From the NCBI GenBank assembly GCA_024345305.1, contig BRON01000017.1:682001-746000 (forward strand): DNA of 64,000 nt, written 5' to 3'. Source of the stretch: Mrakia gelida. Its lineage: Eukaryota > Basidiomycota > Tremellomycetes > Cystofilobasidiales > Mrakiaceae. Of the stretch, positions 1 to 64,000 are shown piece by piece; position 1 is the stretch's first letter; every line of letters begins with the position of its first letter. The notes beneath the pieces are model-generated. The model did not search any database and was not told the DNA's origin. It saw nothing but the letters and a program-made list of their open reading frames with translations. The position numbers were made by a program, and so were the translations under genes.

Positions 1-1
1 G

Positions 2-175
2 AACCTCAAGAGGAAACGAGCTCTACAAGTCGAGATGGAGGTCGACGAAGTCCACGGGAATGGCGACCGACTCGTTGGAGGAGGAGGACGACAGGCGACT
101 CCTGGAAGGACGCAGTTCACCTCTGGACCTGGAGGTCGAGCTCGAGCCAAGGCTCCAAAGCGAGGAGGTGTCTAA
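2..175 (+). CDS. C-terminal end of an unrecognised basic protein (5' truncated)
   Basis: The frame is open from the left edge to a TAA at 173-175 and gives 57 residues. It begins NLKRKRALQVEVDE and then turns Gly/Arg-rich (GDRLVGGGGRQ) before ending APKRGGV. The KRKR and RARAKAPKR clusters would suit a nuclear or nucleic-acid-binding tail, but nothing identifies a family. I read it as the last exon of a plus-strand gene because codon use matches the neighbours and no donor site is needed before the stop. The rest of the gene lies outside the window. Confidence 0.55.
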   Translation, partial: NLKRKRALQVEMEVDEVHGNGDRLVGGGGRQATPGRTQFTSGPGGRARAKAPKRGGV

Positions 176-1241
176 GCTCGGAATGGAACGTGCTTCGTGA
201 GTCGACCTTCTCGTTCCACATCGTTCGAGTGTTCGACTTGCCGTCGCTGACGACTCGCCCTTCTATGCTCTCCTCCTCCTCCTCTCCTGCTATCCCCATC
301 TCAGCACACCATCCCCACCTTCGTCGCTCCACTCTCTTATCTCCCACCACTTCGCCGTTCTCGCCCGTTTCGCTTTTGCTTTCTCTCTCTCTCTCTCTCT
401 CCCCTTCACTTCGCGCAACCCTAGATTTCTCTTCCCCTCCCATCCCCCGTTCCCCTCGCTCGCATAGACCTCTCCCTCCCATCCTACTAATTCTCACTCA
501 TCCGCGCCACCTCTTACACTCACCTTTGCACTCGCAGAATTCCCCTCTCCTCACTACTGGCTCTTGCCCTTCCCTCTCGTTCAAGACGCGTCTCGTCCCT
601 GTTGTTTGTTTCGTTTCGTTTCTCTCCTCATCGCCTTCGAGCGCACCTCTTGCCTTTTGCCTCTTGATGACTTTCACGCCTGCATCATCGGCTATATAGC
701 ACCCACTACAGTGTCGAACGACTCGACTCTCTCTCTGGTCTCTGCCCCAGTTCTGATCCCAATTTTCACGTCCTGGGTTTCTCGGCCTCGACGCGTCGGC
801 TTCGACGAGGAAACAGATCTGAACTCCTTCGCCTTCATCTCCTGTGTACAGATCGACATGAACGCCCTGCGTTTTCTGCCCCCTTCCTCTCGAACCGAAA
901 CTCTTCCTCCCCTTCCTCCTTTCCCACTCCCCTACCTCGTCCATCCGACTTCTCGACGCGTCGTCGACTTTCACCAAAGCTGACCTCTTCCTTCTCATTC
1001 TCTTCTCGCTCTTTCAGAAAAACTCATCGTGAGTCATTTTTGCCCCTCGACTGCGCTTTTGCGCTGCTGCGCGGGCACCTTCGTTTGAGTCCGCTTTGAC
1101 AAGTGCCTCGCTCGAACTCGCTCAAAAGAACCGACCTCTCCTTTGCATTCTACCCTCAACCACATCTTCCTCTTCACTCTCCCACCTCAACTCCCACTTT
1201 AACTCTCCACTCTAACCAAACCCTCTCAGTCAACAACAAAC
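176..1241. other. Pyrimidine-rich spacer/promoter without a convincing gene
   Basis: Between the first stop and the next ATG the plus strand is strongly C/T-rich, including a (TC)n run near 380-400. Long open frames here look like by-products of that composition (Ser/Leu/Pro runs one way, Glu/Arg runs the other). A block at about 741-800 matches two other places in the window and is listed separately. The motif CCACATCTTCC near 1160 is also shared with those places. Confidence 0.5.
741..800 (+). repeat. Dispersed repeat A, copy 1 (short)
   Basis: The block CCAGTTCTGATCCCAATTTT, followed 25-30 nt later by CCTCGACGCGTCG, recurs near 21610-21660 and 45108-45160. This copy is shorter and more diverged than the other two and lies about 450 nt upstream of the gene at 1242. 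In all three copies the block could be read as coding (PVLIPI or PVLIPN), so it may be either a conserved DNA element or the remains of a duplicated exon. Confidence 0.5.
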
Positions 1242-1881
1242 ATGTTCGCCTTCTTCCACAACATCCTCATCAAGCTCTTTTTTGGTTCGGTCGCGTCGTC
1301 GATCTCGGCCGTCGTTTCTTTCGTCTCTATCATTAACAAGGTGAGTTCAGGCATTTTCCTCAACATTCATCAGCTTAGTCATACTGATCGTCGACTGTAA
1401 CCTCCTTCCCCAGGCCTCAGCCCCCACTCCCAAGGCGTCAACTCGAGCTCAGTCCACTCGACGCGTTCGACGATCCTCTTCCATCTCCTCGTCCTCCTCG
1501 TCCACCATCGTACGTCTCACCGTTCCCATCTTCGCCAATTCTCATCGAACATCCCACTGACTCTACGTCTTTCCTTCTCCTTCACAGTCCTCCCCTCCCA
1601 CCCCCATCGAAACCGACTCGGACTTCGCTCCCTCGTCCTCCTCCTCCTCGTCGTCCGGTGTCTCGACCCCAGCCTCCATCGCCTCCCCTCTCCCACCGAC
1701 CATCAACATCGCCGAAGCCGTCAACAAAGTCCTCAACTCCAGCTCATCGGCTCTCGTCAAGTACCAACCCACTCACACTAGCACTCGACAACTCCAAACG
1801 AAGTACCAGGTCCACCAGGTTGGACTTGGACTTTCGTCTCCTTTCGTTTCTTCTTCTTTCGATTCTCGGTTCTCGGCTTAG
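1242..1881 (+). CDS. Small Ser-rich protein with N-terminal hydrophobic segment
   Basis: I join three exons, 1242-1340, 1414-1509 and 1588-1881, all in phase 0, for 162 residues. Introns start GTGAGT and GTACGT and end CAG. The N-terminus (MFAFFHNILIKLFFGSVASS, then VVSFVSIINK) is a hydrophobic helix that could be a membrane anchor or signal peptide. The middle is Ser/Thr-rich and low complexity, and the end is IAEAVNKVLNSSSSALVKYQ plus a short tail. I do not recognise a family. An unspliced CAG/GT-like site near the end (GTACCAG) leaves the exact C-terminus uncertain. The promoter carries a copy of dispersed repeat A, so regulation might be shared with other repeat-A loci. Confidence 0.5.
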
Positions 1882-2432
1882 CTGGTTCTCAATACCCTTC
1901 GATGTTAATGGTTTCCCTATTCATATCTCTCTCGTCTCGTCTCGTCTTCGTTGTATTCTTTTTGGGGGTTGTTGTTGGGCGAGGAGAGTTGAGCTCTCGC
2001 TCGTTTCCCGTTCTCGTTCTCGTTCTCGTTCTCGTTCTCGTAGTTCGCGCCTCTCCTAGTCTTCTTACTTACCAAACAATAATACCTACCATGCTCTCTA
2101 ACTCGTTCACTGTTGTCTGTCTCGAAAGAAGATCCGCCACTCATAGCCCTGACCCCGACCTCCTCGACGCGTCTTCGCTGTCGTCTCGGTTCCTCTCGAG
2201 ACGTAGGGAGTGGTACAAGAGAAGATCACATCCATCGAAATGGTATGCTAGCATAGGAAGGAAGGTCGTCAAAGAAAGGAAAGCGAGCCAGAGCCGGGCG
2301 TCCAGAGAAAAAAAGCGCGTAAGAGATCGTGAGTTGAGCTGAGAAAGAGAGAGAGAAGGACTATCGAAGAGAGAGAGAAGGGAAAAGGCGAGAGCGATAC
2401 AAGTACAAAGTCTCAGACTGAGTGTGAGATCA
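1882..2432. other. Convergent spacer
   Basis: This holds the 3' ends of the small plus-strand gene and of the long minus-strand gene. It carries a hexanucleotide microsatellite at 2010-2040 and a GA-rich stretch near 2340-2400. I see no gene. Confidence 0.5.
2010..2040 (+). repeat. (TTCTCG)n microsatellite, about 5 units
   Basis: TTCTCG is repeated in a perfect head-to-tail run. It lies in the 3' flank between two converging genes. Confidence 0.85.
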
Positions 2433-5400
2433 TCAAGCAAAGAACGACTCAGGCCACTGCGAAGCTCTCCTCTCCTCCTTCGCCACGATCTTCTCCAACT
2501 CCTGAACGACCTCGTTTGACTTGAGCTTCGCTTCTCGGGTCGTCGAAGCAATCTGGTGTGTCCGCCCACCCAGCATTAAAGAAGGTAGCAGGAAGCGGGG
2601 TTCGATCAGGTCAGTGAGCTCTTCTACTCTCGAAGAGACGCAGGGAGAAGAGCTGGAAAGGGAAGGGGAGAAGGACGAGGGGTCGCTCGCTCACGTTCTT
2701 GTTCAACTCCTTCAAGACCCCAGCGTGTCGCTTGGAAGCCTCGACGATGACTCCAGTACGGTTGACGAGATGATGAGCGAGCTTTTGGGTGTCGGAGGTG
2801 AGTCGAGTTTGAACTTCTTTGGCTTGACTGGAGGAGGAGGAAAAGGCCGAAGAGTCAGGATCGGTTCGAACGCGTTGAGAACGAGACGAGGAAGAGAGCT
2901 CGAACTGACGATTGAGTCTTCTTGATCCTCTTGATATACCTTTTGCTGAGCTCGTTGGCGATGACTTCGAGGGTCTGGAGAGCCGAGAAAAAGAGGAGGA
3001 TCAGTATCGATCGACGTCGACGACGAGCGAGGAGGAAACGAGTCGCGAAGAGACGCACCTCCTTGACGAGCGGAGCCTTCTCCTCACCATCGTCCATCCT
3101 TCCCTGAGCAGATCGAGAGACAGATCTCTTCTGCTTCCTTGCCGAAGAGACGGGACCTGGATGAATCGAGGAAGCAACGGTCAGGTCAGCGAGCCGCATG
3201 TTTTCTTTCATCGAAGAGAACTTGGAACACGAGACTTACCAGCGACGGCTCCAGCGTTCTCCTGACCTCGGCTGGCGGACTTGACGACGAACGGAGTAGC
3301 ACTTCGAGACTTGGATGCTCGGAGAGGTGCAGAAGGCAGAGCGGCATGGGACGTTCGAGGATCGAGGTTCGAGTTCTGCTTCGACGACGCGACCCCTTCG
3401 GCTGCCGCCTTCTTCCCAACGGTCGACAGTTGAGCACTTGGGAGTCGGCCGGATTCGGAAGCACCAGCGCTGGATCGAGGAAGGACTCGTTGCTCGGATG
3501 GTCCGGCTGAGGAAGGATCCATCGTCTTCGCGTCGACGGCGGCAGCTTTGGCTTTGGATTTGACCTTGGACGACGACGACTGCTGCTGTTGACCGAGAGA
3601 CTGCATGTTCGGTTGAGGTCGACGCTCCTTGGGAGTCGTGGGAGGTGGTTTGGGAGTCGAATGAGCGAGAGGAGCAGCGCTGAACGACTCCACGATCGCT
3701 GAGCTGTTTCTCCTTCTCGACCTTCCTCCGCTCGTCGGCTTCGTCTCCTTGGGTTTCTCGAACTCTTCCTCGTCGCTGTCGACAACTCGGGTTCCGTTCT
3801 TCTTGGCTGGAAGAGCAGGCGATGGGATGGTAGCGACCGAAGGGGCTTTGGACGAGGTTCGAGGTCCTTTTCCTCGAGGAGACGACTTCTTTCCCTGATT
3901 CGAGACTCGTTCGGTGGCAGTTTCGGATCCGGCGGCTTCGGATCGAGGCTGAGAGAGAAGAAATCGAGGTTCGGTCAGCGACGGAAGAAGAGATTGAACA
4001 ACGGACGCGTCGAGCGAGTCGAGAGTCAAACTCACCTCCTCGAGAATGTCCTCCATCCCTTCGGCGGCGAGGTTCGCCTCGAGTCGCTCCTGGACCGTAT
4101 CGGGCTGCTCCCAAGGACCGAAGTCGGACTTCTTGGCTCGTTGGATGGGAGGTGGCATCGAGGTTGTCTGAGGGAAAAGGAGAAGAGAGGAGGTCAGTTG
4201 AGTCGGTCGAATCTCGACGCGTCTCAAAGGGGATCCGATCGAACGGGAGGAGCTGGGCTGACCTTCGAGGAGCGTCGAGCGGTATTGGTGGTTGAAGCTG
4301 AGGCCTTGCTCGAGACGTCGGAAGGTGACTTGGTGAGGGACTGGAGGAAAACCGTCGGAAGCAGGTTGTCAGCTCGAACGAGCGAGATGTCGATCGACGA
4401 GAGAAGGGTGAACGCTCACCTTCTGCTCTGGATCCTTCTGCGAGTGGGAATCAAGAGATAAAGAAGCAAAATATCAGCATCAACGTCCAAAGAGAGGAGA
4501 TCCGAGGTTGGGAAGGTTCACCTTCGAAGCAGGAACGTTCGCATCGACCTCCTTGATCTGCAACCGCGTCCCAAAACGAACGCATCAGCTCTCCAAGAAA
4601 ATCTCTCGGACCTTCAGTCTAGACATGAGCTTACCTTCGCACTCGAACCAGCGGCACCGAAATCCTTCGAACCCTTGCTCGACCCAGCTCGTCGTCCTCC
4701 TCCAGCCTGTCCCAAACGGAACGAACGAACGAACAGGTCAGCTTCACCCTCGAACTCTCGGGTTCAAAACAGAGGAGGAAGCACACTCACATCACTCATC
4801 CACTCCGACTCCCCTCGCTCAGAAATCGCATCGCGATGGACGACAGGCTTCTTCTGCGTTTCGTTTTGAAGGGTTCGAAGTCAGCTCGATGTGTCGAACG
4901 AACGAAGAGGCAGAGAGGAGAAGCGAGCTGACCTTAGGCTTTCCTCCTCCAATCTTAGCAGTCTCCTTGGTAGTCTTTGGAGCCGTGATCTGTGCCGTTC
5001 CAGGTCGAGTCGAGAGGAAAGAGGGTCAGCACGGCCCACTCGAAACGCGTCGAAGGTCGAAATAAACCCACCGTCGCGTCTCCCTCTCCTCCGCCATCGT
5101 CGTTCGCGAATCCATCGTCGTCTCCAGGGTAGGCGTATTTCTCGACGGGCTCTGGAGTAGGTTCCTGCAAAGAATCAATCCCGAGAAGCAGAGTCAGATC
5201 CAACGAAACGAGAGACGCGACGACTCGAACTCACCTTGACGATCTTCTTCTCCTTCTCCTTCCCCTTCGCCTTCTCCACAACATCCTTGACCTCCTTCCC
5301 CTTCTTCCCCTTCCCCTCCTTCAAAACAAACTCCTCCTCCTCCTCCTCGATCTCCTCCTCCTCGTCCTCCGACCCAACGTTATCAACAGCAAAGCTCTTC

Positions 5401-8400
5401 CTCGCAGCCACAGCGCTCTTCCTCGTCGACGATCTCGAGCTCCTTGTGCTCGTGTCGGCTTCCTGCTGCTTCTCCTGCTCCTCCTTCTTGGTCTTGGACT
5501 TGCTCTTCTTCCCATCGGCAGCAGGAGTGGTCGAGTCGTCCTTCTTGGTCGAAGCAGCAGCGCCGGCAGCTCCTCCTCGCTTGATCTTGATCTTGGACTT
5601 CTCCTTCTCCTTGGGAGGCTCCTCCTCGGAAGCAGCGACGGTCTTCTTGGACTTCTTGGACGCCGCGGTGGTGGTAGACTTCTTGGGAGGGGGTTGCTGA
5701 GCCTGATCGAGGTCCTGTTGATCGTCCTCGTCCTCGCCCTCGTCTCGCTGCTGCTCGTCAACCTTCCTCTTCCCTCCTCTCCCTCCAGCAGTCGCTCGAC
5801 CCTTCGCAGCGGCGGTAGGTTTGACGATCGCCTTCGACTTGGTCTCCCTCTTCGAGGCGATCGGGTTGAGGAGTCCTGGTTCCGAGGAAGCGGTGGGAAG
5901 GTCGTCGTAAGGGTCGGGTTCGTCGTCGTTGTTGTGGGAAGGGGAGCGGGAGGTGGTCTTGCCGTCGCGTTTCGACCTCGAGGTAGGTTTCTTCTTGTTA
6001 GCTGCGTACTTGTTCTTCGGGACCGATTGCTTGGGAGGAGGAGGAGGGAAGGAAGATGGGTAGCTGCTGGCTCCTTGGCTGTTCTCGTCGAGGTCCATCA
6101 AATCCTGTTCGGGAGGAGGTCGTTCGTCCTTCTTGGTCTTCTTCTTGGGCGTAGGAGCATCGACGACGGTATCCTCTCCGGCGGCGTTCTCGTCCTCGTC
6201 TCCCTCGTCCAACTCGACTCGTTTCCTCTTCGGCGCTCCAGCTCCAGTTCCGGTCGTCTTCGTCTTCGAAGCAGCGACTCCGACGGCCTTCTTGCTTCCA
6301 GGCGTGTTGACCTCCGAAAGTTCGCTGTCCGAGTCTCCGAAGAGGTCCTTCGAGAGGGGCTCCGAGGCTCCAGCGAGAGCAGCGATGCGTTTCGAGGACG
6401 GGGCCTTGATGGATTTCGACTGAGTCGGTTTGGGTTCGAGGGGAGAGAAGGGAACTTCGGCGTCCTTGGACTTGGTCTTGTCGGATCCGTCTCGAGATTC
6501 AGGAGACTGACTGGGAGCGGCGACTGAGACGCATCGAAAGAGAGAGGGATCAGCGAGAGGAAGGGAAAAGCGAGACGCGTCGAGCGGGGAGGGACGGTTT
6601 CACTCACGTCCTTTCATCACCTCGATCCTCTCCTTCTGAGACCTCACAGCACTCTGAGACGACTCTCCCACCTGATCCTCCTCAACTGTACTCCCTGGAA
6701 CCACCGAGACTGGTCTCTGAGAGTACCTGTCGACGGGAGGGACCGACTCTCGCTCCCTCTTGACCATCTCTGGCGAACGCAACGTGATTCCTGTTGCTTC
6801 CATGGTCGAGGCTCGATGGAACGATCGCAGATCTTCGGCGGGAGGTTTGACGGGAGTTTTCTGGAGAGGAGACGCAACGGGGAGAGCTCAGGTTCGAGAA
6901 CTAAGGGTCGAGGTGAAGGGTCGAGGAGACTCACGAAGGCACGACTCGCACAGACTCGCTGGACGGTCGACTGAGGACACTTGAGCTTGTACTTGAAGGT
7001 CTCTCCGCTTTCATCGGTGATGATGAGAGTCGTCGTTTGGTCTGAGAAACAAACGAAGCACAGACGAAGTCGTTAGCTCTCGAGCCGCCCAGATCGAGAC
7101 GAACGGGCGAAGGGAAAGTGAACTCACCATCTCCGTCTCCCTGAGCCTCGAACCTCGTCATCAAGATAGCATCGAAGGGAATGGAAACCGTCTGCGAGAT
7201 CAAAGAGAGGTCGACTCAGGTCAGCTAGAGCGAAAGGGAGGACGAGACACACCCACCTTCTCCGCATCGTCTTCCGAATAGCTGAACACCACCGATGTCG
7301 AATCCAGGTAGACGAACTTGAGCGTCTTCTTGATGAGACTTCGATCGTCCTTGCTGGCGAGGAGCTGAGCGGTTCCGTTCGAGGATCGAGTAGCCGAGAG
7401 GAGAGGGACGAGTTGAAGTCTGTCGACGTCGAACTTCGCGAGGACTTTGAGGATCTTGGGTCGAGTCTGACGACGATGAGGAGAGAAGGGAGGGGTCAGC
7501 CTGGGCGAGTTGAAGATGGGAAGGGAAGAAGAGAGCAGGCGACGAACCTGGATGAACTCCGACTTGCTCGTCGAAGTCAAGAGCGTTTCGAGAGCTTGTC
7601 TGACGTCGACGACCTCGAGCGATCTGAAGATGGTCTCAGCGTAGGACTTTCTCTCCTCGACTCCTTTGGGAAGGCAGTGAGCGACGATGTCGAGAGTGAG
7701 AAGATGGCTCGCTTGATGGACGGCTGAGGAATGGAAGAAAGACGAGTGAATGCGCGTCAGTCGAGCTCGACGAGGACGCGACTTGAGAGAAGGAACGAAC
7801 GCTTGGCGAGAAGAAGATCTCCCAGCTTCCTCCTGCGGCGAGAGGAAAGAGCAAAACATAATCAACACGTGAAAGAGTGGAGACAAGAAGGGAGGGAAGA
7901 GCGAACGGTCCCATGACGCCTTGACCAGCGTCGAGGAAGAGAGGTCGGTTGGACTTCGTCTCGGCGAGGGTGCTTTCGAAGATCTCGAGGACCTGCAGTG
8001 GGAAGGAAGAGAGGTCAGAAAAATCGCCCTTCCGAGTTCGAAATGAGAGGACGTTTGTCTACTCACAGCTTTCTTGAGCGAGTCTCCGAGTCGCTTCGAG
8101 GAGGTGTTGGAGAGAAGCATTCCGATGGAAGGGTAGACGGACAGGCCGACGTAAGATTTGGCTGCAGAGGAGACCGAAATGAGCTGCCTATCTCGAAAGG
8201 GATCGGAGGCAAGTAGAGCCAACCTTTCTTGTCCTCCGCCCACTCGCACCAGTCCTTCGAGAACGAAGACGCCTTGCGAGTCAGCTTCGTTCGCGTTCCC
8301 TCCTATTCCCTAGAGCGACGACGCACAAGATGAACTCACAGCGATCGAACCAATGATATCAGCCAACGCATCCTCCCAACCATTCTTCAGCTTGACCTCT

Positions 8401-8907
8401 GTAGGAGAGAGATCCGAGATGGGACGAGAGACGTATTTCCCGAGTCGATTCGTGGAGACGGTTCGGATGAAGGCTGCTGTGACGGCGAGAGCGGCGGTGG
8501 GGAAGAGGTTGTAGATGGGTTCGGCTTTCTCCTGATGAAAGAAAACGAAGGGTGGAGTGAGTATGGGAAGGTGGGGAGGAACAGAGGGAGGAAGGTGGGT
8601 TGAGAGGGAAGAAGAGAGGACGTGAGGACGGACCTTTCCGAACAGGTGTTTGATGGTCTTGAAGTTGGGTGAGGAGAGCGAGGCGGTCTGGGAACGAGAG
8701 AGGAGGTCATCAGTATGCCTCTTGGGAGAAGAAGGGACGAGGAGTGCTTCGGAGAGGGTCAAGGGAAGGGAGGGAAGGGAAGAAGTCGAATGAAGTGGTG
8801 AGCTCGACTCGACGTTCGACGAAGCTCATCCCTCTCTTCTTCGCTCGTCTCACCTCCTCCCCAAGATCCCGGGATCCATCCTCACTTTTTCGAAGGGATG
8901 TATACAT
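2433..8907 (-). CDS. Putative meiotic chromosome axis core protein (Red1/SYCP2-like architecture)
   Basis: I rebuilt 26 exons coding for 1,444 residues: 8854-8907, 8634-8687, 8340-8531, 8224-8272, 8067-8161, 7907-7992, 7801-7832, 7548-7723, 7257-7466, 7128-7191, 6935-7041, 6608-6860, 5235-6523, 5072-5164, 4933-4989, 4791-4853, 4635-4706, 4522-4557, 4420-4437, 4263-4340, 4036-4167, 3240-3948, 3059-3156, 2910-2974, 2695-2827, 2433-2552. Residues about 1-245 look like a helical repeat domain (WEDALADIIGSIA, SYVGLSVYPSIGMLLSN). Residues about 246-370 look like a PH-type fold (KTLKFVYLDSTSVVFSYSED, then TVSIPFDAILMTRFE and TTTLIITDESGETFKYKLKC). A disordered, acidic and basic linker of about 900 residues follows. 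The last 120 or so residues are a coiled coil (HHLVNRTGVIVEASKRHAGV, then EVVQELEKIVAKEERRA). Helical domain, PH-like domain, long linker and C-terminal coiled coil is the order known for Red1, SYCP2 and ASY3. The name rests on architecture only. The first two exons are the least certain. Confidence 0.5.
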
Positions 8908-9589
8908 CCTCCCTTCCAGCCCTAGAAAGGAGAAACGAGCGAGAAGGAAGCAGCAACCTGCTCTCGAGCCTCCTTGCTTCCCTCGCTCCACCCTCCCACC
9001 ATCTCCTCGCCCATCCCCTCACCACTCCCCTTTCCCCTCCACCAATACACACATTCCCCTTCCTACACTCCCTGCCCTCGTTTCACCCTCCAAACACCCT
9101 CCCAAAGAGACCTTTTCCACTCACCAAACTCTCCACCTCCTTACACCACGCCCTCACTCCTCCCTCCTCTCCCTTCGCTGAGCTCTCCGCGAGCTGGAGG
9201 AGCTCCTTGATCGCTTCCGGCTGACTTAGGATCGGGGTAGGGAGGGGGAGGGAGCTCATCCCGATGAGGAACGATACGAGTGGGGCTATGAGCAGAGGGG
9301 AGGGGGATGGAGGTGGTGGAGGTAAGGAGATGGTCGTCGTTCGAGGTCAACTTCGGGAGAGGGGAGGGCGAGGGAGGAGGTGAGCGAGCCAGGAGAGGCG
9401 GAGAAAGAAAGATGAAAGCTTTTGATTTCGAGAAGGGCGTAGGTGAGCAAAACAAGAGCATGCATCCTACCTAACCTCTCGCTCTATACCATTGAGAGTC
9501 GTTGCAAAGTCATTAATCCACCCTCCCTCTCCCTCCTACGCCTCCCACCCTCCTCCTCTCTCACCCTTCCCCCTGCCTCCTCACCAACC
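8908..9589. other. Pyrimidine-rich spacer
   Basis: This separates the start of the long minus-strand gene from the stop of the next minus-strand gene. The plus strand is C/T-rich (CCCTCC runs) throughout. I see no coding exon or RNA gene. Confidence 0.45.
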
Positions 9590-10235
9590 CTACTCCTTCT
9601 TCCTAACGACCCAACCCATCAACCCCTTCCCCCCCTTCCCCAACTCCTCCGCCTTCTCCCTCTCTTTCACCAACTTCTCCCTCTTGTCCTTCTCCCTCTT
9701 CAACCTCGCCTTCTCTCGATCCTTCTCCTTCTTGGGGTCCGCTTTGGAGAGGTCGGGAGGGGGAGCGTCCCAGCGCGAGATGGTGGGTTTGGCGGCGAGT
9801 CTGAAGGGCGGGGCGGGGTTGGCGGGGCGGGGAGAGGAAGGGGGTGGGTGAGGGGAGGATGGGAGAGAGGAGAAGAAAGAAGAGGTGGAAGGAGGGATGG
9901 TGAGCTCGACCTCTTCCTTCCTTCGTTCGACTTCGTTTGTTTTGATTCCTCGCTTCGTCAAAACAACAACAACAGCAAAGAGACAAGACTCACCTATCCT
10001 CCTCCATCTGCTTCTTCCTAATCGCCTTCTCATGCTTGTTCAACGTAGTCCCTTTGCCCAGCTGGACTTCTTCTCTCGTAGGAGCACGGGGAGGCGGAGG
10101 CGGTTGGCGAGACGACGAAGCGAGGGGAGTTGAAGAGGGCTGAGATTGGGAAGGGCGTGGTTTCTTGGCTTGACTGCTGCTGGCGTTGTTCTCGTCGTTG
10201 CTAAGGGATCGTTTCGTACTAGAAGAAGAGGACAT
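9590..10235 (-). CDS. Small lysine/glutamate-rich basic protein, unknown
   Basis: Two exons, 9994-10235 and 9590-9800, give 150 residues; the 193-nt intron (GTGAGT...CAG) splits an Arg codon. The N-terminal third is Ser/Pro-rich with a nuclear-localisation-like SSQAKKPRPSQ. The centre reads GKGTTLNKHEKAIRKKQMEE, then AAKPTISRWDAPPPDLSKA. The end is a charged helix (KKEKDREKARLKREKDKREK) finishing GLMGWVVRKKE. I do not recognise the family; the long charged helix would suit a nuclear or ribosome-associated protein. It is divergent from calcineurin A with only 157 nt between start codons, so the two may share a promoter. The intron acceptor is not unique, so a few residues at the join are uncertain. 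Confidence 0.6.
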
Positions 10236-10392
10236 GGTGGTTTGCGTCCCTACTTCCCCTCTCGAAATCAGTCTCGACGAAGCTCGCCCTCCCTCTCCGC
10301 AGGGACCTCCCTGATCGTCGCACCCACCGACCCCTTCTCGTGTCACCTCCCAAACCACGACTCCCTTTCCATTCCTTCTTTTCGTTTGAACG
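10236..10392. promoter_or_regulatory. Bidirectional promoter region (157 nt) of the small basic protein and calcineurin A
   Basis: The two start codons face away from each other across 157 nt. The sequence is C-rich with no obvious TATA box. The promoter role is inferred from gene orientation alone. Confidence 0.5.
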
Positions 10393-13300
10393 ATGGCCTC
10401 TCACGCTCAAGTAGCAGCTGCGATCAACGCTATCACGAAGAAGGATGCCATCGTACGTCCTCCCTAAACTCGTCTCGGTGGAGGGAAGAGAGAGGAGGAG
10501 AGAGAGTGAGCTCGAACCTCGTCGATGCGATTCGCAGAGCTCACTCGTTTTTCTTCGCTTTGGTTCTGGGTTTGGCCAGCCCACGATAGATTTCACTCAG
10601 CATGAACTGGATAACGGGGATGTTGTGAGTACTCTCTCGCTGCTTCGTTGTTTGCCTTGAGGGAGATGAGCAGGGAGGGAGGGCGGGGGAGGAGGAGCGA
10701 GGGTGGAAGCTGACCCTCCCTTCTTTTGCTTTTCGTTTGTTCTTTTACAAAGGTTGATACCACTCAGAGGTGAGTCTTTTATACTACTATAGGCTCTGAG
10801 GAGGAAGGAGAAGCGTCTGGGCTTCAAGATGGTACGACTTTCGTAGTCGAGGAGGGAGGAGAGGTCGAAGCGTGTCATCGTCTCCCTCCTCCTCCTTCCT
10901 CTGCTCGTTTCATAGGGCCGAGAAGGTCGTGCGACTCCTTGGAGGGGCTCTTCTATAGCCCTTCGAGGGAAGAGTATGCTGGCTGAGGGTGAGAAGCTGG
11001 CAGGAGGGGAGGATAGAACGCTCTCTCCTTCGAAGCTGTCCGAGCTCACTCTTCTCGCTCACCGAGGAGCCGGCGGACGACCTCTCGAGAGCCAGCGAAC
11101 GTCCTTCTAGATCACTTTCCAAGCTTCCTACATCCTCCAGCACCCTCTCCCCACCTTCTATATATTCTCCGACCCACCCTCTTCTCATCCCCGAATCTTT
11201 TTCGAGCTCCATTCGCTGACCTATCGCACCTCTCCCCTTCTCTCCCCACTCCTCCTCCTCCTCCCTTTCAAGATTCGTCAAAGATGTTCGTCGCCTCCTC
11301 TTCCTCTCATCTCCCTCTCCCGCCCTCTCCCAACCCTAACCTCTTCTTTCGTTCCTTCGTTCACAGGTCCAAGCCCCAGCGATGGCCGTCCCCACCGACG
11401 AGCAGTTCTACGACCCTACCGACTCGACTCGCCCGAACATCGCGTTCCTCAAGAATCATCTGTATCGAGAAGGGAGGTTGACAGAGGAGCAGGCGTTGTT
11501 TATTCTGCAGAGGTGAGTTGGGTCGGCGCTGGGAAGGGTAGAGGGAAGAGGGGAAGAGAGATGCTGATGGGAGTTGGGACGACGCGTTTTGGTTTGGGCT
11601 CGAAGGGGAGCGGAGGTGCTGAGAAAGGAACCGAATCTGTTGGAGGTTGAGTCGCCTGTGACTGGTGAGCTTCATCTATCTACTGAACTGTGACGAGGTG
11701 CTTAGAGACAGAGAGCTGACTCGATTGGTTTGGGCGAGAGCAGTGTGCGGAGATATCCACGGTCAATACGTTCGTCCCTCCTGCCTCGCTTCCTTCCTTC
11801 CTTGAGGTCTCGAGCTCACCCTCACCTTCGTTTCTTTGGCTACAGTTTGACCTGATGAAGCTCTTTGAGATCGGAGGCAACCCTGCCGATACGCGATACC
11901 TCTGTTCGTTCGACCCTCCTCCTCGCCCTCGTTCGTCTTTCGCGTCTGACCTTTTCGCCTTCCCTCCTCGTTTCGAACAGTCCTTGGAGACTACGTCGGT
12001 TCGTCCCGCCTTTACCTCTCTACCTTGTTAGGAATACCGAAACTGATGTCCCACCGTTCCGCTCCACAGATCGAGGCTACTTCTCCATCGAGGTTCGTTG
12101 TCTCATCTCTCCCTTCGACTCGAAGCACCTCGACCAAGCTCACCTTTCCTTCACTTCACTTCCTCCCTCTACAGTGTGTTCTGTACCTCTGGTCCCTCAA
12201 AATCCACTACCCCGATACCATCTTCCTTCTTCGAGGAAACCACGAGTGCCGTCATCTCACGGACTACTTCACGTTCAAGCTCGAGTGTTCGTCCGATCCT
12301 TCCTCCCTATCTTCCCTTCAAACCTTCCCTCCCTTCCCTCCTTTCGTCCACTTGCTTCCCCGCCCGATCGCTGTCTCCGCTGACCTCTCGAATCCTCTCC
12401 CCGTGAAACAGGCAAGCACAAGTACAGCGAAGCCGTCTACGAGGCCTGCATGGAGGCGTTCTGCTGTCTTCCTCTCGCGGCGGTGATGAACAAGCAGTTC
12501 CTTTGTGTGCATGGAGGTCTTTCTCCAGAGATGGTGACGTTGGAGGATATTCGAGGGGTGAGTACTTGCTTCGAATGAAGGAGACAGAGCTGAAGTTGAC
12601 TCGACGCGTCCTTTCCTTCCTTCGCCGCTCAGATCGATCGTTTCCGAGAGTTCGTCCTTCCTCGCTGCTCGTCCTCTCCTTGTTCTCCTCGCACCGGCTC
12701 ACACTTCTCCTTTCTTTCGACCCTCACAGGCCTCCCACCTCCGGAATCTTCTGCGACATGCTCTGGTCCGATCCTCTGGAGGACTTCGACTCCGAGAAGT
12801 CCACGCGAGCTTCGGACACCGGATTCACTCACAACGCCGTTCGAGGGTGCTCTTACTTCTACTCGTACGTCTCCCGCCGCCTTTGGCTTCTGTACTAGTG
12901 GAGAGGCGACTTGTGCTGATCGCTTGGTGGGTCGTGTCGACAGGTACAAGGCCGTCTGTGACTTCCTGGATCGGAACAACCTCCTTAGTGTGATTCGAGC
13001 TCATGAGGCTCAGGATCAGGTTAGTCTCGCTTTTCCCTCTTTCCCCGTCAACCTCTCGAGCTGCTTGTCCTGACTCTCTCGTCGTTCCGTTCGTTCTCGC
13101 TCCCAGGGTGTGAGTTTCGATCTTCTCGACCTTCCCCTCCCGTTTCGAGCTTCGCCTGACTTCCGGCTTCCCTTTCCTTCTTGTTGCAGTACCGGATGTA
13201 CAAGAAGACTCGTTTCGGATTCCCAGCTGTTCTCACTATCTTCAGTGCACCCAACTACGTGAGTCAGATCTCGATTTCCTCGTCCTATCGTCGCTCGAAC

Positions 13301-14785
13301 TGAACTGACTGCCTCCCTTCGACGCGTTTCTTCTTTCAATCAGCGTGAGTTGATATACCCTTCAAGAACCCCACTTCTCGAGAGCTGAGCTGACTCTTGT
13401 TCAATTCTGCTCTTCAGTCGACGTCTACGGAAACAAGGCGTGAGTCCATCGTCACCCTTCGAAACGAAGACGCCGCGTCGAAACTGACGAACCCATCGCT
13501 TCCTTCTCCAGTGCCGTCCTCAAGCACGAAGCCAACGTCCTCAACATCCGACAGTTCAACTCCACCCCTCATCCCTACTGGCTCCCCAACTTCATGGATG
13601 TCTTTACTTGGAGTCTTCCGTTCGTCGGAGAGAAGAGTTCGTTTCGCCTCCCCTCTCGTTTCTTCCTCTCCCTCTCTCGTCCTCGTCTTATCCGAACTGA
13701 CTTCGACCTCGTTACTCTCCAGTCACCGACATGCTCATCTCGATCCTCAACACCTGCACTCGCGAAGAGCTCGAGGAGGAGGACTCGGACGATGACGCTG
13801 CTCTCGCTTCCCTCGCCGACACCCCCATCGAGGCTGTCACGCCCGTGGACGACCTCGCTGAGAAGAGGAGGCAGGTCAAGAACAAGATCCTAGCGATCGG
13901 AAGGATGTCGAGAGTGTTTTCTTTGATGAGGTACGTTCCGTTTCCCTTCTCTCTTGGTTCGAAGCGTCGAGGACGTACAGAACTGACGCGACTTTGGCTT
14001 TGGATCACAGGGAGGACGCCGAGAAGTCTTCGGAACTCAAGACTCTGGCTCTGGTGACAGACGAGAACGACGGTCATCTTCGAGATGGAGCGGTCGATGT
14101 GAAGGAGTCGATTCACGGCTTCGGAGACGCGTACGTCCCGTCTTTGTCTTCCCTCTTCCGGTCTCTCGACGAGCAACTCAAACTGACCCTTCCCTCTTCT
14201 CTCTCCTACAGTCGAAAGAGTGATATCGAGAACGAGCGACTTCCTCCTGATCTCATCGACGTGAGTTCTCTCTTCTTGGCCTCCTCCTTGTCTCTTCGAA
14301 ACTGACCCACTGCCCTCTCTTCCCTCAACAGGCCGACGACCTCTCCCCCGCCAGCCCAGCAAGCGACTCTGCTCCTGCCTCGCCAGCGTCCTCTCCTGGT
14401 GTATCGTCCCCTCCTGGAATGTCCTGGACTCGTGAGTCTCTCTCTCTCGCTCTCCCTCCGTCACGCTCGACTCGACCCTCGAACTCACTCGTCTCTTCTG
14501 CATCCGTCCCTCCTCGCAGCCGGACACGGTCGACGAGCCTCCCTCGGAACCACCGCCACCTCGCCATCCACCCGACGAAGATCCCTCGAGATGACCATGC
14601 AGAAAATCACCGAAGCTCTCGATGGATCCTCGGACGATTCAGCCCAGCTCGAGGAGATCGCGGAGAAGCTCAGCTCGCCTTCGAGGAGCAAGGTTCGTCG
14701 AGCCGCTTCTTAGTCCCCCCCTTCTGTACTCGCCACTGAATCGCTCTCCTCTCGACTCATCCAGCCTCTCAACGGACTCGCCTAA
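10393..14785 (+). CDS. CNA1: Calcineurin A, catalytic subunit of protein phosphatase 2B
   Basis: This is the Ca2+/calmodulin-dependent Ser/Thr phosphatase that activates stress transcription factors. Exons: 10393-10452, 10580-10624, 10753-10769, 10916-10925 (tentative), 11367-11512, 11606-11664, 11744-11769, 11846-11903, 11981-11998, 12070-12092, 12175-12286, 12412-12557, 12633-12649, 12730-12864, 12944-13019, 13107-13109, 13190-13258, 13344, 13418-13439, 13512-13636, 13723-13930, 14011-14130, 14212-14260, 14332-14431, 14520-14692, 14765-14785; 612 residues, the usual fungal size. Metal-site motifs are intact: GDIHGQY, GDYVDRG, RGNHE, and the later histidines in VHGGLSPE and [14 protein letters not shown]. 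The B-subunit-binding helix, calmodulin-binding segment ([20 protein letters not shown]) and the C-terminal [11 protein letters not shown] tail follow. Exons of 3 nt (GGT, the conserved Gly) and 1 nt (C, completing the Leu of SAPNYLDVY) are needed to keep the conserved protein. Many donors are GTTCGT. If the last intron is retained the protein ends at a TAG at about 14712. Confidence 0.95.
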
Positions 14786-15531
14786 AACCTCAACCCAACC
14801 CATCTCGCAAAACACATCTCCTTCCCAGCTACTCGAACTTCACGACCGACCCAACCCGCCCTCGAAACGAATCGATCTTGCCCCCCCGTTTGATATCTTT
14901 GCTTTTTTTGTTACCTACGCACACGCACACATCTCCGCCCCTTTTACATACCTTTTTGTTTTCGTCTTGGTCTCGCACTTTGCTTTTTCTCGTTCTCGTT
15001 CCCGGCCCTTCGTCGATCTTGCTTTCGTCACGTACCTAGTCTTCCTTCTTCTTGCTTTGACTCCTTCGCTTCCTCCTGCTTTTTGACTGTCTTGGTTAAC
15101 GATCTTCTTAGTCTCTTTGATGACCTTCTCTTCTCGATTCGAGAGCCAGGGAAGGGGAAGGACGACGCGTCGAGCCAGAGCTTCTCGGTTTGAGTCTTCC
15201 TTTCACGATCGAGGATGGTTGGGACGCAATCGCGAGGGGTGTGGGGGGGTCGTTCTTGTATATCAGTCGGTACGGAGGGTATGTTATAGACTACGGGAGA
15301 TTGAGAGAGAGGGGGGGGGAGTACGAAGTGAAGACGAAAACGAGACGCGTCAAAATGGAACGAGAGAGAGGGAGAGAGAGAAAGAGAAGAGAGAGGCGAG
15401 CGAGCGGTCGTGAGTTGAGCGTGTATAGAGAAGAGTTGTAGATGAAAATGTGGGAGCCATGCTAGCAAGAGAGCAGGGGCAAGATATATAAAGAGGGAAC
15501 GGGACGGGGAAAGAAACGACGCGACGATCGA
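14786..15531. other. Convergent 3' spacer
   Basis: This lies between the stop codons of calcineurin A and the minus-strand pseudokinase. It begins T/C-rich, consistent with a 3' UTR, and then becomes GA-rich (GAGAGAGGGAG near 15360). ACGCGT occurs at about 15167 and 15344. I see no gene. Confidence 0.5.
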
Positions 15532-18500
15532 TCAAGGAAGAAACAGGACGGGTAGCGGATCTCGGGGATCGATAGTCTTCCACAGCTCGTCGCGCTCAGA
15601 GGATGAACCTGTAGAAGGGAGAATCGATGGGATCAGACGAGGTTTCCATGGGATCGAGGAGAGACAGACGCACCCAGTTCGATTGAACTTGTGAGTCTCG
15701 CTTCGACTGCTTCATCCACCTCGGGCATCGATTCGAGGAAAGTCAGGATCTCGTCGATATTCGGTCGTTTTGAGAGATCCCTTTGGAGGCAGCGACGTAT
15801 CAGAGGATGGATAGAGGGGTACAGGGAGGTGGACCTGAAAGAAATCGTCGGCCCGTCCGCTGAAGAAACGAGAAGGTTTGAGAGCAAGATCAGCAGGATC
15901 ATTTCTTGAGGCGGTGGCAGAAGGACTTACTGATCAGCTTTGGAATCATCTTGGAGTCCCAACCTCGATCGGTTCCGCAACACGAGCAAGCAGGATAGTA
16001 TCCGGACAGGACGCGGATTTCCTTCTGCTCATGGAGGAGAAACCTGTAGGTGATCATCCCGAAGGAGAAGACGTTACCCTGAGAGGTAGAATCGCCGACG
16101 AATCCATACTGAATGGCAGCAGCCATCGTTTCAGGGCTGATAAAGAAGCAAGAAGCGAGAGGAAAGAGATCAGTATTGTTTCGTCGAATCGATCAGATCA
16201 GGTTCAAAACTTACCTCATCCACTCCTCAGCTCTCGCCGACTTCGTGGATCGGAAGAAGGGTGTTGGGATCAGCCATAAAGGCCCGAAAGGACTCATCAT
16301 GGACGTGAACTGGTGCGAGAGAGGATCAGAATCGTCAGCTCGACGCGCGTCGAAGCGAGACGGGGTTTCTAGGACTCACCGAAACCTGACGAGGAACGAC
16401 TCCGTTTTGGTGAAGATACTGCAGACCTCGGGCTAGACCGCGGATCGTTGCTAAGTCCCAGACGCCAGCACCGTAGAAGACGGGCGACTCGTAGATCACG
16501 GCTTGCCGAAAGGGAGGGAAGGAAAACGAGCCGACGAAAGCTGGCAGAAAAAGGGAAAAGAGAGGGTCAACGCCTGTTTGTGGTAGAAGAGAGGTCTCGC
16601 TGATACAAACGAGCGACGTTGGGATGGTTGAAGGACTGCATGACGTCCACCAAGGCGGAGAAGAGCTGGAGACGCGAAGTAGGACGAAGAGTCAGAGCGA
16701 AGCAAAGCTGAGGACGGGAAGGTGCATACGCACAGATTTGTCCAATGTGGTCTTGAGGCTGTATACGGAGACGTTGTATGAGACGGTGGGAGTGCTCGAT
16801 CTATGTTCCAGACCTCCGTAGAAGAGGTCAAAATGCTCAGCCTCTTCGTACCTGAAACGAAAGAAGGAGATCGAGTCAGCTGCGTCCCAGCGTTCGAAGA
16901 CTAGGCGGACTCACTGCGAGAAGGAGTTTAGAGATAGACCGTCGAGATCCGAGAGATCCAAGGGGTTCTGCTCGTTCAGAGAAGGGAAACTTGGTGAGAT
17001 CAGCAAGACCCACTCGGCGTCGCGTCGCGTTGCTCACCCATTTCGTATGTGGTTTGATCGCAGTTTCGGGGATGTGGCAGGCGTCAATCTGTAGAAGGAA
17101 GAAAGACGGAAGGTAAATCATCCTTGAGCGCGATGACAAGAACAGACTAGTCAAGACGAGGTCGACGCGAACCCAAGATTGAAGTTGCACGGCGAAAAGA
17201 GAGTTCGAGGCGACGGAGATATCTGTGAACGAAGAAGAGCTCCATCAGTTCACTGCGGATTTCCGAAGCTTCGATTTCCAAAGATCGATGCTCACAAGGG
17301 ACCTCCGAGGCGCGAAGAGCCAAAGGAGCGACGAGCTTTCTCGCCATAGCGAGGGCGAAGATGATGTACCCATTCGCAGGCCGCATGTTGTCGTAGGGAA
17401 GCTCCTTGAAAGGTGTTATGCTCTTTGCTCCTGACCAGCGATTGAGGACGATTCGACCTAGGGAATCGAGGGAAGTGTCAGTTTGGTCGGACGCGTCTGC
17501 CGTTCGTCGCGCCGAATCGATCCGTTGAGAGTGAAAATCAACCACAACGCTCACCTTCACGATTGACGGTGAAGATAGACAGCTGTAGATACGAGAATGC
17601 AGAGAACGCAACATCGTCAGATCGAGGTCAAGAAGTAGTTCGAACGAGCGCGACGAGACTCACGTCCGACAGATCCCATTTGGAGATGCCATGGCCTGCG
17701 AGGTACTGAAGGGCTCTCCGGATATCATGCTCCTGTGTAGGAAGCACGAGAGCTGATCAGACATTTGTCGAGCTCGAGGGGAACGGGGCACACAACGGAC
17801 CATTTTCCAAAGAAAGGTGAACGAGTTCGGGGACGACTCGAGGTGAGCGAGTAGGGGAACACTGAATGGCTCGATGATGTATTTGAACATCGCGGACGGA
17901 GAGCTCGCTCCGTAGAGAGCTGTCAAGCGAGTCATCAGAACTTGGGACGATGTGAAGGTCGAGCGAGAGGAGAAGACTCACGCGTGACGGAAGGGTGTTG
18001 TATCAGCTTTCGCACCTCGACTTCGCCGTTGAAACGCTGAAAAGGACGAGAAAAATGTGATTAGCGAGAGGGTATGACTGAATGTACACGCTATGCTCAC
18101 AACTGCAGCGTCTCGACCCATGATCCGTTTCGCAAGAACAGGTTCATTTCCGACAGACGTCCATCGAGCGGTACATGTTTCAGTCTCGTCCGTGGTCCTG
18201 GCACAGGTGACGACGTCAGCGAAAGAGCATCATAGGGAGGCGGGGACTACTCACGATATGTTCTCGTCCAAAGCGACGTCCATCCCTCCCAAGATCCACT
18301 GCAAGGATGAGGGAGGCGGTCAGCGTCGAGTCGCGTCGTTTTCGCGCTCGGTCCAGAGCAAATCACGCGCGAGACTCACATCGTCAACCTTCTCTAGCTC
18401 ACTCGAGTCCTCCGATCTCCTGTAACAAGCTCTGAGTCCTCTAAGAAGGAACTCCTCTCGACGAGGATCCGGCGAAGCTGATGAGCGCGTCTCGACGAGA

Positions 18501-19673
18501 GCAGCCTGAATCGAGGACGCGTCCGAAGCTGTGAAAAGGATCGGATTGGGGTCAGTTGAACATTCATCGTCGAAGATGCGAAGATAAGGCAGGAAGAGTC
18601 TGCTCACGCTTCACATCCTCCAAGATCGAGTCCAAAGTCGACTTCGCTTTGGGTTTCATCACGTCGTCGATCGTCGCCGTCGTCAAAACTGAGTCCGTCT
18701 GCTGGAGGAGAAGGGAAACTGCTCCATCTCGAGGCTGATCCGAGGTAGACAGTTTTCGTCGAACGAAGCTCTGGAAGCCGCTGGTGTTGATGCTGGCCTG
18801 AACGAGGAAGTCGAGCTGGAATCCGATCGAGATCTTGAACGTCAAGTCTTGAAGCTGACCAGCGTCTTTCGAGGCGTTGACGACTGAGGTGGCGGAACAA
18901 GGACAAGCTCGATCAGATTCTCGGTCTTCGGGACGAGAGGGAGAGAGAGAAGCGAAAAGAGCTGGCACGCACGAAGAGAAAAGAAGCGTCGCTCCTGAAT
19001 CGTCTGAACCGTCGAGAGGACCTCCTCCAGCCGTCTGCAGGGAAAGAGAGGCCGGCACAAAATGTCAGCTTCTGAGGACAGATTTGTACACGAACAAAGA
19101 AGTGCTCACCTCCGGAACCTCTCCGCGTTCTTGTACAGCAGCTCTTTCTCCAACCCCTCGACCTCAGCCGTCGCGACGAGATCCATCAGGTCCGCCGTTG
19201 TCTCTGCAGCCTCGATGGCGAGTTGGTACGACGAAGCTTTGTTGACTGCTGCGTTCTAGATAAATCACGCTGGTCAGTCCTCTGCTCAAACTAAAGACGA
19301 AGAAGAGAGAGCGACGAACCGTCGCGAACTCCAGAAGACCCTCGACGATCTGACCCGCTCCGAGAGCCGCTACCAAGCCTACTGGACCTCCAAGAGCAGT
19401 GGCAGAGACTCCAGCAGCACCAAAGGCTGCACGAAGAGCTAGTGTCGCAGCGGTCAGGACCTTGACAGCCTTCTCCGCTGATCGTTGAAGCCTGTCCTTC
19501 TCCGTTCTGGCGTCTTCGAGTTCGAGGGGCGGATTTGGGGAGGAAGGAGCTCGTGCGGCGATGGGTTGAGGAGACGAGCTGACGCTTTTAGGTGGGGTGG
19601 GTTGGCGCCTGGAGAAAACGATGCCTCGATATGAGGAGGGACGCGAAGGGGCGGTGGTGGGAGGAGGAGCCAT
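15532..19673 (-). CDS. Tandem pseudokinase with N-terminal helical domain
   Basis: The 22 exons give 870 residues: 19320-19673, 19110-19255, 18973-19034, 18608-18883, 18380-18528, 18255-18298, 18101-18197, 17982-18036, 17801-17919, 17664-17732, 17555-17582, 17296-17457, 17173-17222, 17038-17088, 16915-16967, 16734-16851, 16611-16665, 16380-16540, 16215-16309, 15931-16136, 15674-15859, 15532-15608. The N-terminus is disordered, then helical with a small-residue hydrophobic stretch (GVSATALGGPVGLVAALGAG). Kinase-like domain 1 keeps a VLAKRI lysine and an Asp in the catalytic loop (HGISKWDLSDVS), but IVLNRWSG stands where DFG belongs. Domain 2 has YLHQNGVVPRQVS in place of HRD..N and lacks DFG, yet keeps a clear APE segment (EEWMSPETM) and helix F (GNVFSFGMITY, Asp to Asn). 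It ends with the usual C-lobe RRCLQRDLSKRPNIDEIL. Both domains should be catalytically dead, so a scaffolding or regulatory role is inferred. The N-terminal region recalls four-helix bundles of MLKL-type proteins, which is only a suggestion. Confidence 0.75.
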
Positions 19674-21509
19674 CCTGGAGGGTGAGCGGATGGTGGTTGG
19701 TGAGGAGGAGGAAGAAGGCCAGAAGGAAGGAACGCTTGGATGTCGTTATGTAATTGACAAGTTTGAAAGAGCTATTCCGGTGGGTTTGAGGGAAGTAGTC
19801 CGCTCTCGAGTCGTCGCGTCGAAGCTCGTTCTCTTTGGGCGACCTCCGACCAAGATTCTAGCGAGGAGGCGAAGCCGAAGATCTGAAGGCTGGATGACAA
19901 CGAAAAATAGAAGAAGTTGATTCAAGAGACGGGAGCCGTCAACGGTATCATCCTGTCTCGGTATGAGTTGGGACAGGGGAGGGAAAGTTGACCTCTTGAA
20001 ACGCGGAGGGCGGAGCAGGTCGAGGTGGTGCTGAGGGAGGACGGCTGACGTTGATCTTGAAAGAAGGACGTCGAATTATCGAAGGCGGCGTGTTCGGTAA
20101 ATGCCTGGGAGGTGAAGAGAGGTGGTGAAGAATCTGGGGGCAGAGATGGCGAGTGAAGGAAGGGAGGGAGCGAGCGAGGTCGGCGCTCGAGCGTGAGCTT
20201 CGAGCAGCTGTTTTCCGACGAAGCGAAAGAGCTAGATCAGTAACAAAGACATAGATGATAAGAGGACGGCCCCTTGAGGAGCCTCAAGCTCAGAAGTGGG
20301 AGGCTTGGGGTGCGAGAGGAGCGGAGAAAGGGAAGGGAAGGGGAGGGAGGGAGGGAAGGAAACGTGAGCTCACCAGAAAGACCTCCAGCTTGAGCCTCGT
20401 CGTCACGTCTTGTTCATTCCGAGGATATCAGCTGCAAGAGTCGAGTCTCCGGTGGGAGAGAAGCGTCCTTTTCAGGTTGAAAGAGGTTGAGCGTCGTCGT
20501 GGTGAGAGGAGAGACGTCAAGCTCGTCAAGTTTCGGCGACGACCTCGACTTTAGAAGCGAGCTCGCTATGTAGTCCCTCTCTCCCTCACCTTCGCCGCTC
20601 CTCTTTCTTCCTTTTTCTCGAGCAGATACTCTTGGAGCTAGCTCTCGAGGGAGATCATTAAGCTGGAGGAACTTCTTGCTCGATATCCTCCGCCTGCCCA
20701 CTCTCGCTGGGCGAAAGTCCAAGGACGGCGTCGAGCTCGCTTCTCTCCCCTCCCTCCCTTCCCTCAGCTTTCATCCTCTTTCCTGTGGACACGGCACCTC
20801 GGAGATGGATCAGATCACACATCAAGAGTATAAATATACTCTCCCAGTCTCTGACGTCTTCTGAAACAGCGAGAAGGAACGGCTGCCTGCGTTGCTTTCG
20901 ATGGAGAAAGGTGAGCTCCAGCCATGAGTCCCTTCACTTCCCTCCTCTCCCTCCCTCCCCATTATATACCCTCGTCTTAATCGGATACTCTTTCTGACCA
21001 GCCCATCCCGATTCGAACCCTTCAGGATCGCCTCTGCTCGAAGATCTCGCTGATCAAGCTCATCGTTCGGTCGATATCGACATCAACGAAGGAGGGAGGA
21101 AGGCAGAGATTGTGAGCTCGACGAAGGGTCGCAGAAGCTAAACGAGAGCTCCTTATGTGGGTCTTCTTTATATCTCGGGAGCTTGTGAGTCGTCAGATGG
21201 TGTGCGGGAGTGCTCGAGACTCACGTTGATCCGGAGGAAATGGTATAGAAGGACGGGAGAGGCCCTTCTCTCCCCTCCTCCCTCCCTCCCTCTGGCGGCC
21301 ATGGACGAGTCGACGAACGAGCGAAAAAGCTGACGGTGGATCTGAGAGCTCCTTCTTGACTGTCTGAGGGACTAGGACGCAGTCTAATAAGTCAGATGCT
21401 CTTCCTCGTTCAACCCTTTCTTCGAACAGCTACCACGGCTTCGTTCGCTCCCCTCGCTCGACTCCCGTTCGTCCTCCTCCCTCCCCTCTTCACCACGTCC
21501 TCTTCTTCC
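19674..21509. other. Gene-poor stretch upstream of the pseudokinase
   Basis: I find no well-supported gene. There are isolated splice-like signals on both strands (GTGAGCTC near 20361, 20911 and 21113) and short protein-like runs, for example a minus-strand frame ending TRLLQLISSE near 20414. One weak two-exon candidate at 20901-21141 is listed separately. An AT-rich box AGTATAAATATACTC sits near 20828. The stretch could hold a promoter, a non-coding RNA or a decayed gene. Confidence 0.35.
20901..21141 (+). CDS. Weak candidate for a 49-residue ORF in two exons
   Basis: Exon 20901-20910 (ATGGAGAAAG) joins to 21002-21141 across an intron with a GTGAGC donor, a CTGAC-like branch point and a CAG acceptor. 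The product starts MEKAHPDSNPSGSPLLEDLA and ends at a TAA. The only support is the intron signals and an open phase; no family is recognised. It could equally be an internal part of a longer or broken gene. Confidence 0.2.
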
Positions 21510-21880
21510 GCTTGCTCTCGTCCTCCACTTCCAACGCTAACTCCACTGTATGTCTTCTCTTCTCTCCAGAGCAATTCAACAAAGACCCAATTCCTCCTCT
21601 TCTCTTCGCCCCAGTTCTGATCCCAAATTTCAACTCCTCACTTTCTCGTCCTCGACGCGTCGTGATCTTCCCCCAACTGATCGCTTTCCCTCCTTTCTGT
21701 ATGAGTATAGGGAGCAGAACTCGCCTCGCGGAGATCCCTCACTCGCCTGCTGCGCGTTGACCTCTCCAGTCGGAAAACTCGCCACGCGAAAAACTCAGAG
21801 CTGCTCGAAATCGAATAAGAAATCGACCCTCCCGCTTTCGTTCTGACCTCCAACCACATCTTGCCTCCCTTCCTTTGTAA
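21510..21880 (+). repeat. Dispersed repeat A, copy 2
   Basis: About 370 nt match the block at 45010-45360 in order: a CCAG/AGCAATTC segment, CCAGTTCTGATCCCAA, CCTCGACGCGTCG, GCTGCGCGTTGACCTCTCCA, GTCGGAAAACTCGCC, GCTCGAAATCGAATAAGAAA and CCACATCTT. The first part can be read as an exon with PVLIP; the second part cannot. There is no obvious terminal inverted repeat or flanking duplication. It may be a non-autonomous element or a duplicated promoter and 3'-exon unit. Confidence 0.6.
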
Positions 21881-22101
21881 GTCACCTCCTTTCTCTCCCT
21901 CCTTTCTTCCCTTCGACCCTTCACTATACTAACACACACCCTTTCCTCAATTTTATTCACCAGTCCGTCTTCCGCTTTCCTCTTCCCATGGTTCGTTTCT
22001 CTCGTTCTCGTCGCCTCCTCGTCTCGTCTCGTCTCGTCGTCTCCCTCTTTGCGTTTTCCAGTTCCCCTCGAGGCTGGACTGGCATAGCGAAGCTAGATGT
22101 G

Positions 22102-22151
22102 ACCGATGTGCTTTCCCCTCCTCTACCCGGATGGGTTCGATTCGGGCGCTG
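22102..22151 (+). repeat. Hairpin element, copy 1
   Basis: The element begins ACCGATGTGCTTTC and ends GGTTCGATTCGGGCG. Between them is a weak hairpin, ACCC-GGAT-GGGT. The 3' part resembles a pol III B box (GGTTCGANTC). It is the least regular of the three copies. Confidence 0.45.
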
Positions 22152-22307
22152 GTCGTGAGCTGGTGTTTGTTTACAAGTGTTCGGTGAATCGGTCGTGTCT
22201 TTCCCTTTTTTCTCATCTCGCGTCGCGTTCCACTTCCTACCTTCACTCCTCCCCCAAATCGACCCTCTGTTCTCCTCGCTATCGACGCGTGATTGTTGGC
22301 TAGGGAA

Positions 22308-22360
22308 ACCGATGTGCTTTCGTTCTCTCTGCAAAGAGAGGAGGATCGATTCGGGTGCCA
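22308..22360 (+). repeat. Hairpin element, copy 2
   Basis: The constant 5' part ACCGATGTGCTTTC is followed by the hairpin CTCTCT-GCAA-AGAGAG (22325-22340), a 6-bp stem with a GNRA tetraloop, and then GATCGATTCGGGTG. It runs directly into dispersed repeat B. Confidence 0.55.
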
Positions 22361-22460
22361 ATGGCGCTCAGAGGGAGGGAAGGTTGGTATTTAGTGCGAC
22401 GCGACTTGCTTACGAACTCGACGTGGCTAGGTAGCTCTCTCTTTGGGTTCTTTCGTCTCA
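22350..22460 (+). repeat. Dispersed repeat B, plus-strand copy
   Basis: From GTGCCAATGGCGCTCAGAGG through GTGCGACGCGACTTGCTTAC to GTAGCTCTCTCTTTGG, about 105 nt match the reverse complement of 32310-32420 with few differences. It lies just downstream of hairpin element copy 2. No coding frame is shared, so it looks non-coding. Confidence 0.7.
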
Positions 22461-22757
22461 ACTAGCTGAGAGGGAGGAGTCGAGAGAGAGCTCGTCGTCT
22501 TTTACTACTGTTGCGTACTCGATTCATGACCGCAAGTTCTTGCCTTTGACCTCGATGGAAGAGAGAAAGTCACAGCTGCTCCATCAGTACATAGAGAGAA
22601 AGCATACTCAAAGTCTATGCCGAGTCAGGTATAATGTAAAGTAGACTAAGATCGCAACAGTCGAACCGGACTGATCCTCAAGATCGAAACCCTCATCGTC
22701 GCGTCGAGCGACTGAACCCATCTCCTCTCCCTCCCTTCCTCCGCTCCTCCGACCCGA

Positions 22758-25700
22758 CTAAATCGGCTGCTGCGTCTTCTGGAAGAACAGCAGGTACGCC
22801 TTCGCCTTCAACACCTCCTCCACCGGCACCTGCTGCACGAGGGTATCGCTGCAGTACCACCAAACTCTCGGATCGACCTCCTTCTCCGGGTGCTTCTTCC
22901 CGTGACGGAAGTGTTGGTGGTGATGGCTCGAGGAGGACGAAGAGTGGTGGAGAGGGAGGGACTCCTGGGAGGGTGCGTTGGAGAGAGGGAGAGGGACAGT
23001 GGAAGGGGAGGCGGGAGGGTTGGGAGAGGTGGAGGGAGAGTGGTGAGGTGGTGGGTCGTCGGGAGAGGAGAGGACGTAGGAGACTGCAGAAACGAGAGGA
23101 CGAGGAGGGTCAGTTACAAGTATACTAGAACGAGGAGAGAGGCGATGGAGGGACGAACCGTAGTGACCTTGACCCATCGTTCCGAGGTGAACGACGATGG
23201 CGGAAAGGTGATAAGGAACGGCGTCAACGACCTCCTTTCCAGCTCGCTTCTTCGCCGACGAGTTGGCGACGGTGAGAGGAGCTCCGATTCGAGCTGGAGC
23301 GAGGAAGGGAGCGACATCGATGACGAGAGGGAAAGAGATGAAGGTGTCGATCTTCTTGAAGTCTGGAGAAAGAACAAAACACGAGGTCAGTTAAGGTCTT
23401 CGATGTGTCGAGCTCGAGAGAAGAAGCGGAGAACTCACTTCCTGCGAATCCTCCAAAGCCGAATCCCCGACCAGTGATCTGCTCGAACCTCTTGAGATGG
23501 AAGACGAGAATGGGAGGAGGGTTGACGATGAGGTACCTCTTGAAAGCCCTCCTCATCAAGAATCGCGACGACTTCTTCCTCGTCGGCTTGGGTCTCGACG
23601 CGACTGGCTTCTGCTCCTCTCCTCCAGGAAGAGCTGCTTCTCCCGACGCTGGAGAGTGCTCGACTCCGCTTCCAAGCGAGCTTCCATCTTCGTCCGACGA
23701 AGCGAACGACGCAGCCGACGACGCGTCCGAGTTATCCGAGTCGGAGCCTCCGTCCTTGAACGCTGGGTTGACGTGACGGGTGTACGAGTGACCTCGCGAG
23801 GCGGAGGGTCGAAGGTTGGTAGCTCGTTTTGTAGGTGCTGCGAGGTAGGACTTGTCGACGCCATTGAGGAGGGAAGGAGCTGGGGAGGGAGCGGTGGTGC
23901 TGATCTCGGGAGGAGTTTCCGACTCGGGAGAGAAGGGGATGGTGTTGATGGTAGGGATGACCTGACCTCCTCCGTAATCGACGCCTAGGCCAGGAGTGTC
24001 GGGCGATGGGTCGTCGGGGAAGGTGGTGTCGACCTTGATCGAGTCGAATCCGGACTTCTGCTCGAACGAGAGGGGAGGGTAGGGCGAAGGGTCGGTGGTG
24101 AGAACGCCTGGAGCTGAGACGGTGGATGCTGAGAGGTCGACGGCTGAGAGGAGGGGAGACGTTCCAGCCGAGGTCGGCGCGCTGACAATGGACTCTGGAA
24201 GAGGGGCGAGTCGTTCCGCTTCGCTGATGGGTTCGATGATCCTGTCGACCTGAGCGAGATCCGTTTCCTCGTCTTCGTCCTCGTCGTCGGCGTCGTTTCC
24301 GGTCTCTCCTCCTCTCCTCCAGGGTCGACTGTACGAGAAGAACGAAGAACGCGTGTGAACTCTCGTTCTCTCAAGGAAAGAGAAACAAGGGAACGAAAGA
24401 CTCACCCGTCAGATCTCGGGTTCTCCCAACGCCAACACTTCTTGCAAGCGAACGAGTTCTCTCCCTCCAACACCTCGACCTGAGTGAACTGCCTCAGCGA
24501 GTCCATCAGCCCGTTCTGACTCGACGACGGCAATCCCAGCCATCCTCCGACCGTCGCTTCCGCATGAGGAGGGAGCTTGAGAGCCGCTAGAGGGTTGGGA
24601 TTGGGTGCTGAACCGAGGATCCGTCGGATGTAGGCTGCCTGCGACGACTTGACTTTGGGGAACTTGGGATCGAGGATGTTGGAGAACTGAGGAGGAGGAG
24701 ACTTCATCGAGTTCATGGTTGGTGCAGAGGAGAGGGGAGGGATGAAGGAGGCGTCGTCTCCGTGCTCGGAGGGGTGAACGGAGGGAGAGGAAGGTCGAGA
24801 GTTGGCTCCGGGCGCCTCCCTGTCCGACTGAGCTGCTGAAGATCTTCGCGACGAGATCGACTTCTTCCTCGAGATGCTTAAGGAAGCGAGACCTGAGAAG
24901 ATGGAGCCTCGTCGACCGAGGTTGGCTCCTCCTTCGTTTCCTGAGACGGTCGATCCTCGACGCGAGACGGGAGTGGAGGAGGGATTCGACTCGGCGCCGG
25001 AGGTGAGACGACGCGATCCGAAGAGCTTGTGGTCTGATCCTTCGTCCTCCTCGTCGGAAGCGACGGCAGAGTCGTCGTCTGGCTTCGAGGACTTTCCTCC
25101 GAGTTTCCTAGCGATGGACATGAGACGATCTCGCTGCGAAGACGAAGAACGAAAGGAGGTGAGTTCGAGAGATCGTGAATCTCAACGAGGACCGAGAGCT
25201 TGCTCACCTTCCTCTCCCTCGGCTCCTCCTGAGGCAGTCCCATACTCAGATCCATGAAGTCCTCGTAGGTGTGAGAAACCTGCAAAGGTAAACGCGTCGA
25301 GGTCAGCATCCATTTCCCACTTAGACCATCGAGCAGAAACGAAACGAAGCGACTCACAGACTTGCACGTCTCGCAGACGATCATACTCGCCAACCTTCCT
25401 CCGAACAGCAGGTCCACGAACGACAGCATGTCGTGAGGTTCCGCCTCGGGTTCGACGACGACGTTGGAGACCAAAGGGGTACTCGTCTCAGCGTCCTTGT
25501 GAGGACCTTCGGTGAACGAGACTCTGGAGCTCCTCTTCTCCGAAGGATCCTCTTCGGTTGGATCTGGAGTGGCGATGGAAGGTAGAGGTGAGGTCTCGGT
25601 GGAGGAGGTGGAGAGGGACGGCTGAGGAGAGGTGTTCGAGGAAGGAGAGGGAGGAGGAAGGTCCGAGGTCGCGACTGGAGCCTGAGGAGTAGGTTTGGGA

Positions 25701-27004
25701 TGTAACCGTTTTATGACCTGACGATGAGTAAGAAGAGAGAGAGAGGTCAGAGAGTTTCAAAGGTAGTGGGTAGAAGAGAGGAGGGAGGAAACGAACGTCG
25801 ACCTCCTCCATTCTCATCGAGTCGAGAAGATGTCGAAGAAGCTCGTGAGCGTCTTGTTGGTCGTACTGGTGAAGAGAGAAGGACAATCAGCTCATAGCTC
25901 CATGCTCAGATGAGGGGCAGAACAGGACATACATCTCCGTACTGCTCGTACTTCTTCGAGATGGTGTAGAGCAAGGTCCTCGAAGAAGGAACGAAAACAA
26001 ACAACCGAAGTGAAGGTGAGCTCGAGCGCTCCTTCCTTCCCTCCTCCGTCCCGCTTCCGTCTTCCCACAGATTTTTCACAGATCACGGAAGAAAGGATAT
26101 CTACTCACTTCAATCCTTGACCCTTCCTATCTCCCTTTGTGACCTCCAAACCGGCGAGTTCAGTCCTCCAACTCCTTCCGGCGGACTCGATGAACGAAGC
26201 GGCAAGAGGCATCAAGTCCTTGTTGTGGTTCCTCTCAGCCATGAAAGCTGGATGACGTTGACGGTCGACCTCGCAGGTGGCTGCTGGCATCCATGGTCGA
26301 TCCGGACAGTCGATGGGAGTGAGGAGCGTCGAGAGAGGAGGGGTGTGGATGAGCTGAAGGAGGAGGGAAAGAAGGGGAAGGAAGGAAAGCGAGAAACGAG
26401 GGGGAGAGAGGTTAGATGACGAGGCTCTTTTCGTCAGCGAGGAGATGGAGAGAGAGAGAAGCTCACAGATTGGAAGACGGAGTTCAGGTAGCAGGTGTTG
26501 CCTGCAAGAGAGAGCGAAAGGGGAGAGCATCAGCCTGGCGTCTTCTGTCGAAGGAAGTCGATCTGAGACGAGCGTCGGTCTTTTCCATCCTCCCTCTCCC
26601 ACCATCTCAGCTCGGATCTCGTTCAAAACCTGCAAAGAAAACCTTCTCGACCTCTCTAGCACCAGGTCGAGTAGGCTGTACCAGTGCGAGGAGGTGTTCT
26701 CGTTCAGGAGGGAGAGGTGCAGCGTGGAGCTCGCCAAAGACGCCGTCGACTGGTTCAGCTCCTGCTCCTCCCTTCTTCCCTCTCCTCCCTCTTCTCCTTC
26801 GCTTCCACCTCCCATTTCCCAACAGTTGACAGCTAAGATCAGGAGCAGATAGCTATCGAACTCACCATCGTTCACCAGTCCTGTAGGAGCATGCAGCGGC
26901 TCCTTCTCGTCCTCCGCCCTAGCCGTCGGTAGTTCCTCCCTCGGAGTCGACAGCAGATCCGCGTTCGAAGCCTTCTTCTTGAGACTCTTGGAGCGTCCAA
27001 GCAT
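22758..27004 (-). CDS. Ubiquitin-specific protease (USP/UBP family, C19)
   Basis: This deubiquitinase cleaves ubiquitin from proteins and is roughly 1,050 residues. The start is MLGRSKSLKKKASNADLLS at 27004. The Cys box is formed by splicing GLVNDG (exon to 26866) to NTCYLNSVFQS (exon 26467-26501), giving the standard GLxNxGNTCYLNS with the catalytic Cys. A QQDAHELLRHLLDSM block follows near 25810-25870. Then come FGGRLASMIVCETCKS, a long Ser-rich insertion, SFACKKCWRWENP (zinc-ribbon-like cysteines), NPPPILVFHLKRFEQ, the His box VVHLGTMGQGHY spliced to VSYVL, and WWYCSDTLVQQVPVEEVLKA at the end. The insertions separating the catalytic blocks and the acidic and Ser-rich linkers resemble USP16/UBP16-type enzymes. 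The 364-nt intron just before the catalytic Cys is unusually long for this window. I did not fix every exon in the central insertion. Confidence 0.9.
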
Positions 27005-28227
27005 GAGAAAGAGAGGAGGGTGGTAAGGAAGGTGATGGAGGAGAAATTGACCGTCAAAGGGGATGGAAAGAGGGTCAAGGTTGGTTGGGAAAGAGAGGTC
27101 TCCTCCCCCCATCCCTCCTCCCTCCCTCCTTCCCCGCGTCAGTTTCTCTCAGAGGTCAATCTGGGATCGTCATCTCTGAAGGGAGTCTTCCCGTCGTATG
27201 TTATCTTGGCGAATAGGAACTGCACCCGAGAGGCTTTTCCTCGTAGAAACCGCCCGGCGAGCTCGAGGGAAGAGAGCAGGAAAAGAAGGCGGCCGGCTCC
27301 GTCGCTCGTCGACGACGTCCTCTCTCCCACAGCTTCTCGTCTCTTGCAGGCCGCGAGATCAAGGGAAACAAAGCGCTGTTCCTGATTTTTGGTCCCAAGC
27401 GGTCTAATGAGCTTGAACTCTAGAGGAGGCCCGGAAATTGCGCGCCTTGATTCTTCTCCGACGCGTCGTCGGTGCTTGTTTTGCTCTCTCCTTCGTCCAC
27501 GACAATCTCAGCTCACCACTTCTTGCCGATCTGCTGGCGCCGCTCAGTGAGGACTTTTCCGAGCTGTCCCTGTCCTTTTTGCAGGCTCTGTATGCGGAAT
27601 TCGAACATCTGCGACGCGTCTTTCTCTCGCGTCGTCAAGGCTCGCTTCCGGTCTGACCCACGTTCTCTGAGAGAGAGATGCGATGTTCTGGTGGCCTCAG
27701 AGCGTGAAATTAAATGACATCCGCTTCCGGGTGAATCAGGAAGAGACCTGAGAATCGAGGAAGATTTGAACGCGAGGACGACGCGTTTCACGTTCCCCTC
27801 TCGACCACCTTCTTCTTCTTCTCCTCTTCTTCACGTCGCTTCCTCGGCCTCCGTCCTTCAATGATTCGTTTGCCAGCCTCAAGTTCTGTGTATCAGACCT
27901 TCCCGAGACAACCCAAAGCTTCTCAAACACAATCGATCTCCCTTGCCTTCGCTTCCCAGCTCTCGCGCGAACCCCTCGCTCGGGGGAACAGACCCTCCCT
28001 GCTTCTTTCCCCAACCCCTCCAGAACAAGCGCTCCTCAGAAAGCGGAGGGTTGCCCTCCGGACGTGCCGTCGCCCCCTTCATGATCGCAGTTTCTCAAGT
28101 TCTGAGGGAAGATCGCCCAACGCTCGACGGACGGCGTTCGTTTTTCTCGTCTCCCCTCAAACCACCACCAGCAGAGAATGAGCCTACGTCGTCGTTCGTA
28201 ACTCCACTACACCCTAAAATCTCCTCC
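27005..28227. other. Divergent spacer between the USP and the 7TM receptor
   Basis: This 1.2 kb separates two start codons that face away from each other. It contains ACGCGT at about 27462, 27614 and 27781. Open frames occur on both strands but show no family signal or coherent splicing. It probably holds both promoters and 5' UTRs. Confidence 0.45.
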
Positions 28228-30302
28228 ATGCCTACCCTACCTACCTCTCAACTCGGCGCGTTGGTCGCTCGCTATGTCGTTGGATCGCTGGCCGACGCAA
28301 CAACAAACTCCACCTCCTCCTCTTCCCTCGCCTCGTCTTCTACGACGCCTCGCGAGCTTCGTCAAGCCTCAGCAGCCATCTCCCTCGTCTTCCTCATCCT
28401 CTGCTTCCTCTCTATGAGCCTCACCATCATCGCTCTCCTCACCTTCACCCTCTCAGCCTGCAAACGCCCAGCGGTGATGTTGAGCTTCTTCGCGATCGAC
28501 CTGCTTTCCCTCGCAACGACGGTCATGGTGGGAGACTCCCTGTCCACTGTCCTTGCCTCGGTACTACGAGAGGCTGATTCCCTGTCTGTTCTGTTCTGGA
28601 AACAACAGACTTCTGAGTGAGAAAGGGCACATCACGAAACCTCCAAACTGGAGCCTCTGCTTCACTCAAGCGCTGTTTCAAGTAGGAGCGTACGCTTCCA
28701 TAGTCTTCGCAGTCGCTCTCCTTCAGGTTACGGTGAGTCGCTCAGTGTCTCTGTTGAACGCGCAAAATGTGGGAGGCGTGGGAGGGAAGAAAGAACGAAC
28801 GAAGGTCGGCGTTCAAACCCAAACGAACCAAACGCTGAGCTCGACCCTCCCTCCCGCTCGCTCCCTCTCGACCTTCCTTCCTTCTTCTGAAACCTATCCA
28901 GACAGTTTTCAAGATCCAAAATCGGTTCAGAAAGCTCGGAGAGGCGATGGATAAGACGGTGGCTCACGTTATAGTGAGTGAAAGAGCGATGACTTTCTGC
29001 GCGAGGCCAACGACGCGCTGACGCTCGAACGTCTATCCTCGTTTTGTTCAGCTCGTCCTTCTTCCACTGCTCTTCTGGTTCGCTGTAACGTCGGTGCCAA
29101 CGTTTATTGTTCGTGCTCCCTCTTCGTTCCCCGCGAAGAGTGCCCAAACCGACTCGAGCTGATTCGACCTTTCGACTTCCTCTCGACAGTTCGCCTGGAG
29201 GGATCGAAGCTTGATCTTCGCGGATCACTTCTACTGCACGATCGACCAAGATGCCTTACAGACCGCGATCACAGGGTTCGCTGTAGTCTGCGAGGTCGTT
29301 GTCGTTGCTTGGTGAGTTCATCGATCTCGTCCTTGACGCGTCCCTTTCGTCGCCCGACGTGGACTGACTTGCCTTTCTTCCTCTTTTAGCACTAGTGAGC
29401 AAGCTCTTCCTTTACCTTCGAGAACTTATACCTGACCTTCGTTCGTATCTTTGCAAACAGTCACCATCGCCGTCATCGCGTTCAAATCTTACCGCTCGTC
29501 GCTTTCGGGAGGAGGGTTCCATTTCTCCTCGTCGCATTCGCGCTCAGCCTCAGCGTCAGCTTCAAATTATCTCGCCTCCATAACTCCTCGAACCACGAGC
29601 TCGGGGAAGTCGAAGGAAGCCAAGGTGTTGCAGATGAAGCTGGGTGAGCCGCGAAGAGTCCGACGCGTTCGACGACGGGAGACCTGACGCCGTTCTCCTT
29701 CGCTCTTGATCAGCTCTCCGAGTCGCTGGACTCGGACTCTATATGATTGCGCTGCTGGGAGCTACCGTAGCGTCTCTGGGAGAGCCCTCGTCCTTCGTAA
29801 CAGACATCTCCGCGTCGTGCTCGTTTGTCCTCTTCTTTCCCATCCTCCACTTTCGTCTCGCAGCTCATCCTCCCCTCCTTCCCTTCCCTGCAGAGGCATC
29901 GTTATCTACGCTCTCTTCGCAACCCAAAAAGACGTCCTCGCAACCCATCACGCCCTCCTCTTCCCGGCGCACTTCCGGCGGAGCCAACAAACCCAATCTC
30001 AGCTTCGTTCTCGCTCAGCCTCCAACCCCAAGATCTCCAACCCGAAAGGATTCACTCACTTGGGCCAAGGACATGCTACGGAAGCCTACGATCGAGACTT
30101 CGGGAGGGAGGAAGGAGGGTTTCAGCTTCCTCCACTCGCGTCGCTTTCGTCGCAGAGGCTCGTTGGGGACGCGGCGCCGTTTGGAGGGAGGGACGTCGAG
30201 AACATTGAGATGGGGAGGTTTGAGAAGGGAGAGGATGGGGGTGGTGGAGGTGGCAACGGTGGGAAGGGGAGGTGGACTTTAGAGGCGACGATTAGGAGAT
30301 GA
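28228..30302 (+). CDS. Orphan seven-transmembrane receptor (fungal GPCR type)
   Basis: Nine exons, 28228-28541, 28609-28732, 28902-28973, 29052-29108, 29190-29311, 29390-29394, 29461-29643, 29714-29816 and 29894-30302, give 462 residues. Seven hydrophobic segments can be read: ISLVFLILCFLSMSLTIIAL, RPAVMLSFFAIDLLSLATTV, CFTQALFQVGAYASIVFAVA, VILVLLPLLFWFAVTSVPTF, TGFAVVCEVVVVACTITIAV, ALRVAGLGLYMIALLGATVA and GIVIYALFATQKDVL. The last matches the 'FGTQRDVL'-like end of helix 7 common in basidiomycete 7TM receptors (established pattern, recalled, not searched). A cytoplasmic tail of about 120 residues follows. It is a plasma-membrane receptor by inference; the ligand is unknown. The sixth exon is 5 nt (CACTA) and is needed to hold the frame through helix 5. 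The first intron donor (GTCCAC) and the seventh-helix donor (GTGCTC) are the weakest joins. Confidence 0.7.
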
Positions 30303-30749
30303 GAATTCGGCTCGACGTGTTTGGGATTTCGTTCGTTGGTCGGTTTTGTTTGATGGCTGCGTCTCGTTTCTTTTGGGTTTGCGTGGTGAGATACCTGTCT
30401 GTAGACTTCCAGCCAAAGAGCTGAGAAGGTTCGATCGGCGAGTCAGTGCAGGGAGGGACGAGAGAGAACGGACGAGGGACGGAAAGCGCGAGCTCGTCGA
30501 CGAACAAACGTTTCGCCGCCTCACACCGGGCTCGAGCCACCCACACGCTCGAGAGGTATACCGGCCTTGATAAGCCCGCTATGGAGACATCAGCGGCGAA
30601 ACTGACCTTGTAGACGAGGACTTCAAAGCGAGAGCGCGACGGCACTGTTCCTTTCCCTCCCAAGCGCGGTACAGTTTCAGATGCATCTCTATAAGACAGG
30701 CCCTATTTCAGACGATTGATCATAAGTAGGTAGTGGGTGGTGGAGAGGA
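30303..30749. other. Convergent spacer (receptor / SNU13)
   Basis: This 447-nt stretch separates two stop codons and should hold both 3' UTRs. I see no gene or clear repeat. Confidence 0.5.
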
Positions 30750-31673
30750 TTAGATGAGGAGCTGTTGTAGAAGGAAGAAGGGGAAGCGAAACGAGAACGA
30801 AGTCAGCTCTTGTTTCTCGACGATCACGACGCGGAGGGAAAAACGCACCTTCTCAATCTGTAAAAGGACAAAAAGGGGGGAGGAGAGAATAGGGTCAGAA
30901 AGGAACGCTCTAGGAGGCCTAGGAAGGGGAGGGTTATTGCTGACCTGGTTCTTGACAGCCAGAATCTGAGCGTTGAGCTCTCGAGCCTCGTTGGTGGTAA
31001 CGGAAGCGGCGATAACGGGTCGGGAGACACCACAGGCTCGTCCAAGAGCGGTCTTGGAAGGAAGGAAGACGTAGGGGACGTTCTTGTCCTCGCAGAGGAG
31101 AGGAAGGTGGAGGAGAATCTCGATGGGCTCGGTGTCTGGTGGGAGGGGAGAAGAGAGCGAGGCAAGTCAGTCGGTTGAGCTTGAACGAGAGGAAGCAGTC
31201 GAAGGGAGGGATGTAGGGAGCATAAGAGGCCGAAGGAGGGAGGGCGAGATGAAGGGCAGGAGGAGTGTAAAGTAGGTTGAAGGAGGGAGGGCGGACGAGG
31301 GGGAGGGAAGGAGGGAGGAGGACGAGGTGGGCTGAGGAAGGAGGAAGGAGAATCGAAGACTCACCGGCGGTCATGACGATGAACTCGCAGATACCTCGGT
31401 TGAGGGTCTTGGTAGCCTCGTTAGCCCCCTTCTTGAGCTGCTTGAAGTGCGAGGCCTGCTGCACAAGATCAAGGATCTACGAAGAGTCGAAGGAGGAAGG
31501 AAAAGGTCAGCTCCTTCGTTTCTCCTTCCTCCTTTGCTTCCCCTCTCCCTCGTTCCCTAACTGTCCCGGAGGTTAGAAAAAGCTGTACATACCTGGTTGG
31601 TGAGAGCGGCATCCGCGAGAGGGAAAGCCTTGGGGTTGGGGACGGAAGCGGCGGCGACAGGAGCGGCGGACAT
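30750..31673 (-). CDS. SNU13: SNU13 / 15.5K, U4 snRNP and box C/D snoRNP protein (L7Ae family)
   Basis: The protein binds the kink-turn of U4 snRNA and of box C/D snoRNAs, acting in splicing and rRNA modification in the nucleus and nucleolus. Exons 31593-31673, 31365-31476, 30945-31135, 30849-30857 and 30750-30761 give 134 residues, close to the usual 125-130. Family blocks are unbroken: [60 protein letters not shown] and [20 protein letters not shown], ending [15 protein letters not shown]. The C-terminal IEKLLI is built from a 9-nt exon (ATTGAGAAG) and a 12-nt last exon that includes the stop. The family assignment is very secure. Confidence 0.96.
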
Positions 31674-32798
31674 AGTGAAAGTGAGGAAGGGAGGTGGTGG
31701 GTTTTGAGTTGAAGTTCTGAAGGGAAGGAAGGACGAGGAGAGGTCAGATTTTCGCTTGATCGTATTAGGCGAAGAGGAAGGAGAGCGACGTACTGTAGGT
31801 GTGTGTTTAGGACCTCACGACGTTGGATCACTGGTCAGAAGGAAAGATGGAGTTGAGAGAAGGACGGTGGATCGAGCTCGAAAAGTTGAAAGGGCGATTT
31901 CGGAGAAGAGCTGGTCGTCAAGGCTCGGTCTTCCTCCTCCCTTGCTTCCGAGGGGACATGGGTGTGTGCCAGGTCCCCACTGGTAGGCATCTCGAACCTC
32001 AGAAAGAGATCTCGCGAACACTTCGCTTGCGAAAATTCTCGCTGACGCTTTCGAACTTCCTCGTCTTCGTTCCGCAACGACCATCTTGCCGCCACGAGCT
32101 CGCAAATGGTACATTCTCTAGGCCCACCGAATGACCGCTGAACTACTCTTACTTCCTCTCTACTACCGGCATGTGCCGTTTGCTTCATCCTTCCAGACCT
32201 TCGAAGCGTCTTTCTTCTCTCTGCTCGACGCGTCGAATTCCTCGTTCGGAAGTCGTGGACTGAGAGGAAACGTGACCTCCCTCTCGACTCCTCCTCCTCA
32301 GCGATCTGAGGAGCATAAAGCCAAAGAGAGAGCTACCTAAGCCACGTCCAAGTTCGTAAGCAAGTCGCGTCGCACTAGCAAACCTGACCTCCCCTCCCTC
32401 TGAGCGCCATTGGCACTGCAGAAACGCGTTTCTGGAGAGGAGGACGAAAGGCTCGCTCGCCAGTGACAAAATCGTCGAAGGCTTTTCGAACAGATCTGGG
32501 AGTAGTTGAAAAGCGAAGCAGAGATGGTCAGAGAGGGTTCTTGATTCGACGCTCGACCGTCGATTCGTTGAGAGTCGAGAAAAACGAACTCACCTGAGTC
32601 GCTCCATCGACAAGACGACGATGAGCTCGACTCGCCAGACTCCTCGCTCAAGTACTGAGTCCTCGATCTGTCAGTGCGCACCACCATCCCAGCACTTTCC
32701 GCGCGAGGGAGAGAGGGATGCGAAGACGCGTCGAGCGAAAGTGAGACGCGAAGAGTGGGCGAGGTGGCATGAAATACAAGCAAAGAGATCTCGACGTA
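31674..32798. other. Spacer between SNU13 and SURF1, carrying repeat B
   Basis: This 1.1 kb holds the SNU13 promoter and the 3' flank of the SURF1 gene, both on the minus strand. A likely 5'-UTR intron donor for SNU13 reads GTACGTCG on the minus strand near 31790. A minus-strand copy of dispersed repeat B lies at 32300-32425. ACGCGT occurs at about 32229, 32424 and 32725. No gene is evident. Confidence 0.45.
32300..32425 (-). repeat. Dispersed repeat B, minus-strand copy
   Basis: The reverse complement reads GTGCCAATGGCGCTCAGAGG, then GTGCGACGCGACTTGCTTAC and GTAGCTCTCTCTTTGG, matching 22350-22460 at most positions. Immediately upstream in repeat orientation is a palindrome, AAACGCGTTT, in place of the hairpin element found at the other copy. 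Confidence 0.7.
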
Positions 32799-34136
32799 CT
32801 ACCTCCCCATCCTCCCCTGCATCGGCTTCACCCTCTTCCCCTTCTTCCAAACGAGCACCCACAGTCCTGCGGTGATGACGGAGAGGGAGAACCAGGTGAT
32901 GGCGTAGATGGCATGTTGGTTTCGAAGCTCGATCTTGGGAGGTCGACCGACGGGGATTCCTTGAGCGGACAGCATCGTTTTGGGGATGTCTCCGTCTGAG
33001 AGTGGAGCGCAAAGTACAAGGAGGGGATCAGTGAGGTCGAGATGGAGGTCGGAGGTCGGAGGAAGGAGGGAGGCGAGAGAGGGGAGGGAGAGAAGAGAAG
33101 AAGAGGTTCAACTCACCATACGTCAAATCGCAGATCAAAGGCACCACGTCTCCCAGCTCCTTCGTCGAGTAGTACAACGCGAACCCTCCAGCATCCATCC
33201 AGAACCACTCCCCTTTCTCAGGATCGTTATCCGGCGTGAACGACGTCGGTTTCTTCCCCGCCTTCTTCTGACTCAACTCCCCTTGACCTGCCGTCCTCAA
33301 CATCCCCTCCAGCTCGACCTCCCCTTGAGGGATCTTGATGTGACTGGTCCCTTGATCTGCCAGGTCCTTCTTGATGAAACCGAGGTTGATGAGGATCGGA
33401 CGAGGAGGAGGGTCGTTGGGTTTGGCGTCGGCGGAGGGGGTTCGGAAGAAGGGAAGGACGAGGTGGTAGCCGTTCTCTCCGTCTGTTATACGAGGACCGA
33501 TTCGGACGGGGACGGGGAGGATGGGAGAGTCGAGAGGGAGGAAGTAGCCTTTGAGGGTGACTTTACGCCAGTTGAGGAGGGCGAGATCTTCTTGGCTGGG
33601 AGAGAAAGAAAGAAGGAAGGGAGAAAGTGGTGAGCTTCGTTTGTTCTAAGAAGTTGACTTCTGAGATCACCCCAGCAACTCCTGAGCTCCAAATTACTAC
33701 CAGAGACGACAAAAGAGACCGGTCACACTCACGTAAGAACGTCTGGTAGACTGAGGGGAGCTCTCATGAGGTTCATCTCGAGCTCATCGATCAGCTCGAG
33801 TTTCCACTTGAGCCTCTGGATCTGCCACCACGTCAACCAGGCCGTGAAGATCGGGACGCAACCGAGAACGATGAGCGTCGCGGTGTATTCCTTGACCTTC
33901 TTGGTAGGTGGAGATTGGCGAGGATAGTAGGGGATCTCGTCGGCCGAGGAAGAGTAGGAGCGATGAGAGGACGAGGGAAAGGGAGGAAGGACGAGCGAGT
34001 GGAGAGTCGACGTCGTCGTCGTTGGACGAGAGGGGAGGGAGGAGGAGAAGAGTGATATCCGACGAGGTGATGAATGGAGGAGAGAGGGTAGTATCCGAGT
34101 CCGTAAGGGAGCGAGACATGCAGCTGTTGGCGACAT
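32799..34136 (-). CDS. SHY1: SURF1/SHY1, cytochrome c oxidase assembly factor
   Basis: SURF1 proteins sit in the mitochondrial inner membrane and help insert haem a and assemble COX1. Exons 33733-34136, 33117-33595 and 32799-32995 give 359 residues, within the family range. The N-terminus is Arg/Ser-rich without acids (LRTRILPSLLHSSPRRISLF), as expected of a mitochondrial presequence. The first membrane helix is ATLIVLGCVPIFTAWLTWWQ, followed by QIQRLKWKLELIDELE. The intermembrane domain includes NWRKVTLKGYFLP, RPILINLGFIKKD and KGEWFWMDAGGFA. The second helix is AIYAITWFSLSVITAGLWVL near the C-terminus, after the family ELRNQHAIYAITW block. Introns start with GTGAGT. Confidence 0.93.
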
Positions 34137-34434
34137 GGCCGAGAGGAGGGGAGGGAGGGGAGGGAAGCTGAGGAAAGAAGGGAAGGAGCGAGAGGTCAGC
34201 TTCGATCTCGAGCTTTCTCTTCGTTCGAATCGACTTCTGCTCACCTGTTTCGGGTGGAGGCTAGCTTTGTATGAGAGTATGTGGATTGCGATGCACTGTT
34301 CTAGATCGATTTGGGTTATAGGAGGGGAAGAAGGTCGAAGGATGTCGCCGTTGAGAGGTCTCGAATTCGATCTCTCCCTTTCGACCCATCGACTTCGACC
34401 CTCTCTTCCCCCTCCCTTCTTTTTCTATCTCAGC
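34137..34434. promoter_or_regulatory. Bidirectional promoter region of SHY1 and NAA25
   Basis: The two start codons face away from each other across 298 nt. The sequence is G-rich on the SHY1 side and C-rich on the NAA25 side. The promoter role is inferred from orientation. Confidence 0.5.
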
Positions 34435-37400
34435 ATGTCAGTCACAGCTCAGAGAGCAGAGGCGAGACTCATCCAGCCATGCTACGGTGAGTGACTCGTC
34501 TTGTCCCCCGTCTGATGGAGGGAGGAAGGGGTTCTTTGACTCGACAGACGTGAGCTCACCTTTTTCTCCTTCCTTCCGTCGTCTTCTCGGTTCCCTCTTC
34601 CCTCCCTCCCAGACGCCTTGGAAAACTCAAACTGGAAGTCGGGAATCGCACAATGTCAGCGTATGCTCATCAAGGTCAAATCCGGACCCAACCATCACGT
34701 CGTTCTCGTCAGTCCTTCGTTCTTCCCTTCAGTCGTCGAGCTCAACCTTCAACGGAGCTGACCTTCCTTCCCCCTACCCTCTCCTCCCTCCAGGCTCTCC
34801 TCGCTTTCTACCTTCGGAGGTCCCACAATCTCGAACAGGCGGCTGAGATATCCCTCAAGCTGGAAGGTCTTCAAGTCGAGAGCGAAGAGGCTCTCAGGTT
34901 CATGAAGATCGTGATGTGCGACCTCGGACGTGGTCAGTTCCCTTCGTCTCCTTCCTTCGCTCCCTCCAAGGGTTCTGATGCCCTCTTCAATATTCCCAAA
35001 CCATCGCTCCCCAGCCGAATACGTCCCTGCACTTTACCTCTACGCCTTCGAGAAGCAGCCCAAGAACCTCAACCTCGGAATCGTGAGCTCGCTCATTCTC
35101 AGCCTTCGTTTCCCCTCCAGTCGAAGCTCACGCGTCGCTATCTTGGTCCCTTCGCCCTTACCAGCAACTCTGCCTGGCTTACGTCTGGGTGAAGGATTGG
35201 TCCAACGTTCAGAAGGTCAGCTTGGGTTTCCGAACTGTCCGCTTTTGGCTAGGCTCGATTCATAGCTGACGGTTCCGACTCGCTTTCTCTCTCGCGTTCT
35301 CGTCCTCAGACCTCTTTCAAGCTCCACAGCCAGTTCCACGAGCCTCGGACGGTCTTCTGGTCGGCTCTCAGTATGCTCATCCAGGTGAGAACCGTCTCTC
35401 ACTCTCTCCTCCCCAGATCTCAAGCCTCGATCCTATCTTCGTCCGCTCACGACGCGTCTTTTCCTCGCATCTCCTCTTTCCACAGGCCACCGCCACTCCC
35501 CCACCACCAACAGCCGCCATCACCCTCGCCCTCGCCCACCGTCTCATATCCACCGCTCCCAACCCAGCCCAAAGTCCCTCCCACATCTTCCTCTTCGTCC
35601 GCGTCCTCCTCGCTCGATCCGCTCTCGCTTCCACTCCCGAGGACAAGGCCGTGCCGCTTCGAGACGCCTGGACTTTCTTGGAGAGCAAGAAGGCGCAAGA
35701 GGTCGGTCGAGGTCAGCTGGAGGTCGGGGAGGTTCGGTGGGAGGTTGTGAAGGCTTTGGGAGGACTTCCAGAAGTCGAGATCGTTGCTGGAACGGAGGAG
35801 GCGACGCCGACGGAGACGAAGAAGGGAGTTTGGGAGTCGGAGTGGTCGAGGTTTGATGATAAGATCCGAGGGATCGAGGACGTCAAGTGAGTCTTCCCGC
35901 CTCGGACTCTGGAGCGGAGGCGAGAGAGGCGAAGGCGACCCTCGAGTACTGATCGGTTCCGTTGTCGACGCATTTCGAACCTCAGGGATTTCAACCACCT
36001 CACCTACCTTCATCTCATCGATCTCGCTCTTCTTCTCGCTCCCACGCATCCCGATATCATCGGTCAGACGAGGGATACTTTCAACTTCATGGTCAAGGAC
36101 GTTGGAGGAAGGGAGCGAGGACCTTTGCTCGCGAGTTTGGAGTTGGAGAAGCGGTTGGTCGTGGAAGCTGCCACCGAGGTTGAGAAGGATGTTGCTAAAC
36201 AGGGTGAGCCCTCTATCTCTGTTCGTTGTCTACACGCCAACCCACATGTGCCGTTTCTGACGCACTTCTCTTCTCGATCTCAGCTCTCCCTTCGCTCGTC
36301 CGGTCGTACTTCGAGACCTTCTCGACCAAGCCTTGCTGTTTCGAGGATCTCAAGCCCTTCTTTCCTCTGGATTCCGCTGCCGTCGAGGAGCTCTCGCAGA
36401 CTTTGAAGCTCGTTCTCGAGACCAAGCCTGTGAATCCTTTCTCTTCGCTCTCTCTGCTTCGTCGCGTCCCTCCTGACCTCGCTGACGCCCTTCTCTCCGA
36501 TCTTCATCTCGGCCAGACGTCTGCGAAGGAGCTGTACTCGCACATCAACGCTCACAAGATCCTTCGATCCCTCTCGGAGGTTCCCTCGGACCAGGACGGT
36601 GCGACGACCGCGACGGCTGAGCTCGAGCTTGCGACAACGTTGATGGAGCTGCATCGGTTGGGATTGGAGTTCGGTGAGCTGGCATCTCTCGAGGTCTCCC
36701 CTCGCAACATCGGTCTAACGACGAGAAGAAGACACCGAACTGACGTCTTCCTTCGTCTCGTCTCACAGGCAAGGATCTGGTCAAGACGGAACTTCAACCT
36801 TCGGACGACCTTGTCATCCTCGCGACGAACGCTTTGATCAGCGCTTGGGATGCTACGCGTGAGTCTTCTCTACCTTCGAAGCTGGACAGCAGCTCGAGGC
36901 TGATCTTATCATCTTCTCGCAGGCGACTCGACCCACCTCTTCAAAGCCATTGTCTTCCTCGAGCACGCTCAACGATCGTCCGATCAGAACCACTACTTCC
37001 GACTGCTGCTCATCCGGATCTACCGTCTTCTCGGTTAGTCCTCTTCCCCCAGTCCTTCGCACCTCGCTTTTCTCGCAGACTGACACGCTCCCGATTCTCT
37101 TCTTTCGCCAGGTGCCCCCTCTCTCACCTTGCCTCGATTCAAGGCTCTCAAGGTCGCGTCCGTTCAACAGGATACCCTCTCGCACGTTCTTCTCGCTCGA
37201 GGAAACACTTTCGCTGGTGATGGAAACGGTCTCGAGTCGCGAGATATCTGCAGGAAGGCGAGGCAGTACTATGAAGCGACTGATGCAGAGGTGAGTCGCG
37301 TTTCGTCCGTCCTTCCCTCGACGTTCTTGTCTGTCGAGCCTGACATCCTTCCTCTCCTTCTTTTGCAGCTTCCCGACATGATCATGGGAGCGTTCAATAA

Positions 37401-38928
37401 CGAGAGCTATCCTCAGGTTCGTCATTCCAACCCGCCCAGCACTTCGAGCGCTTCGAACTGACCGTCGCCTTTCCGCCTCGTTCGCTCAGATCGGAGACTT
37501 CCTCGAGTTCGAAACTCGACTGGGATCGTCGCTGCAGAGGTCTCTTCTCCTCTTCGAAAACTTCAGGATGGAGCTGGCTCTCCCTCATCAAGAGGAGGAC
37601 GTGATCTCGGTGCAGAAGCTGAAAGACTTTCAAGGTTCGTTCTGCTCAGCTCTCTTCTCACTTCCCTCGCCCTGCCTGACTTCCGTTTTTCTTCGCTTCA
37701 CAGATCGACCACTCGACCAACCCCTGCGAGACAACAGGGACTTCCACCTCACACCATCGTATCAACCTCGAGGAAGTAGGGGCGTCGAGACTTTGACCGC
37801 TCTCGGACCAGATATCGCTGTGAGTCGCGACTCACTCCCTTTTTTCGCTTCTCCTTTGACATTATTGACCCCTTCTATTATACCCTTAGGAACCCTGGCT
37901 TCGTACCATCTCGTCTGCATACCTCGACATCGTCACTCTCCCTCCTCCATCAACTCCTGAAGCTGCTTCGACCGCATCTCCCTCGCCGCCTTCCTCCTCA
38001 CTCGACCTCTCCACCGTCAGTCCCATTATCTCGACGAACACTCGTCCTCGATGCTGCTCATGTGCTGATACATCTTGTCGTACTCCCTCCCTTCTAGCTC
38101 ACACCCGAGGAGTCGGCTCTCGTTCGTCTCTCCGCCGACCTCGTCTCGTTCGCCTCGTCCCTCGACTCAGCTGGAGCGGACGTCGTCGTGGAGCTTCCTC
38201 CCAGTCTGCTGGCTTTCTTCTCAGGTATACCCGTCTCAATTTTCGATCATCTCCATAAAGCCACGAGAGCTAATGGTTTGTTTTTGTCCTCGCTCACAGA
38301 TGTCGACGCCCGTCTTCGAGTCGTTCTCGCTGGATCGGTGTTGGGTTGGGACGTTTTGCACATCGCCAGCACTGCTCTCGAGGTATGTTATCTAGCAACG
38401 TCATCTCACATCACTTTGGTCGCTTAACGGTTTCTTTCTCGCAGGGTTTCGTACTTGTCGACCTCGTTACAAAAGCTCGAAAAGCCCTCCCGAGCGTCGG
38501 AAAGAAGGCTCGTCGAACTCCACCGGTTCGTCCTTCTCATCCTCCATCTTCGTCTCCATTCGTCGTTTCGAGACGCTCTCTGAGCTTTCCTCCATCTCTT
38601 CACTCTACCAGGCCGTCCAGGCTCTTCTCGTAGGATCCAAATCGACTCTCAGGGCCATCGCCTCGCTCCTCAGGTCCGCTGGAGACGCCGCTGGATCGTC
38701 AGGTCGTAAACAGTTCACGAAAGCCTGTGCTGGTCTCGGAACAATCGGAGTGAGTAGTTCCTCTTCCTCTCACGTCTCAAATGCGAGCTCATCTCACTCT
38801 CTTCGTTCTCGTTCGAACAGATCGACTCGGACTTCGTGCTCGACGTCGCAACTCAGGTCGCCACGTCCAAGAAGGCAGCCCTTCTTGGACTTGGAAAGAA
38901 GATCACCGAACGGATCGCTTTAGATTAG
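34435..38928 (+). CDS. NAA25: NatB N-terminal acetyltransferase auxiliary subunit (NAA25/MDM20)
   Basis: NAA25 anchors the catalytic NAA20 subunit to the ribosome, where NatB acetylates nascent Met-Asp/Glu/Asn/Gln N-termini. The gene has about 20 exons and codes for roughly 1,000 residues. The first exon (34435-34486, MSVTAQRAEARLIQPCY) joins DALENSNWKSGIAQCQRMLI. Helical TPR-like repeats follow: ALLAFYLRRSHNLEQAAEIS, YVPALYLYAFEKQPKNLNLG, SYQQLCLAYVWVKDWSNVQK. The region AIVFLEHAQRSSDQNHYFRL, LLIRIYRLLGAPSLTLPRFK and ALKVASVQQDTLSHVLLARG matches the best-conserved NAA25 segment (a long TPR array leading to a 'xQxDTLgyvll' block). The C-terminus reads TQVATSKKAALLGLGKKITE and stops at 38926-38928. 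Introns follow the local consensus. I did not fix every exon, but the frame can be followed throughout. Confidence 0.88.
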
Positions 38929-39291
38929 AAGTATAGAACTACCCATCTCTGATGCATCTTCATCATCTCTTTCCGGGCGACGAAGGAGGGAAGCATTCAT
39001 CTGAGACGCGTCACGTCCCTCTTCTCCCTCAAACCTCCCTCCCTCCCAGAATAAACCCTCATCTACTGCTCCCTTCATCTCTCCTCTCTTACCCTGCGGT
39101 GCTAAATTTGTACTCGCTTCCCTCTGCAAGCCTTCGACGTCAGGAAACCCAAGGAAACCCCCCCTTTCCCTCTTTCGCGACCTGTACAAAGGATCGAAAT
39201 ACATTCGCTTCTTCCCATCAACTCCCATCTCCTTCCTTCCCTCCCGTCTTCAACTCACCCAACCCCCTACCACCTCTACTCTTTCACAACA
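38929..39291. other. Spacer / CipC-like promoter
   Basis: A 363-nt C/T-rich stretch between two plus-strand genes. It holds the NAA25 3' end and the likely promoter and 5' UTR of the CipC-like gene, with one ACGCGT near 39007. Confidence 0.45.
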
Positions 39292-40200
39292 TGGGGTGAG
39301 CTCGTCTCGCTTGTCTTGTACTGCTCTCCTCGACTGACCGTCCTCGTTCGCGTCAGATTCTTCGCCGAGGACAACAAAGACCAGGGCACGTTTCGCTCCA
39401 TTCCATCGCATCGCTTCCTTCATCTTTATCTTGCGGCACCGACTGACGTCTCTTTCATCTTCACTCTTCAGTCTACAACGCCGACCCCAACGACGAGAAC
39501 AAGAGCTCTTGGTCTCACGAGTTGATTGGAGGTGAGTCCGAAGTCGACTCGTCAACGACGGTCCGAGCGATGAAGCTGATCTTTGATCCTTCCTTCCCTC
39601 CAGGTGCCGCTGGATTCGAGGTCAGTAATACTTCTACTGCTACTTGAAGCTTTCGAACGCGAGAAGTTGATCTTTCGATATCGTTTCCAGGCTATGAAAG
39701 CCTACAACGACCACGTCGAGAAGAACGGCAAGCCTGCTTCTCACGCTCTCGTGCGTCGTTTTTTCTCCTACCTACGCTCAGCATCGATCCCTGACTTACT
39801 ACTCCTTCTCTTTACCTCAGGCCAAGGGTGGGTGCTGATTCCATTCGTTCAATCGAGCTCGAGACGCGCGCTGATGTTCTCCCCCATTTCTCTTCTCGTT
39901 CGCAGAAATCTTCGCCGTGTGTCCTCCTTCTTGCCAACTCTACCGAAGATCTCAAAGCTGACATACTTCTGTTACCAGGGATTCGCTTCCGCCGAGATCG
40001 ACAAGCTCGCTGAGGTACGGTCCTTCATCTCTCGACTCGGAACGAGCCGTCTCGCGACGCGTTTGCTTTCGCTGACCTTTCCTTCCTTCTGCCTGCTTCA
40101 GACCAAGGGACTCGATTTCTTGGACAAAGAGAAGGCTCAGCACCAAGCCAAGAAGCAGGCTGAGGAGAACGGAGTCTTCGGAAGCCCCGAGGACTACTAG
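39292..40200 (+). CDS. CipC-like protein (DUF3759 family)
   Basis: Nine exons, 39292-39296, 39357-39385, 39472-39531, 39604-39620, 39691-39750, 39821-39827, 39906-39916, 39979-40014 and 40102-40200, give 107 residues, the usual size for this family. The motifs are MGFFAEDNKDQVYN, SSWSHELIGGAAGFEAMKAY, NDHVEKNGKPASHALAKEIF, AGFASAEIDKLAETKGLDFL and DKEKAQHQAKKQAEE, which match the fungal CipC (concanamycin-induced) family block by block. Its biochemical role is unknown; it is a small soluble protein reported as stress- or antibiotic-induced in other fungi. Half the exons are tiny: 5 nt including the start codon, 7 nt (GCCAAGG) and 11 nt. The intron at 39386 starts GCACGT, so it appears to be a GC-AG intron. 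Confidence 0.92.
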
Positions 40201-40588
40201 ATATCCAGGTTTCTTCAGCAGTAACGACGATTGATGAACGACTTGCGGCGCTACTCGTCGCGAGGCTCGAACGGGTCTGCGCACGAATCAGTTTGGCGCA
40301 GATCAAGTCAGCACCTTCTCGTATACGAGATCTCGCTCGGTTGTCAAGACCGAAATTTTCAAGGGAAGAGATCGACCTGAACTGAAAAACAGCGTTTCAA
40401 TTCGCCCACCTCGACCCAAACCGTCATCCTCGTTGAGCTCATCCACCTCTTCCCCCTTCCCCCTCCATCTCCTTACCCGAGCCCGCAGACTGAGGATCGT
40501 CGTCGTGAAAAGATGGAGCAGCTAGATCAGAAGGGCAACGTTCAACCCCAACCACAACTCTCTCGACACCTCTACCCTTTGTCAAAGA
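40201..40588. other. Spacer / CoA-transferase promoter
   Basis: This 388-nt spacer lies between two plus-strand genes. Nothing beyond expected 3' UTR and promoter sequence is seen. Confidence 0.45.
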
Positions 40589-42894
40589 ATGAGCTCGACA
40601 CCTAATTCTCCTCCCTCCGACTCGACCTACCTCACCGTTCCTCAAGAAGCTCGTCGGATCCTCCACCTCCTCGCTCGGCAGAACCCAGCTCTCAAGCTCG
40701 ACGACAACTTCATCGACGACCACGTTGTCTTCGAAGGAGGAGCTGATCCTATCCAGCCTGGACCGCTCAAATCTGCCGCTGTCGTTGCGTGAGCTTCATC
40801 TCCCCTCCTCCTTCAGCCTTCGTCCTCGACCCTTCCTGACTCTCTCCCTCCTTCTTCTCTCCTCATCACAGAGCCCACTTCGCAGCTCTAGGAGCCGTTG
40901 CCGATCAGATCGCTCAGCTGAGATACAAGTGAGTCTTCGTCTCCTCTGTCCGCCGAAAGAGGAGGATCGAGGAGGGGGCGGAGGGAAGAATGAAAGAGCT
41001 CACCTCGTCTGCTTCTCTCCTCCCTTCAGCGACCACAACACCATCACCATCGACACCGATCACTCTGGATACTTCCTCGCTTGCGTCGCTCTCTTTCAAG
41101 CCAGCGGAAAGGGTCCCATGGAGGCTGCATCTCTCGCTCCAAACTTCGATCAGGATTGGTGAGCTCGAGTTCTCCTCCCTTGTCCAGCGAGCTCCTTCTT
41201 AGCACCAAAGCGGAAGCCGGTGGGGCGATAACCAATCCTGACTCGTTCGTTTTCTCTTCGCAGGTGGGGGAAGCCAATGCATCACCAGGCCACTGCCATC
41301 TACCCTACCAAAGACGGTCGATCCTTCATGGTGCACGGTTCGCTCAACGCTTCGCCTCTTCTCGCCCTTTATGGACTCGACGAAAACGATCCGCGTGCCG
41401 TCGATCGAGCTGCAGCTAGGAGGATCATCGCCGAGTTCGTTCTCACCAAGACGGCAGCTGAGCTCGAGAAGATCTCGGTGGACGCGAAGGAGTGTGGGTC
41501 GATCTGCTACGAGCCGGAAGAGTGGGCTGCGACTGAGATGGTGAGTGTTTCTTCCACCTTGCCCTCTTCTATAACTTATCGGTGGTCTGACATGTTCGCT
41601 TCTGTGTCTTATTCAGGGCAAAGCACTCGCTGCTCGACCTCTCATCGACGTCGAACCTTTCTCCACCTCGACGCGTCCCATCCCCTTCCCTTCTCTCCCT
41701 CCCAAGGCCAACCGTCGACCGCTGGAGGGTATCAAAGTCATCGCCATGGGTGAATTTGCACTTCTTGTCTCTTGAGCGCGTCCTTTTCCGAACGCGATAA
41801 AGCAGACGACTGATCTGATCCGGGCACTCGCTCCCCTCCTCGTCCTTTTCTTCTTCCCCAGTCCGAGTCATTGCTGGACCCATGATCGGAAGGACTCTCG
41901 CCGAACTTGGAGCTACCGTCATCAAGATCAACCCCCCTCATCTTCGAGACGTACGTCTTCGTGCTCTTTTTCTCCCTCCTCAACTCGCGCTGATCGTCTC
42001 TCCTCGTTTCGAAACGCCAGATCTCGATGTTCCAGTTCACCCTCACCGTCGGAACCAAGACCGTAGGAATCGACCTCAGAAATCCGGAGGACAAAGCCAA
42101 GCTCGTCAAGCTCGTCGGAGAGGCGGACGTCTTCATCGACGGGTATCGGGCTGGAGCGATGGGTCGACTTGGGTTCGACGAGGACGACGTCGTGAGGATA
42201 GTCAAGGAGGCTAGAGGAGAGGATGCTGGTATCGTCTACGTTCATGAGAACTGTGTGAGTCTCATCTTCCTCGATTTGCTTGAAGAAGACGCGTTTTTTC
42301 GAGCTGACCTCGAATCGCGTCGCTTTTCAGTTCGGTCAACTCGGTCCCTACAACGAACGTCCAGGCTGGCAGCAAATAGCCGACGTCGCCTCAGGAGCCG
42401 CCATGATCCAATCTCGAGGACTCGGATACACTCTCGCCTCCGAAGCCGTCCTTCCTCCTCTCCCTATCGCGGATCTCACGACGGGCGTCCTCGCAGCGAC
42501 GGGTGTTCTCTGCGCCCTTCGAGACCGAGTTCTTCACGGAGGATCCCACCGAGTCGTCGCTTCCCTCACGGCCTCGAACGTCTTCTCGATCTCGCCAGAG
42601 GTTGGACTCTACCCTCAATCGGTCGTCGATCGCGTCCAGGAGGAGTTTGGGTTTGAGAAGATGACAGGAGCAGACGGGGTGTTGGCGTTGTTGGTCATGC
42701 TAATGAGCAGGTGGAAGGTGATCAGACCCGAGCAGCTCGATATGGAGAACTCGAGCTTCTTTATGAAGTTCGAGGAGGGACCGTTTGGGCCTGTGAGGAT
42801 GCTTGCCCCCGTGCTTCGGCTGAGCGTGAACGCGTCGGGTTGGGAGATCCCTCCGAGACCGTTCTGCCACGATGAGGCGACTTATGATTTCTAG
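40589..42894 (+). CDS. Family III CoA-transferase homolog (CaiB/BaiF), catalytic Asp apparently replaced
   Basis: Family III enzymes move CoA between carboxylic acids or racemise 2-methylacyl-CoAs. The gene runs from ATG 40589 (MSSTPNSPPSDSTYLTVPQE) to TAG 42892-42894, about 550-570 residues in several exons; the first exon ends at 40788. An N-terminal fungal extension (DHNTITIDTDHSGYFLACVA, MHHQATAIYPTKDGRSFMVH) precedes the core. The core reads VRVIAGPMIGRTLAELGATV, IKINPPH, VGTKTVGIDLRNPEDKAKLV and EADVFIDGYRAGAMGRLG, the typical CoA-binding half. Then FGQLGPYNERPGWQQIADVA aligns with the family 'RPGxDxxxQA' segment that carries the nucleophilic Asp, but here the residue is Gln. From memory some fungal paralogs share GWQQIxD, so this may be a non-transferase subgroup. 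The substrate cannot be told from the sequence. Confidence 0.85.
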
Positions 42895-43170
42895 ATTATC
42901 ACTCGATATATTTATCTGGTACAACTTTGCGATAGCGGCATTTTCGAGATAAAAACGCGTCGCCAAACCTCTCGGGTCTTCGACGCGTTTCGCCGCGCTT
43001 TCGAGTTGACCTCAACTCCTTCTTTCTCTCCTCCCCTTCCCTTCTGTGAGCCTCCTTCGCCATCCTGCTTTCGATCTCCTCACGAGCTGAACTTTCCTCC
43101 CATCACTCCGTCTAGTTCGCTTGAAGCTCTAGGTCTTGGTCTTCAACGTTCCAGGAAGCTGCTCGCAAAG

Positions 43171-44462
43171 ATGGAAGGTGAGCTCGACCCTCCTTCCTTC
43201 CTCCTCCCTTCCCTCTCTCTCTTCTCTCGTCCTTTCCCTCTCCTCGAGCAGACTCCCGCTGAGACACTCGCATCTCCTCACTCCTCCTATCCTCTCCAGC
43301 TCCTCAAAACTTCGTTCTCCTCGTCACTCTCAACGAGTCTGGCCCTCCCTTCTGCCAAAAGATCAAGCGAACGCTCTCCCTCCCTCCTTCGACGACCTTC
43401 AACGACCTCCATATCGCCATCCAACTCGCCTTCGAATGGACCAACCGTCATCCCTACATCTTTGAGCTCTACCGAGGACCCGAACTCCCAGTCACCAAGC
43501 TCAACTACCTCAAGGGTGATCATCGAGTGGAGCGTCAGCCGGACTACCTCGTCCAACGAAGGGTCGAAGACGGAGGACGAGCCAAAGCTCCCCTCGACTA
43601 CGAGAAGCTCAACCGATCACGAGCCGACAAACTCGATTAGAGAGATGCCTACCTCTCTTACGGATACGACAAGGAGATGGCCAACCGAATCGTGCGACTC
43701 AAGAAGATCCCCAAGGAAGTCGTCGCGACCGAGCTGACGGTCGAGCGAGCCTGGGGGAGGAACGAGGATCTCATCGCCATCTACGAGTTCGGACGAGACT
43801 GGAACCACTGCATCAAGTTTCTCAAACGAGCACCTCCTCCGAAAATCCCTCATTCAGCACCACCTCCCCATCCCTCCTCCAAAGGAAACCCTATTGTCTG
43901 CACCCTCGGAAACGGACATCCTCGAATCGAACACTGCTCGATGATCCAGGAGAAGGCAGCCTTCCACACCTTCGGAGCCAAGACCTGGGATCGGGTACTC
44001 ATCAACAAGCGACTCGCCTCGATGGAGATGGGGAGGAAGGAGTGGAAGGGAGCGCTGTGGAAGATGGAGGACGGGGAGGTGTCGGCGCAGAAGAGGTTCG
44101 AAGCTTGGATTGGGAGGTTAGGGAACTGGGAGGAGGATTTCCCGTGGTGGGAGGATGGGAACGTCGAGAGATGGTGTAGGAAGAACGTCGATAAGGGCCA
44201 GCTGGGGGACGAGTGTACTGAGAAGGAGTATCAGGAGGATTGGAGTGCGAGTGAGAGTGCGAGCGAGGGAGACGAGGAGCCTGTGCTACCGCGGTGGGAT
44301 CCGGACGAGGTTTACTGGGAGATGGAGCAGGAGTTCGCGAAGAATGCACCGAAGATGAAGGCAGATTTGGCGAGGAGACGGGAGGAGGAGAGGGATGAGA
44401 GGGAGGGGAAGAGGGCTCGGATCGAGGAGCGAGAGGGAGAGAGACAGGAGGAGAGGGCGTAA
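43171..44462 (+). CDS. Plasmid pRiA4b ORF-3-like protein with an in-frame TAG
   Basis: Exon 43171-43177 (ATGGAAG) joins 43300-44462. The product reads MEAPQNFVLLVTLNESGPPF, then TTFNDLHIAIQLAFEWTNRH, and later WGRNEDLIAIYEFGRDWNHC, which is the pRiA4b ORF-3/IS1096 TnpR-type fold ('LHxxIQxAFxW' and 'YxFGxxWxH'). Codon 116 is TAG at 43638-43640, between SRADKLD and RDAYLSYGYDKEMANR. The same frame continues open for another 273 codons with coherent, conserved sequence, then a TAA. Removing 43566-43640 (GTCGAAG...GATTAG) as an intron would keep the frame, but that segment lacks the usual branch point and looks coding. The choices are a fresh nonsense mutation, stop read-through, an unusual intron or a sequencing error. 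The downstream part also has its own ATG at 43677. The function of the family is unknown. The C-terminus is an E/R-rich helix. Confidence 0.75.
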
Positions 44463-44702
44463 GGTCGTGTGGTAGTCTTTGGTTCGTTATCTCTTACTCC
44501 TCTTCTACGCTATGCACCTCTTATGCATCTAGTCTGGCTCCCCTCATCTCCGCCCATGCTGAGCTCCAAGATACGCTGACGTTTTTGCACGGTCTTCGAC
44601 GCGTCGTGCAGAAAACAGATGAGGACCTTTGTTCTTCCTTTCTCCAAGGCTCGTGCTCGGAGGAAATTCGCTGACCATCTATACTCGCTTTCTCCATCAA
44701 AG

Positions 44703-45133
44703 GCTGCGAGCCAAGATTTGGACCCATCTAGCATCACCGGGACGGCAAGAGACGTTCGTCCTGCTGCCCTTCTCTGAAGTTGAACGCGTCTCAAAGTTCG
44801 TTGACCTCGTTTCCGAAGAGAGCAGCTCACTGACCTTGAGTTCTTTTGCCTCAGCTCGTTCTCGGATACACAGATATACCACCTGGTACTGCTCTACTTA
44901 GCCCTCAGACCTCAGGCTCATCTCCGTTCTCTTATGCGCTCGACTTTGGTTCGTCCTCCCTCCCTCCCCTCCTCGTTGCCCTCTTCCTCTTCTTCGACTT
45001 GCTCTCTTCGTCCACCTCTAAAGCTGATCTTCTCGCGCATCCCTTCTCCTCTCCAGAACAACTCAAAACGCGCGCCTTCAACTCACCTCTTCCTCTTCTC
45101 TCTGACCCAGTTCTGATCCCAATTCTCAACTGA
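44703..45133 (+). CDS. Candidate 3' exons of an unrecognised gene overlapping repeat A
   Basis: Three segments splice in phase: 44703-44753 (AASQDLDPSSITGTARD), 44855-44948 (LVLGYTDIPPGTALLSPQTS and on to YALDF) and 45057-45133 (EQLKTRAFNSPLPLLSDPVL, ending in a TGA). The introns start GTTCGT and end CAG, with CTGAC-like branch points in at least one. No start codon or upstream exon is convincing, so this may be a gene fragment. The last exon coincides with repeat A, and equivalent PVLIP readings exist at the other two copies, which suggests a duplicated and partly decayed gene family. Confidence 0.3.
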
Positions 45134-45360
45134 GTCGTCACTGTCGCACCCTCGACGCGTCGCCGATTTCCCCAAATCAATGCTCCCCTCCCTTGAACGA
45201 CAGCAGAAATCGCCTCGCAGAAATCCCTCACTCCAATTGCTGCGCGTTGACCTCTCCAGTCGGAAAACTCGCCCACTCGAAACAGTTAGAGTTGCTCGAA
45301 ATCGAATAAGAAATCGTCCCTCCCGCTTCAACCACATCTTCCCCTCCTTCGATCAGTAAG
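45010..45360 (+). repeat. Dispersed repeat A, copy 3
   Basis: This matches 21510-21880 in order, including CCAGTTCTGATCCCAATT, CCTCGACGCGTCG, GCTGCGCGTTGACCTCTCCA, GTCGGAAAACTCGCC, GCTCGAAATCGAATAAGAAA and CCACATCTTCC. In both copies a GTAAGT donor follows shortly after, so each may include the start of a transcript with a 5' intron. Confidence 0.65.
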
Positions 45361-45499
45361 TCCCTTCTCTCCTTTTTCTGTCCACTCTCACTTCACTAAC
45401 ATACTTCTCTTCTTGACCGATCGACTCTTTCAGGTTTATTAGCTACCTTCTCGAGTGAGCTTTCCTCTTCTCGTCTCGTCTCGTTCTCGTCTCTCCATC

Positions 45500-45850
45500 C
45501 ATTGTTCCTGGCTCTCTCGCTCCTCCTCTTCATCGAGGGGGAGAGGGAAGGTTTCTAGACGTGAACTCGGCTTCATCTTGTTGTTCCTGGCCCTCTGTCC
45601 CGACTAGAGCTACACCGATGTGCTTTCCCAGTTCGAGAGAGCTGGGATCGATTCAGGTGACGGCTAAGGGTTTCAGACGTGAACGCGGCTCTTCCTCTTC
45701 TCTTACCTTACCTCGATTGTTCCTGGCTCTCTGAAGGGAGAGTTTCTAGAAGTGAACTCGGTCTTCTTCTATTGTTCCTGGCTCTTCTTTGACTCGACGC
45801 GTGTGTTTGAGGAGAGGGAGTAGTTTCTAGACGTGAACTCGCTTTCGTTT
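45500..45850 (+). repeat. Degenerate tandem repeat, four or more units
   Basis: TTTCTAGACGTGAACTCGG or a close variant begins at about 45552, 45671, 45743 and 45823. Between the copies ATTGTTCCTGGCTCT recurs at about 45501, 45581, 45718 and 45770. Unit spacing is uneven (72-119 nt). No frame is maintained across units, so this is not protein coding. Confidence 0.6.
45614..45660 (+). repeat. Hairpin element, copy 3
   Basis: ACCGATGTGCTTTC leads into a hairpin, CCCAGTTC-GAGA-GAGCTGGG (45627-45646): an 8-bp stem, including one G-T pair, closed by a GNRA tetraloop. Then comes GATCGATTCAGGTG. The stem sequence differs from that of copy 2 while pairing is kept. Confidence 0.55.
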
Positions 45851-46508
45851 TGTTTTCCCCCTCTCGTCAAGAGCACTAGGCCCAGTTGTTTCGATCCTCT
45901 TTCTACATCTGTAGGAAGATGGTTGAACCGACTGGATGCCATTCTGACGCTCTCGCCGCCTTCCTCGTCGAGATATCGAACCTCAGCGCTCCTCACCTCG
46001 TTCGAGAAATTATTGTTTCTGCAGTATGTAGTACTCCTCTTTCCATTTGTCTGGCTCAGCCCTAGGCCCAGCTCGTTTTGATCTTCTTCCCACTAGTCTG
46101 GGAAGCTGGTCAGCACGGCTGGTATCACCGTCGCGCTCGTTGTTGAACGATTCGAGCGACGCGACGCGGCGTCGACGTTTTCGAGAACGGGAGGGGTTTG
46201 GGAAGAGCAAGGGGGGCATCGAGAGGGAGCGAGAGAAAGAAGGATGACGAAGGAAAGGATACGAGATGCAACGAGAGTGCGAGCAAAGAACCGAAAGGGG
46301 AAAGGAGAAGAAAGTGAAGACGGATCGAGAAAAAGCAAGAGGGAAAGGGAAGTCCAAAGGGAACGAGACGAACGAAAGAAAGAGGGCATACGAGTGGTAC
46401 GAAGGATACGGAACAGATATAGAGAAGGCAGATAAGCAAAATCCAAAGACGATCCCCACCGAAATGCAAGAACGAAGAGCGAAAGCAAACCGAACGAACG
46501 CGTCCCAA

Positions 46509-49500
46509 TCACTCCTCCTCCTCAACCTCAATATCCTCCACCAATCTCCTCCTAGCCTCCGCCGCAGCCTTCACGAACGCTCCAATCTTCTCCTCCTCTC
46601 CAAACCTCTTCAACTCATCATGCCTCAGCTGGTACTCCATCCGAACCCACTCCTCCACCAAAATCGACCCTTGTTGTTCCGTCAGCGACACCTCCGCTCC
46701 CTTCCCTCCCCCACCGTTCGACTCCTCCTCTTCGACAACCAGCACCTCATCCTCCTCCTCTTCCTCTTCGGCAGCAGCAGCGACGAGTCCACCCCGTCCG
46801 GCGAGAGGAGTCCCAGCAGCAGGTCCAACCTTCCTCGACGACGAGGCAGCCGGAGGAGCGGGAGCGGGTGAGAACATCTTCGCCCAGGTCTGAACGACCC
46901 TCTCGGCTGATCTCGCTCCCTCCGCTACAGCTTGAGCCTTGGCCGTCTCGAACTCCTTGGTGTTGAACGGCGAGCCTCTCAGGGGAGTTGGAGCAGCGAG
47001 GTGTTTCGGGAGAGGGGATTTGACGGGAGTTGGGATTCGAGAGGACGACGACGCTGCTGAGGTGGTTTTGTTGAGAAGAAGAGACTTGTTGGCCGAGGAC
47101 GAAGAGGGTTTGGCTTGAGACTGAGACGATTGGGGTTTGGATTTGGTTGTGGATGAGGAGGAGGCTGCTGTGGTGAGGGCTGAGGACGAGGAAGGGTGGG
47201 GTTTGGGTTTGGCTGAGGAGGAGGAGGGTGGTGGGAGGTCTGGGAGGGGTTTGGATTTGGGTTTGGAGGTTGTTGAGGAGACGGAGGGGTTGCGGGAGTG
47301 GGATTTGGAGGAGGAAGGGAGTTTGGATGGGGGTGGGGGAGCGGGTGGGTCGGACATCTGGGAAAGGATGAAACGAGACGCGACGAGACGAGTCAGCGAT
47401 CCAAAACGACGGGCTCGTCGTCGCAAAGCACTCGAGTAAATCAAAATCAGGGCTCACAACCTTATCCTCTTCCTCCTCTTCTACCTCCTCAGCATCCTCC
47501 ACCATCTCCACCATCTCTTCGTCGACCTCCTCCTCCTCCTCCTCGACAACCACAGCCGCCTTCTTCCCCTTCGCTCCCCTCGCCGCCGTTCCTTTCGCCG
47601 CATTTGCAGCCTTCTTTGCAGCAGCAGTAGCAGCAGCACCCTTCCCTTTCCCCTTCCCAACAGGCTTCTCCTCCACCGCCTCCTCCTCGACCTCCTCCTC
47701 CACGACCAAATCCAGCTCCTCCTGCTCCTCCTCGACCTCAGGCGCAGGTGTCGCTTCCTCCTCCAAAACAGCCTTCTTCCCTCGACCAACTCGCTTCGGA
47801 GCCGGAGCAGCAACCGACGGAGCGGCTTTCCCTCTCGTCGACCGACCGAGAGGAGCCGTGTCCCGTTCGTCGCCGTTCTGAGAGGGTTCGACGGAAGGTT
47901 GAGGTTGAGCTCGAGTTGAGCGACCGAGTTGGGAGGCGGGTTGGGAGGTTGTGGATCCTGTGCGAGTGTGACGGGAGGTGGAGGCTGAGGTTGTGGTGGT
48001 GGTGGGTTCGGGGTCTTTGGCGGTTCGGGTTGATCTGGAGGAGAAGAGGAACGGAAGGAGAGACGCGACGTGACGTTTTCAGTCCTGGACGAGGAAGGTC
48101 AAGAGAAGGAAACGGAACAAGAGAAGACTCACCTCGACTTGGTAGAAGCGACAGATTTGGTTGTTGCGACTGTTGAGGGAGCCTTCTGGGAACACGAAAC
48201 GAAACCACGAATGAAAGACGCGAAAGGACGAGGGTCAGCTTCGAGTCCCTTCCTCATACCTCCCCTTGGTCTCCGCCAAAGAAACACCGTTGGACTCGTA
48301 CTCACCTCAGCAGCCTTCTTCCCCTTCCCACTCGTAGCGGGCGTCTTCATCACCGGCGCGTCAATCATCTCGAATTCCTCCTCGTCGTCGTCCTCGCCGC
48401 CCTCGTTCTCCTCCTCCTCCTCCGCCTTAGCAGCAGCGGTTCCCGCCTTGGGTGGGACGTAGACGGTAGCGATGAAGAAGGGACATTTGGGAGTTCGGAC
48501 TTGATGCTCGTGGCTGTTGAGCACGAACGAACGAAGCGCAAGAAGAGTAAGCTCGGCGTGGGTCGGGGAAGGAGGGGAGGGAGGGATGTTTGAGCTCACA
48601 AAGGATCGTCTGTAGGCGACCAACCGTCGAGACCTAGCTCGCAGTAGAGACAAGAAGCCATGTCGGATGCTTTCCCATTGGGAGAGAAAATAAAACCGGC
48701 TTTGGCGAGCTGCAAGGACCGTACAACAGGAGGAAGGAAGGAGAAGGTGAGCTCGCGTCGAAGAAGGAAGGGAAACGAGGGAACGACGAGAGGAGAGAGA
48801 CAACGAGATGGACGTACGTTCTTCGACGTAGGTAGCCAAGCTTTCTTCTTGTCGTGAGGCCACCACTTTCCGAATGTTGAGAGACGAGCTGATTCGAGAG
48901 CCTTGGACTGTGGGAGTTCGGAAGCGTCGGTGAAGCGGGCTCTGGAGGAAGGGAGGAAGAGGGAAGGAGGGTCAGTGAGGGCTGGGACGTTGGATGAAGA
49001 AGAGTGTGTATGGTAGGAGGAGATGAGTATATGCATTCAAAGAGCAGCCGAGTTCGATGAAACGAGGGAGCCAAGGGGGAAGGAGTCGAGGGAAGCAGGG
49101 AAGGAGGTGTGTTGTTGACCTTTCCGTTCCTTCCTCTCCTTCCTCCCTTCTTTCGCCCTTCCTCCCTCCACAGATCCTCTGACTCCTCCCCAGTTGCAGC
49201 GCAGCTCCATCCTAACCCAAGCCCTCCCACCCCAGCCGCGAAAATCTTCCTCCTCCCATCCTCTCTTCTGTCGTACTCACTTCAAAACCTCACCGCTCCC
49301 TTGACCTCCCTTCCTCTTCTGACTCTCCACCAGACACTTTGTTCTCGCCCACCCACACTTCCCCTCCTGATGTCCCACATGCTCCTCGAAAGGATCGTCC
49401 TCCTCTCCCCATCCTCCTACTTGCTTCCCGCATAGGAAACAAGTGACGAGATCTGGATCTTCCTTGGAGGGCGTGTAGAACCATCCAGCTTCAGCGAGAA

Positions 49501-49621
49501 GCTCAGGGAGCAGTCGAGGGTACTGAGAGGGGGATAACGGCCAAGCTGCGTGGGCCGGGATGTTGTGCTTTTTGGTACGAGAGTGGGAGAACGTCGAGAG
49601 ACGGGTGGACAGGACTTCCAT
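46509..49621 (-). CDS. BIR1: BIR1/survivin-type protein with two BIR domains
   Basis: BIR1 is the survivin-like subunit of the chromosomal passenger complex, which targets Aurora kinase to centromeres. The start is MEVLSTRLSTFSHSRTKKHN at 49621. BIR 1 is in the first exon (49281-49621): AEAGWFYTPSKEDPDLVTCF, LCGKQVGGW, DDPFEEHVGHQEGKCGW, with the C-x2-C, His and Cys zinc ligands. BIR 2 spans the next exons: ARLSTFGKWWPHDKKKAWLP, LAKAGFIFSPNGKASDMASC, LYCELGLDGWSPTDDPF, EHQVRTPKCPFF, also with all ligands. The rest is long, disordered, acidic and Lys/Ala-rich, with a Ser/Pro-rich stretch (SDPPAPPPPSKLPSSSKSHS) and a final helical part (SLTEQQGSILVEEWVRMEYQ) that may bind INCENP/borealin-type partners (inference). 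The total is about 750 residues. The intron between the two BIR domains is over 300 nt, long for this window. Confidence 0.9.
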
Positions 49622-50266
49622 CGCGACGAGGAAGGGAGGAGGAGGAGGAGAGGTGAGGGAGGAGCTGGCGATGGATGGGAGGGCTGTCGTCCGGGAGGGT
49701 TGAAGAGGTATCGAAGGGGAGTTAGAAGGAGTCGATCCTAGTCGAAAGGCTGAACCGAGAGAAGAAGAGAGGGAGAGGAAAGGAAGGAGGAAGAAGGGAG
49801 GAAGACTCGTCGACGTCGATGGCAGCGCGGACACCTTCGAGCTCGTCGAGACGCGTTGGCTTTCCTCCCCCCGTCCTTGTCGTCAAGCAGAGTACATTTC
49901 CCGAATTCGGAGGAGAGGATTCGTAAACTGAGACCTTCAGCACGGCATGTCTTCACACATCGATCAAGAAGAAACGGAAAATTAATCTCGAGAGGCTGCG
50001 AGACTGTCCAGCTCCAAAGAACGAGCTCGACCTCTCTCCTTCCTTCTCCTCTGCCGGCCATCATCGATCCTTACCTTTTCCAGCCCTCCCCCAAGTATAC
50101 CCCGTTTCACATCTCAAGCCTCTTCCACTCAGTGTCAGTAAGCTGCTCCCATACATCTGCGTTCCGAGACGGTCCCAGACCGGGTTGAGCTGGAGCTCAC
50201 CGCCCCCTCCATCCTCCTTTCCTCGCTCCCTCATCCATCCTGTTCAGCCCTTTCTTGTCGATAGTC
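49622..50266. other. Divergent spacer between BIR1 and an F-box-like gene
   Basis: This 645-nt stretch holds both promoters. Upstream in-frame codons of BIR1 exist, but the chosen Met matches the domain start. One ACGCGT occurs near 49851. I see nothing else. Confidence 0.45.
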
Positions 50267-51312
50267 ATGACGGAGGTAAATATTGAATGTCTTCTCATCT
50301 CATATGTATCGAGCTCACCTTGGCCTTGCCTTCTTCTCCCTCTCAGATCGGTCCCTTTCGACGCTCGTTCCCCTGGGAGATCCTCGCTCTCGTCTTCGAG
50401 TTCTCGGACGACTCGACCCTCGCAGCTCTAGGAGGAGTCTCACTGGACGCGTTGGAGACGGTAGCTTCCCTCCTGTATCGGACGGTCAGGATCACGTCGG
50501 TGGAACAGCTCGAACTGCTGTTCTGCAAGAGGGACGAGGCGACGAAGGTCAGGACTTGAGCTCGACCCTCCTTTCCCTCTCCCTCTTCCCTCTTCTTCTC
50601 GCCTCTTCTTCTCAATATCACTGACCAGCAGACCGTTTGAATTCCCATCTATCAGCCTGACACTCCCTCTCGAATCAACCACCTCCTCGACGTCTCCCAG
50701 GTCCACAACCTCGACCTCGACTTCACGTCTATCTCCTCCGCTCCCTCCTCCCGGCTCAAGCTCTTCCTCTCCAGGAAGTCCTCCCCCACCGAGACCGTCC
50801 CCCTCGACTCGCTTCGAGTCTCCCTCAAGTTCGAGCACGCCTCCTTCCTCAGGATGCTCCACTCCCACCTCTTCCCTCACCTCAACCCAATCGTCTTCGA
50901 GTACAACATCGAGGACCGATCCCCCCTCGCCGAGTTCCTTGCCTTCGACCTCCACCGAGTCCCAACCCTCCGCGGTTTCACCAGGCTACAAATCCTCGAT
51001 CTCAAAGGACTCCTCCCTTTTCTGCACCTCGGCAACCGCCACCCAGCCGCCCTCCCGGTCCCTTCCCTCGAGGTTCGCCGCGTCGTTCGACTTCACGTTG
51101 GAACCCTCCTCTCCCTCGGGAATCCTTCTGTCGCCTCGTTCGTCGCGAAGCTACCCAACAACTGGGGGATGATGTTGTCTTTGGTGACTATGCAGGATGG
51201 AGCGGTGGTGTTGGTCGTTCGAGGAGAGGAGGAGAGAAAGCAGGTCGAGGAGGGCCTTCGGCAGGTCGAGGAGAGATGGAGGTCGAAGTTCGTGCTGGAG
51301 GTGGAGGTCTGA
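50267..51312 (+). CDS. F-box-like protein, unknown substrate
   Basis: Exons 50267-50275 (MTE), 50347-50547 and 50656-51312 give 288 residues. The N-terminal FRRSFPWEILALVFEFSDDS and TLAALGGVSLDALETVASLL resemble a basidiomycete F-box ('LPxExLxxIFxxL...LxxLxxVSxxx'). The remainder is helical and Leu-rich (INHLLDVSQVHNLDLDFTSI, LRMLHSHLFPHLNPIVFEYN, LRGFTRLQILDLKGLLPFLH), compatible with degenerate leucine-rich repeats. It ends EEGLRQVEERWRSKFVLEVE. An SCF ubiquitin ligase adaptor role would follow if the F-box call is right. The first coding exon is 9 nt. Confidence 0.65.
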
Positions 51313-51968
51313 TTGGGTGAGTACACTCTCTGTCTCTTTGCTGAAACGGCTTGCTTGCTCAACGAACCTTAACTGACCTACGCCTCTCTTTGATCTCGCG
51401 CTCGTTCGTTCAGCTCGACGTGTCGCCTATCACCTCTCCCCATCACGACCGTTCGCCCGGATCGCCTGTAATCCCTACCAGATCCATACGTTCGACTTTC
51501 ACCTCCACTTCGTTGCACCCTTGATCTCTCTTAGTAACCTTAGAGGGGTCAGAGAGGTATGACTTTCTTCCATTTCACTTCCTCGTTCGCTTCTTCGCCT
51601 CTCCGTCCCTCTCGTTTCAGCCACTCTATCACGTCATTCCCCAGTCCAGCTTGACTTCCCAACCTTCTTCGATACGACCCTGTTTTCGAACCCCTCTCTT
51701 AGTCTGGAGTCGAAAGAGCGGGCACTTGAGTCAACAAGAGCGCGTCGAGGAAGGGCATGAGATGCAGGCGAGAAGGAAATGCTATAGAAGAGAGAACAAG
51801 AGAGAAGGATGCGATGCTAAGAGTGAAGTGTGTATGAATGCGTACGAGAAAGAAACTAAGGTGATTGAGAGATGCGACGAGACGGAACGAGGGCAAAGCA
51901 AAGGCAAGGAAAACGAAGCGACGAGGGAAAGAAAGATGCGAAAAAGAACGCGACGAAGGGGTGGAGTC
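51313..51968. other. Convergent spacer
   Basis: Between the stops of the F-box-like gene and SEN1. Donor-like and acceptor-like sites near 51318 and 51413 may be a 3'-UTR intron. The part from 51700 to 51960 is GA-rich. No gene is seen. Confidence 0.45.
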
Positions 51969-54900
51969 CTATCTCCTCGTCGGAGGCTGAGGAGGGAGGC
52001 CGTTAAGAGCCTGAGCTTGAAGCATAGCTCGAGCTGATCCTCCTGCCGAAGGACCTGCTCCCGACGAAGACGACGCGTTTCCTCCTGGAGGTTTGACGGG
52101 CTGGAAAGGAGGAAGAGGAGTCAGATCGTTGGAACTTAGGAAAGAAAGAGAAGAAACGGGCACTCACCTTCCTCTTGGAGGGCATGAACAGGTTTGGAGG
52201 AGCCTTGGGACGAGGTGGTGGTTTTGGGAGGGGAGGAGGTTTCGAGACGGGAGGAGCGGCAGCGGGAGGTGGAGGAGGAGGTGCTAGTGCTGGTTTCGAA
52301 GACGAGGAGAAGGACGATCCGTTCGAGGTCGCTGGTGGAGCTGGAGGAGGTTTCGATGAGGAGGTCGCCTCGTCGAGTTTCCTCTTCTGAGGAGGGTTGA
52401 GACTCGAAGGTCCAGCTGGAGGAGGGAGGGGAGGATCCGAGTCCGAGTCCGATTCGACGTCCTTCATCTTCTCGACCCAGTCCCTCCCGTCCGCCTTCTT
52501 CTCCTCCTTCGACCTCTTGATCTTCTTCTTCTTCGGCTGAAGGTCTCCCGAATCCTTCGAAGGAAGGCCGTCTCCGTGCCCGTTCGCTGAAGGAGAGGAC
52601 GCTCTCCGCTTGATCTCTTTCCTCTCCTTCTTCGCCTCCTTCCTCGCCGCCGACATCTCCTTGGGCGTCTGCATCGGTGGGAGGGGCGGTGGAGCTGCTG
52701 AGGGTTCGGGAGGAGGGGGCGGAGGTGCTCGAATGGCTTTGGGTTCGGTGGGGATGGCGGTGATCATGCCTTGACGAGAGGGTTGGAAGACGTTGTGATG
52801 ATACTGTGTTCGGAAAGAAGACGCGTCAGGCACTGGAAATCCTCGGATTGAAGGAAGGGATTGGACTCACGTCGACGAGAGCGTTCCTCGCACGAGCGTC
52901 GTTAACGATTCCCTTCCACTGAGGCCCACCTCCTTCGAGGGTTGGAGCGTGACCGATGATGAAGAGCGAGGATCGAGCTCGAGTGAGAGCGACGTTCATT
53001 CGTCGAGAGTCCTTGAGGAAACCGACTCCCGCGTTCGATCCAGGAGGTCCAGCTCGAACGCAAGAAAGGATGATGATGTCCTTCTCTTGACCTTGGAATC
53101 CATCGACGGTGTTGAAGCTGGACAGTCGAAGGGAGAAGATCAGCGCGTGTTCGAGAGACGCGACGAGAAGAGACGGAAGACTCACTCGATCCTCGAAACG
53201 ATGTCGTAGCCGAAGTTCTGCTGGAAACGTCGAATGAGAGCCATCTTCTGCTCCTTGTACCTGATAGAAGGAGAAAGAAACGAGTCAGAAAGTGAATCGG
53301 AAGGTCGAAGGGAGGAGAGCGTGGACGAACATCGTGACGATTCCGATCCGGTAGTCGAAATCGACGCGAGGGAACTGGTCCTTCAAGCTCTTGTAGAGCG
53401 AGAGAGCAACATCGACTTCGACCTCGTTCTTGAGCGAGTGACCATGGCTTCCGGACATCTCTCGACTGCTGTTGACGTTGAAGAATCGGTAGGGCGAGAA
53501 GGCGTTCGACGAGTGCCAGACCTGAGCCGTTTTCGTCGCCATGTCGGGACCGTCCTCGAGCTCTCCGTCGTAGAAGACTCGACTGGGGAGAACGCTGATG
53601 TCGGGGTGCATTCGGTATTGGATGCTGAAAGAAGGGACGACGGAAAAGGGGCGCGTCAGTCGAAAGCTCGACGAACGAGAGGTGGAGGGAGACGAGAATC
53701 GGACTCACGAGAGAAGGTGAACGTTCTGAGGCGACTTCCTCTGGATTCGAACGAACATCGACTCCGAGTAGTTGTAGCATTCAGCCGCTTGGGACATGAC
53801 GGTTGGAGGAAGTTGGTTCGGATCTGGGGACGAGAAGGAGGGGAGGTCAGGTTCGGCTCGAAGAAGAGACGCGTCAAGTTCTGATCTTCACTCACCTCCG
53901 ACCATGATGCATCTCCTACACTGATACTTGAGAGGAATGAGAGCCGAGAGTTCGACCGCCTGAGCTGCCTCGTCGATGATGACCGTCTCGAAGTTGAAGG
54001 ATCCGAGGAGATCGTGACCAGCTCCGGAAAGCGTGCAGCAGATGATGTCGGCCTCGAAGACGACGTCCTGTCGAGCCTTCCTCCTCGCGGCATCCAACGA
54101 TCGACTCGAGTCCTTCTGAGCGTCCTTGGCCTTGTTGAGCTCCTGCATGAGTCGAGCTCGCTTGGTCTTGTACTTCTTGATCTCTTCCTCGAGGCCAAGA
54201 ATCGCTGAGGAGTCTCCTCCGTTCGAGTAGACGTCCTGGAGCTTCTTCTCGGCGACGATCCTACTGGACTGAGCAGCATCGACTTCCGAACGGATCCGAG
54301 CCATCTCGACAGCTCCGTCTCCCGAAGCGAGAACCGAGGATCCTCGAAGTTTCTGGTCGACGAGCTCGTCGAGCGAGACGTCCTTGACGGCGATGTTGAT
54401 CGAGGAGTCGTTTCCGATTCGAACGATCTTGGGAGTGATGGTCTTTCCTGAGGAGGATCTGATTCCATCTCGGAGTCGCTTGGTGACCTCGTCGATAGCG
54501 GCGTTACTGGGAGCGCAGACGAGGATCTTGAGGGAAGGTTGAACGTCCTCGGGTCTGAACTGTCCTCCTGGTCGGATCCTCGTTGCTGGCTCGACTCGAT
54601 CCGACAAGAACTTCCCTACGAGACCGCAGATCGTCTTTGTCTTTCCGGTTCCAGGAGGTCTGAGAGCGGAAAAAGCAAGGAGGCAAGCGTAAGCTGAGAG
54701 TCGAGGGAAGGGACGCGTCGAGGAAGAAAATCAAAGTGAACGAAAGAACTCACCCTTGGATGAGTACGAAGCCTGAGGTGTTGGTGTTCATCGCTCCGAG
54801 TATAGCCTTGGCTTGAGGTCTGTTGACGGCGTAGGCGGACATGGCTTCGTCGAGCGCTCGAGAGGAAGGTTCGACGAGAGGGAACGAGTCGGACTTGAGG

Positions 54901-57900
54901 ATCGAAGGAAGCATCCGGTCGTAGTAGGGCATTCCGTGGAGTCCTCCGTACTCTCGATGCATCGTGCTCAGACTGAGTAAGAGAGAAGAAGGCGATGGTC
55001 AGCTGGCTTGAATCGCGAGGAAGGAACAGGAAAAGGACGAGACGACTCACTTCACGACCTTCTGGAGCACCCACTTCGAACGCGAGATGAACGGTCGGAG
55101 ATCCCTCGAGTTGTGGAACCTGAGGTTGAGCTGGATGTCCTTGAAGGTCTTCTTGTACTTGACGACCTTGGCGAAGAGAGGCTTGACGGTGGAGGGTCCT
55201 GAAGGGTAGATCTGGACGACGTCGACCTCGTTGAGGTAGTAACCCTGCTTGATCTCGGCTGGAGCGATGGAGAACTCGATATCGATCCAATCGTCGACGT
55301 TCATACGACCAGCGAGCTCGCAGGTGATCCTGGCTTCGTTCCGACTGTCCTCGACGGCCTTCTGGACTTGAGCCCAGCATTCGAGCATGAGCAACGGCTC
55401 GAGGATCCGAAGGTACTGATCCGCGCTCTCGAACTGAGGAGGGATCTTCTGGAGCGAGTCGGCCGAGAAGTTGGGAGGGAGACTGTTGGTGTCCTTGGGA
55501 CCCCACTGGAGGATCGCTCGATGGAGAGACTCGAGGTCCGGCTTGAGTCGAAGGAGGGTTCGACGAGCGAGTTCCTTTGCTTCTCGACGCTTCTCCGCTG
55601 GACTTTTGATCGCGATCTCGTCCGCCATGAACTTGATTGTCCGAGTGGGAGGAGGCATGACTCGAGCTGCGACTGGTGGTTTCTGATGGACGGCTTGGGA
55701 GAAGGCAGCGAGTCCTCGAACCTCGTCCTCGTCGTCTGAGGAATCCGTCGCGGTCGAGTCCGAGTCCTGAGTGTCCGTTCGACGCTTCTTCGGCGACGGC
55801 TGAATCTCCGACTTATTCGAGATCGATAGGGAGAAGCCAGCCTTCATCATTCCCTTGGGTTGGAGGAGTTGTTTCGACTTGGGGACTGCTTTCCTCTCCG
55901 ACTTGAAGTCCGAACGAAGTTGACCGAGAGCTCCTCCTTTGCTGCTGGACGACGACTTGGTAGCTGGGACGGCTGCTCGAAGACCTGCGATGGTTCCCAT
56001 CTTGGAAGGAGCTGGAAGAGGAGCCTTTCCGGGTTTTGAAGCGAGGGTGTACTTGGGTCCGAGTTGGATCGTCTGGGATTTGGGAGCGAGGGAGGATCCG
56101 AGACGCGACGACGAGGATGAGCTCGTTGGTGGTTTCGATTTGGACGAGGATGAGGACGAAGACGCGTCCATGGCTGCGAGATCGAAGTCCGAGAACTCTG
56201 GGAACTCGTCGTCGTACTCGTCCTTCTCGGAATCCGTCGCTCGAGACGAATCCGCGACTCCAGGTCCTCTCCAGGACTTTTGGGGAACCGACGACGACGA
56301 CTTCGATCCTGAGGCGGCCGACGACTTGGATGGCTTCTGAGAAGCTGGGGAGGACGATCCGAGTACCTTCGCCCAGGCTGCCTTCTCGACTTCCTTCGAA
56401 GACGTTCCGCTTCGAGACGACGACGACGACGCGAGCGAGGACTTGGTTCGAACCGGCTGGACGATCTCGACGACCTCGTCGTCCTCCCACCAAGCGAGCA
56501 TGTCCGAGATCTCGGCGAGTTGACCATCAGTGAGCTTGCATCGGTGTCCGCTGGCTCGGTTGACGAAGTTCTGGAGTCGAGAGATGTACGACGGCTTGGG
56601 TTCCATGTTCGAGCGATGGAAGCGATCCAGGATCATCTTGATCAACTCGAACGTCTGATGGAGAGTCTCGACACTGAGGGAAGTGAGAAGGAGTCAGATG
56701 AGGGGCGAAGAGCCAAAGAAGGAAAAAGGAAGAGGAAGGCAAACTTACTCGGTGAGCCTGAGCCACGAAAGAAGATCTCCGAGGACGTTGTTGAGCGACT
56801 CGACCATTCCCTTTCCGACCGTGCTCATCTTGGTTGGGCTTCGAGGTGCTGACGACTGGCTGTTGAAGATGGAGTAGAAGCTCGTCGTCCCTCCTCCGAC
56901 CGCTGCCGTCTCGAAGGTCCTCGTCATGTCGACCATCAACCTCGCGAAGATCAACGCGTCTCGCATCCAATCCACCATCACGTCGTTCGGGTAGAAGGCG
57001 GCCCAGTGCATCGTCGAGCTGAAGACGAGGGAGATGCTCTCGGTCATGAGCCTCCAGAGCTTGGGGACGAGCCGACGGATCCCTTGATGGTTGACGAAGA
57101 CATCGTCGAGCAGGAGCCCTCTCGGGGGTCTGCAGAGGACGTCGATAACGTCGGTGAGACATCGAACCATCCACTTTGCCATCGAGCAAGCCTCGGGGAA
57201 GACCACGGCCGACTGGACGAAGGTGCTGAGGAAGGTGATGAGACCCTCCATCGCCTGGTCAGGCATGTTCTGGAGGAGGACCCGGAAGCAGTCCGCCCGA
57301 TCGTCGACGTCCGAGAAGCTCTGTTGGATGAGAGCTTGGATCGCTTCGTGGATGTCCTCGTCCGGGGAGAGGAGGAGGCTGAGGGTGGAGGAGGTGACGA
57401 GGGGAGCGTTCCAGAGCTTGAGGAGGATGTCTTGGTTGTTGACGTTTCCGAACCTCTCGATGGCTGAGGCGAACTGACTCCGAGTCTTGACGAGCGACTC
57501 GTTGAGGTGACCGATGGCTGTTCGAGCTCCTCGGCGACGAAGTGGTTCCGAGATGTTGGCGGTGCTCCAGGCTCCATCCGTCGAACTGAGGACCTCGACG
57601 TGAGCGAACCTCGCGACGGCTCGAATGAGGAGAGCGAGTCCTTCGATGTCCGACCGCTTCATCCCCATCCCGTCATAAGCACTCTTCCAGAGGCTGTCCC
57701 GAACGTCGAAGGAAGGGATAACGAGTTCGGACGACGGCTCCTTCTGATGCTTCAGGAGTGACGCGAGGGCGACGGCTCCGCTCCGAATCGTCGACGCGTC
57801 CTCGTCGAAGGCGAGGGAGAAGATCTTCTTCGCCGAAGGTCGAAGAGGTGCCCATGCTGAATCCCTGTGATCCTTGGAGGCGAAGGCGACGGAAGCGATG

Positions 57901-59888
57901 GTTGAAGAGTAGATTTCGAAGACGGAGTGAATCGCTCGACGGCGAGGAGAGCTGGAGGGTTCCGATGCGGTGGCCTTGGACGCGTGGGAGATGATCTAGG
58001 AGAGCGGGACGAGAATCGATCAGCACGAGCTTGAGAGATGTCCTCCAGAGAAGAGATCGAGTGAAAGGCGAGCAGGAGAAAAGATAAACGCAAGACTCGC
58101 CTTGAAAACCTCCGTCATCGCCTTCACTCCGACGGACATGTCGAACCTCGAGTGCTGGACTCCCTCGGCGAGGAAGTTGATCGTCCTCTTGAGTCCCTCC
58201 TGGAACGACTCTTCGTCGACTACATCCTTCCTCGGCGGATCTTCTGACGACGGCGTAAGGCTCTGAACGAAGACATCGAACCACTCGAAGTAGCGTCGCT
58301 CTCCAGTTTCGAAGAGGGAGAGGAACTGCTGGTTGTTCTTGATGTTATCGAGAACGACGATCGGATTCGGAGGAGTTGGAGAGTTGGGAGAGGAGGAAGT
58401 CGTCCAAAGACCTCGGCCGGACGCGTCGAGAAGCGTGAGGAAGGACGTGAAGATCGAGGGGAAGTCTGCGACGAATGGTTTGGTCAGCGGGGAGAGCGAG
58501 CGCAGACAAGTTCAGAGTTCGAGAATCTACTTACAGTCCGCATCCTCTCCGAGATGGCCACAAACGATCCCAACCGTCCTCGTCCAACGAGTTCTCCCTC
58601 CACACGCGTCGTCCAACCATCGATGACCTCGCTCCATAGCGTCCTTCCCAGCTCCATCGAACCGTCCCACCACTCCCATCTCCAACGCATCGGCGTCGAG
58701 CCTCTCTAGGACGAGACTCAGCACCTCCCACGCATCGTCAAAGCTGGCTCCAGTGTCCGACGGCGACGAGGAGATGATGGCGAGCAGCCTCTCGATGGTT
58801 GGGAGCGTCTTCGCCAGCCCTGAGAGCGGTATCGACTTGATGGGAGGAAGGAGGAGTTTGGCGAGTTTCCTGATCGAAAGATGGGGAGGAGGTGTAGAGT
58901 CCAAGGGAGGGTCTTCGTCGTCGGAAAGAGGAGGAGGGGGTCGAGGTTGCTGGAGGAGGAGTTCGAGGAGACCTTCGCCGACGGTTGGGAACCGACTGTC
59001 GAGATGCGATTCGGCGTCGGAGGCGTTGAAAGTTGACTTGGAGGCTCGCACGAACATGTCGTGCATCGAAGGGAGTTGGGTGAGGGAGGGTGAGAGGAGG
59101 AGGAGGTGGATGAGGGAAGGAGGGAGTCGAGAGAGGTTTGGTTGAGGAGGTTGGACTTGGGGTCGAGATCCGAGGACGGCAATTTCCTCTGCTTCCCACT
59201 TGGTGACGGTGAGGAAGAAGTTTCGAAGGGTTTGGGAGGGATGATGGGAGAGGAATCTGAGGTGGAGCGAGGGCGGGGAGGAGAGGAAGGGAAAGTTGAG
59301 CTCGCGGGGTTGAGCTTCGTCGTTGAAGAGAAGCTGAGAGACTCACTGTTCTTCTACTGCGAGCTTGGCCTTATCGTATCCCTCTACGCAGCCTGTACAC
59401 CTTCCTAGTAAACTTGAGAGATGAGTCTTCCATTTCCTGACTGGAGCCGAGGCGTTGTAGGCGTGGTAGGTGAGAGTGAAGGTTGCGACCTCGGTGATGA
59501 AGGTCGCAGGTTCGAGAGGATCTAGATCGATGATCATGTCGTCCGTTGGAAGCGGGGTTTGAGGGGTTCTAGTAAGATCCAAGATGATAGATCGGAGTCA
59601 GACAGGTGGAGGAGCCAACAGTCGAGGAAGATCTGACGAGCTCGACGTCTGATTGTTGAGCTTTCCTTCCTCCTCCTCCCTCCCCTTCCCTCCCTCGCCA
59701 CCGCGACCTGAGAAGATTCCGACTCACTTGCAGAACCAGTGCCAGCCATCTTCTACGCAAGCCTCTACCGTGTTCCTCATGAGGTAGTTTGTGAGTCCGA
59801 GCATGGTCGCGGAGGGGCATTGCTGCTTGGTGGATCGAAGGTCTTCGAGGATGATCGCCACCTCTTCGTTCGTAGGAGTGCTGCCCAT
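51969..59888 (-). CDS. SEN1: SEN1-type helicase (senataxin homolog)
   Basis: SEN1 is a nuclear superfamily 1B RNA/DNA helicase that ends non-coding RNA transcription and removes R-loops. It starts at 59888 (MGSTPTNEEVAIILEDLRST) and ends PPQPPTRR at 51969, about 2,000 residues. The N-terminal helical domain includes RNTVEACVEDGWHWFCK, NNQDILLKLWNAPLVTSSTL and MHWAAFYPNDVMVDWMRDAL. A Ser-rich linker follows. The helicase core has the Q-like region TNTSGFVLIQG, motif I GPPGTGKTKTICGLV, motif Ia CAPSNAAIDEV, motif II IIDEAAQAVELSALIPL, motif III-like GGEPNQLPPTVMS (spliced), motif V VDGFQGQEKDIIILSCVRAG and motif VI RRMNVALTRARSSLFIIG. The C-terminal tail is Pro/Lys-rich (RSKEEKKADGRDWVEKMKDV) with nuclear-localisation-like patches. 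All catalytic motifs look intact. Confidence 0.95.
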
Positions 59889-60613
59889 CGTAAGACGACT
59901 CTCGGGAGTCTAACGAGGGCTAATCCGAGGGACGATGGTCGTTCCGAAGTCGCCTCTGCGTGAAAGAGGAGGAAGGGCGAAGGGGCGGGACGTAAAAGTG
60001 AAGTCGAGGGGAGGGAGGAGTGTGGAGTGGGTGGAAGAAGGAGGTCGTCGAGGGGCCTGACGCTCTGACGAGGCGATTCGATGAGTCCAAGGGGACAGGA
60101 GGAGAGAAAGAGCTCCTACGACGACGAAGAGGACCTGAGCTGAGCTCTGAGGGAGTGGAGAGGGTCGAGAAGGGGGGGGGGGGGGGGGTCGAGGAAGTTG
60201 AAGGAGGAACTGTTGAGCTCGCGAAGTTCGAAGACGAGGTCCTCGGACTTTCAAGAGTGCAGAAAGTCCTTTGCAAAAATCTTCACCACGCATCTGGATC
60301 ATTTGAGCCTCACACAACTTCACACAGAAGAGTCTGTCGAAAAGTTCCAGATATCTCAGCTCTCGGTCTCGACGCGAGCTGAGCTGTTCCTCGCGGTCTT
60401 CCTCAGCATCCCTCGCATGTCAGAACGGCCTTTCGACCTCTGATTTTGTCCAGAAGCCGTGAAGTCAGGTCTATGCACCGCCCTCTCCAACCTCAGGACA
60501 AGCTTACGAGCGCCTCAAAAGCCCATGCACCGTGCGTCTTCGCCCTCAGCTGCCCCTCTCCCGTTCGTCCAAAACGGCCGTCTTCCTTCTCTCCCTTCTT
60601 CCACTCAACTTCC
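59889..60613. other. Divergent spacer between SEN1 and an F-box-like gene
   Basis: This 725-nt stretch contains a 17-nt poly-G run (60172-60188) and otherwise looks like two promoters. No gene is seen. Confidence 0.5.
60172..60188 (+). repeat. Poly-G tract, 17 nt
   Basis: Seventeen uninterrupted G residues lie in the spacer upstream of SEN1. The exact length is prone to sequencing error. Confidence 0.8.
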
Positions 60614-61752
60614 ATGACCCCCTTCCCTTTCGAACTCTACGCAAAGATCGCTCAAGAGGTATCTAACACCTCGGATCTTCTCTCCTGGAGCTCAACCTCG
60701 CGAACCTGCAACGTGAGTTCAACGCGTCGCTCATTGTCTCTGTCCTTTCGCTCTGAGATGACCCCTTCTCCGTTTCCCATTCGTCAGAACGCATCTATGC
60801 CCACCCTCTACAACACCATCACCCTCAACTCCTTCAGATCCCTTCGTTCCCTCGCCTCAACCCTCGCGTCGCACGAGGGCCAACGAACCATCGCTCCTCA
60901 CTTTCGCTCCCTTCGTCTCCACCTCCCTGAGATCGCTCGAGAGCAGTTCCTTGCTGAGACGAAGGAGGATTTAGGCTCTATCTTCAAGTCCTCTGTACGT
61001 TCTCCTTCGCTATTCACGAGAAACAACGGCAGAAGCTGGCCTCTCTTTCGTCACCTCCCGACGCGACGTTTTTAACTCATGCGCTTTCTCCCTCTCTTTC
61101 ACAGCCTCGCCTTCTTCACCTCACAGGACTCAACAAGTCCCTTCGCCTGACTCCCAAGCTCGTTACGCTCCTCCCTTCCACTCTGCAAACCCTCGAGAAC
61201 CTCCTCCCAACAAACCACGACCTCCCGCCGGTCGACGCGTCGAACCTTCTTCAAGATCCCAACGGGCTTCAAGAACAACAGTTCTTCCACCATCTAACCT
61301 TCAACCTCCCCCATCTCCAATCCCTCAGCATCCGACTCTTCACCTCCTCAGCTCTCCTCTCGCCGTCCTTCCTTGGAAAAGCAGCGAGGGACGACCAAGT
61401 CGCGTTTTCTTCGCTTAGGAAACTTCGATGCTCAACCTCCCCCTCGCTCTTGACCTACCTCGCACGACTGCCAAAAGGATCCCTTCTGGTGCTGAAGGAG
61501 GTGGAGTTGACGGGAAGGTGGGGATTCGAGTTGACGAGGGAGTTTTTGGAGCGGTACGCGGATGGGAGGTTGAGTTGGATTGGAACCGGAGGACTGGAGG
61601 GGTGCGAGGATGTCGTGCCGGTAGAGAAGAAGAAGATGGAGAGGTTCTTGAACTCGGGGCTGAGGGGGGAGTGGGAGTTCGTGAAGAAGGGGGAGAGGAC
61701 GAGGGGAGAGGGATTTGAGAGACACGTCGAGGGAGGAGGGCTGATGATGTGA
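60614..61752 (+). CDS. F-box/LRR-like protein, unknown substrate
   Basis: Exons 60614-60712, 60788-60994 and 61105-61752 give 317 residues. The N-terminus MTPFPFELYAKIAQEVSNTS and DLLSWSSTSRTCN has the F-box pattern 'LPxELxxxIxxxLxxxDLLxxSxxSRxxx'. The body is Leu-rich with LRR-like spacing (HFRSLRLHLPEIAREQFLAE, PRLLHLTGLNKSLRLTPKLV, LTFNLPHLQSLSIRLFTSSA). It ends in a charged segment and GGGLMM. By analogy it would be a substrate adaptor of an SCF ubiquitin ligase. Introns have GTGAGT and GTACGT donors. The stop lies only 98 nt from the stop of the next, converging gene. Confidence 0.7.
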
Positions 61753-61850
61753 TCGGTAGAACGCCAAGCTCAGGGAACGAGGAGAAACATAGAGAGTTGC
61801 TAGATAGATAAACCAGATAGGAGTACATACGTACCGACTTCTGAACTGGA

Positions 61851-64000
61851 CTAGACTGAGTAGAACTCGTCCGCCTTGACCTTCCTCTCCGCCGAGCTCG
61901 TCCCGTACAAGGCCTTGATACCTGCTCCAACGTAGCTGATGTCCTTCCCTTCGCAGAACAAGGTACTGCAAGGTAAGCGAGCGATATGACGCGAGTTAGA
62001 GCGGGACGAGGAGCGAGAAAAACGAAAGCAAAGGAAGATTAAGAGAGAGAGAGAGAGTGGAAGAACGCGACGCGTCGAACTCACCTTCGATTCAACCCCT
62101 CCGCAACCCCATCAATCTCGAACAAAGGTCCCTTATCCTCCCTCGTCTCCTTCCTAATCTCCTCCTTCTCCACCTCGTCTCCCCACCCCTCCAGTACCCC
62201 CATCCAGCTCCTCAACCACCCTCCCAAATCAGGCATCCTCTCCTCCTTCTGCTCAGCGAAATCCGAATCGTTGGGATCGAGTGGTCCAGGACTCGATCTC
62301 CCGATCCCTCGTTCTATCTCCTCCTCGAACGAGTACCCAATCGAGTCCATGCACTCGTGGATATCTTCACATCGGTCCTCGTACTCCTCCGGATGAGTCT
62401 TCTTGTACTCTGGCGAGACGAGGAAGGGATAACGTTTCTTCTCGAAGGCGGTCTCGAGCTCCGAGCAAGCTTCGTCCCAGCCTGGTAGTTCCTTGTTCAT
62501 CTCGCAGATGATGTTCCCCACGGCCTCGTTGATCTTCTTCTTGAGGATGGGACGAGCAGCGACTTTGCCTTCGGGGTTGGACATGGCAGCGAGACGAGTG
62601 ACGACCGAGACGAGGATGGGTCGTTGCCAGACCTTCTCGGTGTGGACGATCCGAGGGAGGAGAGCGAGGATGGAAGGGAGGTCGTTGGTTTCGAAGTAGA
62701 TGTTGAAGGCGAGTTGGATGAGGTCTGGGTTGAGTCGGAGTTTGGGGTTGGAGAGGTAGCGTTGGATGGCGTCGAGGTCGGGTTTGAGGGAGGAGGATTT
62801 GGCGAGGAGGGTGGAGTAGAGGATGAGCGTGGGTTTGGTGTAGAAGGCGGAGGTTTCGAAGCGGAGGAGGTTGGAGCGGAGTTTTGGGAGTTTCTCTGTA
62901 GACAGCGAAGAAGATGAGGGAGGTCGATGAGTGCGCGTTCGTTGGAGGGACCAAAGCAAGCGAGAGACGACAAGACGTACCCTTCATCTCAGCCGAGTGC
63001 CAACCATCGTCGAACTTGTCCCTCCTGTCGTTGGCTTCTCTCTCGTCTGAAGCAGGTAAACAACGGACCCAACGAAGCGAGCTGTCCAGCGTTTCGTTTC
63101 GAACGCGTCGCGACTTCCAAAGGGACGAACGACTCACCTCCCTCTGCTCGAATGAAATCCTTGAAGCAGTACTTCTCTCCGGACTATTGGATGTAAGCGA
63201 GGATAGCCTTGAGGGCGTCGAGGTCCTTCTCGATCATGCTGATGAGGAGGAGATCTCGATGAAACTTGGCGAAGACGTGTTGAATGTTCTCCGACCAGTA
63301 CGCGGTGACTTTGGGCGCGTCGGGTGCCGAGCCTGGGAGTGAGGTACAATGGATCCTGTAGGCGACTTCGATGCCGCCGAACCAGGCTCTGAGGAGGAAG
63401 GAAGTGAACGTGAGAGTCAGTACGAAAGTCGCGCGAGGAGGCAAGAAGACGAAGGTGGTCTCGCGCGAAAGACTCGACGAAGAGGGTCTCCTTCTCCACA
63501 GAGAAGCGGGAGCGAGGGAGGACTGGGTAGAGAACGTCTCGCAGGCTCACCTCGATCTACAGGTCTCGATGGTGTTGACGATCTCCCTCATAAAGACGAG
63601 CGACTTGTGACAGAGGAGAAGCTGCTCCCTCTGCTCGATCGAGAATACAAAGAGCTCCCTCATCCAGTAGACCATCTCCCAAGCAGCCTTCCTCATGATA
63701 GCCTCCTGATTGGGGGTGAAACGAGTCCAGGATAATGAAAGGGGGAGTCAGGGTCAGCTCAACGTCCCTACTGCTCGAGCTGTGCCTTCTCCTCCAGATC
63801 TGATCGTACAAGACTCCTACTGACCTGATCCTCATACCCATGCTTCCAGTTTAGCCTGACTCCCTTCTCCAACGCCGCCATCTTGGCCCTGAGGCTCTTC
63901 TCGTGGGTGTCGAAGGCGATCTTTTGAACGATCTCTCCTCTGAGCTTCTGCTTCGAGAGAGCGGCTTTGATGGTCGAGTCGATCTCGGTTGCTTGGGTTG
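61851..64000 (-). CDS. Unrecognised helical protein, 5' end outside the window
   Basis: The last exon is 61851-61965 (TLFCEGKDISYVGAGIKALY to KADEFYSV). The one before, 62085-62895, codes KLPKLRSNLLRFETSAFYTK and PDLIQLAFNIYFETNDLPSI, with helix-pair patterns resembling pentatricopeptide or other alpha-solenoid repeats. Upstream exons near 62979-63025, 63150-63390, 63555-63718 and 63833-64000 give DKFDDGWHSAEMK, WSENIQHVFAKFHRDLLLIS, AIMRKAAWEMVYWMRELFVF and RGEIVQKIAFDTHEKSLRAK. The start is beyond the right edge. I do not recognise the family; an organellar RNA-binding or scaffold role is possible but not shown. Confidence 0.6.

What the first reader, a model, noticed from the sequence alone, without database searches (positions are those of the whole stretch)
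13259..13417. A single-nucleotide exon in calcineurin A
Between the exon ending SAPNY (to 13258) and the one starting with codon fragment TC (13418), direct splicing would shift the frame. The sequence ...CAATCAG-C-GTGAGTTG... at 13341-13350 supplies one base. Using C at 13344 as an exon gives CTC (Leu) and restores the invariant SAPNYLDVY. Both flanking introns (13259-13343 and 13345-13417) have a GTGAGT donor, a CTGAC branch point and a CAG acceptor. No alternative single-intron join restores the frame.
Basis: partly seen in the sequence, partly recalled or inferred. Interest (0 to 1): 0.88.

Follow-up and report, generated by a model that had tools for sequence, protein, structure and literature searches.

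The report
One-base exon in yeast calcineurin
In a cold-loving yeast, a single DNA letter between two introns appears to be a complete exon that supplies one base of a nearly invariant amino acid in the phosphatase calcineurin; the same one-letter exon sits in the gene's old duplicate, and public gene models of close relatives depart from the norm at this spot.

Summary
The window is from a Mrakia yeast (Cystofilobasidiales). The gene is calcineurin A (copy A): 26 exons, 25 GT-AG introns, 613 aa. C at 13344 is best read as a one-nucleotide exon between an 85-nt and a 73-nt intron; it completes the Leu codon of SAPNYLDVY. Spliced alignment with 10 of 10 outside homologues chose it. The same genome holds a second calcineurin A (copy B), with introns no more alike to copy A's than unrelated pairs, yet with the same CAG-C-GT one-base exon at the same codon and phases. 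The duplication predates the Mrakia/Phaffia split.

'No single-intron join restores the frame' is wrong: 24 do; the best (donor 13263) gives SAPNYVIDVY, as in one Phaffia model. None restores SAPNYLDVY.

One-base exons are published in plants (APC11, VPS55), Fusarium (CYP621A) and, in one sentence, Cryptococcus. This is a new member of a known kind, unusually old and in a phosphatase active-site motif. Exons of 2, 3 and 4 nt in the same gene family suggest the tail of an intron-dense genome. RNA evidence is missing.

The parts
10393..14785 (+). Calcineurin A (PP2B catalytic subunit) gene, copy A, ATG to stop: 26 exons, 25 GT-AG introns, 613 aa
   Evidence: Gene model; re-derived by spliced alignment with a Cryptococcus homologue; solved calcineurin A chains match
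13190..13258 (+). Exon 17 (69 nt), [23 protein letters not shown], ends in phase 0
13259..13343 (+). Intron 17 (85 nt): donor GTGAGT, CTGAC at 13305-13309, acceptor CAG
13344..13344 (+). Exon 18: one nucleotide, C, first base of the Leu codon CTC
13345..13417 (+). Intron 18 (73 nt): donor GTGAGT, CTGAC at 13390-13394, acceptor CAG
13418..13439 (+). Exon 19 (22 nt): starts with TC, the last two bases of the Leu codon, then DVYGNK
13107..13109 (+). Exon 16: three-nucleotide exon GGT, encodes the Gly of EAQDxGYRMY
   Evidence: Gly at this place in 120 of 120 homologues; in copy B this Gly ends a 79-nt exon
11273..11285 (+). Exon 4: 13-nt exon ATTCGTCAAAGAT (part of RFVKDV)
13263..13417 (+). Rival single intron (donor GTCAGATC, 4 nt downstream), in frame, would give SAPNYVIDVY
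   Evidence: donor score -1.2 against 9.5 for 13259

Best explanation
C at 13344 is a one-nucleotide exon of calcineurin A copy A. Two ordinary U2-type introns, 13259-13343 and 13345-13417, are removed one after the other by intron definition; the acceptor of the first and the donor of the second are one base apart and so cannot be used at the same moment. The retained C joins TC of the next exon as CTC (Leu) and keeps SAPNYLDVY. If the C is lost, the frame shifts and a stop follows in a later exon. Shown here from sequence: the signals, the frame, the Leu, and the same arrangement in the paralogue. Inferred: conservation in Phaffia and M. frigida (from protein models only), the sequential order of splicing, constitutive use, and presence of the base in mRNA.
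For: Leu follows the SAPNY motif in 164 of 168 homologues collected; the four exceptions are the two M. frigida and two Phaffia models. Spliced alignment, with an intron model trained without the introns flanking the tiny exons, picked the one-base exon with 10 of 10 outside queries in both copies; the best rival was 56.6 (A) and 59.8 (B) half-bits worse. It also won with M. frigida and Phaffia queries that carry Val or Val-Ile there. Shuffles: 0 of 4000 in each copy. Paralogue B: one-base exon C at C17:529031, introns of 86 and 91 nt, same codon and phases, although introns at shared positions are no more alike than unrelated pairs by a crude measure (mean 0.72 in both). Tree: an A clade and a B clade, each with Mrakia and Phaffia, support 100/100 and 100/99. 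Phaffia B's annotated peptide before this site is the one-base-shifted reading of the Mrakia B sequence (57 of 57 bases consistent; 0 of 2000 shuffled peptides). Phaffia A's Val-Ile equals a 4-nt donor shift and M. frigida's Val equals one G borrowed from either intron end, as computed on this genome's DNA.
Against: No RNA evidence. The intron 17 acceptor and donor are weak for this gene (2.6, lowest of 25; 7.3, second lowest). M. frigida is annotated Val in both copies, which could be a real G exon or a different join; its DNA could not be read. A single intron 13263-13417 keeps the frame with one inserted residue. The outside queries all carry Leu there, which favours the C reading.
Confidence: 0.93

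Rival explanations
1. One intron, 13263-13417, using the donor 4 nt downstream (GTGA kept in the exon). The protein then reads SAPNYVIDVY, with one extra residue.
For: In frame and open. It is the best-scoring alternative with 10 of 10 queries in both copies and matches the Phaffia copy A annotation P0002.
Against: Its donor scores -1.2 (A) and 1.8 (B), below every donor of the 44 introns of the two genes (lowest 4.5). It inserts a residue in a motif that has none in the 166 collected homologues other than P0002 and the unreadable P0121. Even with the Phaffia A protein as query it loses, 2893.8 against 2921.9. It leaves the CAG-C-GT signals in both paralogues unexplained.
Confidence: 0.03
2. 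Assembly or sequencing error: one base is missing from or added to a flanking exon, and a single 159-nt intron 13259-13417 is removed.
For: A one-base indel would also create the phase gap; reads were not available.
Against: The same gap and signals occur in copy B of the same genome, and a matching gap is inferred in Phaffia copy B. A 159-nt intron would be longer than 42 of the 44 introns of the two genes. Shuffles give 0 of 4000.
Confidence: 0.02
3. A non-canonical junction borrows one G (TACG|TGAG...CAG or GTGAG...TTCA|GTC), giving SAPNYVDVY as in the M. frigida models.
For: On this genome's DNA both joins give the Val annotated in both M. frigida copies.
Against: The TG donor scores -19.4 (A) and -13.9 (B), the CA acceptor -11.7 and -9.0. 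It is also what aligning a transcript with an unplaceable one-base exon could produce (inference).
Confidence: 0.01
4. A stwintron or zero-base ratchet site: both introns are removed and no base is kept.
For: Two adjoining introns that must be removed in sequence are stwintron-like (PMC12403724, passages).
Against: Removing all 159 nt breaks the frame, with a stop after 446 aa in copy A and 361 aa in copy B. Both introns are complete and one base separates AG and GT.
Confidence: 0.01

Closest known systems
Single-nucleotide exon of Arabidopsis APC11 (Guo and Liu 2015, PMC4674806; abstract and discussion read) and of plant APC11 and VPS55 (PMC8831610; passages read)
   Same: One base between two ordinary introns, needed for the frame, missed by annotation, conserved across species; sequential intron removal proposed
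   Different: Plant genes with RT-PCR and RNA-seq support; here calcineurin A in a basidiomycete yeast, kept in two paralogues, without RNA
Single-nucleotide exon of Fusarium CYP621A (Nelson and Syed 2026, PMC12940212; abstract, results and discussion read)
   Same: Fungal gene; phase gap in a conserved motif (PKG) filled by one base between AG and GT
   Different: Ascomycete P450, middle base of a Gly codon, 18 SRA reads shown; here first base of a Leu codon in a phosphatase motif, in two paralogues that predate a genus split
Cryptococcus neoformans exons 'as small as 1 bp' (PMC3990503; intron section and passages read)
   Same: Same class (Tremellomycetes), intron-rich genome; seen in an RNA-seq based annotation
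   Different: One sentence; no gene is named in the passages seen, and CNA1 does not occur in the main text
Stwintrons (PMC12403724; passages read)
   Same: Two U2 introns removed in sequence
   Different: Nested introns, no base retained; here two complete neighbouring introns with one base kept

Membership tests
Single-nucleotide exon | Complete GT-AG introns with donor, branch point and acceptor on both sides of one base | tested here: met
   By sequence signals:
Single-nucleotide exon | The base is needed to restore the frame and a conserved residue | tested here: met
   Leu in 164 of 168 homologues; skipping gives an early stop; no single-intron join gives SAPNYLDVY
Single-nucleotide exon | Arrangement conserved in related genes | tested here: met
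   Paralogue B by DNA; Phaffia and M. frigida only by inference from protein models
Single-nucleotide exon | The base is present in mature mRNA | not testable with these tools
   No RNA reads available
Stwintron | Internal intron interrupts a splice element of an outer intron and all sequence is removed | tested here: not met
   Full removal breaks the frame; both introns are complete
Zero-length ratchet (recursive splice) site | AG directly followed by GT, no base kept | tested here: not met
   AG-C-GT in both copies
Calcineurin A (PP2B catalytic subunit) | Sequence match to solved calcineurin A chains over the catalytic domain | tested here: met
   6tz8_A, query residues 31-402, 719.4 bits

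The most novel reading that the evidence does not exclude
The one-base exon is an old frame gate on calcineurin in Mrakiaceae. Inclusion gives the active phosphatase; skipping or the +4 donor gives a truncated or active-site-altered product. Selection for that control, for example with temperature, has kept it in both paralogues.
Probability: 0.06. Interest if true: 0.8.

Novelty: new member of a known kind. Interest (0 to 1): 0.52.

Why it matters
It puts a one-base exon in a conserved, drug-targeted enzyme (drug targeting recalled) and shows by DNA that two long-separated paralogues share it, so the spliceosome of these yeasts probably handles it reliably. Public calcineurin A models of Mrakia frigida and Phaffia are probably wrong at this motif: Val for Leu, an inserted residue, or a misread stretch of at least 19 residues. 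[quoted passage not shown]

Tried and rejected
Stwintron and ratchet readings were rejected on frame and anatomy. Borrowed-G junctions were rejected on site scores. One scan of viral contigs with the M. frigida protein found no relative. I reached no Mrakia frigida, Phaffia or other fungal DNA besides the window's own genome (the genome-contig collection, bacteria and archaea, was not scanned), so orthologous introns could not be read.

Ten paper searches were made. In their listings I saw no report of a one-base exon in calcineurin; I opened only PMC12940212, PMC4674806, PMC5103461, PMC8831610, PMC3990503, PMC8022950 and PMC12403724. Pfam scans of ten long ORFs of the window gave a family for 2 of 10.

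Survey of PPP relatives: 10 loci, none with a one-base exon; 1 of 10 (L019) gave credible exons of 4 nt or less. A zero-length exon in L017 came with a distant query (114 of 309 identical) and is not believed. The models of L018, L019, L020 and L022 break off or lose residues near the 3' end, L023 lacks its N-terminal part and L024 skips five residues before SAPNY, so tiny exons there could have been missed.

Limits of the aligner: the intron model was trained on 21 introns or 38 introns, leaving out introns 15-18 of A and 13-14 of B; the other introns rest on my own model of A and on the aligner's model of B. Short pieces at the 3' end of some models (9 nt, 6 nt in one row) are where the query ends, not microexons.

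Full report
What the window holds. The best protein matches are Mrakia frigida (98% identity) and Phaffia rhodozyma (75%) calcineurin A; both are Mrakiaceae, Cystofilobasidiales. The window is therefore from a Mrakia close to, but not identical with, the annotated M. frigida; the species was not determined. The gene runs from 10393 to 14785 with 26 exons and 25 GT-AG introns and encodes 613 aa. A spliced aligner that I wrote, given a Cryptococcus amylolentus protein, found the same 25 introns.

The one-base exon. Exon 17 ends with TAC in phase 0 at 13258; exon 19 begins with TC at 13418. The 159 nt between contain a complete acceptor, one C, and a complete donor, with a CTGAC whose A lies 35 and 24 nt before the two acceptors. 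The C gives CTC, Leu. Two searches listed the best 120 of 7983 and of 7971 hits, 168 different proteins in all. At this place 164 have Leu, 2 Val, 1 Val-Ile, and 1 could not be matched. The four exceptions are the M. frigida and Phaffia models.

Chance and alternatives. Shuffling the intron interior 4000 times never gave as good a one-base split, in copy A or in copy B; a bare AG-C-GT in the allowed positions arose in 131 and 400 of the 4000. With ten outside queries the one-base exon was chosen 10 of 10 times in each copy, 56.6 and 59.8 half-bits ahead of the best rival; with the smaller training set and one query the lead in copy A was 45.2. Against it: the intron 17 acceptor is the weakest of the gene and its donor the second weakest, and the outside queries all carry Leu. 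With the M. frigida and Phaffia models as queries it still won, 4 of 4.

The wrong sub-claim. Between 13190 and 13439 there are 24 in-frame open single-intron joins with GT or GC donors; 11 keep SAPNY and DVYGNK, all with inserted residues. The best is donor 13263, giving SAPNYVIDVY. Its donor scores -1.2 against 9.5 for 13259, and in copy B 1.8 against 12.0; the lowest donor among the 44 introns of both genes scores 4.5.

The paralogue. A second calcineurin A lies on the same contig, aligned span C17:526352-530511. Its exon ends GACTAC, then GTGAGTTCGA...CGTTCGCAG, C, GTTCGTTCGC...TTTCCTCAG, then TCGACGTG. The aligner placed a one-base exon C at 529031. The two proteins share 421 of 597 aligned residues; 17 introns agree in position and phase, among them both that flank the one-base exon, 8 are only in A and 2 only in B. 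By a crude global-alignment measure, introns at shared positions are no more alike than unrelated pairs (mean 0.72 in both), so recent copying does not explain the match. In a tree of 18 proteins (these six and 12 of the other collected homologues), copy A of this genome, M. frigida and Phaffia form one clade (100/100) and copy B another (100/99). The duplication therefore predates the Mrakia/Phaffia split and, by the simplest reading, so does the exon. The tree does not settle whether A and B are each other's closest kin.

Relatives read through their protein models. Only proteins, not DNA, were available, so this is inference. Phaffia B reads KNEDNRIPLGDDAVLGTRLLDVY where Mrakia B has KTKTTGFPSVMTLFSAPDY(L)DVY. 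One DNA sequence can encode both, one base apart, over all 57 bases tested; none of 2000 shuffled peptides passed, best 22 bases. This fits a predictor that joined ...TAC directly to TCGAC and misread the stretch before it. Phaffia A's Val-Ile is what the +4 donor join gives, and M. frigida's Val in both copies is what one G borrowed from either end of the intron gives, both computed on this genome's DNA. Val could also be a real G exon in M. frigida.

Mechanism. Acceptor and donor one base apart cannot be used at once, so the introns would be removed in turn by intron definition, as proposed for Arabidopsis APC11 (PMC4674806, discussion). Either order is possible: removing intron 17 first lowers the second donor's score slightly (10.6 to 8.9), and removing intron 18 first leaves the acceptor's unchanged. 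Skipping the base would shift the frame, with a stop after 446 aa (A) or 361 aa (B), ahead of further exon junctions. Functional use of skipping is not shown. From recall, this residue lies in the loop beside the active site that in PP1 carries Cys273.

Why such exons exist here. Phaffia and Mrakia are among the fungi with most introns per gene, 7.4-7.5 and 8.2 (PMC5103461, passages). Internal exon lengths in the two genes fit an exponential (KS p 0.85 each, with the mean taken from the same data), which predicts 1.4 exons of 3 nt or less among 42; three were found, two of them homologous. The 2-nt exon is followed by a poorly scoring 240-nt intron (-12.8), so it is less certain. The one-base exon thus looks like the extreme of a more general feature of this genome; a genome-wide count was not made.

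Prior work. One-base exons are known in plants, in Fusarium and, in one sentence, in Cryptococcus neoformans. The Fusarium abstract presents its case as the first for a fungal gene, though the 2014 Cryptococcus paper already mentions 1-bp exons. In the ten searches named under Tried and rejected I saw no report for calcineurin. What is new is the gene, the age and the misannotation across two genera, not the kind.

Noticed in passing
window 13107-13109: Three-nucleotide exon GGT in the same gene, encoding a Gly that 120 of 120 homologues carry; the intron on its 5' side is absent from paralogue B.
   Followed up: yes
L014 (C17:526352-530511), one-base exon at C17:529031: A second calcineurin A gene in the same genome, with its own one-base exon at the same codon and SAPDY instead of SAPNY; SAPDY also in M. 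frigida P0028 and, by inference, in Phaffia P0121.
   Followed up: yes
P0001, P0028, P0002, P0121 (M. frigida and Phaffia models): Public calcineurin A models depart at this motif in three different ways and are probably wrong there.
   Followed up: partly
L019: C16:341523-341524 and C16:342135-342138: Probable 2-nt (CC) and 4-nt (GATG) exons in a PP2A-like phosphatase gene.
   Followed up: partly
window 55050-57668, minus strand: SEN1-type helicase pieces (Pfam SEN1_N and SEN1_barrel) in two ORFs on the opposite strand.
   Followed up: no
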